Positions 1 through 64,000 of a DNA stretch of 64,000 bases are shown here, one piece after another. Every line of letters starts with the position of its first letter. Within the stretch, counting starts at the first letter, position 1. The stretch covers positions 1,674,001 through 1,738,000 of the forward strand of contig NZ_CP159485.1 in assembly GCF_040515995.1 (NCBI RefSeq), read 5' to 3'. The translations under genes and the position numbers were made by a program. The notes beneath the pieces are model-generated. The model was not told where the DNA came from. It saw only the letters and a list, made by a program, of their open reading frames with translations, and searched no databases. This stretch comes from Proteinivorax hydrogeniformans. Its GTDB lineage: Bacteria; Bacillota; Proteinivoracia; Proteinivoracales; Proteinivoracaceae.

Positions 1-248
1 AAAGTACAAGAAATGTGGATATAGATGTAAATGTATGTAAGAAAAAACAGGTCACAAATATGAGGGCTAGCGGCTCTGATGAAAACATCATCTTAACCCC
101 TCCTACTATCTTAAGTCTAGAGCAATCCTTAGAGTTTATCGGAGACGATGAGTTGCTAGAAGTAACTCCTGACAATCTAAGAATACGCAAAGTTCAACTA
201 GATAGCAAAAAAAGGATCAGGGAATGGAAAAGCAAGCAAGGGAAATAA
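1..248 (+). CDS. typA: GTP-binding protein TypA/BipA, C-terminal end (partial)
   Basis: Only the last 81 residues are inside the window; the frame stays open to the left edge, so the GTP-binding and elongation-factor domains lie outside. The visible part has the conserved TypA C-terminal signature: KKxVTNMRASGSDE, then LTPP, SLEQSLEFI and DDELLEVTP, ending in a basic tail. TypA is a ribosome-associated translational GTPase needed for stress and cold adaptation. The last 25 bases overlap the start of the SprT-like gene, which suggests co-transcription. The GTG at 15 is not a real start, because the homology continues upstream of it. Confidence 0.9.
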   Translation, partial: STRNVDIDVNVCKKKQVTNMRASGSDENIILTPPTILSLEQSLEFIGDDELLEVTPDNLRIRKVQLDSKKRIREWKSKQGK

Positions 249-703
249 CAGATAGTGAGTTAACGGAGCTTACAAAAACTGTTTCAAAGCAGTTTTTTGA
301 AACGTTACCTTCCATTACCACTACATTTAACCATAAGTGTTTAATCAATAATAGGCTACAAACTACAGCAGGCAGGTTTATAACCCCTTCTTGCAATATA
401 GAGATCAATCCTAAGTATTACGCTAAATACGGTAAGAATAGCTTAGTCGATGTTATTAAGCATGAGCTAGTACATTATCACTTATACCGCTTAGGTGGTG
501 GCTTTAAACATGGCGATAGTGATTTTAAAAAGCTATGTCAAATAGTTGGAGCCCCTAGATATTGTAAACCGCTGAAAAAGCCAAAGTTTACCTATATTTG
601 TAAAAAGTGCAGCAACCAATTTTTACGGATGAGAAAAGTTGATGTCAAAAGGTACAGATGCGGTAGCTGTAAAGGCAAGCTATTACCGTATGATAAAATT
701 TGA
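224..703 (+). CDS. SprT-like zinc metalloprotease family protein
   Basis: A 159-residue protein, the normal size for the bacterial SprT/YdcK family. It carries the metalloprotease motif HELVHYH at residues 80-86. After it comes a C-terminal zinc ribbon with CxxC pairs at 126/129 and 146/149. In eukaryotes SprT-domain proteins (Spartan) cut DNA-protein crosslinks; the bacterial members are poorly understood, so the substrate is unknown. The ATG overlaps the end of typA by 25 bases. The TGA stop falls inside the -35 box of the leuS leader promoter. Confidence 0.85.
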   Translation: MEKQAREITDSELTELTKTVSKQFFETLPSITTTFNHKCLINNRLQTTAGRFITPSCNIEINPKYYAKYGKNSLVDVIKHELVHYHLYRLGGGFKHGDSDFKKLCQIVGAPRYCKPLKKPKFTYICKKCSNQFLRMRKVDVKRYRCGSCKGKLLPYDKI

Positions 704-728
704 CATTTTGGGAAAACTAGTCTATAAT
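700..728 (+). promoter_or_regulatory. SigA-type promoter of the leuS leader
   Basis: Perfect TTGACA at 700-705 and perfect TATAAT at 723-728, separated by 17 bases. It lies just upstream of the T-box leader and begins within the sprT-like stop codon. Confidence 0.85.
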
Positions 729-740
729 ACTAAAATAAAA

Positions 741-984
741 ATATAGTTACGTCATGAAAAAGGAGTAGTAAAAGCACTTTGCCTTTCAGAGAGCCTTTGG
801 TCGGTGTAAAAAGGTAGGCAAAACTTTGAACTCGCCTTTTTAGGATTAACAGCCCAACCTATTTTAAGCTGTTACGGGTGACACCGTTAACTGTTCTTAA
901 GCGGAGTCTTAACTTAGACTCAAAAAGAGTGGTACCACGGAATTTAACCTTTCGTCTCTTATTTAGAGACGAAAGGTTTTTTTG
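741..984 (+). promoter_or_regulatory. T-box leader (tRNA-Leu sensing) upstream of leuS
   Basis: The leader has the T-box core AGAGTGGTACCACGGAA at about 926-942, followed by a strong terminator: a stem of about 14 bp (946-959 with 964-977) and a T run. A CTC triplet at 831-833 in the expected specifier-loop position (after GAA) is a leucine codon, matching the downstream gene. Uncharged tRNA-Leu should stabilise the antiterminator and raise leuS expression. The exact 5' end is inferred from the promoter. Confidence 0.9.
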
Positions 985-1009
985 TTAATATATTAAAGGA
1001 GTGTTGATA

Positions 1010-3451
1010 ATGAGTAGTTACTCTACTAAGATTGATGAAAAGTGGCAAAAAAAATGGGATGAAACTGAGTTATACAAGTTTGACACCGACAACGTAGAGC
1101 AAAAACTTTATTGCCTTGAGATGTTTTCTTACCCTTCAGGGAGCAATCTTCATGCAGGACATTGGTACAACTATGGCTTAACTGATTCCTGGGCTCGATT
1201 TAAGAAACTTAAAGGACATGAGGTTTTCCAACCAATGGGATTTGATGCTTTTGGTTTACCTGCAGAAAATTATGCAATTAAGACCGGCATCCATCCTAAA
1301 GACTCAACAATGAATAACATCGATACCATGGAGAAGCAATTAAAAGCCATGGGAGCTATGTTTGATTGGGATTATAGCGTTGTAACCTGTGACCCTAAAT
1401 ATTATAGGTGGACTCAGTGGCTTTTTCTAAAGTTATATGAAAATGACTTGGCATTTCGTAAAAACGCTCAAGTAAACTGGTGCCCACAATGTAACACTGT
1501 ACTTGCTAATGAGCAAGTTATCGAAGGCTTTTGTGAGCGTTGTGAAAATGAAGTTACTAAGAAAAAGCTGACGCAATGGTTCTTTAAAATAACAAAGTAT
1601 GCCGAAGAGCTTTTAGAAGGCCATAAGGATATAGATTGGCCGGAAAAAACAAAAGCCATGCAAAAAAATTGGATAGGTAAGTCCATTGGATCAGAAATCA
1701 CATTTAAGATAGTAGACAAAGATATTAACTTTACAGCATTTACCACTAGACCAGATACACTTTTCGGTGTTACTTATGCAGTGTTGGCCCCCGAAAATCC
1801 ACTAGTAGATGAAATTACCACTAAAGAATACAGAGAACAAATGGATAGCTATATCGAGGAAACAAAAAAACGTAGCGAAATTGAGCGACAAGCATCAAAC
1901 GATGAAAAAACAGGAGTGTTTACTGGAAGCTTTGCAATTAACCCGATAAATGGTGAAAAAATACCTGTCTGGGTAGCGGACTACGTATTATATTCTTATG
2001 GCACTGGAGCTGTAATGGCAGTACCCGGTCATGATGAAAGAGATTTTCAGTTCGCCACAAAATATGAGCTTCCTATAAAAAGGGTTATTGAAAGTTCAGA
2101 TGATGACTCCCTTCCATTTACCGGAGAAGGTAAATTAGTCAATAGTGATGAGTTTGATGGTCTGAGCTGGCAGGATGGTAAAAAAGCCATAATCGATAAG
2201 CTTAATCAAAGTAAGTTAGGTAAAAACAAAGTCCAATACAAGCTTAGAGACTGGCTAGTTTCTCGTCAGCGTTATTGGGGTGCTCCAATTCCAATCATTT
2301 ATTGTGATGACTGCGGTGTTGTTCCAGTTCCTGAAAAAGACTTGCCGGTAGAGCTTCCATATGATGTGGACTTTTCACCAGACGGTATCTCCCCCCTAAA
2401 AAAGCATGAAGACTTTATAAACACTCACTGTCCTAAGTGCGGAAAAGAAGCAAAGCGCGAAACAGATACTTTAGATACCTTTGTAGATTCAAGCTGGTAT
2501 TTTTTAAGGTATCCAGATAACGAAAACACAGAGAAGCCGTTTGATAAAGAATGGATCGACAAAATGCTTCCCGTGGATAAATATGTAGGGGGTCCGGAGC
2601 ATGCTTGTATGCACCTTCTTTATGCTCGCTTTATTTTTAAAGCCTTAAGAGATATGGGTTATGTTAGCAGTTCCGAACCATTTAAATCACTTATCCATCA
2701 GGGCATAATCTTAGGTCCAGACGGCAATAAAATGAGTAAATCAAAAGGAAATGTAATCTCACCTGACAGTTACATCGAGGAGTATGGGTCTGATGTGTTT
2801 AGATTATACCTCATGTTCGGCTTTGCTTATACCGAAGGAGGTCCGTGGGATGAAAATGGCATCAAACCTATAAAACGTTTTGTGGATAGAATTGAACGCA
2901 TTATTTTAACATATTTACAAAACAGTTCTGACTCAGATGATAAACAAATGGGTAAAGAAGAAAAGGAACTTAATTACCTGCGTCATAATACAATCAAAAG
3001 CGTCGATAATGACACAGACAAATTCCAGTTTAATACCTCCATCGCCAGAATGATGGAATTACTCAACGGGTTGTTCAAATACATGGAAACAGACAAGTCT
3101 AAAAATCTAAAACTTGTTAGAGAAATTCTTGAAGATTTTGTTATCATCTTAGCTCCTCATGCCCCCCACTTTGCTGAAGAAATGTGGGAAAAATTAGGCA
3201 TGGAGTATTCAGTCTTTAATCAACAGTTTCCTAAATATGATGAACGTGCCTTAGTGATGGATACTCAAGAGCTAGCAGTACAAATTAACGGAAAAGTACG
3301 GGGAAAAATTGAGGTAGAATCTGGTTCTTCTAACGAAGAAATAGAAAAGACTGCCCTTTCTAACGATAAAATTTCTGCCAATTTAGAGGGTAAAACCGTT
3401 AGAAAAGTGATAGTAATTAAAGGGCGAATTGTAAATATTGTAGCTTCTTAG
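1010..3451 (+). CDS. leuS: Leucyl-tRNA synthetase
   Basis: Class I aminoacyl-tRNA synthetase of 813 residues that charges tRNA-Leu in the cytosol. The HIGH-type motif is HAGHWYNYG near residue 48 and KMSKS is near residue 574. Between them lie a Cys-rich zinc module (WCPQC, CERC), the CP1 editing domain and a second CPKC pair. The anticodon-binding and C-terminal domains follow ([12 protein letters not shown]). I place the start at ATG 1010, because the AAAGGAG ribosome site at 996-1001 overlaps the earlier in-frame GTG at 1001. It is controlled by the T-box leader and ended by its own terminator. Confidence 0.97.
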
Positions 3452-3458
3452 TTATAAA

Positions 3459-3497
3459 AGACATCCTGCAACATTGTTTGCAAGATGTCTTTTTTTT
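3459..3497 (+). terminator. Intrinsic terminator of leuS
   Basis: A 12-bp stem (AGACATCCTGCA with TGCAAGATGTCT, one G-T pair) followed by a run of eight T. Confidence 0.9.
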
Positions 3498-3539
3498 AGG
3501 TAATATTATAGTAATTGCTGGTAAAGAAAGGTGGTTGGC

Positions 3540-4982
3540 ATGAAAGACTTTTATTTAAGTTTTGATGAATCTAGTCCCAAATATCTACAGTTAACTAAAC
3601 ATATAAAAGAACTTATTACTTCAGGAAAACTTACAAATCACTATCGTCTTCCCTCTATTAGAAGGTTATCACAACATTTAAAGGTAAGTACCAGTACCAT
3701 AGTGCAATGCTACAATAATTTAGAAAACGACGGATTTGTATATAAAAAAGTAGGCGGAGGCACCTATGTAATAGGAGATAACAACAAAAGCATGCTTAAA
3801 GAAGACTTTTCCGATATATCGCTAGAAAGCAAAGTTCCATACGATTTTGCTTCTGCCTCCCCCTCTCCTGTTTTTTTTCCGGTCAAAACCTTTAAAGAAC
3901 TGTTGAACCGAGTGTTAGATAGAGATGGCGGATATGCCTTTAATTATCAAGAACAAGGTGGCTATCTTCCGTTAAGGCAAAGTTTAACATCTATGCTAAC
4001 AAACTATAAAATATATGTGACAGCACAAGAGGTCAGCATTATCACCGGTGGGCAGCAAGGGGTTGATATTATTGCTAAGGCGCTTTTAGAAAAGAATGAT
4101 TACGTCGTTGTGGAAAAACCTTCTTATCCTGGCGCAATTGCTTCTTTTAATTCGCGAAGTGCCAACATTATAGAAGTGCCCATCCGTCAAAAAGGAATAG
4201 ATCTGATACAGTTAGAGAAAGTTTTAGCTCAATATAAACCAAAATTAATGTATCTAATGCCAGATTTTCAGAGCCCGACAGGTTATCAATACGACCTTAA
4301 ATCTCGGAAAAAAGTAATCGAACTTGCAAATAAATATAACACTTATATAGTGGAAGATGATCATTTTAGCGACTTAAATTATACCTCTAACTCACTTCCA
4401 CCTCTCAAGTCCTTAGATACTATGGACAAAGTTATTTTTGTTAAAAGTTTCTCTAAGGCATTTATGCCAGGCCTTCGTCTTGCCTTAATGATCCCCCCAT
4501 CCTCTTTGCACAATCAATTAAATGAGGTAAAACAGCACACTGATATTTCTACCTCCGGTTTAGTACAGAGAGCCTTTGATTTATTTTTAAGGGAAGGCCT
4601 GTGGGATGTACACATTAAAAGCACAAAACAAATATACGCTCGAAGGTTTTCCACTGCACTAAAGATGCTTGAAAGAACTCTGCCATGGGAGGTCCCCTTT
4701 ACACATCCGACAGGCGGACTATGCATTTGGGTTTCTCTTCCCCATAACTACAACAGCCAAACGCTTTATTACGAAGCGTTGAAAAAGGGTGTGGCGATAT
4801 TACCTGGACACCGTTTTTATTTTAGCCAAAACCAGCACAATACCTTTCGCTTAAGTTTTACTTCTGTTACTGAGCAGGAAATTGCAGAAGGCACAAAATT
4901 ATTAGGCGATACTGTGAAACAGTTTTTAACCGATTACAGAGACTTAGGTCATTTAAAGCACCCTAAAAGTAAATTTTTTTAG
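3540..4982 (+). CDS. MocR/GabR-type regulator: GntR wHTH fused to PLP aminotransferase fold
   Basis: 480 residues in two parts. The first 75 or so residues form a GntR winged helix (YLQLTKHIKELI, then LPSIRRLSQHLKVSTSTI). The rest is a class I aminotransferase fold with the PLP lysine in VKSFSKAFMPGLR near residue 305 and the FQSPTG and EDDHFSDL motifs. MocR proteins are transcription factors that use PLP as a sensor and often control PLP synthesis, GABA or amino acid genes. No pdxST or gab genes lie nearby, so the target is unknown. The ATG at 3540 sits behind GAAAGGTGG, so I prefer it to the GTG at 3531. Confidence 0.85.
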   Translation: MKDFYLSFDESSPKYLQLTKHIKELITSGKLTNHYRLPSIRRLSQHLKVSTSTIVQCYNNLENDGFVYKKVGGGTYVIGDNNKSMLKEDFSDISLESKVPYDFASASPSPVFFPVKTFKELLNRVLDRDGGYAFNYQEQGGYLPLRQSLTSMLTNYKIYVTAQEVSIITGGQQGVDIIAKALLEKNDYVVVEKPSYPGAIASFNSRSANIIEVPIRQKGIDLIQLEKVLAQYKPKLMYLMPDFQSPTGYQYDLKSRKKVIELANKYNTYIVEDDHFSDLNYTSNSLPPLKSLDTMDKVIFVKSFSKAFMPGLRLALMIPPSSLHNQLNEVKQHTDISTSGLVQRAFDLFLREGLWDVHIKSTKQIYARRFSTALKMLERTLPWEVPFTHPTGGLCIWVSLPHNYNSQTLYYEALKKGVAILPGHRFYFSQNQHNTFRLSFTSVTEQEIAEGTKLLGDTVKQFLTDYRDLGHLKHPKSKFF

Positions 4983-5000
4983 CAACATTATAAAACCCTC

Positions 5001-5029
5001 TTGACTTTTACTGGATATTATCGTAAAAT
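5001..5029 (+). promoter_or_regulatory. Promoter of the Pro-Asp-Thr tRNA cluster
   Basis: TTGACT at 5001-5006 and TAAAAT at 5024-5029 with a 17-base spacer, ending 16 bases before the first tRNA. Confidence 0.7.
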
Positions 5030-5044
5030 AATACTTGTGGTTAT

Positions 5045-5121
<77 letters not shown>

Positions 5122-5124
5122 TTA

Positions 5125-5200
5125 GGAGCTGTGGTGTAGTGGTTAACATGCCTGCCTGTCACGCAGGAGATCGCGGGTTCGACTCCCGTCAGCTCCGCCA
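5125..5200 (+). tRNA. tRNA-Asp (anticodon GTC)
   Basis: Acceptor stem GGAGCTG/CAGCTCC, anticodon loop CTGTCAC, T-loop GTTCGACTC and encoded GCCA end. Separated by three bases from tRNA-Pro. Confidence 0.95.
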
Positions 5201-5208
5201 CTTAATTC

Positions 5209-5284
5209 GCCGACGTAGCTCAATTGGCAGAGCAGCTCACTTGTAATGAGCAGGTTGCGGGTTCGAGTCCCATCGTCGGCTCCA
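5209..5284 (+). tRNA. tRNA-Thr (anticodon TGT)
   Basis: Acceptor stem GCCGACG/CGTCGGC, anticodon loop CTTGTAA, T-loop GTTCGAGTC and encoded TCCA end. Confidence 0.95.
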
Positions 5285-5294
5285 TTTAAAAATC

Positions 5295-5318
5295 ACCGTC
5301 CAAAAGGACGGTTTTTTT
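5295..5318 (+). terminator. Terminator of the tRNA cluster
   Basis: The hairpin CCGTCC-AAAA-GGACGG is followed by seven T. Confidence 0.9.
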
Positions 5319-5368
5319 GATTTTAGTCCTTAAAAAGGTTATAATAAAATTCGTAAGGAGGTATCATT

Positions 5369-5614
5369 ATGTTATCAAGGGAAAAAATCCTTCGCATTAA
5401 CGAGCTAGCCAAAAAGAAAAAAACTGAAGGTTTAACACCTGCAGAGGCAAAAGAACAACAAAAATTAAGAGCAGAATACATATCTGCTGTTAAAGGCAGA
5501 GTAAATGATACAATTAAAAATACTAAGTTCGTCGATGAGAAAGGTAATGAAGTTAAAGTTACTAAGCGCAAAAAAAACGGTCAATCCTGCGGGTGCGGTT
5601 GCGGACATCATTAA
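5369..5614 (+). CDS. DUF896 (UPF0291/YnzC-type) small protein with Cys/His-rich tail
   Basis: 81 residues. The first 60 or so match the DUF896 family of short helical-hairpin cytosolic proteins: [20 protein letters not shown], then [13 protein letters not shown] and VKGRV. In B. subtilis, YnzC-type proteins are linked to the SOS-induced yneA operon, but no firm function is known. The unusual part is the C-terminus, which ends [11 protein letters not shown]: three Cys and two His, a potential metal ligand set. A strong GTAAGGAGG site precedes the ATG, and a bidirectional terminator follows. Confidence 0.85.
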
Positions 5615-5657
5615 AAAGACTTCCAATGAGTTTTAACCTCATTGGAAGTCTTTTTTA
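5613..5657. terminator. Bidirectional terminator between converging genes
   Basis: A long hairpin (AAGACTTCCAATGAG with CTCATTGGAAGTCTT) has A runs on its left and T runs on its right, so it can serve both the DUF896 gene and the minus-strand membrane gene. Confidence 0.85.
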
Positions 5658-5999
5658 TTCTTCTTCCTTTTCTTCTTTATTTTGGATTTTTAATGAAATA
5701 CCGTTTTCTTTAGCTTTCGAAACTACTTTTAATAAAGATAAAATCTGAATAAAAACTAAAACACCCAATAAAATTAGACCAATATAATACCTGTCAAGAA
5801 AAACATATAGTAATGCGGCGATAGGTAGTAACGTACTATTGAATCGTTGGGCTTTTAAAACCCCAGTAGTTATCTCTTTAGCTATACCTTTTTGCTTATC
5901 ATCAGAGTTTACATCTATTAACTTCTGTAAATATACAGTAAAGATGTTAATTGCAAAGCTTACCGCTACTAATATCAAGACTAACCATAACATTTCCAT
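5655..5999 (-). CDS. Hypothetical small membrane protein
   Basis: 114 residues that I do not recognise. A hydrophobic N-terminal helix spans about residues 3-21. A short polar loop (DVNSDDKQKG) follows, then a hydrophobic block of about residues 56-92 that can form two helices, then a charged tail ending KEEKEEE. This predicts three membrane segments. A GGGG site lies about ten bases before the ATG. It is transcribed alone and converges on the DUF896 gene. No function can be assigned. Confidence 0.65.
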   Translation of the reverse strand: MEMLWLVLILVAVSFAINIFTVYLQKLIDVNSDDKQKGIAKEITTGVLKAQRFNSTLLPIAALLYVFLDRYYIGLILLGVLVFIQILSLLKVVSKAKENGISLKIQNKEEKEEE

Positions 6000-6128
6000 A
6001 ATACTAAGACCCCTTTTTATTTATACTTAACTACTTAAAAATAATTCTATCTAGACATGTCCTTTTCCTGCTTTTTGCTATCTTTTTTAGTGCTTTGTCA
6101 TATATAAATAACAAAGGAGTTGATTAAC

Positions 6129-7121
6129 TTGGGTAAGAGCGTAGCTATCGTTGGAGCTACAGGTGCTGTAGGTAGAACCATGGCAAAAGTTATAGAGGAA
6201 AAGAATTTAAACATTACTAAGATAGGGTTGTTTGCCTCTAAAAGATCTATTGGCAAAAAAATTAATATTGGCAGTAATGAGATCATTGTAGAGAAAACAG
6301 AAATTGACAAAGTTTCTAAGTATGATTATTGCTTATTAGCTGTCGATTCAAAACTTAGTCAAAAGTTAGCCCCTGAGCTAATAAAAAAAGGTACTATAGT
6401 GATAGACAATAGCTCTGCTTTCCGTCTAGATCATCAGGTACCTTTAGTTGTCCCTGAAGTAAACCCCCAAAAAGCTTATAACCACAAAGGTATTATATCC
6501 AATCCCAATTGTTCTACTATTCAAATGGTGTTGTCTTTATATCCGATACACTCCATTTCCCCCATACAGAGAGTTGTGGTAAGCACATACCAAAGCGCCT
6601 CCGGCGCGGGACAAAAGGCAGTGGATGAACTAAAAAACTGTACAGAAAACGTCCTTAATGGAGTTAAGTGTCAAAATGAAGCTTTTATTCACCCTATAGC
6701 TTTTAGTGCCATTCCACACATCGACTCATTTGATCCAAGCGGATACACAAAAGAGGAGCTGAAAATGAGCAACGAAACACAAAAAATTATGAACTCCCAA
6801 ATCAAAGTGTCTGCCACCTGCGTTAGGATTCCTACAATTAACTGTCATTGCGAGTCTATAAATATTCAAACAAAGAATAAAGTTACCGTAACTGATGCTC
6901 TTAAGGCATATGAAAAATTTCCATCGGTTAAGGTATGGGATAATCCAAAAGAAAATATATATCCCCTCCCCCCAAACGTTGACGGTTATGATGATGTTTT
7001 TATAGGAAGAATTCGGCAGGATAAAACTATAGAAAATGGCCTTAATATTTGGTCAGTGGCTGACAACCTGAGAAAAGGTGCAGCCACAAACGCAGTTCAA
7101 ATATTAGAGCTTTTAATCTAA
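6129..7121 (+). CDS. asd: Aspartate-semialdehyde dehydrogenase, stand-alone paralogue
   Basis: 330 residues. It shows the NADP-binding GATGAVG, the substrate-shaping NSSAFRLD, the catalytic Cys in SNPNCSTIQ and the closing NLRKGAATNAVQI. The enzyme converts aspartyl phosphate to aspartate semialdehyde for lysine, threonine and methionine. A second copy lies in the lysine operon at 42566-43555. The start is most likely TTG at 6129, nine bases after the AAAGGAG at 6113-6119; the TTG at 6120 touches the ribosome site. This copy is monocistronic with its own terminator, so it would escape L-box control. Confidence 0.92.
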   Translation: MGKSVAIVGATGAVGRTMAKVIEEKNLNITKIGLFASKRSIGKKINIGSNEIIVEKTEIDKVSKYDYCLLAVDSKLSQKLAPELIKKGTIVIDNSSAFRLDHQVPLVVPEVNPQKAYNHKGIISNPNCSTIQMVLSLYPIHSISPIQRVVVSTYQSASGAGQKAVDELKNCTENVLNGVKCQNEAFIHPIAFSAIPHIDSFDPSGYTKEELKMSNETQKIMNSQIKVSATCVRIPTINCHCESINIQTKNKVTVTDALKAYEKFPSVKVWDNPKENIYPLPPNVDGYDDVFIGRIRQDKTIENGLNIWSVADNLRKGAATNAVQILELLI

Positions 7122-7123
7122 AA

Positions 7124-7175
7124 AAAGGGCTGAAGAGAAAGATATTTTATCTTACTCTCTTCAGCCCTTTTTATT
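7124..7175. terminator. Bidirectional terminator between asd and permease
   Basis: AAAGGGCTGAAGAG pairs with CTCTTCAGCCCTTT across an AT-rich loop, with A and T runs on the two sides. Confidence 0.85.
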
Positions 7176-8167
7176 TAATGCTTATGCCCTGTTTTCAATA
7201 AAGATCTAATTAGAATTACAATTAATATGTACCCCCACACTTTTGAGCCATGTTCACCCCCACCTAATGCAGCAAGCTGTTGCACATCTTCCAATCTTAA
7301 ATCCCAGAAAATAGCACCTAAAACAGAAACCACGGAAAGTATAGAAACATATAAAATAGTGCTCAACTTACCAAAAGCTCTATGTAATAAAAAAAGCTGG
7401 CTAATATTTGTTGCCGGTCCCATTATCAACAAAATTATGCCGATTCCCGGCATAGCCCCTTGCCCTAACAAACTTGACACTAACGGTATACTGGCAATAT
7501 TACATATAAATATAGAAGATCCTATTACAGCTGAAATTGGGTAAGCAACCCCTTTGCTGTTACCTAGCAGGTTGAATATTAGACTTTCAGGTACAGTAGC
7601 CATTATAACCCCTGCAACAAAAAGACCATAAACTAAAGCTGGAGCTAAGTCCACTGCCAGTTCATCAAAGGCCCACCTAAAACCTTTAGCAATTTTTCCT
7701 TGGCTTTTATGTGAACAACAACCACATGTTTCTTTTTTCCGCCCTCCTACTATTTTAACGTTGACCACTAGGTTAGCAACAATACCAAGACAAAGTGCCC
7801 CAACCGCAACTGTACTTAAATAAGCGAGGGTCATAAAAAGGCCAAAGCTTGAATAGGCAAGGCCTATGGCAGCTGGGTTTATAGCAGGGCCAAGTACACA
7901 TAAGGTTAGAACCGGTCCAATTTTGACGCCTCTTTTATAAAATACCACGCCAATTGGGATTATACCACAAGAACAAACAGGAATTAAAAAACCGAGTAGT
8001 ATAGCTAAAAAAATAGGTTTTAACCCCTTGCCACCTAGCAATTTTTCCAGCACAGATTGAGGTAAAAAAGCATAAATAAATCCTGCTATAGTAAGGCCTA
8101 TTACAAACCAAAAACCGGTTGCCATCATCAATAGCCACATTCCATTAAGAGCATCTAATATAAACAT
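7175..8167 (-). CDS. Permease of the DUF318 (YraQ/ArsP-type) family
   Basis: 330 residues with about eight membrane helices. The family motif PVCSCGIIPIG lies near residue 65 and its mirror ICNIASIPLV in the second half, the internal repeat typical of the DUF318 permeases. ArsP members export trivalent organoarsenicals; other members are linked to Cu/Zn efflux. The central cytosolic loop holds ETCGCCSHK (Cys-rich), a possible soft-metal site. A GAAAGGA site precedes the ATG. No ArsR-type regulator is adjacent, so the substrate is open. Confidence 0.8.
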   Translation of the reverse strand: MFILDALNGMWLLMMATGFWFVIGLTIAGFIYAFLPQSVLEKLLGGKGLKPIFLAILLGFLIPVCSCGIIPIGVVFYKRGVKIGPVLTLCVLGPAINPAAIGLAYSSFGLFMTLAYLSTVAVGALCLGIVANLVVNVKIVGGRKKETCGCCSHKSQGKIAKGFRWAFDELAVDLAPALVYGLFVAGVIMATVPESLIFNLLGNSKGVAYPISAVIGSSIFICNIASIPLVSSLLGQGAMPGIGIILLIMGPATNISQLFLLHRAFGKLSTILYVSILSVVSVLGAIFWDLRLEDVQQLAALGGGEHGSKVWGYILIVILIRSLLKTGHKH

Positions 8168-8238
8168 TTATCTTATCCTTTCACAAACATAATGAGAGTT
8201 CAATTAATAAATATTAGTTACACTTTAGATTTATTCTA

Positions 8239-8273
8239 AAAAAGACTGCCAAAAAATATGGCAGCCTTTTTAT
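8239..8273 (-). terminator. Terminator of the MATE gene
   Basis: On the minus strand, AAAAAGGCTGCCA pairs with TGGCAGTCTTTTT and ends in a T run, directly after the MATE stop codon. Confidence 0.8.
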
Positions 8274-9674
8274 CTATTCTGCTAATTTAACCTCTAAATC
8301 CTCTACATAGTCTTCTTCTTCATCAACTATTTTTTCCTTCCAATGCCCTATTAAGTATAATCCAAAAGCTATAATACAAATAATGAAGTTACTACCAACC
8401 ATTGCGTACCAAACGGCTCTTTCACCTAAGGCAGGGAAATTTCTCAAAAACAAAATCAGGGGAATCCTAAGAGCCCATAATCTCCCAGTTGTTATCATCA
8501 TCGCAGTCATTGTATGACCAGAACCCTGAAACACGCCAACAAATGATTGAAAAATGCCCATTAAGGGTATAGATAATGTTATAAGCTGTAAATAAAATGT
8601 TCCTTGCTCTAACACTACTTCGTCTGAAGTAAAAATACCAACAATTTGCGGGGCCAATAAAAATAAGATTATCCCACCCACCGCTAGAATAGTTACCGAT
8701 AACTTTATGCTCTCCTTAACTGCTTGCGAAGCTCTATCTATTTGGTCAGCGCCTAAATTTTGTCCTACTACTGCTGCTAGCGCTTGGCCAATCCCCATTG
8801 CAGGCATTAAAATAAGGGAGTTAATCTTGTTACCTATTCCAAATGCCGCTATTGTACTAGCTCCAAATCCCAGAACAAAAATATTTAATACCATAAATCC
8901 AATCCCCTCTACGGAGTGACCTAGGGCAGAAGGTAGCCCTACTTTTACAATCTTTTGTAACACCTTTTTATTAAATTTTAAGTCAGCTACTTTTAGTTTT
9001 ATGCCATTATCAGTAAAAAACAACAGGTATATCCCTGCAATACTGTTTAAGGCTCGAGAGACTACAGTGGCCCATGCAGCACCTGCCACACCCATATTGA
9101 GGGTAAACATGAAAATGGGGTCTAAAATTATGTTTAAAACCACCGATCCACCTGCTAAAATCATAGGGGTAACCGTATCGCCCTGCCCTTGCTTTATAGA
9201 CTGAAAAGCAAAAAATACAAACATCGTAGGCATACCGGCAAAGATGATACTAACAAAATCCCAACCATGCTGTAAGATTGCCCCTTCAGCACCCATCCAT
9301 ATGAGAATTTGTTTTCCAAATACAGCTCCAAAGATACCTAACGCTAGTGAAAATAACAAAGAAAATGACACTAGTTGCCCTGCAACCTTTTGTGCTTCCT
9401 TTTCTTTGTTAAGGCCGACAAACTGTGATATTATACTTGTTCCTGCGATATTCATTCCAATACCAAAAGCTATCGAAACAAAGATCATTGGCCAAACAAA
9501 ATTGACTGCCGCTACAGCATTATCTCCATCTGCTAGCCTGCTAACCCAGTACATATCAACTACTTGATATATTGTTTGTATAGCATTCCCTAATATTATA
9601 GGTAAAGCTAAACTAATTAGCACTTTTTTAATGTTTCCTTTTAATATTTTTTCTCGATTTTTATTTTCTTTCAT
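8274..9674 (-). CDS. MATE-family efflux transporter
   Basis: 466 residues with twelve predicted membrane helices in two homologous halves. It shows MATE landmarks: LALPIILGNAIQTIYQVVD at the first helix, FGIGMNIAGTSIISQ, and GIGQALAAVVGQNLGA opening the second half. These inner-membrane antiporters use Na+ or H+ to export cationic drugs or metabolites. The C-terminus is acidic (DEEEDYVEDLEVK). The gene is monocistronic, with a GGGG-type site before the ATG. The substrate cannot be read from sequence. Confidence 0.9.
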   Translation of the reverse strand: MKENKNREKILKGNIKKVLISLALPIILGNAIQTIYQVVDMYWVSRLADGDNAVAAVNFVWPMIFVSIAFGIGMNIAGTSIISQFVGLNKEKEAQKVAGQLVSFSLLFSLALGIFGAVFGKQILIWMGAEGAILQHGWDFVSIIFAGMPTMFVFFAFQSIKQGQGDTVTPMILAGGSVVLNIILDPIFMFTLNMGVAGAAWATVVSRALNSIAGIYLLFFTDNGIKLKVADLKFNKKVLQKIVKVGLPSALGHSVEGIGFMVLNIFVLGFGASTIAAFGIGNKINSLILMPAMGIGQALAAVVGQNLGADQIDRASQAVKESIKLSVTILAVGGIILFLLAPQIVGIFTSDEVVLEQGTFYLQLITLSIPLMGIFQSFVGVFQGSGHTMTAMMITTGRLWALRIPLILFLRNFPALGERAVWYAMVGSNFIICIIAFGLYLIGHWKEKIVDEEEDYVEDLEVKLAE

Positions 9675-9792
9675 GTTAAAGCCCCCCTATTTACCATGTC
9701 TATAATATTATATCATATTTAAAAGCGCATGAACGATTAAGTTTTTGTTAACTAATATTTTTGCACCCTAATTATTTCTCTAACCCTTAAGT

Positions 9793-9829
9793 TTGACTTT
9801 AAAGGTAAATTATTCTATAATGATAATCA
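9793..9829 (+). promoter_or_regulatory. Ferritin promoter with Fur/PerR-like operator
   Basis: TTGACT at 9793-9798 and a perfect TATAAT at 9816-9821 (17-base spacer). A 7-1-7 near-palindrome at 9815-9829, CTATAATGATAATCA, overlaps the -10 box. It matches the Fur consensus (TGATAATnATTATCA) and the PerR consensus (TTATAATnATTATAA) at 11 of 14 positions each. Repression by an iron- or peroxide-responsive Fur-family protein is inferred. Confidence 0.6.
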
Positions 9830-9852
9830 ATACTATTAAAGGAGGTTTTATA

Positions 9853-10359
9853 ATGTTATCAGAAAAACTACAAAATGAATTAAATGAACAAATTAAGCAT
9901 GAGTTCTTCTCAGCCCATTATTATTTAGCTATGGCAGCATATTGTGAAGGTGAGGATTTAGAAGGATTTGCTAACTTCTTTAAGGTACAAGCCGAAGAGG
10001 AGCGCTTTCACGCAATGAAGTTTTTCGACTTTGTAAATGAGCTTGGAGGAAATGTCACGATAACTGGATTTGACAATCCAAAGACAGACTTTAATTCTTT
10101 AGAGGAAGTATTTCAAGATGCTTTAGAGCATGAGCGCTTTGTAACTAAGCTTATACATAAGTTAATGGATATAGCTAACGAGGAAAGGCATTATCCTTCC
10201 ATTAGCTTTTTACAATGGTTTGTAGATGAGCAAGTAGAAGAGGAAGCCTCAATGGACTCCTTACTATCAAAAATAAAAAGAGTAGGCGAAAATAGTCACG
10301 GTATATATATGCTTGATGAAGAGTTAGCTAAAAGGACATTTACACCACCAGCAGAATAG
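9853..10359 (+). CDS. ftnA: Ferritin (FtnA-type)
   Basis: 168 residues, the usual length of bacterial non-haem ferritin. The ferroxidase ligands E17, E50, H53, E94, Q127 and E130 are all present at the canonical positions. The protein stores iron as a 24-subunit shell and protects an anaerobe from iron-driven oxidative damage. The start is ATG 9853 behind AAAGGAGG; the longer frame from 9793 would begin inside the -35 box. Expression is probably controlled by the Fur/PerR-like site over the promoter. Confidence 0.95.
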   Translation: MLSEKLQNELNEQIKHEFFSAHYYLAMAAYCEGEDLEGFANFFKVQAEEERFHAMKFFDFVNELGGNVTITGFDNPKTDFNSLEEVFQDALEHERFVTKLIHKLMDIANEERHYPSISFLQWFVDEQVEEEASMDSLLSKIKRVGENSHGIYMLDEELAKRTFTPPAE

Positions 10360-10389
10360 ACTTTTCAAATATTTACCTTAGGTTTTTAG

Positions 10390-10418
10390 TTGACATAGAT
10401 CATTTAGGATGTTAATAT
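10390..10418 (+). promoter_or_regulatory. rnpB promoter
   Basis: Perfect TTGACA at 10390-10395 with a weaker -10, TAATAT at 10413-10418, at a 17-base spacing. Confidence 0.65.
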
Positions 10419-10443
10419 TAATACTCCAAGATGATTTTTGTTT

Positions 10444-10790
10444 GAGTAGATGGGATAGTTGCGGACACGTTAGTGTCTGAGGAAAGTCCGAGCTCCATAG
10501 GGCATGGTGCTGGATAACGTCCAGTGAGGGTGACCTCAAGGATAGTGCCACAGAAATAAACCGCCAGTTTTTTCTGGTAAGGATGGAAAGGTGCGGTAAG
10601 AGCGCACCAGCAACTAGGCGACTAGTTGGCTAGGTAAACCCCATCAGGAGCAAGACCAAGTAGGAGGATGGATGCAATGACCCGTTGCTTCCTCGGGTAA
10701 GGTCGCTGGAGGTGTCAGGCAACTGACATCCAAGATAGATGACTATCACTTTCAGAAAGAAAGTACAGAACTCGGCTTATAAATCTACTC
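10444..10790 (+). ncRNA. rnpB: RNase P RNA
   Basis: The catalytic RNA that trims the 5' leader of pre-tRNAs. Conserved blocks appear in order: GAGGAAAGTCCGAGCTCC, the ACAGAAA segment, AAGGTGCGGTAAGAGCGCACC, TAAACCCCATCAGGAGCAAG and ACAGAACTCGGCTTAT. The P1 helix is formed by GAGTAGAT at the 5' end and ATCTACTC at the 3' end. The layout resembles class A RNase P RNA more than the Bacillus class B. Confidence 0.95.
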
Positions 10791-10806
10791 AAATATCTGA
10801 ATAAAT

Positions 10807-10834
10807 AAGGCACCTTTTAAGGTGTCTTTTTTTA
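10807..10834 (+). terminator. Terminator of rnpB
   Basis: GGCACCTT pairs with AAGGTGTC, followed by seven T. Confidence 0.8.
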
Positions 10835-10840
10835 TGCGAT

Positions 10841-10885
10841 AAAAAGATAGCACAAAAGTGATTAACTTTTGTGCTATCTTTTTAG
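10841..10885. terminator. Terminator after the LemA-like gene, possibly bidirectional
   Basis: A perfect inverted repeat (AAAAAGATAGCACAAAAG with its complement) with T runs at both ends, placed between rnpB and the converging minus-strand gene. Confidence 0.85.
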
Positions 10886-11400
10886 TTTATATGGGGCATT
10901 TCATTATAACCTGTTATCTTAGAAATAAAGCGGGGCAAAGCACCTTCAAGGCTTCTGTTATATTTTTCAACTTTTTCGTTATAGCTAGTTATGAATTTTT
11001 CGTATTTTTCATCATTTTTCTGAAACTCATAAATTAGTGCTTCGTCATTTAAATCATTAAATTTTTCTGCTCTGAGGTCATCCATAACATTTTCTAGGGC
11101 CTGTAACTTATTAAAATAGGCTTCGTCATACTCCTGATAGGCTTTTATGGCTTCAATTTTGTTTTTTATGTGACTATTGTTGCTGTGATCATAACCCGAA
11201 GTTACCTCGTTTAGCAGCCTAACATATAACTCATGCCTTTCTTCAATCACCTGATGTTCCTCATCAATGTGATTTGACAACATAGCCTTATAACTTAATA
11301 AGTCGTTATAAGTTAATATTATCAGAAACCCCACTACAATCAGAGCAAAAAACCCTAGTATCGGAAACACCGATAATTTCTTCTTCTCCTGTTTCAACAT
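10882..11400 (-). CDS. LemA-like membrane-anchored protein
   Basis: 172 residues with one N-terminal membrane helix (about residues 9-30), followed by a long charged helical domain. The order TYNDLLSYKAML, IEERHELYVRLLNEVTSGY and SYNEKVEKYNRSL resembles the LemA family (YN...L, a helix facing LIPNLVETVKGY, then AYNxxVxxYN), but the match is divergent and I call it with caution. LemA proteins face outward and their role is unclear. The start is uncertain: ATG 11400 follows an AAGGGG-rich stretch, while the upstream GTG at 11424 has no good site. Confidence 0.5.
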   Translation of the reverse strand: MLKQEKKKLSVFPILGFFALIVVGFLIILTYNDLLSYKAMLSNHIDEEHQVIEERHELYVRLLNEVTSGYDHSNNSHIKNKIEAIKAYQEYDEAYFNKLQALENVMDDLRAEKFNDLNDEALIYEFQKNDEKYEKFITSYNEKVEKYNRSLEGALPRFISKITGYNEMPHIN

Positions 11401-11450
11401 TTCCCCTTTTTTCCCCTTTCCCACAGTGTTCTCATTTAATTAATTCTATA

Positions 11451-12122
11451 TCATACATTAAAAATCCTGCTACAATTGACACATGTTTTTAGCTTTTGTT
11501 TTCCTGTGTAGGAAGGTTGTTCCATACCACAAGCTGTGCAATACCCATCTTTAATATTTATTATAACTGGAAGCTTTAGTTTATGCTTTAATTTTTCATA
11601 TCTTGCTAATATATCTACGGGGATTTCTTGTCGCAAAACCTCAATCTCCTTTTTTTCCTTTTTACCAGTAACATTAAGCTCTGTTAAGTTTGTATTTAAA
11701 CCTTTTAGTTGTTCTTCATATATTCTTTTCTGCGACTTAATTTCATCTTCTTGTTGTTCAATCTCTTTTTCTACCCCTTCTTTTTCTTCCATTACAGATA
11801 TTTGTTCATTTTCTAACTTACTTATCTGTTCTTTCAAACTGTTAGCTTTTTGATAGGCAACTTCCAACTCTTTTACCTGAATATTTTCCTCATATTTTTG
11901 TTCTACCACCTTCAGCTTCTCAACACTGTTCACATTTTTGTCATCTAGCTGTGATAGCTTTTGGTCATGTTTTTTCAATATACCTTTTAAAATCTCTAGC
12001 CGTTGTGGCGATGCATCAATAAAGCTTATAGTTTCTTTTTTAGTTTTTAAGTCTAAAATCTGCGTTTTGATAAAGTCTTGGTTAATTTCCTTGTCTTGAA
12101 GTTTTTTTAGTTTTTCTATCAA
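11451..12122 (-). CDS. C4-type zinc-ribbon coiled-coil protein (COG1579/DUF164)
   Basis: 223 residues. A long coiled coil of about 165 residues (many E/K/Q heptads such as EKEGVEKEIEQQEDEIK) leads into a C-terminal zinc ribbon with CTAC and CVNC. This is the architecture of the COG1579 family, predicted nucleic-acid-binding proteins often found beside nif3/yqfO, as here. No biochemical role is established. The best start is TTG 12122 behind GGGGTG; the GTG at 12131 overlaps that site. Confidence 0.8.
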   Translation of the reverse strand: MIEKLKKLQDKEINQDFIKTQILDLKTKKETISFIDASPQRLEILKGILKKHDQKLSQLDDKNVNSVEKLKVVEQKYEENIQVKELEVAYQKANSLKEQISKLENEQISVMEEKEGVEKEIEQQEDEIKSQKRIYEEQLKGLNTNLTELNVTGKKEKKEIEVLRQEIPVDILARYEKLKHKLKLPVIINIKDGYCTACGMEQPSYTGKQKLKTCVNCSRIFNV

Positions 12123-12157
12123 AAAAATCACCCCGCTAATTTATTTTTATAAAGTTA

Positions 12158-12289
12158 CCCTTCAGTCAGTGGGGGACATGTTTCCTCCACTGATTGTTAA
12201 TTAAACCAATCGGGCTTTTGCCCCACTTACTTTTTATACTTTTTTCGAGCTTTTAAACTGGGGTCTTACAGCCAGTTAATCGGTGATAA
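12158..12289 (-). other. Structured intergenic region, possible ncRNA or repeat
   Basis: Between nif3 and the zinc-ribbon gene, the minus strand shows several hairpins in a row: ACTGG/CCAGT, GGGC-AAAA-GCCC, GATTG/CAATC, and CAGTGGAGG/CCCCCACTG with one mismatch. No reading frame with a ribosome site covers it. I do not recognise a named riboswitch. It lies upstream of the zinc-ribbon gene and could be a leader or a dispersed palindromic element. Confidence 0.35.
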
Positions 12290-12323
12290 AACAAAAGAGA
12301 TAGACGTTATGCGCCTATCTCTA
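12290..12323 (-). terminator. Terminator of nif3
   Basis: On the minus strand AGAGATAG pairs with CTATCTCT, followed by TTTTGTTTT; the hairpin begins at the nif3 stop. Confidence 0.75.
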
Positions 12324-13430
12324 TATATAACTATAAGGACAGTTATTTAAAGCTGTTTGAAAGTCAACCTTACCTGAAAACACCTTATTCAATTTTTGAG
12401 CAATGTCTTCCACTATAACTACTTCTGTGTGATAGTGACCGGGATCTATAATGCAGATATCCAACTCATCAGCTAGCTGCCCCTGGTGATAATCTACGTC
12501 AGAGGTAATAATAGCATGGCAATTTAACTTTTTAGCTTTTTTTATTAAAGAACCCCCACTACCACCTAAAACAGCTACTTTTGAAACTTTTTTTCCTTTA
12601 TCGCCAAAAAATTTGACAGCAGTACAGTTAAGCTCTTTCTTCACATGGTTAGCGAGCTCTATAGAAGTAATGGGCGCTTCTAATACAGTTGTTCGTCCCA
12701 GTCCATAAACGTCTGGGTTGTTTTGAAGTGGTAAGACATCATATGCTACTTCTTCGTATGGATGCGCATTTTTCATGCCAGAAAGGACCCCACCTAACCT
12801 GTCAGAAGACACTATAGACTCTATCTTTACTTCTTTAACTGTTTCTAAATTGCCAGTCTCCCCTAAAAAAGGGTTAGATCCTTCTAATGGCTTAAAGGTT
12901 CCCTCACCTAACGTGGTAAAAGTGCAGTGGCTGTAATCACCAATGTTTCCTGCTCCCTGCTGCGCCATAGCATCTAGGACCTTTTCCTTATAATCTAAGG
13001 GAACAAATACGACAACCTTGTAGTATTTTGATGCCTCTATTTTATCTAAAACACCAGTTACTTTTAAGCCTAACTTCTTGGCCAAGCTATCATTAACCCC
13101 GCCCCAAGCTACGTCAAGGTTAGTATGGGCGGCATAAATTGATATATTATTTTGGATAGCTTTAATAATAATTCTTCCTGTCTTAGATTTTGTATCTATC
13201 TTATCAATTCCGCCAAAGATTATTGGGTGATGACTTATGATAAGATCACACTTACTTTTTATTGCATACTCCATAATATCTTCTGTTATGTCTAATGTTA
13301 CCATCACTTTATTGACTTTTTGACTACTATCTCCAACTAACAGTCCATTATTATCCTTAGAAAAGTACGCTAAACTTTTAGGTGCTATACTTTCTAATTC
13401 TTTTGTAATTTCAGCTATTGCTAAAGCCAT
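12321..13430 (-). CDS. Nif3-like dinuclear metal-centre protein (YqfO type)
   Basis: 369 residues, the long YqfO form in which a PII-like domain is inserted between the two Nif3 halves. Metal-ligand motifs are visible: ISHHPIIFGG near residue 65, AAHTNLD near residue 100, and HYHTE near residue 333. The protein forms a hexameric ring with two metals per subunit; related proteins were annotated as GTP cyclohydrolase type 2, but the physiological reaction is unclear. The start overlaps the end of trmK by ten bases, with GAGGAGGTG before the ATG, so the two genes are translationally coupled. Confidence 0.92.
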   Translation of the reverse strand: MALAIAEITKELESIAPKSLAYFSKDNNGLLVGDSSQKVNKVMVTLDITEDIMEYAIKSKCDLIISHHPIIFGGIDKIDTKSKTGRIIIKAIQNNISIYAAHTNLDVAWGGVNDSLAKKLGLKVTGVLDKIEASKYYKVVVFVPLDYKEKVLDAMAQQGAGNIGDYSHCTFTTLGEGTFKPLEGSNPFLGETGNLETVKEVKIESIVSSDRLGGVLSGMKNAHPYEEVAYDVLPLQNNPDVYGLGRTTVLEAPITSIELANHVKKELNCTAVKFFGDKGKKVSKVAVLGGSGGSLIKKAKKLNCHAIITSDVDYHQGQLADELDICIIDPGHYHTEVVIVEDIAQKLNKVFSGKVDFQTALNNCPYSYI

Positions 13431-14119
13431 TTTAACACCTCCTCTATTAGTTTACGTTCTTTGATCAACTCTACAGTTTTAGTTTCTTTTATTTTTTGAT
13501 TTGCACTTTTTTGTATGTTTGAAAGCACTTCTTTATTTTTTATTCTCCTTTTATTTATGTATTCCTTTAATAAAGGATGCTTTTTTTTCAAAAGTTTAGG
13601 TCCAAACTCAAGTTCAACCTCTGTTAAACCATCAACTTGCGGTTTTTTTTGGGCCGTCAAAACTTTATAATAACGATTACCTTCTTTAGCAATATCTTCG
13701 TCTATAACTTCATGGCCATGTTGGCATAGCCATTTCCTAACTAACGGGACATCGGTCATTGGCTGTAGTATATATCGACAACTGTTGTCTAAAAAAGCAG
13801 GTTTATTGTCCAATATACTGCAGATTGTCTCTCCACCCATGCCTGCTATTACAACTGCATCCACGTTATCAGACTCTTTAAGGCTTTCCATCCCATTCCC
13901 TAACCTTATCGATACTTCCTTTAAAAAACCGTACCTTTGCACAGTATCCTTGGCAGCCTGTAACGGACCTTCATTTATGTCAGAGGCGACAGCCTTGGAA
14001 ATTTCCCCTCTTGTTAAAAGATATATCGGAACATGGCAGTGATCAGTGCCTATATCAGCTAAAACTTCGCATTGACCAGCTAATTTAGCTACAGTTTTTA
14101 AACGCGCTGTTAAATGCAT
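13421..14119 (-). CDS. trmK: tRNA (adenine-22-N1)-methyltransferase
   Basis: 232 residues. A Rossmann methyltransferase with the SAM-binding motif LADIGTDHCHVPIYL near residue 21, VVIAGMGGETI near residue 85 and LQPMTDVPLVRKWL. TrmK (YqfN) methylates A22 of bacterial tRNAs. A C-terminal helical arm is rich in K and E. The start is ATG 14119 behind AGGAGG; the upstream in-frame ATG lacks a ribosome site. Pairing with nif3 is the conserved yqfN-yqfO arrangement near sigA. Confidence 0.92.
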   Translation of the reverse strand: MHLTARLKTVAKLAGQCEVLADIGTDHCHVPIYLLTRGEISKAVASDINEGPLQAAKDTVQRYGFLKEVSIRLGNGMESLKESDNVDAVVIAGMGGETICSILDNKPAFLDNSCRYILQPMTDVPLVRKWLCQHGHEVIDEDIAKEGNRYYKVLTAQKKPQVDGLTEVELEFGPKLLKKKHPLLKEYINKRRIKNKEVLSNIQKSANQKIKETKTVELIKERKLIEEVLKWL

Positions 14120-14204
14120 AGCATACGTCCTCCTTAATAAATAATATATCACAAAAAGTTAAAAATAAGCATTTAAAAACACAATGCAAATTTTTATGCT
14201 ACAA

Positions 14205-14240
14205 TATAAAAAAAGCACACTATTTTATAGTGTGCTTTAC
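14205..14240 (-). terminator. Terminator of the minus-strand tRNA cluster
   Basis: On the minus strand AAAGCACACTAT pairs with ATAGTGTGCTTT and runs into seven T. Confidence 0.85.
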
Positions 14241-14247
14241 GTCAAAG

Positions 14248-14322
14248 TGGTGACCCCTAGGGGATTCGAACCCCTGTTACCGCCGTGAAAGGGCGGTGTC
14301 TTAACCACTTGACCAAGGGGCC
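14248..14322 (-). tRNA. tRNA-Glu (anticodon TTC)
   Basis: Minus strand: acceptor GGCCCCT with AGGGGTC, anticodon loop CTTTCAC, T-loop GTTCGAATC and encoded ACCA end. Confidence 0.95.
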
Positions 14323-14328
14323 AGGTAA

Positions 14329-14405
14329 TGGTGGGCCCACCTGGACTCGAACCAGGGACCAACCGGTTATGAGCCGGTTGCTCTGACCAACTGAGCTATG
14401 GGCCC
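14329..14405 (-). tRNA. tRNA with CAT anticodon, probably elongator tRNA-Met
   Basis: Minus strand: acceptor GGGCCCA/TGGGCCC, anticodon loop CTCATAA, encoded ACCA. A CAT anticodon also occurs in tRNA-Ile2 (modified to lysidine) and initiator tRNA. The paired first base pair and D-arm argue against the initiator; elongator Met and Ile2 are harder to separate by eye. Confidence 0.85.
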
Positions 14406-14408
14406 TTA

Positions 14409-14483
14409 TGGCTCCTCAGGTAGGATTTGAACCTACAGCCTACCGGTTAACAGCCGGTTGCTCCACCGTTGAGCTACTGAGGA
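14409..14483 (-). tRNA. tRNA-Asn (anticodon GTT)
   Basis: Minus strand: acceptor TCCTCAG/CTGAGGA, anticodon loop CTGTTAA, T-loop GTTCAAATC, encoded GCCA. First of the cluster, next to the promoter. Confidence 0.95.
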
Positions 14484-14505
14484 ATGTGTTTCAGCAACAA
14501 TATAA

Positions 14506-14534
14506 ATTATAAATGTTTTTTGGTCAGAAGTCAA
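14506..14534 (-). promoter_or_regulatory. Promoter of the Asn-Met-Glu tRNA cluster
   Basis: On the minus strand TTGACT (14534-14529) and perfect TATAAT (14511-14506) with a 17-base spacer. Confidence 0.8.
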
Positions 14535-14662
14535 CACTTTTTTTATTTTTTTATAAACTTTTTGAAGATATATTGTAAATAATAATATGTTGCCCCCACT
14601 TACAACTCTTAGGTTCACCTTAAAACTGCCAAAGTGAGAGCTTACAGCATTTAAGCGTGGAG

Positions 14663-14692
14663 AAAAGAGTAAGATTAAAGGATCTCTTACTC
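14663..14692 (-). terminator. Terminator of sigA
   Basis: On the minus strand GAGTAAGA pairs with TCTTACTC, followed by TTTTC. The stem includes the sigA stop codon. Confidence 0.65.
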
Positions 14693-15808
14693 AAGATAAT
14701 CCTTTAATCTTTTACTTCTACTTGGATGTCTTAATTTTCTAAGGGCCTTAGCCTCAATCTGCCTAATTCTTTCTCTGGTCACACCAAAGACCTGCCCTAC
14801 CTCTTCTAAAGTTCTTGGCTTTCCATCATCAATTCCAAATCTTAACCTAAGGACACTTTCTTCACGATCAGTCAATGTGTCTAACACATCCTCAAGCTGA
14901 CCTTTTAGAAGTTCAAAAGCAGCTACATCAGCAGGCGCTTTAGCATCTTGATCTTCAATAAAGTCTCCTAAGTGACTATCATCTTCCTCACCAATCGGTG
15001 TTTCTAAAGAAACTGGTTCCTGTGCAATTTTTAGAATTTCTCTTACACGCTCTGGTTCTAATCCCATCTCCTTACCAATTTCCTCTGGTGTAGGTTCTTT
15101 ACCCTTATCCTGCACTAGCTGCCTAGAAACTCGGATAAGTTTGTTGATAGTTTCAACCATATGAACTGGGATACGAATTGTGCGAGCCTGGTCAGCAATA
15201 GCCCTAGTTATTGCCTGCCTGATCCACCAAGTTGCGTAGGTGCTAAATTTATAACCTTTTCTATAGTCAAACTTTTCAACTGCTTTTATAAGGCCTAGGT
15301 TCCCTTCTTGTATAAGATCTAAAAACAGCATACCTCTACCTACATATCGCTTAGCGATACTGACAACTAGTCTAAGGTTGGCTTCCACAAGCAACCTCTT
15401 TGCTTCTTCGTCATTTTGTTCCATACGCTTTGCCAGTTCGATTTCCTCTTGTCCTGACAAAAGTGGAACTCTACCTATTTCTTTAAGGTACATTCGCACA
15501 GGATCACTGACGCTAATCCCTTCTGGGAGTGAAACTTCCAAATCGATATCTTCCGCTTCTTTTTCAGTGTCATCTTCTTTTTCAGCAGTTTGCATAGCCA
15601 GCTCAGAAATATCCTCTTCATCGACATCGTCAACTATCTCAATCCCCATAGCTATAATCTTCTCGTAGTACTCATCGATTTGCTCTGAGGTTAAGTCAAA
15701 TCCCTGAAGATAGTCCATAATATCCTTATAAGTTAAAATACCTCTTTTTTTACCTCTTTCGAGTAACTCCTGTTTAATTTCAGATAACTTTTTATCCTTT
15801 TTAGCCAA
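14687..15808 (-). CDS. sigA: Primary sigma factor SigA (RpoD)
   Basis: 373 residues, the size of Bacillus/Clostridium SigA. Region 1.1 is at the N-terminus, followed by an acidic linker. Region 1.2 is [13 protein letters not shown]. Region 2 follows ([20 protein letters not shown], then [15 protein letters not shown]), then region 3 ([14 protein letters not shown]) and region 4 with the helix-turn-helix [19 protein letters not shown]. It directs housekeeping transcription. The start codon is TTG at 15808 behind a GGGGGGGAG site. dgt lies upstream, but dnaG, the usual neighbour, is not present between them. Confidence 0.98.
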
Positions 15809-16151
15809 TTATCTCCCCCCCTTTCGGAGTTGATATTAAAATTGTTGTAAGTAAACTATAGGGTGACAAGTAGACATTATTCGACATAGTTATAAAAATA
15901 CCTTCTTTTTTAATTGATTTATTTTTTAAAGACCCTCAAAACGCATAACAATCTTTTGACTACAATGGTTTTGCCCGTCTTTAGAAGCACTTTTAATACA
16001 AAACTATACGAACGACGTTAGTAATTTGTCGATTATAATATTCGCTTTTTGTGATATCTTTTCCTGCATTTTTGTGTTAATTTTTTATTTCGTTTGTAAA
16101 AATAATTGTTCTGTTTTATTATTGACGGAAAGTTAAAATTTATTCCAAAGA
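15809..16151. other. Long non-coding gap between dgt and sigA
   Basis: 343 bases without a credible gene. The minus strand holds one long imperfect inverted repeat (15928-15982; AAAGAC...CAAAAC with GTTTTG...GTCTTT) followed by an AT-rich stretch, possibly the dgt terminator. The sigA promoter must lie here, but I see no clear -35/-10 pair. No trace of dnaG was found. Confidence 0.5.
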
Positions 16152-17159
16152 TTACAAGTTGCGAGACCAGCCTCTTGGGATAAAATGTTGTTTGTAAGTA
16201 GAGACTATATAGCGGTCGGTCATACCTGCGATGTAGTCGCATACCTTTCGTTCAACATCTCCTAATTCATTAGCATCGGCGTGATCTTTGCTCTCCATTT
16301 TTTGTGGATTTTGTAAAAATAAATGGTATAATTGAATTATCATGTTTTTAGCTTTATACTCCTGAGTTTTTGCAGGTGAGTTTAAGTAAACACTGTCAAA
16401 CAAAAATTCTCTGAGCTCATCCATGGACTCTTTAACAACAGGAGTTTGGCTAATTTGTTGCTGTTCTTTACTACAAATGATTATGTCTTTAACTAAAGTA
16501 TCAATTCTATCACTTTTGCTACAGCCTAATACCTTTAATGATTTAAACGGTAGATCATCTGCACTTATGATGTTAGCAGTTATTGCATCTTCTATATCGT
16601 GGTTTATATATGCAATTCTATCAGCTAGCTTTACCAATTGTCCCTCTAAGGTAAATGGAGAAATTGGTCCAGTATGATTTTTAATACCATCTAGGACTTC
16701 TTTAGATAAATTAAGTCCGTTATCCCCCTCTAATTTGCAGACAACTCGAATGCTTTGCAGATTGTGGGCAAAACCAAAAGGTGTAACGCTATTTAACGCA
16801 TCTTCTCCAGCATGGCCAAATGGCGTATGCCCAAGGTCGTGTCCTAAGGCTATCGCTTCTGTTAAGTCTTCATTTAATTCTAAAGCCTTTGCCATAGTTC
16901 TAGCAATCTGAGCAACTTCTAAAGTATGAGTTAACCTTGTTCTAAAATGGTCGCTTTCTGGGGATATAAAGACCTGAGTTTTATGCTTTAAGCGTCTAAA
17001 TGATTTAGAGTGTAAAATTCTATCTCTGTCCATTTGAAAATTAGTTCTTATATCGCATAAGTTCTCTTCTTGTTCTCTACCTAGTGTTTCTGAGCTAAGG
17101 CAAGCATACTTGTTAAGAGTTGATTTTTCTTTAGCTTCTAACATCTGTCTTATTGTCAT
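16152..17159 (-). CDS. dgt: Deoxyguanosinetriphosphate triphosphohydrolase-like protein (HD domain)
   Basis: 335 residues. HD-domain phosphohydrolase with HDLGHTPFGHAGE near residue 107 and the flanking dGTPase motifs FRRLKHKTQVF, HTLEVAQIARTMA and LADRIAYINHDIEDA. These enzymes hydrolyse dNTPs to nucleosides and triphosphate. The start is ATG 17159, six bases after GAGGTG; the in-frame GTG at 17168 is part of that site. The gene is divergent from the carboxypeptidase gene at 17330. Confidence 0.93.
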   Translation of the reverse strand: MTIRQMLEAKEKSTLNKYACLSSETLGREQEENLCDIRTNFQMDRDRILHSKSFRRLKHKTQVFISPESDHFRTRLTHTLEVAQIARTMAKALELNEDLTEAIALGHDLGHTPFGHAGEDALNSVTPFGFAHNLQSIRVVCKLEGDNGLNLSKEVLDGIKNHTGPISPFTLEGQLVKLADRIAYINHDIEDAITANIISADDLPFKSLKVLGCSKSDRIDTLVKDIIICSKEQQQISQTPVVKESMDELREFLFDSVYLNSPAKTQEYKAKNMIIQLYHLFLQNPQKMESKDHADANELGDVERKVCDYIAGMTDRYIVSTYKQHFIPRGWSRNL

Positions 17160-17329
17160 CGATTTCACCTCAAATCATACTATCTATATTCCACAAACTT
17201 TATTATTTTCCTTTTTAACATTCCTTTTTTAATATATTCAATACCTTTACCTAAAATTTACTTTTACAATAAAAATTAATATAACTCTAACAATTTAATA
17301 CAGTTTTATGAAAGAAAGGAGATGAGTTG

Positions 17330-18544
17330 ATGAAAAAAATTAGCTCAAAATGTTTGATCGCTCTTATAATTATTTCGATATTTATCTTTATCACTACACC
17401 GTCATTTGCCCAGCAGGCTGACCCTTTTGAAATTGAAGCAAGTAATATAGTGGTAATGGACTATGAAACTGGATTTATACTATATGAAAAAAATGCAACA
17501 GAGGCTGTAGCGCCTGCTAGCCTTACTAAGCTGATGACAATGTATGTTATTTTTGACGCCTTAGAAAATGGCGAAATCTACTTAGATGACAAAGTAGCGA
17601 TAAGTCAAAAGGCTACCGAACTTGTACCAGGTGCATCTAGAGTATGGGCTGTGCCAGGCAGCGAGGTCTCAGTTGAAGAATTACTTATTGCGGTATCTGT
17701 TATTTCAGCTAATGATGCTGGAATAGCGTTAGCTGAAAAAATCTCTGGAAGTGAAGAGGCGTTTGTCGAAAGAATGAACGAGACCGCTAAAGAATTAGAA
17801 CTTAAGCAAACTAATTTTCTAAACTCACATGGTCTAGATCAGGATAACCACTTAATGAGCGCAAGAGATGTTGCAAAACTATCACAAAGGTTAATAAGTG
17901 ATTTCCCACAAGCTATCGAATATTCAAGTATGACATCTTATACAATGTCCTATCCTCCACACACTACTTTTCCTTCAACCTTTAGAGATCTTTTAGTAAG
18001 GCATGAGAACCTAGACGGCCTTAAGACCGGCTATACAGGAAATGCTGGTCGATGTATATCAGTAACATCAACTGTTAACGGACGTCGTTATATCGTCGTT
18101 TTAATGGACGTGGAGGGTAATACTAACCGCGAAACGATTTCAAATCGAGATACTTTAGTAGAAGAAATCTTAAATGATTTTATTGCTAAAAAGTTTCAAA
18201 TTAGAAATGTTTTAGATGCTAATGAGGCAATTGAAAGTGCTTCTTTTCGTTCAGCTAAAAGAGGAGTCTATCAGGTAGGAGTTTTAGAGGATCTAAATTT
18301 AGTTGTTCCTAGAGAGCATAATTTCTTAAAACCACAAATAAAGATAGATAAAAATGTCTCTGCTCCTCTTGAAAAAGGTGACGTTGTGGGCACTGTGGAA
18401 TATGTTGTTGATGGGCAAACTGTTATAAAAGATCCCATCTATGTTTTAGAAGATGTGCCTAGGGCGAACTTTCTAGTCCGAGGCTTCTGGGGTATTATAG
18501 ACGGTATAGGTAATGGAGTAAAATGGGTTACCAATATATTTTAG
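17330..18544 (+). CDS. D-alanyl-D-alanine carboxypeptidase (PBP5 type)
   Basis: 404 residues with an N-terminal signal peptide (hydrophobic 8-22, FAQQA cleavage region). Penicillin-binding motifs are in order: SLTK with catalytic S64, SAN near residue 126 and KTG in LKTGYTG near residue 228. A beta-rich PBP5 C-terminal domain and a terminal amphipathic segment (GIIDGIGNGVKWVTNIF) likely anchor it to the outer membrane face. It removes the terminal D-Ala of peptidoglycan pentapeptides. It is one of three such genes here and the only one not in a sporulation operon, so a vegetative DacA role is likely. ATG 17330 follows AAAGGAGATG. Confidence 0.92.
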   Translation: MKKISSKCLIALIIISIFIFITTPSFAQQADPFEIEASNIVVMDYETGFILYEKNATEAVAPASLTKLMTMYVIFDALENGEIYLDDKVAISQKATELVPGASRVWAVPGSEVSVEELLIAVSVISANDAGIALAEKISGSEEAFVERMNETAKELELKQTNFLNSHGLDQDNHLMSARDVAKLSQRLISDFPQAIEYSSMTSYTMSYPPHTTFPSTFRDLLVRHENLDGLKTGYTGNAGRCISVTSTVNGRRYIVVLMDVEGNTNRETISNRDTLVEEILNDFIAKKFQIRNVLDANEAIESASFRSAKRGVYQVGVLEDLNLVVPREHNFLKPQIKIDKNVSAPLEKGDVVGTVEYVVDGQTVIKDPIYVLEDVPRANFLVRGFWGIIDGIGNGVKWVTNIF

Positions 18545-18568
18545 CTACTTCCTAAAATATTAAATAAC

Positions 18569-18600
18569 AAAGATGCAGTTCCCTAGGGAACTGCATCTTT
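18569..18600. terminator. Perfect 32-base palindrome after the carboxypeptidase gene
   Basis: AAAGATGCAGTTCCCT followed by its exact complement. It can end the plus-strand transcript, but only three T follow, so termination may be weak. Confidence 0.5.
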
Positions 18601-18695
18601 GTCAAAAAGGGTTTTGACATAACTGCTTTAAGAGCAAGATCCTTCGCTTAGCTCAGGATAACATCTTTGTCAAAAAGGGTTTTGACAAAGATGTT
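18594..18695. repeat. Two direct 26-base repeats, the second folded into the ppdK terminator
   Basis: CATCTTTGTCAAAAAGGG plus TTTTGACA occurs identically at 18594-18619 and 18662-18687, 68 bases apart. The second copy forms a 16-bp stem (18660-18675 with 18680-18695, loop of four) that includes the ppdK stop codon and is followed on the minus strand by GGATAA. It probably serves as the ppdK terminator or a messenger-stabilising hairpin. Confidence 0.7.
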
Positions 18696-21327
18696 ACTTT
18701 TTTTGTGAGATATAGCTTTGGGCTGCTGCTAACCGTGCAATTGGGACTCTAAATGGTGAGCAACTAACGTAATCTAACCCTACTTTTTGACAGAAGTTTA
18801 TAGACTGAGGATCTCCACCATGTTCTCCACAAATGCCTATTTTTAAGTTCTTTTTGACCTTTCTTCCTTTTGCAACACCTAAGTCCACTAAAACACCCAC
18901 ACCTTTTTCATCGATAGATACAAAAGGATTCTCAGGTAAAATCTTTTTATCTATATAGGCAGGTAAAAACTTGCCCTCAGCATCATCTCTACTATAACCA
19001 AAGGTTGTTTGAGTTAGATCATTAGTCCCAAAAGAGAAAAACTCTGCATGCTCAGCTATCTCATCAGCAGTTACACAAGCTCTTGGCAACTCAATCATTG
19101 TACCCACTTTGTAATCCAAGTCCAAGTGTGAATACTGGTTTGCCACTTTTAAGACATTATCCTTTACAATCTTAAGTTCTTTAGCTTCGCCAACAAGAGG
19201 AATCATTATTTCAGGTATAGCATCTATCCCCTCTTTTTTAAGTTCTTCTAGCGCTGAAAATATTGCATGGACCTGCATATCATAAATTTCTGGATGAACT
19301 ATTGCCAATCTACACCCACGATGTCCAAGCATTGGGTTAGATTCATGCAGGCTTTTTATCCTCTTTAAAATCTGTTCTTTTTCTTTAATTTTATAAGCAG
19401 GCTTTGCCTCTGATTTCATCTCGTTAATTTCTTTAGCCAGCTCTTCAGCATTTGGTAAAAACTCGTGCAAAGGTGGATCTAAAAGCCTGATGGTCACAGG
19501 CAACCCTGCCATGGCCTTGAAAATCCCATAAAAATCTTCTTTTTGGAATGGAAGTAACTTATCTAATGCAGCTTGTTGCTTTTCCTTACTGTCAGATAAA
19601 ATCATTTGCTGTACAATCGGCAGCCTATCTTGAGCCATAAACATGTGCTCTGTTCTACAAAGCCCAATTCCTTCAGCGCCATACTCACGTGCTTTATTAG
19701 CATCTTCAGGGGTGTCAGCATTGGTTCTTACGTTTAACTGTCTTACATCGTCCGCCCATCCTAAAAATGTTATTAACTCATCACTTAACTCAGGATCTAT
19801 AAGCTTTACAGTTCCACTAATAACATTACCTGTAGCCCCATCTATAGTAACTATATCACCTTCATTGTATGTCTCTTCACCTATTTTTACATTTTTATCC
19901 ATAATGTCGATGTTTAAAGCTTCACATCCGCAAACACATGGCTTGCCCATGCCTCTAGCCACTACTGCAGCGTGGCTGGTCATACCTCCCCTTTGGGTTA
20001 AAATCCCTTCAGCTGCTACAATCCCATGTATATCATCGGGTGTAGTTTCCGGTCTGATTAGAATTACTTTTTTCCCTTTTTCAACTAGTTTTTCTGCATT
20101 ATCTGCACTAAATACTAAGGCTCCCGTTGCGGCGCCTGGAGAAGCAGGAAGACCTGTTGCGATATGTTCTACATGACTTCCATCGTCTATTTGTCGATGC
20201 AGCAATTTATCTAATTGAGAGGCGTCTACCCTTAAAATGGCTTCATCCTTTGTTAAAATATTATCGTTAACCATATCAACAGCTATTTTAACAGCTGCAG
20301 CAGCAGTTCTTTTGGCATTTCTTGTTTGAAGCATAAATAGCCTACCTTGCTCTATGGTAAATTCTATATCTTGTACATCTCTATAGTGCTTTTCTAGTTT
20401 ATAACTTATATCATTTAGTTCTTTATATACTTCAGGCATAATTTTTTCTAGCTCTAAAATTGGTTTTGGAGTGCGTATTCCTGCAACTACATCTTCCCCT
20501 TGAGCATTTACTAAAAATTCTCCGTAAAGTTTATTTTCACCTGTAGAAGGATTTCTTGTAAAAAGCACCCCTGTACCACTGGTTTCACCCATATTGCCAT
20601 ACACCATAGCTTGAACATTTACAGCGGTGCCATAGTGGTCAGGAATTTTATTTATTTGTCTATATAGTTTTGCCCGTTGATTGTTCCAAGATGCAAACAC
20701 AGCTTCAACGGCTTTCAATAGCTGCTCTTTGGGATCTTGTGGAAAATCTTCGCCGGTTTCTTTTTTAATTATTGCTTTATAGTCCTCGGATAGCTCCTTA
20801 AGGCTTTCAGCTTTTAGCTTTGTATCTTCAGTGACACCTTCATTTTGCTTAAGACTTTCAAGCTTTCTTTCAAATCTGTAATGTGGCACGCCTAACACAA
20901 CATCACCATACATTTGGATAAAGCGTCTATAACAATCAAAGGCAAATCTTCTATTACTTGTTTCTAATGCAACAGCTTCTACAGTTTCATCATTTAACCC
21001 CAGGTTTAATATAGTATCCATCATACCAGGCATTGAAACAGGTGCTCCCGACCTAACAGAAACTAGTAGTGGGTTTTTACTCCCCCCCAATTTTTTACCT
21101 AGGGATTTCTCAACTTTTTCTAATTCTACTTTGATGCTGTTTATTAGCTCTTCGGTCAGTTTCTGGCCGTCTTCGAAATATTTGTTGCAAGCATTTGTGC
21201 TTACTGTAAATCCAGGAGGCACAGGAAGACCTAAATTGGTCATATCAGATAGGTTAGCCCCCTTACCTCCTAGTACTTCCCTCATATCTCTGTTTCCATC
21301 ATTAAAAGAGTAAACTAATTTAGTCAT
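18694..21327 (-). CDS. ppdK: Pyruvate, phosphate dikinase
   Basis: 877 residues, the standard length. It interconverts pyruvate, ATP and phosphate with PEP, AMP and pyrophosphate. The N-terminal ATP-grasp domain has GGKGANLSDM and SVRSGAPVSMPGM. The central swivelling domain carries the phosphohistidine in TQRGGMTSHAAVVARGMGKP. The C-terminal PEP/pyruvate barrel has EGIGLCRTEHMF and FGTNDLTQTTFGYSRDD. The start at ATG 21327 overlaps the end of the DUF299 gene by eight bases behind GGAGGAG. The CcpN-like gene and kinase upstream form a gluconeogenesis control operon. Confidence 0.98.
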   Translation of the reverse strand: MTKLVYSFNDGNRDMREVLGGKGANLSDMTNLGLPVPPGFTVSTNACNKYFEDGQKLTEELINSIKVELEKVEKSLGKKLGGSKNPLLVSVRSGAPVSMPGMMDTILNLGLNDETVEAVALETSNRRFAFDCYRRFIQMYGDVVLGVPHYRFERKLESLKQNEGVTEDTKLKAESLKELSEDYKAIIKKETGEDFPQDPKEQLLKAVEAVFASWNNQRAKLYRQINKIPDHYGTAVNVQAMVYGNMGETSGTGVLFTRNPSTGENKLYGEFLVNAQGEDVVAGIRTPKPILELEKIMPEVYKELNDISYKLEKHYRDVQDIEFTIEQGRLFMLQTRNAKRTAAAAVKIAVDMVNDNILTKDEAILRVDASQLDKLLHRQIDDGSHVEHIATGLPASPGAATGALVFSADNAEKLVEKGKKVILIRPETTPDDIHGIVAAEGILTQRGGMTSHAAVVARGMGKPCVCGCEALNIDIMDKNVKIGEETYNEGDIVTIDGATGNVISGTVKLIDPELSDELITFLGWADDVRQLNVRTNADTPEDANKAREYGAEGIGLCRTEHMFMAQDRLPIVQQMILSDSKEKQQAALDKLLPFQKEDFYGIFKAMAGLPVTIRLLDPPLHEFLPNAEELAKEINEMKSEAKPAYKIKEKEQILKRIKSLHESNPMLGHRGCRLAIVHPEIYDMQVHAIFSALEELKKEGIDAIPEIMIPLVGEAKELKIVKDNVLKVANQYSHLDLDYKVGTMIELPRACVTADEIAEHAEFFSFGTNDLTQTTFGYSRDDAEGKFLPAYIDKKILPENPFVSIDEKGVGVLVDLGVAKGRKVKKNLKIGICGEHGGDPQSINFCQKVGLDYVSCSPFRVPIARLAAAQSYISQKK

Positions 21328-22141
21328 TGCCATTCTCCTCCTTTATAATCTCTAATAATTTGCCTGCTGTTTCTTCAACTGCCTTGTTGGTAACCTCTAA
21401 GACGGGACAACTTAAATCCTTCATTATATTTTCAGCATAATCTAACTCTGACAATATTCTTTCCATTGAAGCGTAAGAGCTGTGATCGCCTAACCCTAAT
21501 GCAAGTAGCCTTTCCCTTCGGATTTCATTAAGTTGTGAAGGAGAAATTGTAAGACCAATAATTTTTTTAGGATTTATCTCATATAATTCTTTAGGTGGTT
21601 TTATTTCAGGTACTAACGGTACATTCGCAGCTTTTATTTGTTTGTGGGCTAAATACATACTTAAAGGAGTTTTTGAGGTTCTCGATACTCCTAAAAGTAC
21701 AACATCCGCTCTTAAGATACCCCTAGGATCTTTACCATCATCGTATTTAACGGCAAATTCTATAGCTTCAATTCTTCTAAAGTATTCTTCATCTAGCTTT
21801 CTATATATGCCAGGCTCTAGCTTAGGTTTAATAGAAGTTATTTTTTCGAACTGTTCCATTACTGGGCCTAAAATATCTACGTAAGGTAACTGCATTTGTT
21901 TGCATAAGGCTTCGCTAAATTCTCTAAGCTGTGGAGAAACAAATGTATAAGCCACCATAGCATTATCCTTTACCGCTTCCTTTATTACTTCTTCAACACC
22001 TAACTGGTCTGTTATATAAGGATGTCTATTTATAGCGGCATTCCCTGAATTAAATTGACTAGCTACAGCCTTTACTACTTGTTCTGCCGTTTCTCCTAAA
22101 GAGTCTGACATAACATGAACCGTTCCATTACAGTGTGTCAT
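21320..22141 (-). CDS. PPDK regulatory kinase/phosphorylase (DUF299)
   Basis: 273 residues. Bifunctional regulator that inactivates and reactivates PPDK by phosphorylating and dephosphorylating a Thr next to the catalytic His. Family motifs: MSDSLGETAEQVVKAVASQF at the N-terminus, the P-loop-like DVVLLGVSRTSKTPLSMYLA near residue 150 and KIIGLTISPSQLNEIRRERL. It overlaps ppdK, its inferred substrate. AGGAGG precedes the ATG. Confidence 0.95.
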   Translation of the reverse strand: MTHCNGTVHVMSDSLGETAEQVVKAVASQFNSGNAAINRHPYITDQLGVEEVIKEAVKDNAMVAYTFVSPQLREFSEALCKQMQLPYVDILGPVMEQFEKITSIKPKLEPGIYRKLDEEYFRRIEAIEFAVKYDDGKDPRGILRADVVLLGVSRTSKTPLSMYLAHKQIKAANVPLVPEIKPPKELYEINPKKIIGLTISPSQLNEIRRERLLALGLGDHSSYASMERILSELDYAENIMKDLSCPVLEVTNKAVEETAGKLLEIIKEENGND

Positions 22142-22152
22142 ATTTTTACCTC

Positions 22153-22776
22153 CTAGTTTCCATTTGCAAATTCCATAAGCAATCTTGATATGTTGGTTTT
22201 TGTAAATCTACCAACTACCTCTAATTTATTTACATCATGGGCGGTAACAATTGGCAGAGAATCAATCTCGTAAGTAAGTATTTTACTTATCGCTTCGTAT
22301 ATACTATCGTCTTCATTTACATAAACGATATGAGATAGTCTCGTCATTACCATTTCCACGGGTATCGTGTTCAAGTCTTTATTTCCAATAGATGTTTTGA
22401 GCAAATCCTTCCGAGATATAACTCCTGACAAATAAGAATCTTTTACAACATATATAGTTCCTACATCTTCTAAAAACAAGGTGACTATTGCTTCATACAC
22501 CGATTTACCTTCAGCTATTACTATGGGAAGGGATCCTACATCTTTTACCGGTGACTCTTTTAGAAATTTTAAAAGTCCTTCATTGGTTTTAGTGCCGACA
22601 TAAAAATAACCCACCCTCGGCCTAGCATCTAAAATCTTAGACATGGTTAAAACTGAGAGGTCTGGTCGTAAAGTGGCTCTTGTAAGTCCTAGTTTTTTAG
22701 CGATATCTTCACCAGTAATAGGTTGATTTTCTTTGACGATCTCGATTATCTTTTTTTGCCTCACATTAAGCTCCAT
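22153..22776 (-). CDS. ccpN: CcpN-like regulator: HTH plus two CBS domains
   Basis: 207 residues. A DeoR-like winged helix fills the first 60 residues (RQKKIIEIVKENQPITGEDI, then GLTRATLRPDLSVL), and two CBS modules follow (about 75-135 and 140-200). This is the CcpN/YqzB architecture, a repressor of gluconeogenic genes that senses adenine nucleotides and works with the DUF299 protein. It is the first gene of the operon with that regulator and ppdK, fitting the role. GGTGGTG precedes the ATG. Confidence 0.9.
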   Translation of the reverse strand: MELNVRQKKIIEIVKENQPITGEDIAKKLGLTRATLRPDLSVLTMSKILDARPRVGYFYVGTKTNEGLLKFLKESPVKDVGSLPIVIAEGKSVYEAIVTLFLEDVGTIYVVKDSYLSGVISRKDLLKTSIGNKDLNTIPVEMVMTRLSHIVYVNEDDSIYEAISKILTYEIDSLPIVTAHDVNKLEVVGRFTKTNISRLLMEFANGN

Positions 22777-22865
22777 TAATGTATCACCACCTTTAACATA
22801 AACTATGTAATTATGATTAATATGTTATACTATTTTTCATCTTTTGTCTATATGTTTCATACTAA

Positions 22866-23585
22866 TTATGTGATTTTTTTTGCTAAGTTGTAAAGTTTAG
22901 CTATTTCTTCTCTATGTAACTCCCTGTAGTTACCAACTTTAACACCGTCTAAATTTAAAAAGCTATACTTTATTCTCTCTAAGCTTATTACTTTATAACC
23001 AAAGTAGCTTATCATACGACGAACTTGTCTATTTTTCCCTTCATGTATTGTAAGTATTATTTCACAACTGCCCTTGCTACTTTTAGCTTTATGAGCTTTA
23101 GCTGGTGCGGTCATGCCATCTTCTAAGGGAACACCTTTTTCTAATAGATCCACCTCTTTTTCTTCCATGTCTTTATTTATTGTAACTTTATAAGTTTTTT
23201 CAACAGTAAAGCTAGGGTGAGTTAACTTAAATGCCAAATCACCATCATTAGTGATTAATAATAAACCACTGGTCATTATATCTAAACGGCCAACTGGAAA
23301 CACTCTTTCGTTTTTCGAAATTAAGTCTAAAACTGTTTTTCGGCCTTGTGGGTCGTCAGCGGTAGTTACATATCCCACTGGCTTATTTAATAGGTAATAT
23401 TTTTGTTTTGGTCTGCCGCTAATTAACTGTCCATCAACTTCAATTTTATCCTCTGGCGATACCTTAATACCCATCTCTGTAATAATCACCCCATTTACCT
23501 TGACTCTACCTTCTTCTATGATTTTTTCACATTTTCTTCGCGATGCCACTCCATAATTTGCCATCACCTTTTGAAGTCTTTCCAC
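22866..23585 (-). CDS. rluB: 23S rRNA pseudouridine synthase, RluB/RsuA family
   Basis: 239 residues. An N-terminal S4 RNA-binding domain (RLQKVMANYGVASRRKCE) precedes the catalytic domain with the active Asp in PVGRLDIMTSGLLLITNDGD near residue 101 and HEGKNRQVRRM. It makes pseudouridine in the large rRNA; the exact site (U2605-type) is inferred. In many Firmicutes rluB follows scpB, but here it stands alone, far from scpAB at 49 kb. It starts with GTG behind AAAGGAGG. Confidence 0.92.
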   Translation of the reverse strand: MERLQKVMANYGVASRRKCEKIIEEGRVKVNGVIITEMGIKVSPEDKIEVDGQLISGRPKQKYYLLNKPVGYVTTADDPQGRKTVLDLISKNERVFPVGRLDIMTSGLLLITNDGDLAFKLTHPSFTVEKTYKVTINKDMEEKEVDLLEKGVPLEDGMTAPAKAHKAKSSKGSCEIILTIHEGKNRQVRRMISYFGYKVISLERIKYSFLNLDGVKVGNYRELHREEIAKLYNLAKKIT

Positions 23586-23703
23586 TTTTTAAAAACCTCC
23601 TTTATCAAAAAAAAGTAACAACTTTATTAATATAAAATAAACTAAACTAAATATACACCTAACCTTTCTTTTATTTATTAATAATGCATAGGGGGGATAT
23701 TAA

Positions 23704-24135
23704 ATGGGTTATAAAATTAACCTTGTTTCTGAAAGGAAGACATGGGCAAATCTAGGCAGTTTTATCGAAGGGCAGTTACTTTGTGATGGGCAAATTTTGA
23801 AGAAAACTTTTTCATCTATGGATTTTCATATCCCCACCTGGATATACCCTTCACAAAAAGTTTTAAGAGTGGGAACGTCAAACATAATTCAGGTGCCCCA
23901 TAATGTTCTCAACGCTCCAAGACCAAAGTCTATGCTTGTTTTTCTTCCTAAATGCGATTGTGTTACTCTATATCTTCGCACCAATCTCTTTTTGGATAAA
24001 GCCCAGTTACTAGAGAGCATAAGCATAGAAATTAATAATCATCTTTACTACTTAAAAGATATATCACACCTAATCACCAGCAGTCCTCAAAAAACAGGCA
24101 GATATTTTATCGACCTATCTACTATTTTAAATTAA
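23704..24135 (+). CDS. Hypothetical protein, family not recognised
   Basis: 143 residues that I cannot place. No signal peptide or membrane helix is seen. The composition suggests a mainly beta-stranded soluble protein, with alternating hydrophobic runs such as SMLVFLPKCDCVTLYLR and SISIEINNHLYYLKDI. A GGGGGG site lies before the ATG, supporting a real gene. It is divergent from rluB and converges on the flavoprotein gene across a strong hairpin. Confidence 0.6.
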   Translation: MGYKINLVSERKTWANLGSFIEGQLLCDGQILKKTFSSMDFHIPTWIYPSQKVLRVGTSNIIQVPHNVLNAPRPKSMLVFLPKCDCVTLYLRTNLFLDKAQLLESISIEINNHLYYLKDISHLITSSPQKTGRYFIDLSTILN

Positions 24136-24176
24136 GTTTAGTAAACATTAAAGTCTGCTAGCAAAAATAATAGCTC

Positions 24177-24240
24177 CAAAAAAAGCCCTGCACACAGCGT
24201 ATATAAATACGTAGTGATGCTGGGCTTTAAATCTTTTTTA
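24177..24240. terminator. Terminator hairpin between converging genes
   Basis: AAAGCCCTGCA...TGCTGGGCTTT with an inner CGTAT/ATACG stem; A and T runs on both sides suit either direction. Confidence 0.75.
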
Positions 24241-24241
24241 A

Positions 24242-25504
24242 CTACTTTTCAAAAATGTTTTCTAACCCTTGCTTTTTAACCCTTTCACTTACTTTTTCTT
24301 TATCAGTGAAATATAACTTTTTAGCTTCTAGGTTTTTAAATAAACCTGCACCTGAAAATGTGCATTTAATACCCTTAGATTTTCCTTCCGTAAGGGTGTA
24401 AACTATGCCCTCTCCCACTGCTAGTGATGTAGGAAAAGAAAGTAACTTCTGGCCCTCTGCTTTTTTCACCGCATTAAATCCTGCCAGGGTACCAGTAACT
24501 ATAGCCTCTGTATGCCCAACAAATGGCCCTGCCTTCTCGCCGGCACAAAATAGGTTTTCAACACCTTCAGCTAACATATTAGACTGCGTTTCTGCGATTT
24601 GAGAAAGCCTTATAGAGTTTCCAACTCCGCCAGCTAAGGGATCAGCGTAGCGGGCATTTTCGAACCCCGGAATCATTCTAAGTACAGATAAAGGATAGTA
24701 AGGTGACATCATTTTCGCATGTCCACAATCAAGCAAAACTAAATTTTCATGATACTCTTTTTTAGCATATTGCTGACAAGCTTTCATGGAAAGCACATTT
24801 TCTTTTTGAAGCTCTGGAGGAACTGGAACAACACAAACTCCTGCTTGGTTAAGCTTTTCTTGAATATCTACAGCTAGTGACTCTTTAACTATTTTGCAGG
24901 AGCCACTAAAGGCCCCGTTAGTACCATCTTCTCTCTGAGTAAAGTACTCTTTAACCCCTGCTTTTTCAGTAATCGAAATTCGCCCACCGAAAGTAGGGCA
25001 TCGGTAAATACACATTACGCAGCCATTTCCTAAAGTGCTACAATTATTCATAGGACCAGCAGTCCCAGTGGCGTCTATATAACAATCACCATTGATTTCA
25101 GTTCCGTCATCTAAAGAAATAGAAACTATTTTATCGCCTCTTTTTACAGCTTCTTTTCCTCTCATGTTAAAGATTGTTTTTATACCCAGTTTATGTAGCA
25201 AGCTACGGACCTTACCTTCAACTACGGCAACATTATAAAAGGATGCATGCTTGTGCCCAAAAAATTCGATATCTTTATGTAAGGAGTTAGAGTCACAGAT
25301 ATCAAAAAGTTCTGACGCTCCCATAGCAATCATCTCTTCAGCTGCAGTAAACCTGCCATTGTTGCGCATTATACCTCCGACAAGACCTGTTCCAAGGAGC
25401 ATATCTGTTCTTTCTACTAACTTAACCTCAGCGCCTAACTTTCGAGCACTTATTGCAGCTGCACAACCAGCCCAACCCCCTCCAAAAACGATAACCTTAC
25501 TCAT
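24242..25504 (-). CDS. FAD-dependent oxidoreductase (GidA-like fold)
   Basis: 420 residues. The N-terminal dinucleotide-binding motif is VIVFGGGWAGCAAAISARKL with an acidic residue after it (LVERTD). A C-terminal FAD motif is LFCAGEKAGPFVGHTEAIVT, similar in layout to GidA/TrmFO-type flavoproteins. A Cys-rich stretch, NGCVMCIYRCPTFGGR near residue 165, could hold a metal or redox disulfide. The substrate is unknown. It is monocistronic, with an AGGAGG site before the ATG. Confidence 0.75.
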   Translation of the reverse strand: MSKVIVFGGGWAGCAAAISARKLGAEVKLVERTDMLLGTGLVGGIMRNNGRFTAAEEMIAMGASELFDICDSNSLHKDIEFFGHKHASFYNVAVVEGKVRSLLHKLGIKTIFNMRGKEAVKRGDKIVSISLDDGTEINGDCYIDATGTAGPMNNCSTLGNGCVMCIYRCPTFGGRISITEKAGVKEYFTQREDGTNGAFSGSCKIVKESLAVDIQEKLNQAGVCVVPVPPELQKENVLSMKACQQYAKKEYHENLVLLDCGHAKMMSPYYPLSVLRMIPGFENARYADPLAGGVGNSIRLSQIAETQSNMLAEGVENLFCAGEKAGPFVGHTEAIVTGTLAGFNAVKKAEGQKLLSFPTSLAVGEGIVYTLTEGKSKGIKCTFSGAGLFKNLEAKKLYFTDKEKVSERVKKQGLENIFEK

Positions 25505-25602
25505 AACTAGGCCTCCTAATAAAAAGTATTTATTATATAGCTATCTTTCCCAAATCTAGAAAATTTAATAAGCATGTTGTTTTTTTAGTATGAAACTAGG
25601 AG

Positions 25603-26133
25603 CTAGTTAAAGAAAATAGAACAAACAAAAATTGCAGCTAAAAATCCTGCAAGATCTGCAATAAGACCTACAGACATAGAGTAGCGAACCCTTCTTATCC
25701 CCACAGAACCGAAGTATACCGTTAAAATATAAAAAGTAGTATCAGTACTTCCCTGTATTGTTGAAGCCATATAACCAAGCATAGAATCAGGTCCATGAGT
25801 TTGTAGAGTTTCGGTGGTCATCGCTAGCGCTCCACTTCCTGAAATTGGTCTCATAAACCCTAAAGGAAGTATTTCCCCTGGTATTCCTACAAGGTTAAGT
25901 GCTGGTTGTAAAAGTCCTATCAAGATGTCAAAAGCGCCGGACTGGCGGAAAACCCCAATTGCCACTAGCATAGCCACCAAAAATGGAATTAGTTTAATAG
26001 CTGTTTGAAACCCTTCCTTAGCCCCTTCAACAAATGTATCAAATACGTCTACCCCTTTTATATATGAATACACCACTACAAATAACACCATCATCGGTAT
26101 AGCCCATTGTGACACAATCGATATAACTCCCAT
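25603..26133 (-). CDS. spmB: Spore maturation protein B
   Basis: 176 residues with several membrane helices, matching SpmB in length and in FMRPISGSGALAMTTE and GSTDTTFYILTVYFGSVGI. SpmA/SpmB are needed for full dehydration of the spore core. The start is ATG 26133 behind GGGGGAG, one base after the spmA stop codon; an ATG at 26184 would overlap spmA and lacks a site. Confidence 0.95.
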   Translation of the reverse strand: MGVISIVSQWAIPMMVLFVVVYSYIKGVDVFDTFVEGAKEGFQTAIKLIPFLVAMLVAIGVFRQSGAFDILIGLLQPALNLVGIPGEILPLGFMRPISGSGALAMTTETLQTHGPDSMLGYMASTIQGSTDTTFYILTVYFGSVGIRRVRYSMSVGLIADLAGFLAAIFVCSIFFN

Positions 26134-26134
26134 T

Positions 26135-26719
26135 TTATCTCCCCCGATATATTTTTCTGCAAAACTTATCAACTGAGATTGCAACTATTGTGGAGCAAAA
26201 AGTCGCCATTATTGTTGTTGCCACAGTTGCAGTTGGGTTTGTAGAACCGGTTGCCACTCTCAGAGCAATGACAGTTGTCGGAATCAGTGTAAGGCTTGAG
26301 GTATTTAATGCTAAAAATGTACACATTGCATCAGAAGCTGTCTTTTTATCCTTATTAAGTGTCTGTAACTGTTCCATTGCTTTTAATCCAAGGGGTGTTG
26401 CAGCGCTTCCCATACCCAGAAAGTTAGCACTCATATTCATCAAAATAGAGGACATAGCTGGATGGTCTGCCGGAACATCAGGGAATAAAAATTTTGCAAC
26501 CGGTCGCATTACCCTAACAATTACTTTAAGTAAGCCTGATTTTTCTATTAGTTTCATTATTCCTAGCCAAAAGGTTAATATAGATACTAGCCCAAAAGCA
26601 ACTGAAACCCCCTTATCCGCAGAATCCAGTAAGGCAGTAGTCATCTCACCTATTTGTCCCCTTACACCAGCGACTAATATCCCAACTACTATAAAGAAAA
26701 ACCATAATTTATTAACCAA
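26135..26719 (-). CDS. spmA: Spore maturation protein A
   Basis: 194 residues with about five membrane helices. Family landmarks: LTFWLGIMKLIEKSGLL, LMNMSANFLGMGSAATPLGL and LNTSSLTLIPTTVIALR. It is a nucleoside-transporter-like membrane protein that acts with SpmB in spore core dehydration. It sits 12 bases after dacB, the conserved dacB-spmA-spmB operon. AGGAGG lies before the ATG. Confidence 0.95.
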   Translation of the reverse strand: MVNKLWFFFIVVGILVAGVRGQIGEMTTALLDSADKGVSVAFGLVSILTFWLGIMKLIEKSGLLKVIVRVMRPVAKFLFPDVPADHPAMSSILMNMSANFLGMGSAATPLGLKAMEQLQTLNKDKKTASDAMCTFLALNTSSLTLIPTTVIALRVATGSTNPTATVATTIMATFCSTIVAISVDKFCRKIYRGR

Positions 26720-26731
26720 CCTTAAAACCTC

Positions 26732-27865
26732 CTAAAATAAACCTCCAAACCATGTAACAAACCGCTTATACCATGGAATAGAATCTTTAGCTATGTCTTT
26801 ATGTGCAACTAAGTCTAAGGTATATATGTACTCTCCGTCCTTATAGATTTGTTTTTCTCCAATCTTATCCCCCTTGTAAACTGGTGCATGCACAATATCA
26901 TCAAGTATTACTTCGCTTGTTATTACAGGTTCTGTCTCTCTTTCTATAGAAAGCACTATGTCTTTAGGTACCCTTGCTGCTACATACGGTTCTTCACCAT
27001 TTTCTACAGCTATCAGTCCCATCGATGTATCTTCTTCAATGACCATTACTCCCTTATATTTAGAGTAAGCCCACTCCATCATTTCCTCTAAATCATTAAA
27101 CCAGTTAGGGGCATAAAGAAGCACTCCAACTAGATCTTGCCCGTCTTTACTCGCTGCTCCAGTAAGACATCTTCCAGCCTCAGTTGTCCAGCCTGTTTTT
27201 GCCGCTAAAGCATGATCATAATTAAGTAAAAATTTATTATTAGAGTGGAATGCTCTGACCTTTCCCTCTAAGTTTGTACTTCGATAAAAGGTAGTTGAAG
27301 CTATTTCTCTAAAAAGGGGATTCTCCATTGCATAAGCAGTTATTATAGCTAGATCTTTAGCAGTTGTATAATGATTTTCTGCATTTAAACCATGTGGATT
27401 GTCAAAAGAAGTGTTGCCTGCGCCAATCTCTTCAGCTTTTTCGTTCATTAGTTTAACAAAGTGTTCTTCACTACCTGCACTTGCAATCCCCAGTGCCACT
27501 GCTGAATCATTTCCAGAACGTATCATCAAGCCATACAAAAGATCTTTTATCGGGATGGTTTCCCCTTCTTCTAAATAGATAGAACTCCCTATAATTCCAC
27601 TTGCCTCTGGTGTAACTTTAAAGTAACCATTGATATCTTCAATCAACTCCAACGCAACTATGGCTGTCATAACTTTTGTGGTGCTAGCCATCAAAAGTTC
27701 TTCATCATAATTTCTTCCTGCCAAAACCTGTTTAGTACTTTGGTTAATCAATATGTAGCTTTTTGCGTTAAAGTCAAAGTAATCTATGTCCTCTTGTGCA
27801 TAACCTATTTGAGTAGATAAAACTATAAAAGCTACTAACAATAATATTCCTATTGCTTTTCTCAT
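26732..27865 (-). CDS. dacB: Sporulation D-Ala-D-Ala carboxypeptidase DacB
   Basis: 377 residues. A signal peptide (about 1-23, QIGYAQ) precedes the PBP motifs STTK (ASTTKVM), SGN (RSGNDSAV) and KTG (AKTGWTTEAG), then the PBP5-type C-terminal domain and an amphipathic tail (WYKRFVTWFGGLF). It adjusts cortex peptidoglycan cross-linking during sporulation. First gene of dacB-spmA-spmB. Upstream, CATATATT resembles a SigE -10 element, which would fit mother-cell expression, but the -35 is poor. Confidence 0.93.
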   Translation of the reverse strand: MRKAIGILLLVAFIVLSTQIGYAQEDIDYFDFNAKSYILINQSTKQVLAGRNYDEELLMASTTKVMTAIVALELIEDINGYFKVTPEASGIIGSSIYLEEGETIPIKDLLYGLMIRSGNDSAVALGIASAGSEEHFVKLMNEKAEEIGAGNTSFDNPHGLNAENHYTTAKDLAIITAYAMENPLFREIASTTFYRSTNLEGKVRAFHSNNKFLLNYDHALAAKTGWTTEAGRCLTGAASKDGQDLVGVLLYAPNWFNDLEEMMEWAYSKYKGVMVIEEDTSMGLIAVENGEEPYVAARVPKDIVLSIERETEPVITSEVILDDIVHAPVYKGDKIGEKQIYKDGEYIYTLDLVAHKDIAKDSIPWYKRFVTWFGGLF

Positions 27866-27941
27866 ACTACTCCCTTCTTCCTTACTTTTTTAACAAATAT
27901 ATTAAGCAAACTTATAATATATGAAAAAGTTAAGGAAAAAT

Positions 27942-27979
27942 AAAAAGGAGAAACAGCTAGATGCTGCTTCTCCTTTTTA
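27942..27979 (-). terminator. Terminator of the glycosidase-nitrilase-transporter operon
   Basis: On the minus strand AAAAAGGAGAAGCAGC pairs with GCTGTTTCTCCTTTTT, with T runs. Confidence 0.85.
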
Positions 27980-28007
27980 CAATGTAAAGAATAACTTTTA
28001 TCGTAGG

Positions 28008-29321
28008 TTAACTTCTAATCTCCTCAAGTCTCTCTTCTGTTAAGGAATAGCAATTTAAAAATACTATACCTACTAGCACCATTACCCCAGCAATAGGGCC
28101 TATCAGTTGTAATCCTAAAGGTTCAGATACTGAGTACCCGAACCTATTAAAAATAAAGGGCGTTACAAAAGATGATGCCCCAACCACTATCTTAATTATC
28201 AGCCCCTGTGCCCCAAAAAACATTCCTTCTCTTTTTTGTTTATTAATAACTCCGTCATATTCTGCAATATCTGCAACCATAGCATTAGGAATTATAAAAG
28301 CGGCAGAAAGGGGAACCCCCGCCAGCGCGATAATTATTGTAGCGCTAAACGTATGAAAGACAGTTCCAAAAAAGCCAGTTGATATCAAAATCATCCCAAA
28401 TAAAGCCGAAGATACCATCATAACCGTTCTTTTGCCAAACTTGTTAGTAAACTTAGGAAGAAAAGGGCTAAATATTACAGCAACCACAAATGCTCCCGCG
28501 ATTAAAAAACCTGAGCTTTCAGCATTCATACCTAACAGTACTTCACTTATGTATGGCATAGCAATAGTTAAAGTATTGATACCAAACCATACCGTAAGAT
28601 AGGAGCAAAGATAAAAAAGAAAGTCCCTATTATTTAAGGTCTTCAGCACCGATGAGACCATGCCGGATGCTGAGATGTCTTTAGGTTTTTCTTTTAATGG
28701 TTCTTCTTTCACAAAAATAGGTGTTAATAAAATAGTACCAAGGGCTATTAATCCTAAAACTATGCCCATAACCTTAAAATCATACATGCTGATTAGCACA
28801 CCCGATCCGGCCTCCGCAATCATTACGCCTATCACTTGGGTAATCCCTTGTAGCATAGTTAATGTATTTCGCTCTTTTTTAGTCTTGGAGATTTCCGGAA
28901 TTAAAGCTAAGTAGGGACCGACAACAATAGTGAAGCAAATAAAAAATAGGCTCAATACAACAGTTAAATATACAAAGTTCCATATTGACTGATACGAAAC
29001 TGGTGGAAACCACAACGCAATGAAAGTAATAGCTAATGGTACTGAACCATAAAGAATAAAGGGAATTCTTCTTCCTTTTTTACTGGTGCAGTTATCAGAA
29101 AAATATGCGACTAAAGGATCTGCAATACCATCAAAAAGTCTAGCTATAATCATTGTTAAACCTACTAACGCTAACGGTATTAAAATTTGCAAGCCCCCAT
29201 CATTAGCTTCTGGTGGAGCATAGTAGTATTGATACCATTTTACTGTTGTTTGAGTAAAGATTGAAATACCTAAATATCCTAAGGCATACATTAAGGCCAT
29301 AAGCTTTCTATTACCACTCAT
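28008..29321 (-). CDS. MFS transporter of the GPH (glycoside-pentoside-hexuronide) type
   Basis: 437 residues and about twelve membrane helices. Typical features: YYAPPE near residue 34, RLFDGIADPLVAYFSDN in loop 2-3, the basic SKKGRRIPF and a loop with EISKTKKERNTL. GPH carriers import sugars or glycosides with Na+ or H+. As the last gene of the operon after two nitrilase-family proteins and a glycosidase-like protein, it likely imports the compound that they process. AGAG-type site before the ATG. Confidence 0.88.
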   Translation of the reverse strand: MSGNRKLMALMYALGYLGISIFTQTTVKWYQYYYAPPEANDGGLQILIPLALVGLTMIIARLFDGIADPLVAYFSDNCTSKKGRRIPFILYGSVPLAITFIALWFPPVSYQSIWNFVYLTVVLSLFFICFTIVVGPYLALIPEISKTKKERNTLTMLQGITQVIGVMIAEAGSGVLISMYDFKVMGIVLGLIALGTILLTPIFVKEEPLKEKPKDISASGMVSSVLKTLNNRDFLFYLCSYLTVWFGINTLTIAMPYISEVLLGMNAESSGFLIAGAFVVAVIFSPFLPKFTNKFGKRTVMMVSSALFGMILISTGFFGTVFHTFSATIIIALAGVPLSAAFIIPNAMVADIAEYDGVINKQKREGMFFGAQGLIIKIVVGASSFVTPFIFNRFGYSVSEPLGLQLIGPIAGVMVLVGIVFLNCYSLTEERLEEIRS

Positions 29322-29335
29322 CTACTCATCTCTCC

Positions 29336-30406
29336 CTACTTTTTATAGGTTTTTGTCAAATACTCCTTTTCAAACGCATAGTTTTTATCCCCATAGTATT
29401 GGTCTTTTTGCCGAGCCATATATAGCTTTTGAATATCCAGCTCTGCAGTTATTACATAAGAGCCTTCATGTTCTGGCGCTATTTCTACCAAACCATCTTT
29501 TTTGTCTGTTATAGACAGTGGTGCAAAAATTCCAGCCTTACCAGTAAAGTGCATTCCACCAATCCAACCATTTAGTGAGGATTTAAGCCCATACACATAA
29601 CTTTCTTGTACCCTAGGCCACATTCCTCTTAAAGCCCTCCATAAGCTATACTCCTCCATATTAGCAATTGGTATTATGACTATATCCGCTCCTAATTCTC
29701 TTGCCAATTGAAAAGTCTCAAAATATGTGGCATCCATACAGATTGGAAAAGCAATTTTACCCCAAGGTAGCTCATAAACCTTTAGGTTGTTTGCTCTATC
29801 TAACCCTATACTTACCTCAAAGTCCGTTAAGTGGATTTTATCTTGTGCTCCAACTAACTTACCATCATTGTCAAATAATGCGCCAGTATTAAACAAAACT
29901 CCCTCCCTATTTTCTATATATGTACCCGTATAGATATATATATTGTACTCTTTTGCTAAACTGGAATAAATAAATTTAATTCCATCAGCTATAGGGTTTG
30001 CTGTGCTAGCCAGGATAGACCTTAAAAAAGGGTTTTGCTTAGGTTCTGCCTTCTTTTGTGCACTTTTTTTTGAATTAAAGCTTTTAACAGCACGTTTATT
30101 TGCATAACGGTTAACACTTGAAAAGCCTGGGATAATCCCAAGCAAATCAAAAAAATTATACTCTGGAAAAACTACTAAGTTACTTCCTTCCTTCGCAGCT
30201 TGTTCCACTAGTAGGCTTACACAATTAATGTAGTCTTTAACATCTCTTACAACATTGATTTCTCGTTGTACACATGACACCTTAAAATTGCCTGCGTCAA
30301 CCTTGTTATCATTATATGTTTTTGTAACTGACGCACAGTATTTGGATAAGTTTTGGTGAGATAATTTTTTCTCAAATAGGTTTTTAAGTAAATCGTGCCC
30401 TATCAT
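29336..30406 (-). CDS. Nitrilase-superfamily carbon-nitrogen hydrolase
   Basis: 356 residues. All three catalytic residues are present: Glu82 in FPEYNFF, Lys190 in KIHL and Cys223 in PICMDATYFE. Such enzymes cut amide or nitrile C-N bonds. A family-unusual insert of about 55 residues (about 90-145, basic) follows the Glu. ATG 30406 overlaps the TGA of the preceding gene (ATGA), with GGAGGGG before it, so the two nitrilase proteins are translationally coupled. The substrate is unknown; the operon suggests an amide-bearing sugar. Confidence 0.88.
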   Translation of the reverse strand: MIGHDLLKNLFEKKLSHQNLSKYCASVTKTYNDNKVDAGNFKVSCVQREINVVRDVKDYINCVSLLVEQAAKEGSNLVVFPEYNFFDLLGIIPGFSSVNRYANKRAVKSFNSKKSAQKKAEPKQNPFLRSILASTANPIADGIKFIYSSLAKEYNIYIYTGTYIENREGVLFNTGALFDNDGKLVGAQDKIHLTDFEVSIGLDRANNLKVYELPWGKIAFPICMDATYFETFQLARELGADIVIIPIANMEEYSLWRALRGMWPRVQESYVYGLKSSLNGWIGGMHFTGKAGIFAPLSITDKKDGLVEIAPEHEGSYVITAELDIQKLYMARQKDQYYGDKNYAFEKEYLTKTYKK

Positions 30407-31221
30407 TTTTCCCCTCCATACATTTTCATCTGGCAGTAGCAATCTGGATTTAACTGGGCCAATACATCAAACTGTTTTATAGCGTGCATTCTTTCTTCTT
30501 GATTTAGGTCCGCCAAAATAAGCTTAGATCCCTCCTGAGCCCTCCCCATAAATCCTTGTTCTTTATAGGTCATAGGAAGAGGAGCATAAATACCAGTATC
30601 ACCCCAGAAACTAATACCTTCAAGAGCGCCGTTGTAGCCACTTTCGATTGCAAAAAATAAATTTTGTTGTACCTTTTGATAAACGCCACTTATCTGTAAA
30701 GCTTCATTATAATATCCAATATAACCTATTGGGGATATTACTAGGTCGCATCCTCTTTGAGCCAGCCCCCTCGCTACCTGTGGGTAGAAACTGTCAGTTG
30801 ACACCATAAGTCCTACCGTAAGACCTCCAATTTGACAAGTTTTAAGCTCTACTCCTCTATCTAACTTTTTCTCTTTTTCCCACCTCGCCAAATAAATTTG
30901 TCTTTGATTTAAGATTTTGACTCCATTATCTATAATACAAGAAGCGTGGTATTTTTTTGCTTCGCACCTCTCCCAAAAAGAACCAGGGCAGATAGCTATG
31001 CTAAAATGAAGCGATAACTTACAAATTTCATCTATATACTCTTCAAACTGGCCGCCACCAAGCTCCTCATATAAGCTTCCTAAAAACCCCGGAAATACCA
31101 CAAGTTCACAACTTTCTTTTTTTGCGGCTAAGATATCTTTCTTTATACCACTTAGCAATTTTTTATAATCTGAAATTTGTCTATACTTTTCATCATTCCA
31201 GTGTACCGCCGCTATTTTCAC
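30403..31221 (-). CDS. Nitrilase-fold protein lacking the catalytic triad (probable pseudoenzyme)
   Basis: 272 residues with clear nitrilase-fold landmarks, but each catalytic position is altered: Glu becomes Gly45 (FPGFLG), Lys becomes Gln108 (QIYL where KxHL is usual) and Cys becomes Ser141 (MVSTDSFYP). It is therefore unlikely to hydrolyse C-N bonds in the usual way. It may be a regulatory or structural partner of the intact paralogue encoded next, with which it is coupled by an ATGA overlap. The start is GTG behind AAGGAGG. It is separated by one base from the glycosidase-like gene. Confidence 0.85.
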   Translation of the reverse strand: MKIAAVHWNDEKYRQISDYKKLLSGIKKDILAAKKESCELVVFPGFLGSLYEELGGGQFEEYIDEICKLSLHFSIAICPGSFWERCEAKKYHASCIIDNGVKILNQRQIYLARWEKEKKLDRGVELKTCQIGGLTVGLMVSTDSFYPQVARGLAQRGCDLVISPIGYIGYYNEALQISGVYQKVQQNLFFAIESGYNGALEGISFWGDTGIYAPLPMTYKEQGFMGRAQEGSKLILADLNQEERMHAIKQFDVLAQLNPDCYCQMKMYGGEK

Positions 31222-31222
31222 A

Positions 31223-33016
31223 TTATTCCTCCTTACTTATCAAAACATGGTGCAGTGCGAAAGCTAAATAACCTGAACCTGTAGCAAACCCTACACCTGT
31301 TTTACCTTCACCGCTATTTTTATCGTAGCTTTCAGCTAACAAACCGTGGTCCATGTTTGCATCTTTTAACCATTTAAGTGCTTCCTCAGTTTTCAGAGGG
31401 TTTAATATGCTTCCACAAAGTCCAAGTCCCGACGGTGTATTAGGATGATGGTCACAGGCTAGCTCTTGAATTTTGGCATCTTTAAAGAAGTAATGGTATT
31501 TAGCGGAGTAATAATAGTTAATTGTATTTTTAAATACTGGGTCTGTTTTATCTACAAAACCATAGTAGTGCAACAGCCCTATATTACCGGGGGGATCGTT
31601 ATAAAGTCTAAAGTTACCTTGACCATCTGAGGACCAAAGGTACATTTTCTTCCCATCTATTTCCTTAACTAAATACTTATGAATGCCATCTTTAATTTTG
31701 CTCATTTTTTGTGCAACATTTTCTGCATCCTTGAGTCTGTCTTTTGCTTTGAGCAGCTTTACAAAGTTTTTTAACCCTCTTAACAAAATAACATTATTTA
31801 TTGTAACAAAAGGATAATCAGCAGGATCATCTGAAGGAAGCAAAAACGTACTATAAAGGCCTGTTTTGTCATCATACCTCTCTTTAATACACTCCCATAC
31901 CCTTAAAAGAGCTCTAAATAACTGTTCATCTATATCCTCTAGGCACATATCTCCTAAAAGTATAAAATAACTCGCTGCCTCGTCTAATTCAAAGCCTGGA
32001 TATAATACGGTGCCATCAATATAATGAGCGTGGTCCCCTGGGTTTTTGCTGTGCATAATCATCATATCCCGGGCAATTATTTGATGCAATTTTGGATTAA
32101 CCAGCTTTATAGCAGGAAAAGACCAAAGAAAGCTATCTCGCTCCCAAAATGCCCCAGATACGTAGTACCGAGGACTTCTAGACGTTAACGCAAGGTATTG
32201 ATCTGTTTCCATGTCCTTTCCGACAGCAAAGAAATAGTTAAAAAACAAATTTTCATTCATTACTTTTTCTAGGTGTTTATCTTCGTTATATCTTATTATC
32301 CTATCAGAAAACCAATCCTTTAGCTCTTCAAAGATTTTTTGATATCCCTTTCTCCTTAAATGAATCAAAGTAGTGGAAGCACCATCTGGATCAGAGTTTA
32401 TAGCCATATAAAATGCATTTTGCTTAGCACATTTAACCTTTAGCTTAATTAAATTGCTTCTCGATTCGTCTTCAAAGGAAAAGTCACTATCGGCACCAAA
32501 TGCCATTGATAATGACACTTTTGGGGTTATACAATCCACCACTGGATTTGAAAGCCACTTATCTATGAATAGTTTTGTTTTTGTCTCGATAGGGTGCGAG
32601 TTAAACCTAAGAAGATTTAGCTGATTGATGTCGCAATTTAAGATTATCTCAATAGGCTCAGAGCTTTTAAACTTATATATTAATCCCTTTTCATATAAAT
32701 CTGTATATATTTTAGCCTCCACCTGAATATCGTCATCTAAAAAGAATGTCAATTTCGGATAGTAAAAAAATTCTTTTTCGGCTTCAACTTTTTTTATGTG
32801 TAGTTTAGTATTTTCTTTATAAAACTCGGGACAAAGCAGGTTTTGTTTGCCTTCAACTTCAACCAAAGCCTTATTGAAGCCGGACATAACATTAAAGTTT
32901 TTTACTCCGCCTGTTTCACAGTCAATAATTGGCACACTAATAAAATGATTTCCGGTATATAACACCTTTACATTTTCAACAAGCTCATTAGGTTTTGTGA
33001 TAATCTTGTTAGCCAT
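31223..33016 (-). CDS. (alpha/alpha)6-barrel glycoside hydrolase-like protein
   Basis: 597 residues. The N-terminal 230 residues are beta-rich; the rest resembles a six-hairpin glycosidase toroid. Candidate catalytic region motifs: GAFWERDSFLWSFPA near residue 290, GFELDEAASYFILLGD near residue 345 and LLAESYDKNSGEGKTGVGFA near residue 570. It could fall near GH15, GH63 or GH125-type enzymes or debranching domains, but I cannot assign a family. No signal peptide is seen, so it acts in the cytosol. First gene of the operon with two nitrilase proteins and a GPH carrier; AGAGGTG before the ATG. Confidence 0.65.
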   Translation of the reverse strand: MANKIITKPNELVENVKVLYTGNHFISVPIIDCETGGVKNFNVMSGFNKALVEVEGKQNLLCPEFYKENTKLHIKKVEAEKEFFYYPKLTFFLDDDIQVEAKIYTDLYEKGLIYKFKSSEPIEIILNCDINQLNLLRFNSHPIETKTKLFIDKWLSNPVVDCITPKVSLSMAFGADSDFSFEDESRSNLIKLKVKCAKQNAFYMAINSDPDGASTTLIHLRRKGYQKIFEELKDWFSDRIIRYNEDKHLEKVMNENLFFNYFFAVGKDMETDQYLALTSRSPRYYVSGAFWERDSFLWSFPAIKLVNPKLHQIIARDMMIMHSKNPGDHAHYIDGTVLYPGFELDEAASYFILLGDMCLEDIDEQLFRALLRVWECIKERYDDKTGLYSTFLLPSDDPADYPFVTINNVILLRGLKNFVKLLKAKDRLKDAENVAQKMSKIKDGIHKYLVKEIDGKKMYLWSSDGQGNFRLYNDPPGNIGLLHYYGFVDKTDPVFKNTINYYYSAKYHYFFKDAKIQELACDHHPNTPSGLGLCGSILNPLKTEEALKWLKDANMDHGLLAESYDKNSGEGKTGVGFATGSGYLAFALHHVLISKEE

Positions 33017-33113
33017 CTAAACACACCTCTTTTAATTTTTGTTATATTTTAATTATTCTACAACTCTCAAACTATATCCTCTATCTGTAAAAACTTAGAC
33101 TTTAAGGCCGACA

Positions 33114-33157
33114 AAAAAGCACATCCACCTTATAACTTAAAGATGGATGCGCTTTAG
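33114..33157 (-). terminator. Terminator of the selenoprotein gene
   Basis: On the minus strand AAAGCGCATCCATCTTT pairs with AAGGTGGATGTGCTTT and ends in six T. It separates the gene from the glycosidase operon. Confidence 0.85.
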
Positions 33158-33169
33158 ATACTTTTATAT

Positions 33170-33826
33170 TTATAAAGTTTTATTTAATAGTTCAACTGTT
33201 TTTTTAGCGATCTCTGAAGTTACGCCAGCACAGCGTTCTCTACGCTCCTTATCTCCATAGGCGACTCCTTGTTTTTGCATAAATTTCCCAACTGATTCAG
33301 AGCATATTACAGAATCAGCTACCGTAGTTTTCAAGTCTAGCCCTGCTGGTTGATACTGAGGGAATGGATGTTTTCTGTACCAATTCCACAGCTCATTAAC
33401 AAGTTCATTTTGAGTGTCGGCGTCACAAACCATACCGATACAAGCAGCTGCTACACCAAGGGCACCACATAAAGTACCTTGTCCTCCATAACCTCCACCT
33501 GCACTTCTAAAAGCCTGTGGCGGGATATGATTAAATGGGTAACCCACCTCATCACTGATCGTGCCGAAGAACCCTTCAGCTACTCCAATACCTCAGCCAC
33601 CTAGCTCCATATATGCCTCATAAGCTCTTTTTTGGACTTTTTCCTCATCCAATTTAGTATAAGGTAGTGGCCACTGAGGGGTTGAAGTGCTAGAAGCATC
33701 AGCTCCTTTAGAACATGCTGTCATAAGGCTTCCTAATCCTCCTAATAACGTTACTCCCGCTACTGTTGATACGCCTACACCTTTTATAAAATCCCCACGT
33801 GATAATAATTTCTCCTGTTTCTCCAT
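33170..33826 (-). CDS. C-GCAxxG-C-C family redox selenoprotein, TGA read as selenocysteine
   Basis: Read through one in-frame TGA (33595-33593), this is a 218-residue protein with selenocysteine as residue 78. Downstream it keeps the family pattern: GGGYGGQGTLCGALG (Cys120), Cys129, Cys134, VICSESVG and RERCAGVTSE. Sec78 (MELGG-U-GIGVAEGF) falls where the family has its first Cys. A 7-bp hairpin with a GGTT loop begins 12 bases after the TGA, as expected for a bacterial SECIS. The N-terminus has SRGDFIK (a Tat-like motif lacking the second Arg), a hydrophobic stretch and a lipobox-like MTAC38. ATG 33826 follows GAGGAGG. The function is probably extracytoplasmic thiol/selenol redox chemistry. 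Confidence 0.82.
33563..33595 (-). promoter_or_regulatory. Candidate bacterial SECIS element with its UGA
   Basis: On the minus strand, the TGA at 33595-33593 is followed after 12 bases by GCTGAAG-GGTT-CTTCGGC (33580-33563). The stem is seven pairs including one G-T, and the loop starts with GG, twenty bases after the TGA. These values fit the bacterial SECIS model (a G at the start of the apical loop, about 16-37 bases from UGA). Confidence 0.7.
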
Positions 33827-34046
33827 TGTATCTTCCTCCTCATTATCTAACAAAAATAATGTTTTTCTCTATGTTAAAATTATAGCGTGTTTTCCCATCT
33901 GATTGTAATAACATTCACTTATGGTAGATAATATTTACTTATTCATTACTGCTTCATCTTTTAAGTTATATTACTTCCCCCATGTTTGATGTGATATAAT
34001 ATAGTTGATATTTATCGAGAGGCCAATAGTGAGGAGTGAGCACACA

Positions 34047-34937
34047 ATGAACTTACAGTATCTTAAATCTTTTTATGTTACAGTAAAGCTTAATAGCATT
34101 TCCAAAGCTGCAAAAGAGCTTCATTTGACGCAGCCCGGCCTGAGTATGCAAATCCAGTCCCTTGAAAAACAACTAGATTCTTCACTGCTAATCAGAAGTA
34201 ACAAAGGAGTAAAGCTAACTGAAGCTGGGTCTATTGTCTTTGATTACGCCGACAGTATTTTGTCTATGCATAATAATATTGAGAGAGACCTGAAAAATAT
34301 TCAAACTCAAAAAAAGGAACTGTTGATGGGGTCATGTAAAGCTGTAGGTGAATTTGCACTGCCATGCAGTATTTATATTTATAAACAAAAGTTTGATGAT
34401 GTTAACATAGATTTTAGTATCGATAACTCAGCAGGGGTTGTTAAAAAGTTGCTAGATAGAACTGTAAACATCGGTATCATTCATGGTAATAATCCTCCAA
34501 AAAACATAAAGACGGACAAAATTGCCAGCGACAGACTGGTATTGGTAACCTCCCTTCCCTTCCTTGAGAGAAAAATAGGTTTGGATGAATTTAAAAAATT
34601 ACCGCTAATTTTTCGAGAGGAGGGCTCTGGAACCCGTGAAACTATAAAAAGACATTTAAATACTCATGACATTACTTTAGATAATTTAAATATCATCTAC
34701 CAGTTAAATTCTATGGAAGCTATTAAAACTTCCGTAATCTCTGGGAAAGGTATTTCTTTTATACCAGAGCTAACAATAAAAAGAGAGTTAAAAAATGGAA
34801 TTTTAAAAGAAATCACTGTGGAAGGGCTTAAAATATACAATGAGTTTTTTATCGCCCATCGATCAGATCATCCATTGTCGCCCCATGAGAGTGAGTTTGT
34901 TGATTTTATAAAATCATCCAAAAGAGGTTTTTGCTAA
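34047..34937 (+). CDS. LysR-family regulator, likely selenium/sulfur associated
   Basis: 296 residues. The N-terminal winged HTH (MNLQYLKSFYVTVKLNSISK, then AAKELHLTQPGLSMQIQSLE) is followed by a periplasmic-binding-like effector domain (FREEGSGTRETI, GKGISFIPELTIKREL), as in CysB/CysL-like sulfur regulators. It is divergent from the selenoprotein gene and converges on the YeeE-TusA module, so it probably controls one or both. The effector is unknown. ATG 34047 follows GAGGAG; an in-frame TTG at 34005 has no site. Confidence 0.88.
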   Translation: MNLQYLKSFYVTVKLNSISKAAKELHLTQPGLSMQIQSLEKQLDSSLLIRSNKGVKLTEAGSIVFDYADSILSMHNNIERDLKNIQTQKKELLMGSCKAVGEFALPCSIYIYKQKFDDVNIDFSIDNSAGVVKKLLDRTVNIGIIHGNNPPKNIKTDKIASDRLVLVTSLPFLERKIGLDEFKKLPLIFREEGSGTRETIKRHLNTHDITLDNLNIIYQLNSMEAIKTSVISGKGISFIPELTIKRELKNGILKEITVEGLKIYNEFFIAHRSDHPLSPHESEFVDFIKSSKRGFC

Positions 34938-34941
34938 ATAT

Positions 34942-34977
34942 AAAAAGTCCTTGGAGGTTTAGTTCCAAGGACTTTTT
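34942..34977. terminator. Bidirectional terminator between LysR and YeeE genes
   Basis: AAAAAGTCCTTGGA pairs with TCCAAGGACTTTTT; A/T runs suit both directions. Confidence 0.85.
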
Positions 34978-35494
34978 ATATCATATTTTTATATAGTAGT
35001 TTACAGCCAATCCATGTCCCCACAAACATAAACAAACCAAATACCCACCCATGCAATGAAAAAGAGGGTATTGCGCTAAAATAGGCTCCTATATTACATC
35101 CTAAAGCTATTCTTGCACCATATCCCATCATAACTCCACCTGCTATTCCATATAACAACTGTTTTTTGTTTTTTATTTTCTTAAATTTAAAGTCAGAGCT
35201 TACCAGTGTAGATAGAACAGCTCCCAGTACCACACCGATATTTACAATTGTTAAATAGACAATTACCACAGCTTCATTAATATCTAAGCTATTTCCATAT
35301 ACCCTAACATAACTATCGGCAACACCGTGTATTCCGATTCTGTCAAGCATCCATGTCCCCCAATATAAGAACACACTGGTAACTCTCCACGGCGAACTTA
35401 TATACGCCATCAAGGCTATGTTAATAAGAGCAAGTATTATTCCAGCTATCCAATATGGCCAGGTTTTTCTAAAAAGAGTTTCAATGCCCCTCAT
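34976..35494 (-). CDS. YeeE/YedE-family transporter, half-size
   Basis: 172 residues with about four to five membrane helices. The signature RIALGCNIGAYFSAI near residue 127 contains the conserved Cys of YeeE/YedE proteins. Full-length relatives (about 350 residues) import thiosulfate (TsuA) or are linked to selenium metabolism (YedE). Here the protein appears as two separate halves flanking a TusA-like gene. The order on the minus strand is YeeE (229), TusA (76), YeeE (172), a probable operon. Confidence 0.85.
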   Translation of the reverse strand: MRGIETLFRKTWPYWIAGIILALINIALMAYISSPWRVTSVFLYWGTWMLDRIGIHGVADSYVRVYGNSLDINEAVVIVYLTIVNIGVVLGAVLSTLVSSDFKFKKIKNKKQLLYGIAGGVMMGYGARIALGCNIGAYFSAIPSFSLHGWVFGLFMFVGTWIGCKLLYKNMI

Positions 35495-35512
35495 TTAATC
35501 CCTTCCTTTCAC

Positions 35513-35743
35513 TTATTTTCTAGCCTTTTCAATATAAATCTCCCACTCTCCTTGTCCTATCTCCATATAGTCCATTTTATGTCCTTGCTTTTCAACCCAC
35601 TCAATTACATTCGAAATTGAACAATTATGATCGGTTAGCATTATTAGTACATCCCCCAGCTCCATCTTTTTTAGGGCTTTAACAGCTTTTAATAATGGAA
35701 TAGGACATGTTTCATGCATACAATCAAGTTTAAACTCTGCCAT
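35513..35743 (-). CDS. TusA/YedF-like sulfurtransferase
   Basis: 76 residues, the size of single-domain TusA/SirA proteins. The active Cys is in CMHETCPIPLLKAVKALKKM, matching the CPxP motif. These proteins pass persulfide sulfur, or in YedF possibly selenium. The start is ATG 35743; the earlier ATG at 35758 lies within the GGAGGGGAG ribosome site. Sitting between two YeeE/YedE half-transporters, it is likely to receive the imported sulfur or selenium compound (TsuA-TsuB logic). Confidence 0.88.
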   Translation of the reverse strand: MAEFKLDCMHETCPIPLLKAVKALKKMELGDVLIMLTDHNCSISNVIEWVEKQGHKMDYMEIGQGEWEIYIEKARK

Positions 35744-35783
35744 ATATCTCCCCTCCATATTACAAGTTTTTGATTAATTTTGG

Positions 35784-36473
35784 TTAATATTGTTTGTGTT
35801 TTCCATACTTGTAAACACAATAATAAGCTCCCCCTAAAGCTAGTAACTGAATTACTAAGGCGGGAAAAAAGCCAATTATTTTCGGTAAATATATTGCTTG
35901 GGATTCTGATATTGATAAGAGGTTATCCCAAAATTCAAAATGTATCAGCCCTCCTAGTACTGTGCCTATAACTATACCAATAAGCACAATTGCCTGTAAT
36001 GCAAATCCCTCACCTATTCTGACAAGACTTCCTGACACACAAGCACCGGCTAGTACCATGCCTATACCAAATATAAGTGCTCCAACTACTGTATGAATAC
36101 CAACTGGCTTTATCTGCCCCGGTATCTGCTCTATTATTATCCCTACAGTAGAATCAACTGCAAGGTATTGTATAACAAAAAAACCTACAGTTGAAATCAT
36201 CAATGACAATATAACTGCTTTTAGAAGCTTAACATTGCCAAGTACAATAATATTTCTAACGCTACCTGCAAAACAGAATCTAGCTTTTTGTATTATAAAT
36301 CCAAGTAAAACCCCAATAGCTAATAAAGCTCCTAATTTAATTCCACTTTGGTTAATTAAATAAAAAATCACTGCTAAAATAAAGACTCCAAAAACTAGTG
36401 CATATGGAAGTTGGCTTTTTTTAAAATGCACTCGTTTCTTACTTTTTAAGGTTTCTATAGTACTAGAGCTCAT
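35784..36473 (-). CDS. YeeE/YedE-family transporter, half-size
   Basis: 229 residues with about six membrane helices. The conserved Cys motif LAGACVSGSLVRIGEG lies near residue 145, and QKARFCFAGSVRN near residue 62 adds another Cys typical of this family. It opens the YeeE-TusA-YeeE set and follows tatC after a hairpin. ATG 36473 follows AAAGGGGTG, which I prefer to the GTG at 36482. Thiosulfate or selenium-compound transport is inferred from the family. Confidence 0.85.
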   Translation of the reverse strand: MSSSTIETLKSKKRVHFKKSQLPYALVFGVFILAVIFYLINQSGIKLGALLAIGVLLGFIIQKARFCFAGSVRNIIVLGNVKLLKAVILSLMISTVGFFVIQYLAVDSTVGIIIEQIPGQIKPVGIHTVVGALIFGIGMVLAGACVSGSLVRIGEGFALQAIVLIGIVIGTVLGGLIHFEFWDNLLSISESQAIYLPKIIGFFPALVIQLLALGGAYYCVYKYGKHKQY

Positions 36474-36568
36474 ACTCCTCACCCCTTTGTGAACCGATTA
36501 TTAAGACTAACTAATTTCTTATATATTGTAACATATACTTAGCGTAATTTTGACACCATTAACTGACA

Positions 36569-36603
36569 AAAAAATAAGTGCTTTTGTTAAGCACTTATTT
36601 TTG
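36569..36603. terminator. Hairpin between tatC and the YeeE operon
   Basis: AAAAATAAGTGCTT pairs with AAGCACTTATTTTT. It can end the tatAC transcript. The rest of the gap 36474-36739 is AT-rich with no gene. Confidence 0.8.
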
Positions 36604-36739
36604 ATTAGAATTCTTAATTAGAAACATAATCAGGGTTGATATATTAAAATTTTATTAAGGGGTTTTTAGTTTTGCATAAATTAAATTTGAAGATTAGATG
36701 ACACTGATTAAATTATTATTAAAAAACTTTATTTGAGTC

Positions 36740-37456
36740 CTAGCTATTTTTTGACCTTCTCCAATCAATAACAGAAGATATTACGATGCTCATTTCAAAC
36801 AGGATAATCATAGGTCCTGCTAACAACATCTGTGATATCACATCGGGAGGAGTTAAAATTGAAGACATCAAAAAAATAGCCAAGATTATAAACTTCCTAG
36901 ATTTTTTCAATAGCTTTGGTTTAATTAACCTAAGTTGCGTTAGCAGTAAAACAAGCAGTGGTAACTGAAATGCAACCCCAAAGGCTAACAATATCGATGT
37001 TATAAAGCTTGTATAGTTAGAGAAAGAAAACATAGGTAATATATCTTCGCCAGACATTTCAACAAAAAAATCTATGGTCAATGGAATAATAGATAAGTAA
37101 GAAAAAATAACTCCACCTATAAAAAACACCGAAGATAAAATTATTGCGAAAAAAACGTACACCTTTTCTTTTTTATTTATACTAGGCATAACAAAAGCCC
37201 ATATCTGGTATAGGATGATAGGAGAGGCCACAATCATACCGAAAATTATCGATATTTTTATATATGCTAAAAATAGTTCCGGAGGACTTAAATAAACAAA
37301 ATCAAGGTGCCCTGCAGGCATTGTAATTAAGTTTACAATTTCGTCGATAAAAATATAACTTGCCATCGTGCCTAGCAAAATTGAAATAGCAGTTACTATG
37401 ATTCTTGCCCTTAACTCAGCTAAATGACCTACTATGGTTAAACTTTTTCCTTCCAA
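36740..37456 (-). CDS. tatC: Sec-independent protein translocase TatC
   Basis: 238 residues with six membrane helices. Family features: HLAELRARI at the N-terminus (signal-peptide-binding loop), PPELFLAYIKISIIFGMIVA, FALPLL-type VAFQLPLLVLLL and the C-terminal SSILTPPDVISQ. TatC recognises the twin-arginine signal of folded cofactor-bearing proteins. It follows tatA by 27 bases and starts with TTG behind GGAG. The only Tat-like candidate nearby is the selenoprotein. Confidence 0.95.
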   Translation of the reverse strand: MEGKSLTIVGHLAELRARIIVTAISILLGTMASYIFIDEIVNLITMPAGHLDFVYLSPPELFLAYIKISIIFGMIVASPIILYQIWAFVMPSINKKEKVYVFFAIILSSVFFIGGVIFSYLSIIPLTIDFFVEMSGEDILPMFSFSNYTSFITSILLAFGVAFQLPLLVLLLTQLRLIKPKLLKKSRKFIILAIFLMSSILTPPDVISQMLLAGPMIILFEMSIVISSVIDWRRSKNS

Positions 37457-37482
37457 CTAGGCTCCCTCCTATTACCATTACA

Positions 37483-37665
37483 CTATTTCTCTTTATTATT
37501 GTTAACAGTTGCTTGCTGATCTGAAGTAAAGCCTTGAGATTGATCTTTAAATTCTTTTATACCTTTTCCTAAAGCTTTTCCAATCTCAGGCAATTTCGCT
37601 GGTCCGAAAATAACTAATGCAATGCCTAGGATTAGCGTTAATTCCATTGGTCCTAATCTAAACAT
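37483..37665 (-). CDS. tatA: Sec-independent protein translocase TatA
   Basis: 60 residues: one membrane helix (ELTLILGIALVIFGPAKLP), then the amphipathic helix GKALGKGIKEFKD, as in TatA pores. Together with tatC it forms a minimal two-component TatAC system. TAGGAGG lies before the ATG. Confidence 0.95.
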   Translation of the reverse strand: MFRLGPMELTLILGIALVIFGPAKLPEIGKALGKGIKEFKDQSQGFTSDQQATVNNNKEK

Positions 37666-37785
37666 AATATTTACCTCCTAATAGCTAATAATTAGCTAAC
37701 TTTCTAGCTTGCTAAAATTATAACATATGTAAATACCTCTTTACCCTTAGACAAACTTATCCTGTATAAAACATGCTTATATATA

Positions 37786-37827
37786 AAAACAGAAAGTACC
37801 AACTACAGTTAGTACTTTCTGTTTTTA
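37786..37827 (-). terminator. Terminator of the lysine operon
   Basis: AAAAACAGAAAGTA pairs with TACTTTCTGTTTTT across a 14-base loop, at the stop of the last gene of the lysine operon. Confidence 0.85.
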
Positions 37828-38967
37828 TATAACATCTAGTGTTTCACAAATCCTAAGATAAGCATTAACCCCGTCAACTAAAATACTCTCATCGAAGTTA
37901 AAATTGCCGTTGTGTAGCGGAAAGTTAAAGCCTTTTTGATCATTTTGCGATCCTAACAAAATGAAAAGCCCAGGAACTTTTTGTTGATAGAAAGAAAAGT
38001 CCTCCGCCAACATTAAAGGTTTAACCTTTGTAACTGAGGCTTTATCAAAACCTAAGCGCACCTTTTCATACAACTTTGTGTCGTTAATAACCGGCGGATA
38101 AAAATCTCGAATATCCAGTTTAACTTTGACATCATACATTTCTTCGATACCTTTGCAAACTGAACTCATCTGCTTTTTAATTTCATCATAAATCTCAGTG
38201 TTAAATGCTCTTATAGTACCGGTAAGTTTAACATTTTTAGGGATAATATTTCTAGCTTCTCCACCACTGACAGTCCCTAAAGTTACTACCGAAGGTTCTA
38301 GTGGATCCACTTTTCTGCTGGGAATATTTTGAAAGCTCATAACTAAGTTACTAGCAGCAACAATAGCATCACTACCTTGATGAGGTAAAGCGCCATGACT
38401 ACTGCTGCCCTCGACTCTAATGTCAACCTCACCGTTTTGGGCCATCAACGGTCCATCTGTCAACCCAAACTTTCCTTGTTGCAGTCCTGGAAAAATATGA
38501 ATCCCAAAGATACTCTCCACATTATACTTATCTAAAACTCCTTCTGCAATCATCTCTTTAGCCCCACCAGGTCCTTCTTCTGCCGGTTGGAATATAAGTA
38601 TAATAGTTTTGTTTACGGATTGGATTTTAGATAAAACTTTTGCAAAACCCAGTAAAATTGCCATATGTCCATCATGACCACAGGCGTGCATTTTCCCTTC
38701 ATGGATCGAAGAATAATCTACATCATTTTTTTCATAAACATTTAAGCCATCCATATCCGCTCTAAATGCTATTGCATCTTTTGATTTACCTTGTTTTACC
38801 GCAACTAAACCTTTTTTAGCTACAGTTTTTGGAGTATATCCATAATTAACTAAATACTCTTTTATAATCTTATAGGTCTTAGGTAGATCAAATGCAACCT
38901 CCGGAATCTTATGCAACTGTCTGCGTATTCTAGTTAATTCTTCTTGCAACTCCCTACTTAGTTCCAT
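37825..38967 (-). CDS. N-acetyldiaminopimelate deacetylase-like M20 amidohydrolase
   Basis: 380 residues. M20D metallohydrolase with FRADMDGLNVYEK near residue 69, HACGHDGHMAILLGFA near residue 93 and EEGPGGAKEM near residue 130; these supply the metal-bridging Cys/His/Glu ligands. In this operon it most likely removes acetate from N-acetyl-LL-diaminopimelate, completing the acetylase branch (YkuR function). Related M20 enzymes act on other acylated amino acids, so the exact substrate is inferred. It is the last gene of the operon. Confidence 0.88.
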   Translation of the reverse strand: MELSRELQEELTRIRRQLHKIPEVAFDLPKTYKIIKEYLVNYGYTPKTVAKKGLVAVKQGKSKDAIAFRADMDGLNVYEKNDVDYSSIHEGKMHACGHDGHMAILLGFAKVLSKIQSVNKTIILIFQPAEEGPGGAKEMIAEGVLDKYNVESIFGIHIFPGLQQGKFGLTDGPLMAQNGEVDIRVEGSSSHGALPHQGSDAIVAASNLVMSFQNIPSRKVDPLEPSVVTLGTVSGGEARNIIPKNVKLTGTIRAFNTEIYDEIKKQMSSVCKGIEEMYDVKVKLDIRDFYPPVINDTKLYEKVRLGFDKASVTKVKPLMLAEDFSFYQQKVPGLFILLGSQNDQKGFNFPLHNGNFNFDESILVDGVNAYLRICETLDVI

Positions 38968-38978
38968 AAAACCAGCTC

Positions 38979-40163
38979 CTACAATTCTTCAAGTATAAAC
39001 TCTAGCTTGTCAGTAAACTCATCTATTTGATTAAAACTAATAATCAATGGCGGAAGTAATCTAACTACACTCCCACTTGTAACATTTAGCAAAAGTCCTT
39101 TACTAAAAGCTTTTTGCTTTATAATATTAGCCTGCTCACCTACATCTAAGCCTATCATCAGACCCTTACCTCTGATATCCAATATCACATTGGGATACTT
39201 TTCCTTTAACCCATTAAGTTTTTCAACTAGATACCTACCTTTTGTTTTAACCTCGTTTTTGAAACCTTGTTCGGATATAACTTGCAACACTGCTTCTCCC
39301 GCCGCGCAAGCCACAGGATTGCCTCCAAATGTGCTGCCATGGTCTCCAGGCACTAATACATTTTCAAGTTTTTCATTTACTAACATTGCTCCTAAGGGAA
39401 GACCTCCACCTAGGGCTTTTGCTATGGTTACCACATCAGGAGTTAGGTTAAACTCCTGATGTGCAAATATTTCTCCAGTTCTGCACAAGCCGGTCTGTAT
39501 TTCATCTATTATTATTAAAAAGTCATGCTTTTCAGCTAAGTTCTTAAGCTTTCGTACATATTCTGAAGATAACTCTCTAATTCCACCTTCTCCTTGAATC
39601 AGCTCGATAAATACAGCACAAGTCTTATTAGACACTGTACTTTCAATATCTGTTAAATCATTAAACCTAACATGCTTAATTTGAGGTAATACAGGGGCAA
39701 AGTTATCTTTATACTTAGGTTGACCTGTTAAAGTCATTCCTCCAGTGGTTCTGCCATGAAAAGAATTGTAGAAAGTGACGATTTCTGTTTTGTCGCTATT
39801 TTTAGATCTCCCATATTTTCTAGCCAACTTTATTGCAGCCTCATTCGCTTCCGCGCCGGAGTTTGAAAAGAACACTTTAGATGCAAAGCTGTTATTTACA
39901 AGTAGCTTCGCTAAGTTTACCACCGGTTCACTGACAAAAAAGTTAGATAAATGGCTATAACATTCTAGTTGCCTTAAAATAGCATCTGTTACCTCTTGAT
40001 GTTTTTGACCTAGGTTATTAACTGCAATACCACTGAACATGTCTAGATATTTTTTCCCAGATTCATCGTATAGGTAGCAACCATCAGCTTTTTTTATATG
40101 AAGGTTATTTCGGTTATACAGATTTAAGATATAATCTTTATCTTCAGAAAAAATCTCTCCCAC
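38979..40163 (-). CDS. Class III (ArgD-like) aminotransferase in the lysine operon
   Basis: 394 residues. PLP fold type I, subgroup III: FFSNSGAEANEAAIKLARKY, FHGRTTGGMTLTG, the Asp in DEIQTGLCRTGE and the PLP Lys in ALGGGLPLGAM. The sequence resembles acetylornithine aminotransferases, but with dapH and the deacetylase as neighbours it probably makes N-acetyl-LL-diaminopimelate from N-acetyl-2-amino-6-oxopimelate. Bacillus uses an unrelated class I enzyme (PatA) here. The start is likely GTG 40163 behind AGGTGA, ten bases after the dapH stop; GTG 40172 is an alternative. Confidence 0.85.
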   Translation of the reverse strand: MGEIFSEDKDYILNLYNRNNLHIKKADGCYLYDESGKKYLDMFSGIAVNNLGQKHQEVTDAILRQLECYSHLSNFFVSEPVVNLAKLLVNNSFASKVFFSNSGAEANEAAIKLARKYGRSKNSDKTEIVTFYNSFHGRTTGGMTLTGQPKYKDNFAPVLPQIKHVRFNDLTDIESTVSNKTCAVFIELIQGEGGIRELSSEYVRKLKNLAEKHDFLIIIDEIQTGLCRTGEIFAHQEFNLTPDVVTIAKALGGGLPLGAMLVNEKLENVLVPGDHGSTFGGNPVACAAGEAVLQVISEQGFKNEVKTKGRYLVEKLNGLKEKYPNVILDIRGKGLMIGLDVGEQANIIKQKAFSKGLLLNVTSGSVVRLLPPLIISFNQIDEFTDKLEFILEEL

Positions 40164-40172
40164 AAAAATCAC

Positions 40173-40892
40173 CTAGTCTCTTAGTTCTTCTAAAATCTTA
40201 GTTTTGTCAGCTGTTTTTTCATCTATTTCCTTTATTACTCTTGCAGGGGAACCTGCAACCACTGTATTAGCTGGAACATCTTTTGTAACGATGGCGCCAG
40301 ATGCAACAACTGCACCTTTTCCGACCTTTACCCCTTCTAAAACTACAGCATTTGCACCAATTAACGCGCCATCTTCTACAATAACTGGAGTTTTGCTTGG
40401 TGGCTCAAGAACTCCGGCAATTACAGCGCCAGCACCTATATGAGCATTTTTCCCAATTGTTCCTCTAGCACCTATAATCGCATTCATGTCAATCATAGTG
40501 CCTTCACCAATTTCAGCACCGATGTTAATTACTGCACCCATCATAATAACGGCTTTTTTACCAATGCTTACTCTATCTCTTATCATGGCACCTGGCTCAA
40601 TACGTGCCTCTATTTCTGTTAAATCTAAAAGTGGGATTGCAGAGTTTCTACGATCATTTTCTAAAACAAAGTCTTCGATTTTATCCTGGTTTTGGTCTAA
40701 TAGCATTTTAACATCCTTCACATCACCAAAAACAGTGCGAGAATTCCCCTCACCAAAAACCTTTACATTAGCAAAGTCTATATTGCTTAAGTCCCCTTTA
40801 ATGTATGCTTTTACAGGAGTTGATTTCTCTGCTTCTTTAATAAATCTAGCAATTGCATAAGCATCAGTTAAATTGTTATTATCTACAGTCAT
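40173..40892 (-). CDS. dapH: Tetrahydrodipicolinate N-acetyltransferase
   Basis: 239 residues. N-terminal DapH domain, then a left-handed parallel beta helix built of hexapeptide repeats ([49 protein letters not shown]). It transfers acetyl from acetyl-CoA to tetrahydrodipicolinate, defining the acetylase branch. ATG 40892 follows AAAGGATG; the ATG at 40901 is too close to it. It lies between dapB and the aminotransferase. Confidence 0.95.
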
Positions 40893-40911
40893 TTTGATCA
40901 TCCTTTCAGTT

Positions 40912-41670
40912 TTATAAGTTAAATATGTCTTGCATGGTATAAAAGCCTACGGGCATGTTAACTATAGTTTGCCCCGCCTTAAGTGCATCTAACGCGAACA
41001 CATCTTTCGATAAAGCTGTATGTTTTATCTCTATAACTTCATGATCTCCAGCGAAAATAATATTATGCTCACCTGAGATAGCACCACCCCTTACGGTATG
41101 GATACCTATTTCTTTATCATTTCTTGGACAGTTTTTGCCTTCTCTACCGTAATTAAACTCTTTTGAATTATCAAGAGCTTTATTTATTGTATTAGCAAAA
41201 AGTAGCGCTGTGCCACTAGGAGCATCTATTTTTTTATTGTGGTGTTTTTCAATAATCTCAATATCATGTGCATCATTTAAAAGCTTACTATACTGGCTTA
41301 ATATGGTGTTTACAATGTTTACACCTAAAGACATATTAGGAGAGTATAGCACTGGTATTTCGCTGGAAGCTTCTTTAATTGATGCAATTTGCTGTTCACT
41401 ATATCCTGTAGTTGCAATAACCGTAGGAACTTTTCTTTTCTTTGCAAATTCTAACATTTGCTCTAAATTACTAGGATGAGAAAAGTCAATTATCAGGTCT
41501 AGCTCCCCTTTATAGGAATCGGGGTTTTCATAAACCGGGAAGTTGTTCTGGTATTTTTCTGTGTTTTTGTCCACGCCGCAAGCTACAGAAAAATTAGGAT
41601 TCTCGGCAATTTTTTTACCCAATACTTGTCCCATCTTGCCATTTGCTCCATATATTGCTGTGTTTATCAC
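40912..41670 (-). CDS. dapB: Dihydrodipicolinate reductase
   Basis: 252 residues. NAD(P)H-binding motif [14 protein letters not shown] at the N-terminus, the catalytic [19 protein letters not shown] near residue 140 and the C-terminal [18 protein letters not shown]. Makes tetrahydrodipicolinate for lysine and cell-wall diaminopimelate. GTG 41670 lies eight bases after AAGGAG, which sits at the end of dapA; GTG 41679 is an alternative. Confidence 0.96.
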
Positions 41671-41675
41671 ATTTA

Positions 41676-42563
41676 TCACTCCTTAATTTCTAAACCAATA
41701 TCCCTAAGAGCCTCCGCTAAGCTATCTCTGTTTTGTTTCTCCATCTCTATAAGGGGCTGCCTAAGTTCTCCTACATCCATGCCCATCATATTTAGAGCTG
41801 TTTTTACAGGTATAGGATTAGTTTCTATAAACATGGCGTCGATGACATTAAGCATTTTAAGTTGGATATCTCTTGCTTTATCTGTATCACCGTCTAAGTA
41901 ATTTTGTACCATATCGTGAGTTTCTTTAGGTAATATGTTTGCAACTACCGAAATTACTCCTGCGCCTCCTAGTGAAAGAAGTGGTACTATCTGGTCATCA
42001 TTTCCTGAGTAGATTGCAAAACCTTCAGGACAAAGGTTTGCTATTTGAGCTACCTGACTTATATCGGCACTAGCTTCCTTTATTCCAATAATATTTTTAC
42101 GTTCTGCCAAATATGCAACAGTTTTAGGCTCTATGTTTAAACCTGTTCGACCGGGAACGTTGTATAAGATAATTGGTACATCAACTGCATCAGAAATAGT
42201 AAAGTAATGGTTAACAATACCTCGTTGGGTGGTTTTGTTATAGTAAGGGGTTACTATAAGCAAGCCATCTGCTCCTTGACTTTCAGCAAACTTACTCATT
42301 TTAACAACTTCTTCAGTGTTGTTGCCCCCTGTCCCTGCAATTAGCGGCACACGGCCTTTTGTTTTTTCTACTGCAAAAGTAATTACCTGCTTTTTTTCCT
42401 CAGTGGATAGTGTAGCTGACTCACCAGTAGTCCCACAAACTATTATTGCATCTGTACTATTTGAAATATGCCAGTTAATTAACTCCTCTAGCTTTTCATA
42501 ATTAACCTTGCCATCCTTAAATGGTGTTACTAAAGCAACTCCTGAACCCTTAAATATACTCAT
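41676..42563 (-). CDS. dapA: 4-Hydroxy-tetrahydrodipicolinate synthase
   Basis: 295 residues, a class I aldolase barrel. The Schiff-base Lys is in IIGIKEASADISQ near residue 161, the catalytic Tyr in YNVPGRTG near residue 133, and CGTTGESATL near residue 43. Condenses pyruvate and aspartate semialdehyde, the committed step of the lysine branch; its product also feeds dipicolinate made for spores. Its stop overlaps the ribosome site and alternative start of dapB. ATG start. Confidence 0.97.
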   Translation of the reverse strand: MSIFKGSGVALVTPFKDGKVNYEKLEELINWHISNSTDAIIVCGTTGESATLSTEEKKQVITFAVEKTKGRVPLIAGTGGNNTEEVVKMSKFAESQGADGLLIVTPYYNKTTQRGIVNHYFTISDAVDVPIILYNVPGRTGLNIEPKTVAYLAERKNIIGIKEASADISQVAQIANLCPEGFAIYSGNDDQIVPLLSLGGAGVISVVANILPKETHDMVQNYLDGDTDKARDIQLKMLNVIDAMFIETNPIPVKTALNMMGMDVGELRQPLIEMEKQNRDSLAEALRDIGLEIKE

Positions 42564-42565
42564 TA

Positions 42566-43555
42566 TTAATCCTCCTTTAGTAAAAGTTCTGCTATTTGAA
42601 CCGTATTGGTTGACGCTCCTTTTCTAATGTTATCTGCAACAACCCATAGGTTTAAACCATTTTCCAAGCTAAAGTCCCTTCTAAGCCTACCTACGTATAC
42701 ATCATCAGTGTTATGCGCGTTAATTGCCATAGGATACACATTATTTTTTATATCATCTAATACGACTATACCTTCCTTGTCATTTAGAGCTTGTAAGACG
42801 CTTTGTAGATTATAGGGCTTTTCTAGCTCAACATTAACTGATAGACTATGTCCATTCTCCACAGGAACTCTAACCGTAGTAGCGGTAACTCCCATCTTGC
42901 TATTTTTAAGAATTTTCTTCGTTTCATCTATCATTTTTCTTTCTTCTTTTGTGTATCCATCATCCATAAAGACATCGATATGTGGTAGGCAGTTAAATGC
43001 TATTGGATGCGGATAGTTTTTAGGCTCTTTTCCTTGGACGCCTGACTTAAGATCATCTACACCTGCCACACCAGAGCCTGAAACTGCTTGGTATGTTGAA
43101 TAAACCACTCTCTTTATTTTACAAAGGTCGTCTAACACTTTAAGAGGAAGCACAGCTTGAATCGTGCTGCAGTTTGGGTTTGATATTATCCCTTTATGAC
43201 TAAAGGCATCCTCTGGATTTACTTCAGGTACCACTAAAGGTACATCATCATCCATTCTCCATGCACTGCTATTATCTACCACCACAGCTCCGCTTTCTTT
43301 TGCAATTGGAGCAAATTTTTTGCTTATTTCTCCTCCTGCAGAAAATAAAGCTATGTCTATATCCTTAAAAGAATTTTCCGTAAGCTCTAAAACAACATGT
43401 TCTTTTCCTTTAAACATAACCTTTTTGCCTGCAGATCTTTTAGATGCCAAAAACAAAATGTTATTTACGGGAAAGTCTCTCTCTTCTAACACTCTTTTAA
43501 TGGTTTGACCCACCATACCTGTAGCACCTACTATGGCTAAATTAGCTTTTTTCAT
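42566..43555 (-). CDS. asd: Aspartate-semialdehyde dehydrogenase, operon copy
   Basis: 329 residues with GATGMVGQTIKRVL, NSSAWRMDDDVPLVVPEVNP, the catalytic Cys in SNPNCSTIQAVL, TYQAVSGSG and NIRKGASTNTVQIAE. It is clearly homologous to the stand-alone copy at 6129-7121, with all motifs intact in both. Two bases separate it from dapA. Transcription is under the lysine riboswitch, unlike its paralogue. Confidence 0.96.
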   Translation of the reverse strand: MKKANLAIVGATGMVGQTIKRVLEERDFPVNNILFLASKRSAGKKVMFKGKEHVVLELTENSFKDIDIALFSAGGEISKKFAPIAKESGAVVVDNSSAWRMDDDVPLVVPEVNPEDAFSHKGIISNPNCSTIQAVLPLKVLDDLCKIKRVVYSTYQAVSGSGVAGVDDLKSGVQGKEPKNYPHPIAFNCLPHIDVFMDDGYTKEERKMIDETKKILKNSKMGVTATTVRVPVENGHSLSVNVELEKPYNLQSVLQALNDKEGIVVLDDIKNNVYPMAINAHNTDDVYVGRLRRDFSLENGLNLWVVADNIRKGASTNTVQIAELLLKED

Positions 43556-43566
43556 TATTTCACCTC

Positions 43567-44394
43567 CTAAAAATTATACATTCCTCGACAGATTAGCTCC
43601 GCCGGTCCAGTCATATAAACTTCTTTTTGTAATTGTTTAATTTGAAGTTTTCCCCCTAGAACATGAACATTTATATCATTACCTGTTCCTTTTACCAAAG
43701 CAGAAACTACAGCCGTCGCTGCAGCACCTGTACCACAAGATAGTGTCTGACCTGCTCCTCTTTCATAAGTTACAACCTTTATATTTTCATTATCCATAAC
43801 TTCGGCAAAGTTTACGTTGATTTTCTTTGGAAAAATTGGGGCACTTTCTATAGTTTTACCTTGACGGTTTACATCAATGCTTTTTAGATCATCAACAAAA
43901 ACGACACTGTGCAAAGTCCCCATTGTGATTACAGAGATGAAGTAAGGTTCTTCATCAAAGGTTAACTTTTTGTTAATAATCCTGTTAGCCTCTATCGAAA
44001 CATCTTCTTTTGAAGTCTCAAATTCAGGTTTTCCCATATTAATTGTAACAAATCTTGTTAAACCACCTTCAATTGATAGATTAACATTCATAACCCCCGC
44101 TAGAGTTTCTACGGTGAAATCTTCTAGTTCAACTATTTTATTATCAAAAACATATTTAGCAAAGCACCTGATTCCGTTTCCACACATAGGTGCAACTGTG
44201 CCGTCAGAGTTAAAAAAATCCATCCTAACATCAGCTATATTTGAATTTTCTACTATCATCATTCCATCGGCACCAATGCCAAACCTTCTATGACAAACTT
44301 TCCTTGCTAAAGTTTCTCTATCTTCAATTTTATTTTCCAGTCCGTTAAATATTATAAAGTCATTACCTGTACCTTGGTACTTTTCGAAGTGCAA
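43567..44394 (-). CDS. dapF: Diaminopimelate epimerase
   Basis: 275 residues. The two catalytic Cys are in MCGNGIRCFAKY near residue 72 and LSCGTGAAATAVV near residue 219; the opening FEKYQGTGNDFII is the family N-terminus. Converts LL- to meso-diaminopimelate for lysine and peptidoglycan. It starts with TTG behind GGGGAGGGG. Confidence 0.97.
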   Translation of the reverse strand: MHFEKYQGTGNDFIIFNGLENKIEDRETLARKVCHRRFGIGADGMMIVENSNIADVRMDFFNSDGTVAPMCGNGIRCFAKYVFDNKIVELEDFTVETLAGVMNVNLSIEGGLTRFVTINMGKPEFETSKEDVSIEANRIINKKLTFDEEPYFISVITMGTLHSVVFVDDLKSIDVNRQGKTIESAPIFPKKINVNFAEVMDNENIKVVTYERGAGQTLSCGTGAAATAVVSALVKGTGNDINVHVLGGKLQIKQLQKEVYMTGPAELICRGMYNF

Positions 44395-44414
44395 AATACT
44401 CCCCTCCCCAGTCT

Positions 44415-45620
44415 CTACAGATTAAAAGCAGTTGCAGCAACATCTACAGCTTTTTGTTTAAAAGCTTTGTCTAAAGTATAGGATATGCTAATTTCTGAAG
44501 TTGTAACCTGTTGAAATTCTATTTGATTATCTGCAAATACTCTAAACAGTTTAGCTGCCACGCCAGATTGAGTTCGCATGCCTGTACCTACAACAGAAAG
44601 TTTGATAATTTCATCATCTTTTTCAAGCTCTACGCTGGAGTGCTTTTGAGCAATAACTTCCATTGCTTCTTTTACTGATTCATAGTCCTTTGCAGAGGCT
44701 GTAAATGAAAGGTTAACGAAACCTTCTCTTGGCAATGTCTGGCTTATTATGTCAACGCTGACACCTGCTTCTGCTAGCAGAGTGAAAACCTCTGCTACAT
44801 TACTTGATGAATGTGGTATGTTTTTTAATGTAACCATTAACACATCGTCAGTTACTGATAGTCCTGTTACGCTTCTTTCCTCCACTTGTTTATCCCACTC
44901 CTTTATTAAAGTGCCAGAGGCATCGCTTAAACTTGACGCTACATATATAGGCACCTTGTAGCGATGTCCAATTTCAACCGACCTACACTCCATTACTTTT
45001 GCCCCTAGCTGCGACATTTCCTTCATTTCCTCATAGCTTATAACATCAAGTTTTTGGGCTTTACTATATAATCGAGGATCTACACTGTATATACCTTCCA
45101 CATCAGTATAAATCTCGCATTTACAACCTAATTTTGCTGCAAAAGCTACTGCGGTGGTGTCGCTACCTCCTCTACCTAAGGTAGTGACTTCCCCTCTTTC
45201 ATTTACCCCTTGAAAACCAGCTATAATCACAATTTTATCTTTATTTAAGTACTCTTTTACAGTACTTACGTCTATATCAGCAATTTTTGTGTTACAATAT
45301 ATTCCTGTCGTTTTGACACCTGCTTGCTGACCTGTTAACGCTATAGAGTCATAGCCTTTTTCTTTTAAGATCATTGTAAGCAAAGATGCTGAAACCTGCT
45401 CTCCGGTAGCTAATAGCATATCTAATTCCCTTTTAGAAGGAGCGTTACATGCTTGGTTTGATAGCTCTATAAGATTGTTTGTTGTTTTTCCCATAGCTGA
45501 AACTATCACTACCATTTTAAATCCATTTTTTCTATTTCTAATTACTCTATCTGCTATAGTCTTCATCTTGTCTATAGAGCTAAGTGAAGACCCACCAAAT
45601 TTTTGTACTATAGTATTCAA
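44415..45620 (-). CDS. lysC: Aspartate kinase
   Basis: 401 residues. Kinase domain with VQKFGGSSLSS at the start, GRGGSDTTAVAFAAKLG near residue 148 and YTDVEGIYSVDPR; two C-terminal ACT domains from about residue 265 bind the feedback amino acid. Commits aspartate to lysine, threonine and methionine synthesis. The start is TTG behind GGGG, 12 bases after lysA. Second gene of the L-box operon. Confidence 0.96.
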   Translation of the reverse strand: MNTIVQKFGGSSLSSIDKMKTIADRVIRNRKNGFKMVVIVSAMGKTTNNLIELSNQACNAPSKRELDMLLATGEQVSASLLTMILKEKGYDSIALTGQQAGVKTTGIYCNTKIADIDVSTVKEYLNKDKIVIIAGFQGVNERGEVTTLGRGGSDTTAVAFAAKLGCKCEIYTDVEGIYSVDPRLYSKAQKLDVISYEEMKEMSQLGAKVMECRSVEIGHRYKVPIYVASSLSDASGTLIKEWDKQVEERSVTGLSVTDDVLMVTLKNIPHSSSNVAEVFTLLAEAGVSVDIISQTLPREGFVNLSFTASAKDYESVKEAMEVIAQKHSSVELEKDDEIIKLSVVGTGMRTQSGVAAKLFRVFADNQIEFQQVTTSEISISYTLDKAFKQKAVDVAATAFNL

Positions 45621-45632
45621 TTTAGTATCCCC

Positions 45633-46940
45633 CTACCCTTCGATGTCTACGTCGTTTTTTATTATATCTTCATAGGTTTCTCGTCTAACAACTATCTTAG
45701 CTTTTCCATCTTTAACAAAAACGACAGCCGGCTTTGTCAGCCTGTTATAATTTGACGCCATACTATAATTATAAGCGCCTGTAGAGGATACAGCGACTAG
45801 GTCGCCACGATTTGGTTTAGCAAGCTTAAAGCTCTTACCTAAAATATCACCTGACTCACAACATTTTCCTGTAATTGCAAAGTCTTTTTCTGCTTTATCA
45901 TTCATTCTATTAGCTAAACAAAACTCATGTTTAGCACCATACAAAGCCGGTCTAATATTATCAGCCATGCTACCATCAACAAAAACATAGTTTTTTCCAC
46001 TGTAGGTAGTCTTGGTACTTCCAACTTTGTACAAAGTTGTACCGGCATTTGCAACTATAGACCTACCTGGCTCGATGAGCACCTTAGGTGGAATGATCCC
46101 TAAAAGGTTTGATTGTTCATCTATTTCACTTAGCAGCCTTTCAAAAAAACTAGGCAAGTCAATAGGGTCATCAGATTCGGTATAGTATATCCCAAACCCT
46201 CCCCCTAGATTGAGTTCATTAACTTGCACTCCTATTTTGTTATTTAAGGATTTAATGAATTTTAGCATTACAGTTGCTTGTTCTAGAAATGAACCTTCTT
46301 CAAAAATCTGCGAACCAATGTGACTATGCAGCCCTTTAAATGAAATGTTAGGATCGTCATTTATTTCTTTTATGAAATCATAAATTCCATCTGCAAAAAT
46401 ACTTTCCCCAAATTTAGAATCAGATTTTGTAGTGCTTATATACTCGTGGGTATAAGCCTCAATACCAGGGTTAACCCTCAAAAGCACTTCAACCTTTGCG
46501 CCTATATTTTTAGTAATTGTGCTAAGCACTTTAAATTCGTTTACGTTATCTATAATTATTCTTCCCACATTATTCTCAACTGCCATATAAAGCTCAGATT
46601 CTAGTTTATTATTACCGTGAAAGTAAATCTTTTGGCGGGGAAAATCAGCTTTTATAGCTGTATATAGCTCTCCACCAGAAACTACATCTAAAGAAAGTCC
46701 TTCGTTAGCAATTAGCTTACACATTGCAATATTCAAAAAAGCTTTTGACGCATAGATTACTTCCGTTTGCAAACTCTCGCTAGTAAAAGATTCCTTATAA
46801 ATTCTACACCGATTTCTAATGTTTTTTTCATCGACTATATACAGCGGCGTGCCGTACTCTGAAGCTAAGCTAACAGAGTCGCAACCACCAATTTCTAAAT
46901 GCCCTTCACTATTAATTTCCATTGTACCAAATAATTTCAC
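45633..46940 (-). CDS. lysA: Diaminopimelate decarboxylase
   Basis: 435 residues, a PLP alanine-racemase-like barrel. The PLP Lys is in VIYASKAFLN near residue 61, the phosphate-binding GGGFGIYY near residue 240 and EPGRSIVANAG near residue 285; the catalytic Cys is in CCESGDIL. Makes lysine from meso-diaminopimelate. Its start is GTG 46940 (VKLFGTMEIN) behind AAGGGGTG; any longer reading would translate the riboswitch. First gene of the operon. Confidence 0.97.
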   Translation of the reverse strand: MKLFGTMEINSEGHLEIGGCDSVSLASEYGTPLYIVDEKNIRNRCRIYKESFTSESLQTEVIYASKAFLNIAMCKLIANEGLSLDVVSGGELYTAIKADFPRQKIYFHGNNKLESELYMAVENNVGRIIIDNVNEFKVLSTITKNIGAKVEVLLRVNPGIEAYTHEYISTTKSDSKFGESIFADGIYDFIKEINDDPNISFKGLHSHIGSQIFEEGSFLEQATVMLKFIKSLNNKIGVQVNELNLGGGFGIYYTESDDPIDLPSFFERLLSEIDEQSNLLGIIPPKVLIEPGRSIVANAGTTLYKVGSTKTTYSGKNYVFVDGSMADNIRPALYGAKHEFCLANRMNDKAEKDFAITGKCCESGDILGKSFKLAKPNRGDLVAVSSTGAYNYSMASNYNRLTKPAVVFVKDGKAKIVVRRETYEDIIKNDVDIEG

Positions 46941-46971
46941 AGTTAGACACCCCTTGTATAAAATTAGCAAC

Positions 46972-47190
46972 AAAAAAACAGCCGTGAACAAAAGGTTCAA
47001 CGACTGTTTTAAAAAGCAGCGCCTTTTGCCCACAACGCGAAAAGTTCTCCACCAAAAAATCGGGCAACCTTTTGGCGACAGTGCTATGCCTCTTAAAACA
47101 TAACCCCAATACATAAAGTATTTCGGCAAGCGCCCCTTTCCTTTTACAAGTACTTTTGACGACTCGCAGCCTCATTTTCGCATCGACATA
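46972..47190 (-). promoter_or_regulatory. Lysine riboswitch (L-box) with terminator
   Basis: On the minus strand the conserved L-box blocks appear in order: ATGAGGCTGCGAGTCG, AAAAGTA, AAAGGGGCGCTTGCCGAA, ACTGTCGCC and TGGAGAACTTTTCGCG. A terminator follows (AACAGTCGTTGAACC with GGTTCACGGCTGTT, then seven T; 47011-46972). Lysine binding should favour termination and shut off the nine-gene operon. The outer edges are approximate. Confidence 0.92.
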
Positions 47191-47253
47191 TTCAATTGTT
47201 GTCTATAAAGGATAGTAACACAGTATTTTTTTACAGTCAAGTAATTTCTTGAA

Positions 47254-47700
47254 TTAATTCTCCACTTCAGCCTTGAGCTGTGCAAGCTCTGCTTCTAACT
47301 TTTGAAGTTTGTTCTTATCCACTTCTTGACCGTTCTCATCAAAAAGGGTTTGGAACTTGTCTAAAATTTGAGGAGCGAGGTCAATAAGGCGGTCAAAGAT
47401 GGCGTTATTGTTTACAGGTAGCAAGCGCACTTGTTCGTTTCCAACCACTAAAAAACCTACTGGCTGTACCGACACCCCACCACCACTACCGCCACCAAAC
47501 GGAAAAGCTTCTGCATCTTTTTCATCATTTTCAAACTCAGTCCCCCCTGCAGCAAAACCGAAACCTACTTTGGAAATAGGTATTATCACATTGCCATCGG
47601 GGGTTTCAATGGCATCACCAATAACGGTATTTACATCTACCATTTCTTTAATGCTTTCCATAGCGGTTTTCATTAACCCTTGAATTGGATGATCTGACAA
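47254..47700 (-). CDS. gerW: GerW family sporulation protein (YtfJ)
   Basis: 148 residues. N-terminus SDHPIQGLMKTAMESIKEMV, core DVNTVIGDAIETPDGNVIIP and ISKVGFGFAAGGTEF, a Gly-rich GGGSGGGVSVQPVGFLVV, and a coiled C-terminus. GerW/YtfJ is a forespore protein needed for germination with L-alanine in B. subtilis. The start is TTG 47700 (SDHPIQGL) after AAGGGGTG. It overlaps the end of the DUF2953 gene by 53 bases. Confidence 0.93.
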   Translation of the reverse strand: MSDHPIQGLMKTAMESIKEMVDVNTVIGDAIETPDGNVIIPISKVGFGFAAGGTEFENDEKDAEAFPFGGGSGGGVSVQPVGFLVVGNEQVRLLPVNNNAIFDRLIDLAPQILDKFQTLFDENGQEVDKNKLQKLEAELAQLKAEVEN

Positions 47701-48346
47701 AATTAACACCCCTTAAGTATTTTATTTTGGTTTTTATTAAAAAAAACAATAAATATATACCAACAGTTATAATATAGCCTAATGGAAATGTTATTATACA
47801 GTTTAGCTTGGTAGAAAAAACAGTTTTATTAAATTTAGGGACAATTGATATAGCAGGTTTTCCTAGTTTAGCAACTTTTCCAACAACACCAACCATGGTA
47901 ATTTTTACCTGCCACAAAACCCCATATAATAATCCTGTGTCCGCCGCATCCGTAGTTCCGTAAGTTGTTTTCCATTCAAGTTCTAATACTCTTACCCATT
48001 TTTTACTATACTTCATAATATTACTTGATATCTTTTTAAAGTTTTTTCGCTCATTTAGCACCAAGGCTAGCACTTCTTTTTTTAGCCCAACTTTTTTATG
48101 AATATCAAAAAAAGGCTTTTTCTTAGCTTTTTCAAACTCTGCTTCTAATTCAACTTTTTTATCTTTATAAACTAGTTTGGGAATGTCAATATTGTACCTA
48201 ATTAACCCCCACAACAGTCTAACACCTAAGACGACATCTTTTTCTTTAGCTCCATGCTTAATAAGTATGTGAAGCCGAACTGGGGATATAAAGATTATTA
48301 AGTATATTGTTACCATGAAAAGAGGGACAAGTCTCAACCAAGACAT
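47648..48346 (-). CDS. DUF2953 membrane protein (YtfI-like)
   Basis: 232 residues with membrane helices at about residues 5-24 and 190-212, and a central soluble domain containing ELEWKTTYGTTDAADTGLLYG, the DUF2953 signature. A DUF2953 gene precedes gerW (ytfJ) in many spore formers, suggesting a germination or sporulation role; its biochemical function is unknown. The 3' end overlaps gerW by 53 bases, an unusually long overlap, so the coupled translation is close. Confidence 0.85.
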   Translation of the reverse strand: MSWLRLVPLFMVTIYLIIFISPVRLHILIKHGAKEKDVVLGVRLLWGLIRYNIDIPKLVYKDKKVELEAEFEKAKKKPFFDIHKKVGLKKEVLALVLNERKNFKKISSNIMKYSKKWVRVLELEWKTTYGTTDAADTGLLYGVLWQVKITMVGVVGKVAKLGKPAISIVPKFNKTVFSTKLNCIITFPLGYIITVGIYLLFFLIKTKIKYLRGVNFVRSSNSRVNENRYGKH

Positions 48347-48440
48347 AACAAAGCCACCTTATAAAAGCCAGTTTAAACTCACTAAATCTATTCTCTCCTT
48401 AATCCATAAAAATATTATGAATGATATTACCTCAAATAGT

Positions 48441-48484
48441 AAAAGACTAGCCAAGAGCTATATTTATAGCTTGGCTAGTCTTTT
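48441..48484. terminator. Long terminator hairpin downstream of the scpAB region
   Basis: AAAAGACTAGCCAAGAGCTA pairs with TAGCTTGGCTAGTCTTTT with a one-base bulge and a TATTTA loop; T runs in both directions. It can end the minus-strand scpAB transcript before the DUF2953 gene. Confidence 0.75.
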
Positions 48485-48602
48485 GATTTGTATACGCACG
48501 GATAGTCTTCCCGCTACACCCAAAATAACAACATGTAAGGTAGGCCATACAAAGTCATTTCACTCGTAACGATGCGCAAGCGAGAAATAAGCCGTCCCAA
48601 GA

Positions 48603-48844
48603 TGGCTCAGACCGCTTAAAAGGGTTCAGATTCTAGGCGTAGAACATTCACAAGCATAGGTTTTATACTGATGTGAGTCCCCTAAAACAACTAAGATGGC
48701 TTAGCCTAAGGTGGCTCAGACCGCTTAAAAGGGTTCAGATTCTAGGCGCTAAGTTGAGCTCAGGGCAGGCGCGTATAACTGATACGCAACTGGTCTGAGC
48801 TCAACTTAGCAACAACGAAGATGGACCCTTTTTAGCGGTCTGAG
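48603..48844. repeat. Repeat cluster: two 37-base direct repeats, a 16-bp-stem palindrome and an inverted copy
   Basis: TGGCTCAGACCGCTTAAAAG plus GGTTCAGATTCTAGGCG is identical at 48603-48639 and 48712-48748. Directly after it, a perfect 16-bp stem (48748-48763 with 48795-48810; GCTAAGTTGAGCTCAG) encloses a small hairpin GCGTAT/ATACGC (48771-48787). An inverted, shorter copy at 48824-48844 overlaps the scpB 3' end. It looks like a dispersed palindromic (REP/BIME-like) element. The rest of the gap 48347-48831 holds a terminator and no gene. Confidence 0.75.
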
Positions 48845-49344
48845 GGTGTTGGTAGATCCTCTAAATCCCCTAACCCAAACTGCTTTAAAAACTCCTCAGT
48901 CGTTCCGTATAGGATTGGTCTTCCTGTACATTCTTTTCTACCTACTTCTTCTATCAACTCTCTTGCTAGCAAGGTTGAGATAGCTTTTTCTACTTTTACA
49001 CCTCTTACGTCCTCTATCTCTGCTCGGGTAATTGGCTGTTTATAGGCGATAATGGCTAGGGTTTCTACTGTGGCGTTTGTTAGGTTATTATGTCTGGTTT
49101 CTCCAAAAAGCTTTTGTATAAACTTATGGTATTGGGGTTTGGAGCACATTTGATATCCTCCTGCGACCTCTTTTATCATTAATCCCCCACTTTTTTCTTT
49201 TTGAGCTATTAGCTCTTCCATTAGTTTATTCACTTGTAGCTGAGTCAATTCTAACGCCTCAGAAATTTGGTCTATTGTAACTGGTTCACCAGCTGCAAAT
49301 AGCAATGCCTCTAGGCAATCGTAGATGTTTCCCCTTTGTTCCAA
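48832..49344 (-). CDS. scpB: Segregation and condensation protein B
   Basis: 170 residues with two winged-helix domains: IYDCLEALLFAAGEPVTIDQ, then TLAIIAYKQPITRAEIEDVR and YGTTEEFLKQFGL. Partner of ScpA and the SMC ATPase in chromosome condensation. The start is TTG, overlapping scpA by 34 bases. The last three codons (Ser-Asp-Arg) and the stop come from an inverted copy of the intergenic repeat. Confidence 0.95.
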   Translation of the reverse strand: MEQRGNIYDCLEALLFAAGEPVTIDQISEALELTQLQVNKLMEELIAQKEKSGGLMIKEVAGGYQMCSKPQYHKFIQKLFGETRHNNLTNATVETLAIIAYKQPITRAEIEDVRGVKVEKAISTLLARELIEEVGRKECTGRPILYGTTEEFLKQFGLGDLEDLPTPSDR

Positions 49345-50066
49345 TTTTCATCCCCTCTTTTTTTAGCTTTTATGATTATATCTCCAAAGTATTCTTTTTG
49401 AGTTACACTAATCTCATTAACTCTTATAAGCTCCAGCATAGCTAGGAAGGTTAGCACCATTTCCTCTCTACTTTTGCATTCTAGCATTATATCATTAAAG
49501 CTTAGACTTTTTGATTTATACAATTTCTTTTTTAATGTAACCATTTTGTCATCGATGGTTATTTTTTCTTTCTTTACTTCGTGCGGTTTTTCTTCTTTAA
49601 TTGGTGATTTATCAAGCGCTCTCTGAAATGCAGAGTATAAACTATTAAGCGATAGTTTAACCGGTCCTTTCTTTTCTTTGATTACTTCAGGAGGTCTGGT
49701 ATGAAACGCATTTTGTCTTTCCGCCATTTCTTCTAAAATAGTAGATACTTCTTTATATCTTTTGTACTCTAAAAGCCGACGAACCAATTGTTCTCGAGGA
49801 TCCTCTATTTCTTCATTTTCAGAAATTATTTTTTTCCGCTTAGGAAGTAGCGAGCGACTTTTAATATCTATCAATGTAGCAGCTACAACTAAAAACTCAC
49901 TTACCCCTTCTAGATCAAGTTTCTCTAACTCCTCCACATATCGAAGGTATTCATCAGTTATTTGAGATATAGATATCTCATTTATATCTACCTCTGCTTT
50001 TTCCACTAAATGAAGCAAAAGATCAAATGGTCCTTCAAATTGCTCAAGCTTTACTTTAAACTCCAT
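49311..50066 (-). CDS. scpA: Segregation and condensation protein A
   Basis: 251 residues. Kleisin N-terminal domain FEGPFDLLLHLVEKAEVDI, SQITDEYLRYVEEL, the central LVRRLLEYKRYKEVSTILEE and a C-terminal winged helix (MVLTFLAMLELIRVNEISV). It bridges the SMC heads and binds ScpB. Overlap with scpB and a short gap to the M50 gene indicate one operon. Confidence 0.95.
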   Translation of the reverse strand: MEFKVKLEQFEGPFDLLLHLVEKAEVDINEISISQITDEYLRYVEELEKLDLEGVSEFLVVAATLIDIKSRSLLPKRKKIISENEEIEDPREQLVRRLLEYKRYKEVSTILEEMAERQNAFHTRPPEVIKEKKGPVKLSLNSLYSAFQRALDKSPIKEEKPHEVKKEKITIDDKMVTLKKKLYKSKSLSFNDIMLECKSREEMVLTFLAMLELIRVNEISVTQKEYFGDIIIKAKKRGDENWNKGETSTIA

Positions 50067-50078
50067 TTTTTTCTCCCC

Positions 50079-50729
50079 CTAAATAATTCCGAAAACAATA
50101 AAGAACAGAGTACTAAGAATTGTTTCCGCAATAGGAACTAAAATTCTCGGCAAGGTTCTTGTTACCAAAAGTAGTATTAGTATTAACGGCGCATATGCCT
50201 CTACTTGTTGATACTGCATTCTTGCTTTAGGTGAAAGTACACTTGTAAGAATTTTAGAGCCATCTAAAGGTGGTAGAGGAATCAGGTTAAATACCATAAA
50301 GTATAAATTAAGTCTAGCTAGCAACATAAAAAAAGTTTGCAAGGCTTGTATTACTCCTAAAAGGTCACTTTGCAAAGGTAAAGAAGCACCTATTGTTGCC
50401 ACAACCCTTAATAGGACCAAAGAGACAAAGGCAAGAGCCAAGTTTGCAAGCGGTCCCGCCAAAGAAACCTTAATTATGCCGGCGTCTCTATTCCCTTTAA
50501 AGTTAAAAGGGTTTATTGGAACAGGTTTTGCCCAACCAAATCTTACTATAATTAACATTAAAAGACCCAAGGGATCCACATGCTCTAAAGGATTTAAAGT
50601 AAGTCTTCCCTCTCTTTGCGCTGTATTATCACCTAAAGAGTGTGCCATTTTTGCATGCGCGTACTCATGTACTGTCATTGCAAGTAGCACAGCTGGTATA
50701 ACGTATAGTATTCCATCTAAAAATCCCAA
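50079..50729 (-). CDS. Site-2 protease-like M50 membrane metalloprotease
   Basis: 216 residues with about five to six membrane helices. Zinc motif HEYAHAKMAH near residue 21, and a second ligand motif FNLIPLPPLDGSKIL near residue 150. It belongs to the short site-2-protease-like group (YwhC type) that cuts within membranes; the natural substrate is unknown. Two bases separate it from the nucleotidyltransferase gene and 12 from scpA. Confidence 0.92.
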   Translation of the reverse strand: MGFLDGILYVIPAVLLAMTVHEYAHAKMAHSLGDNTAQREGRLTLNPLEHVDPLGLLMLIIVRFGWAKPVPINPFNFKGNRDAGIIKVSLAGPLANLALAFVSLVLLRVVATIGASLPLQSDLLGVIQALQTFFMLLARLNLYFMVFNLIPLPPLDGSKILTSVLSPKARMQYQQVEAYAPLILILLLVTRTLPRILVPIAETILSTLFFIVFGII

Positions 50730-50731
50730 AA

Positions 50732-53365
50732 TTATCTACCCCTTTCAATAAGGTCCAAACCTTTGATATAGTTAAGCTCATCGTCTTTTGTATGGATTTG
50801 TCCGTTTAATTTCTGCTGCCTTAATCTAGATATTATTTTGCTATAAATTGGACCAGGTTCTATCCCCATCTTTTTTAGATCGTTACCTGTAGTTTCAACA
50901 TCGACCTTCTGTAACTCCTCTAAATATAAAAATATCCTATTTTTAAGTAAATCGCTATCTGCTAACGCCATCATGGCACAAAGGCAATGAATGCTTAGAC
51001 TATTTAGTGCATCATAAATTTCAGAAGGGTCTAGGTGTTTACTTGATTTTAGTCTTTCTATTCTATCTAACCCTCCATTAAAAAAGTTACTAATAATTAA
51101 TCTGCTGCCTTTTTCCAAGTTAAAGTCATTAAGGACGATTTCAAAAGCTTTTTTAGGATAACTGTTGATTAGTACTAGTAGATAGACTAACAAAACATCT
51201 TTTTGCTCTATTATGCTTTTCTCTTGCAATATCTGTACGCTGTCAACTGTTTTTCTCAAATCCTTTTTAAGCTGCTGTGGCTTAGTACATTGCCCAAAAA
51301 TATTGTCTATAATTCCTAACTCTAATGCCCTTGTAAAAATCACTGAAGGATTAGGCTCAGATACTATGGCCTGGAGTTGTTCCATAATGCGGGTGCCACT
51401 TAATTTTTGTAATACGTTATTCTCTAAGGCGTTGTGTAAAAAACTCATAGTGCCTTCATCCATTTGAAAGGAATAGCGACTTTCAAATCTAAGAGCTCTA
51501 AAAATGCGAGTTGGATCTTCTACAAAGCTTAGGTTATACAAAACTTTAATATTACCTTGCTCTAGGTCTTTTCTACCCTCAAAAAAGTCTAAAAACTCCC
51601 CAAACCTATCTGAGTTAAGCCTAAAAGCTAAGGTGTTAATTGTGAAATCCCGCCTATACAAATCATGTTTTATGGTAGTTTCCTCCACCTCCGGCATTGC
51701 TGCTGGGAAAGGATAGAACTCCATTCTAGCTGTAGCGAAATCAATCTTTCTGCCGTCTTTTAAAGTGATAGTAGCAGTGCCAAATTTTTCGTATTCTTTG
51801 ATCTCTCCACCTAAATACTTTACTATCTTATGGGCAAAAGAAATCGCATCTTGCTCTACCACAATATCAATATCAAGATTGGGTACACCAAGTAATAAAT
51901 CTCTGACAAAGCCACCAACGGCATATGCTTTGTAACCTTCTTTTTGTGCCTTTTGACCAATCAACCATAACAAACCCTGTAGTTTTTTGGGCAATCGGGT
52001 GTTAATTACTTCCATCAAATTTTCACTTTCTTGAGCCATGCTATAATCATTGAAAGTATATAAAGGCTTATGCCATCTAGGGGCTTGTTTGCCATGAATG
52101 ACCTTTAACACGTCGGTTCTGGTGATTATACCGATCATTTTATCGCTTTCATCCACCACTAAAAGCCTGCCGATATCATAGTGGGTTAACTTCTGTCTCA
52201 CAGTCTTAAGACTTGAGTCTGGGGAAATTGTCACCACGTTAGTGGACATAAACCCTTTTACAGGAGCATGAGTCAACTTATGATGTATAGCCTTATCAAC
52301 ATCTGTCCTGGATATTATGCCCAACAACTTATCATTTTCAACTACCGGCAATCCTGTATGACCATACCTTAGCATAACTCTGCTGGCTTCATTGATGGAA
52401 ATATCAGGACCAATTGTTTTAACATGATTTGTCATAACATCTTTTGCGGTAAGAGGAGATGGCAGTTTATTAAGTAAAGAGATAAACTCATGCTTTATAG
52501 CCGCTAAGTCTTTATCTTTGATTGTAGCTGCAGCGGACTGTGGGTGTCCTCCGCCTCCCATCTCAACAATGGGCTGGGAAATAGGAAGGTTTTCGTTAAA
52601 GCTTCTGCCTATTACATGAATTCTATCAATCATTTTTACCAAGGTAAAAACAGCATCTACATCTTCTATTTTACCAAGCTTATGTGTTAACTCTCCTACT
52701 CCTCCAATAAACTCGTCTAAAGAGGCAGTACAAACTACTACGTTCCAGCCATTAAAATCATAGTTTTCCATGTTATCCATAAGCGTTTCTAAAAGCGTTT
52801 TTTGATTTTCTGTTAAGGGTTTCGATATATACTGGCTGACTAGTGATAGCTTGGCACCATTTTCTAAAAGAAATGCCGCTGCTTTTACATCTCTAGGAGT
52901 GGTCTGGGCAAAAGTTAAATTGCCAGTGTCTTCATAGATGCCTAAAAGAAAAGTAGTAGCTTCAAAGGGAGTTAATTCAACATTGTTTTGCTGAATTTCT
53001 TCTATTAGTAAAGTAACAGTTGCACCTACCTCTTCAACTTTTCCCTGCGGAACTTTTTCACCTGATAAGGGGTGATGATCAAAAACAATTACTTCAATGG
53101 ATTCTTCCCTCAAAAGAGCAGATAAAGTGCCTATCCTTTTAGAGGACAATGTATCTACAATAATTAGTTTTTCTACTTGCTTAGGATCTATTTCAGAAGG
53201 AGCTTTAAAATCTAATACGTCTTTATGTAATGAAATATATTCTTTTACATTCTTTTTTACCTTTCCTGCTAACACCATTTTTGTCTTAGGATATAGCTTT
53301 GTACAGGCTAACATCGAAGCAAAGCCGTCAAAATCAGTGTTTACGTGAGTAGTAACTATATTCAC
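50732..53365 (-). CDS. DHH-CBS-CCA multidomain tRNA nucleotidyltransferase
   Basis: 877 residues, about twice a normal CCA enzyme. Residues 1-300: DHH/DHHA1 phosphoesterase (HVNTDFDGFAS, FDHHPLSG, GGGGHPQSAAAT). Residues 305-430: two CBS domains. Residues 455-877: class II nucleotidyltransferase with AVGGFVRDLLLGVPNLDID and the RNA-binding DPTRIFRALRFESRYSF. The last part probably adds CCA or A to tRNA 3' ends; the first may degrade short RNAs, and CBS may sense adenine nucleotides. It starts with GTG behind GGAGGTG. Confidence 0.92.
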   Translation of the reverse strand: MNIVTTHVNTDFDGFASMLACTKLYPKTKMVLAGKVKKNVKEYISLHKDVLDFKAPSEIDPKQVEKLIIVDTLSSKRIGTLSALLREESIEVIVFDHHPLSGEKVPQGKVEEVGATVTLLIEEIQQNNVELTPFEATTFLLGIYEDTGNLTFAQTTPRDVKAAAFLLENGAKLSLVSQYISKPLTENQKTLLETLMDNMENYDFNGWNVVVCTASLDEFIGGVGELTHKLGKIEDVDAVFTLVKMIDRIHVIGRSFNENLPISQPIVEMGGGGHPQSAAATIKDKDLAAIKHEFISLLNKLPSPLTAKDVMTNHVKTIGPDISINEASRVMLRYGHTGLPVVENDKLLGIISRTDVDKAIHHKLTHAPVKGFMSTNVVTISPDSSLKTVRQKLTHYDIGRLLVVDESDKMIGIITRTDVLKVIHGKQAPRWHKPLYTFNDYSMAQESENLMEVINTRLPKKLQGLLWLIGQKAQKEGYKAYAVGGFVRDLLLGVPNLDIDIVVEQDAISFAHKIVKYLGGEIKEYEKFGTATITLKDGRKIDFATARMEFYPFPAAMPEVEETTIKHDLYRRDFTINTLAFRLNSDRFGEFLDFFEGRKDLEQGNIKVLYNLSFVEDPTRIFRALRFESRYSFQMDEGTMSFLHNALENNVLQKLSGTRIMEQLQAIVSEPNPSVIFTRALELGIIDNIFGQCTKPQQLKKDLRKTVDSVQILQEKSIIEQKDVLLVYLLVLINSYPKKAFEIVLNDFNLEKGSRLIISNFFNGGLDRIERLKSSKHLDPSEIYDALNSLSIHCLCAMMALADSDLLKNRIFLYLEELQKVDVETTGNDLKKMGIEPGPIYSKIISRLRQQKLNGQIHTKDDELNYIKGLDLIERGR

Positions 53366-53476
53366 AGGCTACCACCTCCAAATATATGTAGTTTTAACTT
53401 AATTAAGTATATCATATCGCCCGACTGCTTAAAAGCGTTTAAAGTTATGGATACTTGCAATGGCTTATGAATTTAA

Positions 53477-53530
53477 AAAGGGGCTGTCTCATAAGAGGAA
53501 TATTTCCCCTATAAAGAGACAACCCTTTCT
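53477..53530 (-). terminator. Terminator of the spoVA/activase operon
   Basis: On the minus strand AGGGTTGTCTCTTTATAGGGG pairs with CCTCTTATGAGACAGCCCCTT, leading into T5. Confidence 0.75.
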
Positions 53531-53531
53531 A

Positions 53532-54506
53532 TTAACTACTTATCTTTTCTTGTTTTAGCGGTTGAAGGTACTTTTGACATTTGTCACCCCAACTTCCTAC
53601 GATGATGCCATTTCTCTTTAGGTTAACTACCTCGCAGTTATTCCCACAATCGTTACAGTTAAAAGATGTAGTTGTAAAATCATCATCTATTGCTTCTACG
53701 CCTAGAAACTGTGACTTTACAGGACGGTGGATACATGCTAGGTGTGCAGATCCAAAGGCGCCCATAACATCAAAGTGAGTTGGTATTAGTATTTTTTGCT
53801 CCAACTCTTTTTCAAAGGCCGCTACAATACCAGGGTTAGCCGCTACCCCTCCTTGGAACATTATTGGTGATTTGATATCTTTACCCTTACCAACATTGTT
53901 TAAGTAATTTCGTGCCAGCGATGTGCATAGACCGGCTAGTATATCAGCAATGTTGTTGCCTAATTGCTGCTTGTGAATCATGTCTGATTCAGCAAAGACA
54001 GAACAACGACCAGCTATTCTTAATTCTGTAGTAGATTCTAAAGCAATACGCCCAAAATCCTCTATGCATATTCCCAGTCGCGCCGCCTGTTGATCTAAAA
54101 AAGAACCGGTACCAGCTGCACATACACTATTCATGGCAAAGTCTGTAACTATAGAGTCGTTAAGCACGATTATTTTGGAATCCTGCCCTCCTATCTCTAT
54201 TACCGTCCTTACATCTTTATCATGTTTTAAAGCTCCTACAGCATGGGCTGTAATCTCATTTTTGACAACGTCGGCTCCAATCATTGCTGCCGCAAGCTTC
54301 CTTCCACTGCCAGTTGTCCCCACAGATAGCACAGGGTTATCCTTTGTAAATCTGCTAACAGCATCAAACCCTTTTTTTATAGCCTCAATTGGCCTTCCCT
54401 GAGTCCTAATATATTCTTTTGATAGGAGGTTCTGATTATCATCTAAAACCACTATGTTAGTAGAAACAGATCCTACATCTATTCCTATAAACACTCCTTT
54501 ACCCAT
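53532..54506 (-). CDS. Acyl-CoA dehydratase activase-like ATPase (BadF/BcrA family)
   Basis: 324 residues. ASKHA ATPase fold with the phosphate-1 motif IGIDVGSVSTNIVVLD, GGQDSKII, the iron-sulfur-bridging CAAGTGSFLDQQAARL near residue 130 and AGRCSVFAESDMIH near residue 163. Activases use ATP to drive electrons into 2-hydroxyacyl-CoA dehydratases. A C-terminal Cys-rich tail (FNCNDCGNNCEV) is additional. Together with the next two genes it corresponds to a larger fused activase split into three. It overlaps the preceding gene by eight bases. Confidence 0.85.
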   Translation of the reverse strand: MGKGVFIGIDVGSVSTNIVVLDDNQNLLSKEYIRTQGRPIEAIKKGFDAVSRFTKDNPVLSVGTTGSGRKLAAAMIGADVVKNEITAHAVGALKHDKDVRTVIEIGGQDSKIIVLNDSIVTDFAMNSVCAAGTGSFLDQQAARLGICIEDFGRIALESTTELRIAGRCSVFAESDMIHKQQLGNNIADILAGLCTSLARNYLNNVGKGKDIKSPIMFQGGVAANPGIVAAFEKELEQKILIPTHFDVMGAFGSAHLACIHRPVKSQFLGVEAIDDDFTTTSFNCNDCGNNCEVVNLKRNGIIVGSWGDKCQKYLQPLKQEKISS

Positions 54507-55596
54507 AGAGCTTCACCCCTTCACTTTGCATTTTTTTCTGACATATCAAATCCACGTAAGCCTCCAGTCTGGTGTCAATACCCGCTTGAGCGGAATGCTC
54601 ATCCAAGGATAAGGTTAAAACTGGAATCTTTTTGTCTTTTGATACCTTGCTTATTATTCCTTGCGCAAGTATTTCTGGAGTGCAGGTAAATGGATACACT
54701 TGAATAACTCCGTCGAATCCTTGGTCCTTTGCTTTAACCGTTTGCGCAACTGTCTCCTGCCCATGCCCACCAACCATTTGGTCTAAGTAAGCCTTAGCTA
54801 AGCGAGCCGTTTCTTTTTCTTTTAAAATTGGAATCATATCTTTAAGCACATGTCCATCAAACCATTCACCTAAATATATAGTCCGTTCAACCTCTACACC
54901 TAATTTGGCTAACTTTTCTTCTATATATAAATTTGCTGCCGGTTCGCAAACTAAGTATATTTCACCTAAAAATTTTATCCTAGCTTTTGGTTGGATCTTT
55001 TGTAGTTTTTCAAGCTTATATTTATAGTGATCATACAACCCTTTGATAAATTCCACATCTTTAATAGGTTCCACTCGCTTTACAAATTGTTCATAGATTT
55101 TAAAGCTTTTAATCTCCCCCATCTCTCTAGGGGCCGTTTTTAAAGTTACCTGGTGTAACCTATCTAAATATTTTTGTTTTGTCAGCGCTATATAGACGTA
55201 GCTAATAACTTTATGCCAAGGTGTTTTATTTCGCAGCTTGTTGATGGTTGTATAAGCTTGTCTAGGATATCTCGCAGGAGGCTCAATAATATATGAATCG
55301 AACTTATACCCCATCTGGGACAAAGCACCTTTCTGTAGGTATCCATAGTAGCCAAAACGACAAGGTCCTACTCCGCCTGCCATTAATATACTATCAGCAC
55401 CATTATCAAGAGCTTCTATAAAACTCCCTGTTGTTATTTTAAGAGGAAAGCAGGCTAACTCAGGAGAGTTTTTAGTTCCAACTGCTATAGTATTTTCTGT
55501 TATCTTTGGGGGCTTAATAACGTCATGTCCCATCCAATGCAATAGGTTACCTATAGACACGTGACTTGTTCCAAATCTTGGAAATGTTATGCCCAT
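54499..55596 (-). CDS. 2-Hydroxyacyl-CoA dehydratase-type protein (COG3581-like)
   Basis: 365 residues. Resembles the D-component/HgdB-type proteins, with possible Fe-S ligands in ACFPLKITTG near residue 50 and GGVGPCRFGYYG near residue 75, plus the closing TLDEH-type LSLDEHSAQAGIDTRLEAYV. The same LDEHSAxAG motif ends the preceding protein, so the two are paralogues or halves of one ancestor. No classical dehydratase substrate genes are near. ATG start, ten-base overlap upstream. Confidence 0.75.
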   Translation of the reverse strand: MGITFPRFGTSHVSIGNLLHWMGHDVIKPPKITENTIAVGTKNSPELACFPLKITTGSFIEALDNGADSILMAGGVGPCRFGYYGYLQKGALSQMGYKFDSYIIEPPARYPRQAYTTINKLRNKTPWHKVISYVYIALTKQKYLDRLHQVTLKTAPREMGEIKSFKIYEQFVKRVEPIKDVEFIKGLYDHYKYKLEKLQKIQPKARIKFLGEIYLVCEPAANLYIEEKLAKLGVEVERTIYLGEWFDGHVLKDMIPILKEKETARLAKAYLDQMVGGHGQETVAQTVKAKDQGFDGVIQVYPFTCTPEILAQGIISKVSKDKKIPVLTLSLDEHSAQAGIDTRLEAYVDLICQKKMQSEGVKLYG

Positions 55597-56501
55597 AGTT
55601 TCTCCCTCCTTAACATAAGAAGATCCATAAAAGCCTCGATTCTAGTAATTAGTCCTGCTTCTGCGCTGTGCTCATCTAAAGTTAAGAACATTATTGGAGT
55701 TTGTCTTCTTTTTTTACGATGCTGCTCAATTATCTCAGTTACAAATGAGTGAGGTCCACATCCAAACGAAGTAACAACTATAATTCCTTGAACTTCTCCC
55801 TTTTCCATAGAGCTTAAAGCAGCTGCCGCTATCTCTTCACCATAACTCCAAAAAAGAGGCTTGGGAAGTAAATCTTTTCCCATTTTCAACTCTACATCAG
55901 TATAGTCCTCCACAGTTTTAACATCTGCATAATTTTTCACCTTTTCCAAAATACCCGAATTTAAGCCTGGGTCGTAAATATTATAACTATGACCTAAAAC
56001 AGCAACGTTAACTTCTTTATTCATTACTTTTTGTTTTTTGGGCTTTTTATCGTTTAGTTTGTTAATTGTTTTTCTTATTTTTGTAGGTGAGATATCTAAT
56101 TCTCTACTTAACTCCACACAGAATTTTTTCAATCCATTATTTGTTCTTAAGTCTATCCTAGGTGATATTAGCTTAGGTAGATGCGGCATCAGACTTAAGC
56201 AATATTCAGGCAGTCCTAAAAATTTAGGGCATATGTATTTCTTCTTTTCGATAGCCACGACTCTAGGCAAAAAAATAGCATCAACACCAGCATTTGCAAG
56301 ATAATCTAAATGTCCTAAGCCTGCCTTAACAGGTAGGCAGGCTTCATCGATAGAGAAACTATTTCCTCTTTTTATAAATGCTTTAGTAGTAGGAGGAGAG
56401 ATCAAAGTTTCAACTCCCAAAATATTAAAAAATTCTTCTACTTTCTCAGAAACGTTATAATATAGCAAGGTTTTTGGAATACCTATCAACTTATTCTTCA
56501 T
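55587..56501 (-). CDS. Activase-associated DUF2229 protein (COG3580-like)
   Basis: 304 residues, beginning GIPKTLLYYNVSEKVEEFF, the usual opening of DUF2229 proteins. Conserved Cys in DEACLPVKAGLGH near residue 50 and ICPKFLGLPEY near residue 90; it ends LTLDEHSAEAGLITRIEAFM. In many Clostridia this domain is fused to an activase in proteins of about 1400 residues. The start is ATG 56501 behind GGAGG; spoVAEA ends 17 bases before it, so it probably belongs to the spoVA transcript. Confidence 0.75.
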   Translation of the reverse strand: MKNKLIGIPKTLLYYNVSEKVEEFFNILGVETLISPPTTKAFIKRGNSFSIDEACLPVKAGLGHLDYLANAGVDAIFLPRVVAIEKKKYICPKFLGLPEYCLSLMPHLPKLISPRIDLRTNNGLKKFCVELSRELDISPTKIRKTINKLNDKKPKKQKVMNKEVNVAVLGHSYNIYDPGLNSGILEKVKNYADVKTVEDYTDVELKMGKDLLPKPLFWSYGEEIAAAALSSMEKGEVQGIIVVTSFGCGPHSFVTEIIEQHRKKRRQTPIMFLTLDEHSAEAGLITRIEAFMDLLMLRREKLWA

Positions 56502-56517
56502 AAATAACATCCTCCAG

Positions 56518-57072
56518 TTAAACTCCGTTAATTTTTAAAATTTCTTCAATAGCTTTTATCGTTACAGGGACACCTTCTGCTATAGAGTCTTTACCACACA
56601 TCTTGCCTATATCACCAATGCCAATTATATTATCTATACCCAAACTTTCTAAGTTCTCAACTGTATCTCCGTAAATTTTGTTGTCAGAAACCTCTACGCC
56701 GTCTTTATCAACACCATGAGATACAAAATCACCTGTTAAGGTAATTGACTTATCAGGGTTGATTGGCTCAACTGCTGGACTGTTTGATGCCACAGCTAAT
56801 GCCCCAATAATCTCTATATCCTCTTGATTGACAAGGTATTCTGTTACTCTTTCTCCTTTTCCTTGTCCAGCCCGACCTCTATCATCTACCATAACCAGCA
56901 CCGTCAAACCTTCACTTTCCATCACAAGGTCTTTAATCTCTTTTCCTTCTAGCTCAGTTGGGTTGCCCGCAGAACTAGAAATACATCTTAAGTTTAATTT
57001 CTCTGCAGCTTTTTCAACACACGATTTGGCAACTTTGTCGCCGTCTGTTACTATTATCACTTTCTTTTTCAC
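56518..57072 (-). CDS. spoVAEA: Stage V sporulation protein AEA
   Basis: 184 residues, soluble. Family motifs KKVIIVTDGDKVAKSCVEKA, VLVMVDDRGRAGQGKGE, EPINPDKSITLTGDFVSHGVDKDGV and GIGDIGKMCGKDS. SpoVAEA is part of the SpoVA set that moves dipicolinate into the spore core and out during germination. The start is GTG 57072 behind GGGGAGG; a longer start would overlap that site. It is last of the spoVA genes before the activase-like trio. Confidence 0.92.
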   Translation of the reverse strand: MKKKVIIVTDGDKVAKSCVEKAAEKLNLRCISSSAGNPTELEGKEIKDLVMESEGLTVLVMVDDRGRAGQGKGERVTEYLVNQEDIEIIGALAVASNSPAVEPINPDKSITLTGDFVSHGVDKDGVEVSDNKIYGDTVENLESLGIDNIIGIGDIGKMCGKDSIAEGVPVTIKAIEEILKINGV

Positions 57073-57157
57073 ATCTACTTCCTCCCCATAATTTGTGTTA
57101 AACAAATTCTATATTCTAATAACTTGATAATACTTATCATAAGAGCTAATTAAAGGG

Positions 57158-57198
57158 GGACTGACATGACGAATAAAGCATAATAATCATGCCAGTCC
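57158..57198 (-). repeat. Palindrome between spoVAEB and spoVAEA
   Basis: GGACTGACATGA at 57158-57169 pairs with TCATGCCAGTCC at 57187-57198 (one G-T pair) across an AT-rich loop. On the minus strand it is followed by CCCTTTAATT, so a weak terminator or processing site is possible. Confidence 0.5.
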
Positions 57199-57275
57199 AC
57201 CTTGTATTAAAATAATTATTAAATACATCTTTACTTGCAAGAGCGATATGGATATTATATCCAAGGTAACTGCGT

Positions 57276-57626
57276 TTATCCCTTTGGGTTAAAAAACAGG
57301 GCAAAGAAAAATGCAAAGATAATAGCAGAGGTAATACCGGTACTTGTCAACTCGAACATACCGGTTAATACACCCACTATGCCAGTGCTAGCTGCTTCCG
57401 ACATAGCTCCTTGGGCTAAAGAGTTTCCAAACGAAGATATAGGTATACTAGCGCCAGCGCCAGCAAACTCAATAAATGCTGGATAAATTCCAAGACCTCC
57501 TAAAATTCCTCCTGCTACTACAAATCCTGAAAGTACATGGGCAGGGGTAAACGGAGTTAAGTCTAGTAGCAGCTGGCCAATAACACATATAGCGCCACCT
57601 ACTAAAAAAGCTATGATGTATTCCAT
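57276..57626 (-). CDS. spoVAEB: Stage V sporulation protein AE (AEB)
   Basis: 116 residues with three to four membrane helices and the SpoVAC/AE core motif FIEFAGAGASIPISSFGNSL near residue 52. Part of the inner spore membrane channel for calcium dipicolinate. Its ATG at 57626 touches the spoVAD stop. It resembles SpoVAC, a known paralogue. Confidence 0.95.
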   Translation of the reverse strand: MEYIIAFLVGGAICVIGQLLLDLTPFTPAHVLSGFVVAGGILGGLGIYPAFIEFAGAGASIPISSFGNSLAQGAMSEAASTGIVGVLTGMFELTSTGITSAIIFAFFFALFFNPKG

Positions 57627-58633
57627 TAGCTTTCCTCCTTATTCTCTATAATAACGCCATGGGCTGTAGATGGCACAGCTTCTCCCTGTTGAAAGGTAGT
57701 AGGACTTAATAAAGCTCCTGTAGCAACTACAATTATTTTTTTATACTGTTTTTGTTTTAAGTAGTACCCTAGTGTCATCAGCGCCGAGCATGCACAACCG
57801 CTCCCACCTGCATTTACAGAAGGGTCTTCACCATATATCTCAACGCCACAGTCTACATAGTTAGTACCCAAAAAGTACCCAGCTTCATTTAGTAAGTCCT
57901 TTAAAATCTTACCTCCAACTTGACCTAAATCGCCTGTTAAAATAAGATCAAAGTCTTCTGGGCTTTTCTGAGTATCATCTAAAATATTCTTTAAAGTATC
58001 AGCAGCAGCTGGCGCCATAGCACTTCCCATATCATAAGGATCTTTAATTCCTTTATCTAGCACCTTTCCAACTGTAAAATGTGTTATCTTAGGGCCGGAT
58101 TTATTTGCCTCTAGCACAGTACTGCCAGCTCCTGTAACTGTATGCTGTGAATATCCAGGAGGCTTTCCTCCATATTCTGTTGGAAATCTAAATTGTCTTT
58201 CAGCAGCTGCATAATGGCTTGAGGTAGCTGTTACTACTCTTTTTCCACACCCAGCCTCTAAAAGTGTGGATCCGACAATCAACCCTTCTACAAAGGTGGA
58301 GCAAGCACCGTATAAACCTAAAAAAGGAATGGAAAGATCGGATGCTGTAAAACTTGAGGTGATAATCTGATTTAATAAGTCTCCAGCTAAAAATATATCA
58401 ACATCATCTGTTTTTAATTTATTATTTTTTAAAGCTTTTTCTACAGCTTCTGTCATTAACTTTTTTTCTGCTTTTTCAAAGCTTTTCTCACCACAGGTCA
58501 TTTCTGAGTATGTAATATCAAAGTATTGACCATAAGGACCTTTTTTTTCTTTGGGCCCAGAAACAGTGGCAGACGAGACTATATTAATTTCAGTATCTAA
58601 TTGATAGGTCCAGTTCCCAACTTTTTTTGCCAT
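57626..58633 (-). CDS. spoVAD: Stage V sporulation protein AD
   Basis: 335 residues with a thiolase-like fold. Motifs: VYGACSTFVEGLIVGSTLLEA near residue 112, TATSSHYAAAERQFRFPTEY, LTGDLGQVGGKIL and SVNAGGSGCACSALMTLGYY near residue 273. SpoVAD binds dipicolinate in the spore inner-membrane complex. Ten bases follow spoVAC; GGAGGGA before the ATG. Confidence 0.97.
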   Translation of the reverse strand: MAKKVGNWTYQLDTEINIVSSATVSGPKEKKGPYGQYFDITYSEMTCGEKSFEKAEKKLMTEAVEKALKNNKLKTDDVDIFLAGDLLNQIITSSFTASDLSIPFLGLYGACSTFVEGLIVGSTLLEAGCGKRVVTATSSHYAAAERQFRFPTEYGGKPPGYSQHTVTGAGSTVLEANKSGPKITHFTVGKVLDKGIKDPYDMGSAMAPAAADTLKNILDDTQKSPEDFDLILTGDLGQVGGKILKDLLNEAGYFLGTNYVDCGVEIYGEDPSVNAGGSGCACSALMTLGYYLKQKQYKKIIVVATGALLSPTTFQQGEAVPSTAHGVIIENKEES

Positions 58634-58643
58634 GAAATCCCTC

Positions 58644-59102
58644 CTATAAAATAGCTGATATTACACCAATGATAAACGCCGTAACCACTCCAAAAACTAT
58701 AACAGAACCAGCTAGTGAAAACATTTTGCCCCCAACCCCCAACACAAAGCCCTCTTTTTTAAACTCCAAAGCAGCACTAACCATAGAGTTAGCAAAGCCC
58801 GTTACAGGAACTGCAGTTCCTGCTCCAGCAAACTTTGCTATCCGGTCAAACACCCCCAAAGCTGTCAATAATCCACCTAAAAAAATTATTGTTGCTACAG
58901 TAGGGTTAGCTGCATCAGTTTGGGAAAACCCAAAAACATTTATAAAAAAATTTTGTATAGCTTGCCCGATAGCACATATTAATCCACCCACCCAAAAAGC
59001 ATTGAGACAGTTTTTAAAAAGAGGGGTTTTAGGATGATGCGTTTTAACGTATTGACTATAGGTTTGCTTTTGTTGTTGATTGCTTTGCTTTTTGTTTGAC
59101 AT
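58644..59102 (-). CDS. spoVAC: Stage V sporulation protein AC
   Basis: 152 residues: a basic, polar N-terminal segment (NKKQSNQQQKQTYSQYVKTH) and about four membrane helices with FAGAGTAVPVTGFANSMVSAA near residue 92. SpoVAC forms the mechanosensitive dipicolinate channel. A hairpin upstream separates it from the dodecin gene. GGAGG before the ATG. Confidence 0.96.
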   Translation of the reverse strand: MSNKKQSNQQQKQTYSQYVKTHHPKTPLFKNCLNAFWVGGLICAIGQAIQNFFINVFGFSQTDAANPTVATIIFLGGLLTALGVFDRIAKFAGAGTAVPVTGFANSMVSAALEFKKEGFVLGVGGKMFSLAGSVIVFGVVTAFIIGVISAIL

Positions 59103-59171
59103 ATAATCTAACTCCTCCTAAACTTTGCTAATAATATTTTCGGCATAAAACAGCCTATATATTCATTTAAA

Positions 59172-59211
59172 AAAGCTTAGCACCAGGCACCCTTAGGTTA
59201 GCGCTAAGCTA
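59172..59211 (-). terminator. Terminator-like hairpin after the dodecin gene
   Basis: On the minus strand AGCTTAGC pairs with GCTAAGCT around a 22-base loop and is followed by six T. It lies inside the spoVA gene cluster and would reduce read-through to spoVAC. Confidence 0.65.
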
Positions 59212-59223
59212 TCTTAACTTTAT

Positions 59224-59436
59224 TTATCTGTCCATTACTGGGAAGGCGACTTTTACATTTGCTTTATATTCAACAAGCTTTCCTTCCTCTACTCTTGCAG
59301 TTAGATTCAGCACTTCAACGCCTGAAATCCCATCAACACTTTTTGCTGATTTTGCCACTGCATTTTGAATAGCGTCTTCCCAGCTTTTCGGTGATTCTCC
59401 TACTAACTCAATAACCTTCGTTACTGTATCAATCAT
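59224..59436 (-). CDS. Dodecin-family flavin-binding protein
   Basis: 70 residues, the size of dodecins. Motifs VTKVIELVGESPKSWEDAIQ, AVAKSAKSVDGISGVEVLN and the C-terminal EYKANVKVAF. Dodecins form 12-subunit shells that store riboflavin, FMN or CoA. Here the gene sits between spoVAB and spoVAC, an unusual place, suggesting a flavin or cofactor store for the spore. AGGAGG lies before the ATG. Confidence 0.9.
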   Translation of the reverse strand: MIDTVTKVIELVGESPKSWEDAIQNAVAKSAKSVDGISGVEVLNLTARVEEGKLVEYKANVKVAFPVMDR

Positions 59437-59454
59437 TTTTTAACCTCCTATAAT

Positions 59455-59883
59455 TTATTGAATTTGAGGTAGTAACCAGTAAAGAAGCGAACCTAAAGTT
59501 TTGCCTAAGATAAGAGCAACTAGCAAAATCCTTACATAGTTTATCAACCCTAACCTAAGTGCTATTATCGGCAAAACATTTAATACTTCTGTCAAAGCAG
59601 CTGTCAGCATCCCTACAAAAATTCCCATTAACGCTCCTAAAAAGATAGCGGAAAAACCTGGCAACCACATTTCTATATCTAATACAGTCACCAAGGTCCC
59701 TAATACCGCCCCAAAGGTGATGGCAGTTTCTAGGATTATCTTTTGTCTTATCCTAAGAAGTTGCGCGACCCTAGGAATAACATCTAAAACAGCTAAAAAC
59801 GCTGCTAAGGAGGTCCCTACAATGACACCACTGGCTATTCCTATAAAGCCGAAGGTAAAATAGTAGCCTACGCTGCTAATCAT
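59455..59883 (-). CDS. spoVAB: Stage V sporulation protein AB
   Basis: 142 residues with four membrane helices. Matches SpoVAB in GIASGVIVGTSLAAFLAVLD, VIPRVAQLLRIR and GALMGIFVGMLTAALTEVLN. Part of the SpoVA inner-membrane complex. Overlaps the end of spoVAA by eight bases. ATG start. Confidence 0.95.
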   Translation of the reverse strand: MISSVGYYFTFGFIGIASGVIVGTSLAAFLAVLDVIPRVAQLLRIRQKIILETAITFGAVLGTLVTVLDIEMWLPGFSAIFLGALMGIFVGMLTAALTEVLNVLPIIALRLGLINYVRILLVALILGKTLGSLLYWLLPQIQ

Positions 59884-60487
59884 CTTTTTTTGTGCTTGCT
59901 TCTTTGGTTAAATATTTATTTACATTTTGGTTATATAAAAACATCTCTACCTCTAATGGACTAGGCTCCTGCCTTTTTTTAAGTTTCCCAATATGGTTAA
60001 AAAATATAACCATACCTACGCCAATGCCCAAGGAGTATGGCACCTGCAGCATCAGAGGATGGGGCTCATTTTCACCTGTTAACAAGTGAAATATTTGTCT
60101 GTGCACAAGTGGCATGCTTACATCTGCGTGAAAGCTCATTATAGCAAGTCCTGAGCCTATAAATATAATTAACCAAGCAACAACTAAGGCAAATATGTGT
60201 CTTCCCATTAATCCCTTAATCTTATGGCTTACGACCTCCACTATTATTCCATCTTTGCCTAGCAAGTCAAAGTGTAGATTGGGGAATTCTTTAATAAGCT
60301 GCTGAATAATGTCTAAGGCGGAGATTATTTTAATACCTGTTTTTTCTGTATTTACCTCTATAGGAAACTTGAGAAGTTTTTCCTTTTTTTCCGTTTCCGC
60401 CATAACTACATCTGCTATATCTTCTAGATAAACTGTTTGGTTTTTGACAACAGTTATCCTTTCCTTATAATGAATATAAACTAACAT
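59876..60487 (-). CDS. spoVAA: Stage V sporulation protein AA
   Basis: 203 residues. An N-terminal soluble domain with KERITVVKNQTVYLEDIADV and DIIQQLIKEFPNLHFDLLG precedes two C-terminal membrane helices (about 98-118 and 150-170). Length and pattern agree with SpoVAA (206 residues in B. subtilis). Its ATG overlaps the stop of a small upstream ORF. Confidence 0.93.
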   Translation of the reverse strand: MLVYIHYKERITVVKNQTVYLEDIADVVMAETEKKEKLLKFPIEVNTEKTGIKIISALDIIQQLIKEFPNLHFDLLGKDGIIVEVVSHKIKGLMGRHIFALVVAWLIIFIGSGLAIMSFHADVSMPLVHRQIFHLLTGENEPHPLMLQVPYSLGIGVGMVIFFNHIGKLKKRQEPSPLEVEMFLYNQNVNKYLTKEASTKKDD

Positions 60488-60642
60488 CTATCAATCACCC
60501 ACTCTTTATAAAGGTTAACCCTTATTACTCCATTTGGCAGCTCTTCCTCCGAAGGGCTAGTCCTAAAAAGGTAGAATATAAAACTAAGTGTCAAAATCAA
60601 AAAAATAGAAATTACTAACCATTGCCATCGAGATAATAGCAA
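60481..60642 (-). CDS. Small single-pass membrane protein before spoVAA
   Basis: A 53-residue reading frame, too short for most gene callers. It starts with TTG behind a strong GGGAGGTG site seven bases away. It has a hydrophobic helix (WQWLVISIFLILTLSFIFYL, about residues 6-25) and a short acidic region (SPSEEELPNG). Its TAG overlaps the spoVAA ATG (ATGTTAG), so translation would be coupled. No known family comes to mind. It would be the first gene of the spoVA operon. Confidence 0.6.
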   Translation of the reverse strand: MLLSRWQWLVISIFLILTLSFIFYLFRTSPSEEELPNGVIRVNLYKEWVIDRC

Positions 60643-60684
60643 TTTTTTTCACCTCCCAATTATTTTTAGTATTCCATAAAAACA

Positions 60685-60731
60685 AAAAAGGTATAACATA
60701 GGCGTAAAATCGCCATGTTATACCTTTTTAT
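60685..60731 (-). terminator. Terminator of spoIIAA-AB-sigF
   Basis: AAAAAGGTATAACA-TAGGCG pairs with CGCCA-TGTTATACCTTTTT, with T runs. It separates sigF from the spoVA operon. Confidence 0.85.
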
Positions 60732-61477
60732 TGTGCAAAGTCTTTAAGCTTTTGAATTATTTTCTTTTCTAAACGTGAAACTTGGACCTGTGTCATATCT
60801 AAGATTTGAGCAATTTGGCTTTGTGATTTTTCCTTAAAATACCTTAAAATTATAACCTTGCGCTCTATTTCATTTAAGCCAGTTAATATTTCCTTTAAAA
60901 ATATCTTATTATCAAGCTTTTTAGAGAAATAACTATCCTTAAGCTGATCTTTGAGATAAAAATCATCTTCTTCTCCTACCGGTTGTTCCAATGATTGAAT
61001 TGGCTGAAGGGCGTCTAAAGCAACAACAACATCTTCCACCGTCATATCTAAATGGCTAGCAATTTCACTTATCTGTGGTGTTCTATTTAGCTTTTGAGTT
61101 AGTTCTTCCTGTGCTTCCTTAACTAATTTTGATTGTCCCATTTGTTTTCTGCTAATTTTAATGGGGTTATTGTCTCTGAAGTACATCTTTATTTCACCAA
61201 TTATTTTTGGAAAAGCATATGTGGAGAAACTAACATTTTGTTTATGATCAAAAGAGTCTATGGCTTTCAGTAATCCTATACACCCTATTTGAAAAAGGTC
61301 CTCACTGTCATAAACACCTCTGTACCGTTCAACTACTTTGCCGACAAGCCTCAGGTTATGGTTTAACAACGTCTCTCTTGCTTGCTCATCTCCATTGTGA
61401 TATCGTTCAAAAAGGTCTAAAACCTCTTGTTTAGAGAGTAATGGATACTGGTTAGCTCTTTGGAAATTAGATTGCAT
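60728..61477 (-). CDS. sigF: Sporulation sigma factor SigF
   Basis: 249 residues. Region 2: NHNLRLVGKVVERYRGVYDS and FSTYAFPKIIGEIKMYFRDN; region 3: EDVVVALDALQPIQSLEQPV; region 4 HTH: SQSQIAQILDMTQVQVSRLE. The first forespore-specific sigma factor, held inactive by SpoIIAB. Third gene of spoIIAA-spoIIAB-sigF, 12 bases after spoIIAB. ATG start. Confidence 0.97.
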   Translation of the reverse strand: MQSNFQRANQYPLLSKQEVLDLFERYHNGDEQARETLLNHNLRLVGKVVERYRGVYDSEDLFQIGCIGLLKAIDSFDHKQNVSFSTYAFPKIIGEIKMYFRDNNPIKISRKQMGQSKLVKEAQEELTQKLNRTPQISEIASHLDMTVEDVVVALDALQPIQSLEQPVGEEDDFYLKDQLKDSYFSKKLDNKIFLKEILTGLNEIERKVIILRYFKEKSQSQIAQILDMTQVQVSRLEKKIIQKLKDFAQ

Positions 61478-61489
61478 ATCTATATCCCC

Positions 61490-61924
61490 TTAGTTTTGAT
61501 TTGGTGAGGGAACAATCTTTTTACGCATAGTGATTTGTGTGCCTGATCCGGATTTAGAAAGTATTTCAACCTCATCCATAAAGTTTTCTATTATTGTAAA
61601 TCCCATCCCCGATCTTTCTAATTCTGGCTTAGATGTATACAGAGGTTCCCGTGCTTGCTCTATATCATCAATTCCTCTCCCAGCATCCTTTACTTTTATC
61701 TCCACCACATCACCTTCTATTTTAGCAGACAGAAATAACTCACCCATCTCGCTTTCATAACCATGTATAATCGCATTAGTAACTGCCTCTGAAACAGCTG
61801 TCTTAATATCATTTATCTCTTCCACAGTTGGATCTAATTGTGAGGCAAAGCTTGCTATAGTAACTCTAGCAAAAGATTCATTTTTAGATAAGCTAGGTAT
61901 TTTTAACTCCATATAATTTTCCAA
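61490..61924 (-). CDS. spoIIAB: Anti-sigma F factor SpoIIAB
   Basis: 144 residues, GHKL-type serine kinase fold: N box [15 protein letters not shown] near residue 44, G1 box KDAGRGIDD near residue 79 and G2 box [20 protein letters not shown] near residue 102. Binds SigF, and phosphorylates SpoIIAA. It starts with TTG directly after the spoIIAA stop, behind GGAGGAG. Confidence 0.97.
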
Positions 61925-62272
61925 CTAATACTCCTCCTTTACTGCCTTTATAGCTATTTTTAAATCAGGATAACACTTTATTATTTTGTCCACTCCTGAA
62001 AGGTTAATTACTTTTTTTATATTTGGTCTCAATCCGCACAGTATCATCTTGCTTTTTTTAGCCCTAAGCTCTTTGTACCTTCCAAGTATTATACCTAATC
62101 CTGAACTATCCATAAAAGTTAGCTTACTGCATTCGAGTATCAAGTTTCCTGCTAAATCTTTTTCAATTTCTTTTTTAAGTTCCTTCTTTACATGTTCTCC
62201 ACTATGGTGGTCTAGTTCCCCTCTTAGCTCTGCAATCACACAATTATTCTTGTAGCTAAATGTAACCTCCAA
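61925..62272 (-). CDS. spoIIAA: Anti-anti-sigma factor SpoIIAA
   Basis: 115 residues, STAS domain. The phosphorylatable Ser57 is in FMDSSGLGIILGRYKEL. Dephosphorylated SpoIIAA releases SigF from SpoIIAB in the forespore. It starts with TTG behind GGGGGGAG. A good SigH-like promoter lies upstream. Confidence 0.96.
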   Translation of the reverse strand: MEVTFSYKNNCVIAELRGELDHHSGEHVKKELKKEIEKDLAGNLILECSKLTFMDSSGLGIILGRYKELRAKKSKMILCGLRPNIKKVINLSGVDKIIKCYPDLKIAIKAVKEEY

Positions 62273-62309
62273 ATTTCTCCCCCCTGTGCTTACTTTTGTT
62301 TAAGATACA

Positions 62310-62336
62310 TTTCGCCATAAACTATTTTTTTCCTGC
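62310..62336 (-). promoter_or_regulatory. Candidate SigH promoter of the spoIIA operon
   Basis: On the minus strand GCAGGAAAA matches the SigH -35 (RnAGGAwww), and GNNGAAA lies at the exact consensus distance, one base off GAAT. spoIIA is SigH-dependent in B. subtilis. Confidence 0.55.
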
Positions 62337-62346
62337 TATTTATAAA

Positions 62347-62377
62347 AAAAGACTTGCATCAAAGCCGCAAGTCTTTT
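62347..62377 (-). terminator. Terminator of dacF
   Basis: AAAAGACTTGC pairs with GCAAGTCTTTT, with T runs on the minus strand. Confidence 0.65.
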
Positions 62378-62396
62378 GCTACTTTTTCTTCTTAGC

Positions 62397-63545
62397 CTAC
62401 CTAACCGTCCTTAAAAGCTCTTTTAATGACCGACCAAACAACTGAAAAGTACCTGCCTGGGTTATCTCTTCCTCAACTATTAAGTCAAACTTTTCGATAA
62501 CCGTCCCATCTCTTTTAACCTCTAACACACCCACTGTTTCTCCATTTGAAATTGGCGCATTTAGACGTTTAGGTAAATCTATATTGGTGCTTATTTCTCC
62601 TTCTTGTTTTTTATCTAATAATAGAGAAATATTATCCTTTGCTTTTACATCAACTGTACTTTTACTACCCTTCTCAACTTCTATAGTCTTTATACTTTCT
62701 CCTTGAGTATGCAGTGTTTGGGTCTTATAGTTTCCAAAGCCATAGTTTAACAGCTGACTAGTTTCTTTAAGCCGTTGGTCAGGAGAAGGTGATTTTAAAA
62801 TAACAGCTAAAAATCTAGTATCATCTCTTAAGGCCGTTGCCGAAATGCAATGCCCCGCCTTTGTTGTCCACCCTGTCTTAAGACCATCTGCACCAGGGTA
62901 GTTTATTAAAAATTTAAGATTAGTATTTGATAGATATACATCACCTAAAAACTCCGTATCCCATTCTACTGTCGCCCACTTATGAACCATAGGGTATTTA
63001 AGTAGTTCTCTTGACACTAACGCTACATCGTAAGCAGTACTAAGGTTTTCCTCCTCATCTATCGGAAGCCCCGAAGGATTTAAAAAGTTCGTGTTTTTCA
63101 TCCCTAATTCTCTAGCTTTTGCGTTCATGTCTTCAACAAAGCCTTCTACACTGGTGCCTACATGCTCAGCTACTGCTACAGAAGCATCATTAGCAGACCC
63201 TGATGCTACGGCAATCAATAAGTTTTCTAAAGAAACCTTCTGACCTTTTTCTAAAAATATTTGAGATCCACCCATTTCTGCCGCTCTTTGACTAGCTACT
63301 ACCATATCATCTAGACTAACTTTTCCCTCTTCGATGGCCTCCACTGCTAATAAAAGAGTCATGACTTTAGTTATTGATGCTATGGGAAAAGGTTTATGAG
63401 CTTCATGTTCAAAAACAACCTTACCAGTAACAGGCTCCATTAACAACGCAGCTTCACACTCTAACTCAAATTCCTGTCCAAAAGCAATTTGAGTACCACT
63501 AAAACAAACGACAGCTATCAATATACAGATTAAAATCTTTCTCAT
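62397..63545 (-). CDS. dacF: Sporulation D-Ala-D-Ala carboxypeptidase DacF
   Basis: 382 residues. Signal peptide (about 1-23, TQIAFGQ). Motifs: SITK in PIASITKVMTLLLAV, SAN in GSANDASVAVAEH and KTG in LKTGWTTKAGH. A beta-rich C-terminal domain and amphipathic end (FQLFGRSLKELLRTVR) follow. DacF is a forespore PBP that shapes cortex cross-linking; its position just upstream of spoIIA is conserved in Bacillus. ATG 63545 follows GGAGGA. Confidence 0.93.
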   Translation of the reverse strand: MRKILICILIAVVCFSGTQIAFGQEFELECEAALLMEPVTGKVVFEHEAHKPFPIASITKVMTLLLAVEAIEEGKVSLDDMVVASQRAAEMGGSQIFLEKGQKVSLENLLIAVASGSANDASVAVAEHVGTSVEGFVEDMNAKARELGMKNTNFLNPSGLPIDEEENLSTAYDVALVSRELLKYPMVHKWATVEWDTEFLGDVYLSNTNLKFLINYPGADGLKTGWTTKAGHCISATALRDDTRFLAVILKSPSPDQRLKETSQLLNYGFGNYKTQTLHTQGESIKTIEVEKGSKSTVDVKAKDNISLLLDKKQEGEISTNIDLPKRLNAPISNGETVGVLEVKRDGTVIEKFDLIVEEEITQAGTFQLFGRSLKELLRTVR

Positions 63546-63636
63546 AGTTTTCCTCCTATACTCAAATGTCACTATTATATTTCCTCATTTTAAACAAAAT
63601 AATCCATGGAAAATATCTCAACTTAAAGGACAAGAA

Positions 63637-63675
63637 ACACCCCTCCTTTATCCAATTATAATAAGGAGGGGTGTT
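63637..63675 (-). terminator. Terminator of the pyrimidine phosphorylase gene
   Basis: On the minus strand ACACCCCTCCTTAT pairs with ATAAAGGAGGGGTGT, followed by TTCTTGTCCTTT. Confidence 0.75.
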
Positions 63676-63680
63676 GACTG

Positions 63681-64000
63681 TTATTTTTTTATACCTTCTC
63701 TAGTTACTACACCATAAATCAAAGGTTTTTCCTCTACTTTTTCCTTAGTTAACTCATAACTATTTATTACCCCATCAACAACATCAGAACTAACCTGACT
63801 TGTGCTAGAATACACCGTCGCTAATGGTTCACCGTGTTTAACTTTGTCACCTTGTTTTTTATGGACAATAATTCCCACGCTATGATCAATAGAATCTGTT
63901 TTTACAGCTCTTCCAGCTCCTAGCATCATGGCCATTTTCCCTAACGTTTCAGCTTTGATTTTTTTTACATTCCCATCAACTGGGCTTTTAACAGCAACTT
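63681..64000 (-). CDS. pdp: Pyrimidine-nucleoside phosphorylase, C-terminal end (partial)
   Basis: The 5' part lies beyond the right edge; about 105 codons are visible. The C-terminal domain is clear: KAETLGKMAMMLGAGRAVKT, DSIDHSVGIIVHKKQGDKVK and GEPLATVYSS. It cleaves pyrimidine nucleosides with phosphate to base and pentose-1-phosphate. In related genomes a purine phosphorylase and phosphopentomutase lie upstream. Confidence 0.88.
   Translation of the reverse strand, partial: VAVKSPVDGNVKKIKAETLGKMAMMLGAGRAVKTDSIDHSVGIIVHKKQGDKVKHGEPLATVYSSTSQVSSDVVDGVINSYELTKEKVEEKPLIYGVVTREGIKK

Follow-up and report, generated by a model that had tools for sequence, protein, structure and literature searches.

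Standard translation (table 11) of a 64,000-nucleotide stretch of Proteinivorax hydrogeniformans DNA, here called the window, yields two short minus-strand open reading frames, 33593-33853 and 33170-33547, and the question raised by this locus is whether they are two genes, the remains of one, or a single gene in which an internal TGA is read as selenocysteine (Sec). The original prediction described one frame split by a single TGA, with neither a frameshift nor a second stop, which a standard annotation would report as two fragments. This description was confirmed in full, since from its ATG to its TAA the 218-codon frame (33173-33826) is interrupted at codon 78 only (Table 1). A strong Shine-Dalgarno sequence (aggaggaagatacaATG) is found upstream of the first open reading frame only, and a terminator-like hairpin follows the second, which together is the pattern expected of one gene; the long-stem hairpin was not among the calls of a simple terminator scan. 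The window was also scanned for frames split by a TGA that have a minimum of 15 codons ahead of it and 50 behind; there are 21, none of the others being comparable to this one when judged by eye, and no plasmid match was found. As a whole, the observations are best explained by a single 218-residue selenoprotein, and from the comparative sequence data it is very probable that UGA78 is decoded as Sec under the direction of a bSECIS hairpin, the product then being probably an exported redox protein. The selenoprotein interpretation was supported by every computational check that was run.

Table 1. Coordinates of the predicted selenoprotein gene, its elements and its neighbours in the window.
Feature	Position	Strand	Description and basis
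Predicted selenoprotein gene	33170..33826	minus	218 aa, Sec78; ATG 33826, TAA 33170-33172; single internal TGA
N-terminal Tat-like signal with lipobox-like Cys38 at its end	33713..33826	minus	Alignment A1; weak NCBIfam formate_TAT/TAT_signal_seq matches
In-frame TGA, Sec78	33593..33595	minus	Sec/Cys column of homologues; Cys of PDB 1h21 aligned
Predicted bSECIS hairpin	33563..33580	minus	7 bp, loop GGTT; bSECIS rules, synonymous conservation, covariation
Invariant Cys120	33467..33469	minus	LCGAL, GCAxxG-type motif; Cys in 33/33 Sec and 27/27 Cys forms with the residue aligned
Invariant Cys175	33302..33304	minus	Alignment of Sec and Cys homologues
Invariant Cys199	33230..33232	minus	Alignment of Sec and Cys homologues
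Terminator-like hairpin and T-tract	33112..33156	minus	3' of TAA; -23.5 kcal/mol, z = -7.4
Divergent LysR regulator	34005..34937	plus	NF040786 (selenium metabolism-associated LysR) best match, 225.8 bits against a cut-off of 250
YedE half, TusA/YedF-like, YedE half	34976..36482	minus	Sulfur/selenium transport type; NF033796, PF04143, PF01206
tatC and tatA	36740..37665	minus	TIGR00945 194 bits, PRK14861 76 bits

The TGA is retained at the same codon in 13 of 13 close relatives, which comprise two kin genomes (70% and 55% identity) and eleven further named or MAG relatives from Alkaliphilus, Anaerovirgula, Tissierella, Sedimentibacter, Dethiobacter and others. Identity to the window protein is 70% in the same-genus genome (G004) and 44-64% across the other close relatives. 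In these comparisons pN is well below pS on both sides of the TGA, and only this difference was used since synonymous sites are saturated in dN/dS against distant relatives. Of 399 genomes surveyed within the phylum, 50 contain homologues. In 60 homologues the column of codon 78 holds TGA (33) or TGC/TGT (27) and nothing else, in agreement with the claim that the TGA falls at a conserved Cys of the family, and at least five changes between the Sec and Cys states are needed on the tree. Both Sec and Cys paralogues occur within some genomes, e.g. G116 and G036. One further paralogue was kept apart from the 60; it lies in tandem with the selenoprotein gene of Alkaliphilus sp. NP8 (L033:5123-5650) and has lost about 36 residues in frame, a deletion that takes the Sec codon together with the SECIS region out of a frame that stays open.

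The genome consists of one closed 2.83-Mb contig that contains the window. The absence of selB or selC had been named beforehand as grounds for abandoning the selenoprotein interpretation, and both genes are in the genome. A single cluster (2508594-2513914) holds selA (544.5 bits against a cut-off of 268), selB (374.6 against 242), the tRNA-Sec with anticodon tca (76.3 against 47) and selD (390 against 125), all above curated cut-offs. UGA at codon 78 would be decoded as Sec by these SelA, SelB, SelC and SelD components, as the comparative evidence suggests. The selD gene has an in-frame TGA of its own near the N-terminus, in the context KAAG-TGA-GAK, which we take to be the known Sec position of SelD; with a Sec-type TGA within selD, UGA seems to be decoded as Sec at another site of the genome too, and this serves as an internal control. 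Among the TGA-carrying genomes examined, the window genome counted, selB was found in 17 of 18, and the exception is a 110-contig assembly with an estimated completeness of 90%. Two genomes without selB bear Cys forms only, as expected.

A 7-bp hairpin with a GG-starting loop had been predicted 12 bases downstream of the TGA and was located exactly there (GCTGAAG-GGTT-CTTCGGC; stem 33574-33580 with 33563-33569). Applied to the bases after the TGA, with limits for the rule scan taken from PMC13188914, the bSECIS rules are satisfied by this hairpin, its apical loop lying 19 nt after the TGA and its folding energy being -8.2 kcal/mol. Taken by itself, the sequence gives a fold that stands out only a little (z = -1.7; p = 0.04 against synonymous shuffles), and since single-sequence folding alone is weak the case for a bSECIS rests on comparison. 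Among the 13 close relatives synonymous codon identity rises to 0.80 over codons +4 to +10, the background being 0.45; these seven columns, which lie exactly over the hairpin, score higher than any other such stretch of the gene. In the TGA forms the rule scan returned hairpins between -5.7 and -12.8 kcal/mol whose loops lie 17-20 nt or 31 nt from the TGA; hairpins in the Cys forms were mostly weak or absent and none went beyond -7.2 kcal/mol. In the 24 TGA sequences that have a common register, 94.6% of the pair cells of the stem were standard and nine pair cells had changed on both sides (GC to CG, AU to GC). None of 500 shuffles scored as high, a count that is not a probability since the sequences share ancestry and their bases are constrained by the encoded amino acids, and slid controls did not reach this level either. 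These comparisons point to a hairpin that would direct Sec insertion. No Rfam family covered the hairpin, with chance-level matches only in that search. Several TGA-containing homologues (L039, L044-L050 and L069-L078) are split-Soret-like cytochromes with two CxxCH motifs, and in some of these the loop lies 31 nt, not about 19 nt, from the TGA.

Two rival explanations keep the two frames apart, and both were weighed against this evidence. The two fragments under standard annotation are also what a pseudogene or a sequencing error would give, that is, a Cys-containing gene split by an ordinary stop, a reading that we rejected and regard as extremely improbable because the same TGA is conserved in 13 relatives that span several genera and are as little as 44% identical, the region downstream of it is under purifying selection and the hairpin is conserved. 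Relatives with an ordinary stop and an unconserved downstream region, which were held at the outset to favour such a reading, did not appear; the TGA is kept and downstream conservation is strong. Only slightly more credible, and still very improbable, is a TGA that acts as a real stop between two separate genes, or one at which read-through inserts another amino acid. Both halves are open and GTG 33547 could start the second, but such a start would lose the highly conserved residues right after the TGA (GVAEGFFGTLADE) and no Shine-Dalgarno sequence is evident before it. Insertion of another amino acid is at odds with the homologues that lack TGA, which always have Cys at this column, and the presence of tRNA-Sec and SelB in the genome speaks against either version.

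The homology to the C-GCAxxG-C-C family that was predicted to run through the TGA codon is upheld by PF09719 (C_GCAxxG_C_C), of which the window protein passes the gathering score (50 against 27 bits), and by an alignment to split-Soret cytochrome c (PDB 1h21), the only match in the PDB by sequence (E 4.6e-22). This alignment runs across the TGA and places one Cys opposite Sec78 and others opposite Cys120, Cys175 and Cys199. The protein falls below the curated cut-offs of TIGR01909 (23 against 47.4 bits), although it is over that of PF09719, and of NF047622 for split-Soret cytochrome c (119 against 400 bits). In a fold search with the AlphaFold model (mean pLDDT 71.9, with values under 50 confined to residues 1-50) 1h21 alone was found at E < 0.001, with a probability of 1.00 and a TM score of 0.65. 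The assignment to the C_GCAxxG_C_C superfamily thus stands, refined in that the nearest relatives belong to its split-Soret cytochrome c branch. By sequence and fold the window protein has in common with this cytochrome the N-terminal domain, and its predicted fold would be that domain without the C-terminal haem c domain; the cytochrome has CxxCH motifs in that domain and a Cys where the window protein has no CxxCH and Sec. TGA and haem motifs occur together in a homologue from a Dethiobacter MAG (L039), 47% identical, with the TGA in the same column and the hairpin in the same position, which like other haem-bearing TGA homologues keeps two C-terminal CxxCH motifs.

Proteins of the C-GCAxxG-C-C family (PF09719) appear among the predicted selenoproteins in PMC9312934 and in PMC13188914, the latter source distinguishing form 1 and form 2, and the NCBI name of TIGR01909 includes '(seleno)protein'. 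Since Sec is already predicted for this family in reviews and in that name, the gene is a well-supported new member and not a new kind of selenoprotein. Form 2 (WP_012158890.1) may be the lineage of the window protein; C_GCAxxG_C_C is not mentioned by name in the main text of the survey of 2008 that is cited as the source of form 2. In a literature search of incomplete coverage no link of split-Soret cytochrome with selenoprotein or selenocysteine was found, nor any description of the loss of haem or of the Tat/selenium gene setting considered below. Standard pipelines would break this gene in two or label it a pseudogene, and the corrected reading applies here and to no fewer than 13 relatives. 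Through it, the C_GCAxxG_C_C proteins predicted to contain Sec are also linked to a split-Soret type protein of solved structure, by which the role of selenium at the Cys site becomes testable.

Sec78, Cys120, Cys175 and Cys199 are invariant in every homologue that covers them (Sec or Cys at 78), and together they would most likely form either an iron-sulfur type centre or a redox-active selenol/thiol site. The PDB title of 1h21 describes a novel iron centre, and a [2Fe-2S]-like centre was reportedly described in split-Soret cytochrome c by Abreu et al. in 2003. The AlphaFold model includes no ligands and we infer the metal centre. If Sec78 ligates an iron centre, this would be a natural selenolate-ligated site of the Fe-S type. 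We give somewhat less than an even chance to a selenoprotein in which Sec78 is instead a catalytic selenol, perhaps forming a selenylsulfide with a Cys partner, and no metal centre is bound. Alternation of Sec and Cys fits catalytic use, and redox roles are thought typical of most listed prokaryotic selenoproteins (PMC9312934), but the joint invariance of all four positions is better suited to a four-ligand site and the solved relative is titled for its iron centre.

CxxCH motifs are absent from the window protein and from the whole of its haem-free clade, whereas most other homologues, Sec or Cys, have two. This clade contains the window protein and 14 relatives (support 100/97), and its nearest neighbours in the tree are haem-bearing Sec proteins. 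As the haem-free clade is nested among haem-bearing Sec homologues, the simplest reading of the unrooted tree is that haem may have been lost after Sec was gained. Matches to PF01578 (cytochrome c assembly) number none or one in the genomes of the haem-free clade and mostly two or more where the homologues bear haem, with one in G101; this difference between genome sets is suggestive only, and single short matches may be HemX.

The product is a probable Tat substrate that would cross the membrane and be held there as a lipoprotein. Its signal motif reads SRGDFIKG, against SR[RK]xF in relatives, and R10, F13 and C38 are invariant in the 14 sequences of alignment A1. Almost every relative has R-K or R-R at the twin-arginine position, and R-G in the window protein makes its export less certain. 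At residues 9-16 (33779-33802) about half of the Sec forms have R-K or R-G and not R-R, and all Cys forms covered have R-R. The genome has two tatC loci, one of which lies close to the selenoprotein gene, and with the variant Tat motifs this second tatA/tatC pair may possibly represent a co-adapted translocase.

Tat genes are close to the selenoprotein gene in many relatives, the LysR gene keeps its divergent position in several close ones, and in several close relatives much of the LysR/YedE/Tat set recurs. Each YedE half matches NF033796 (selen_YedE_FdhT) below its cut-off, with PF04143 and PF01206 above theirs. This gene setting suggests that expression may be tied to selenium or sulfur supply, and the selenium-type LysR, the YedE-TusA-YedE genes and the second Tat system make up a candidate selenium-linked module. 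We tentatively suggest, as a possibility that is rather unlikely to hold in all its parts, an undescribed seleno-lineage of split-Soret cytochromes in which Sec replaces a conserved Cys that may ligate the novel iron centre, with at least five Sec/Cys switches, and in which one clade afterwards became haem-less and extracytoplasmic, with a dedicated Tat translocase and a cluster for selenium/sulfur transport. No redox partner was recognisable next to the selenoprotein gene. The division of YedE into two half-genes flanking a TusA-like gene is also seen near the selenoprotein gene in L029-L033. Downstream, at 28008-33016, a gene for a 597-residue protein with a GH125 (alpha-mannosidase-like) match is succeeded by a pair of nitrilase-type genes and one for a GPH sugar symporter; of the loci examined, only that of the same-genus genome G004 likewise has the GH125-like gene next to the selenoprotein gene.
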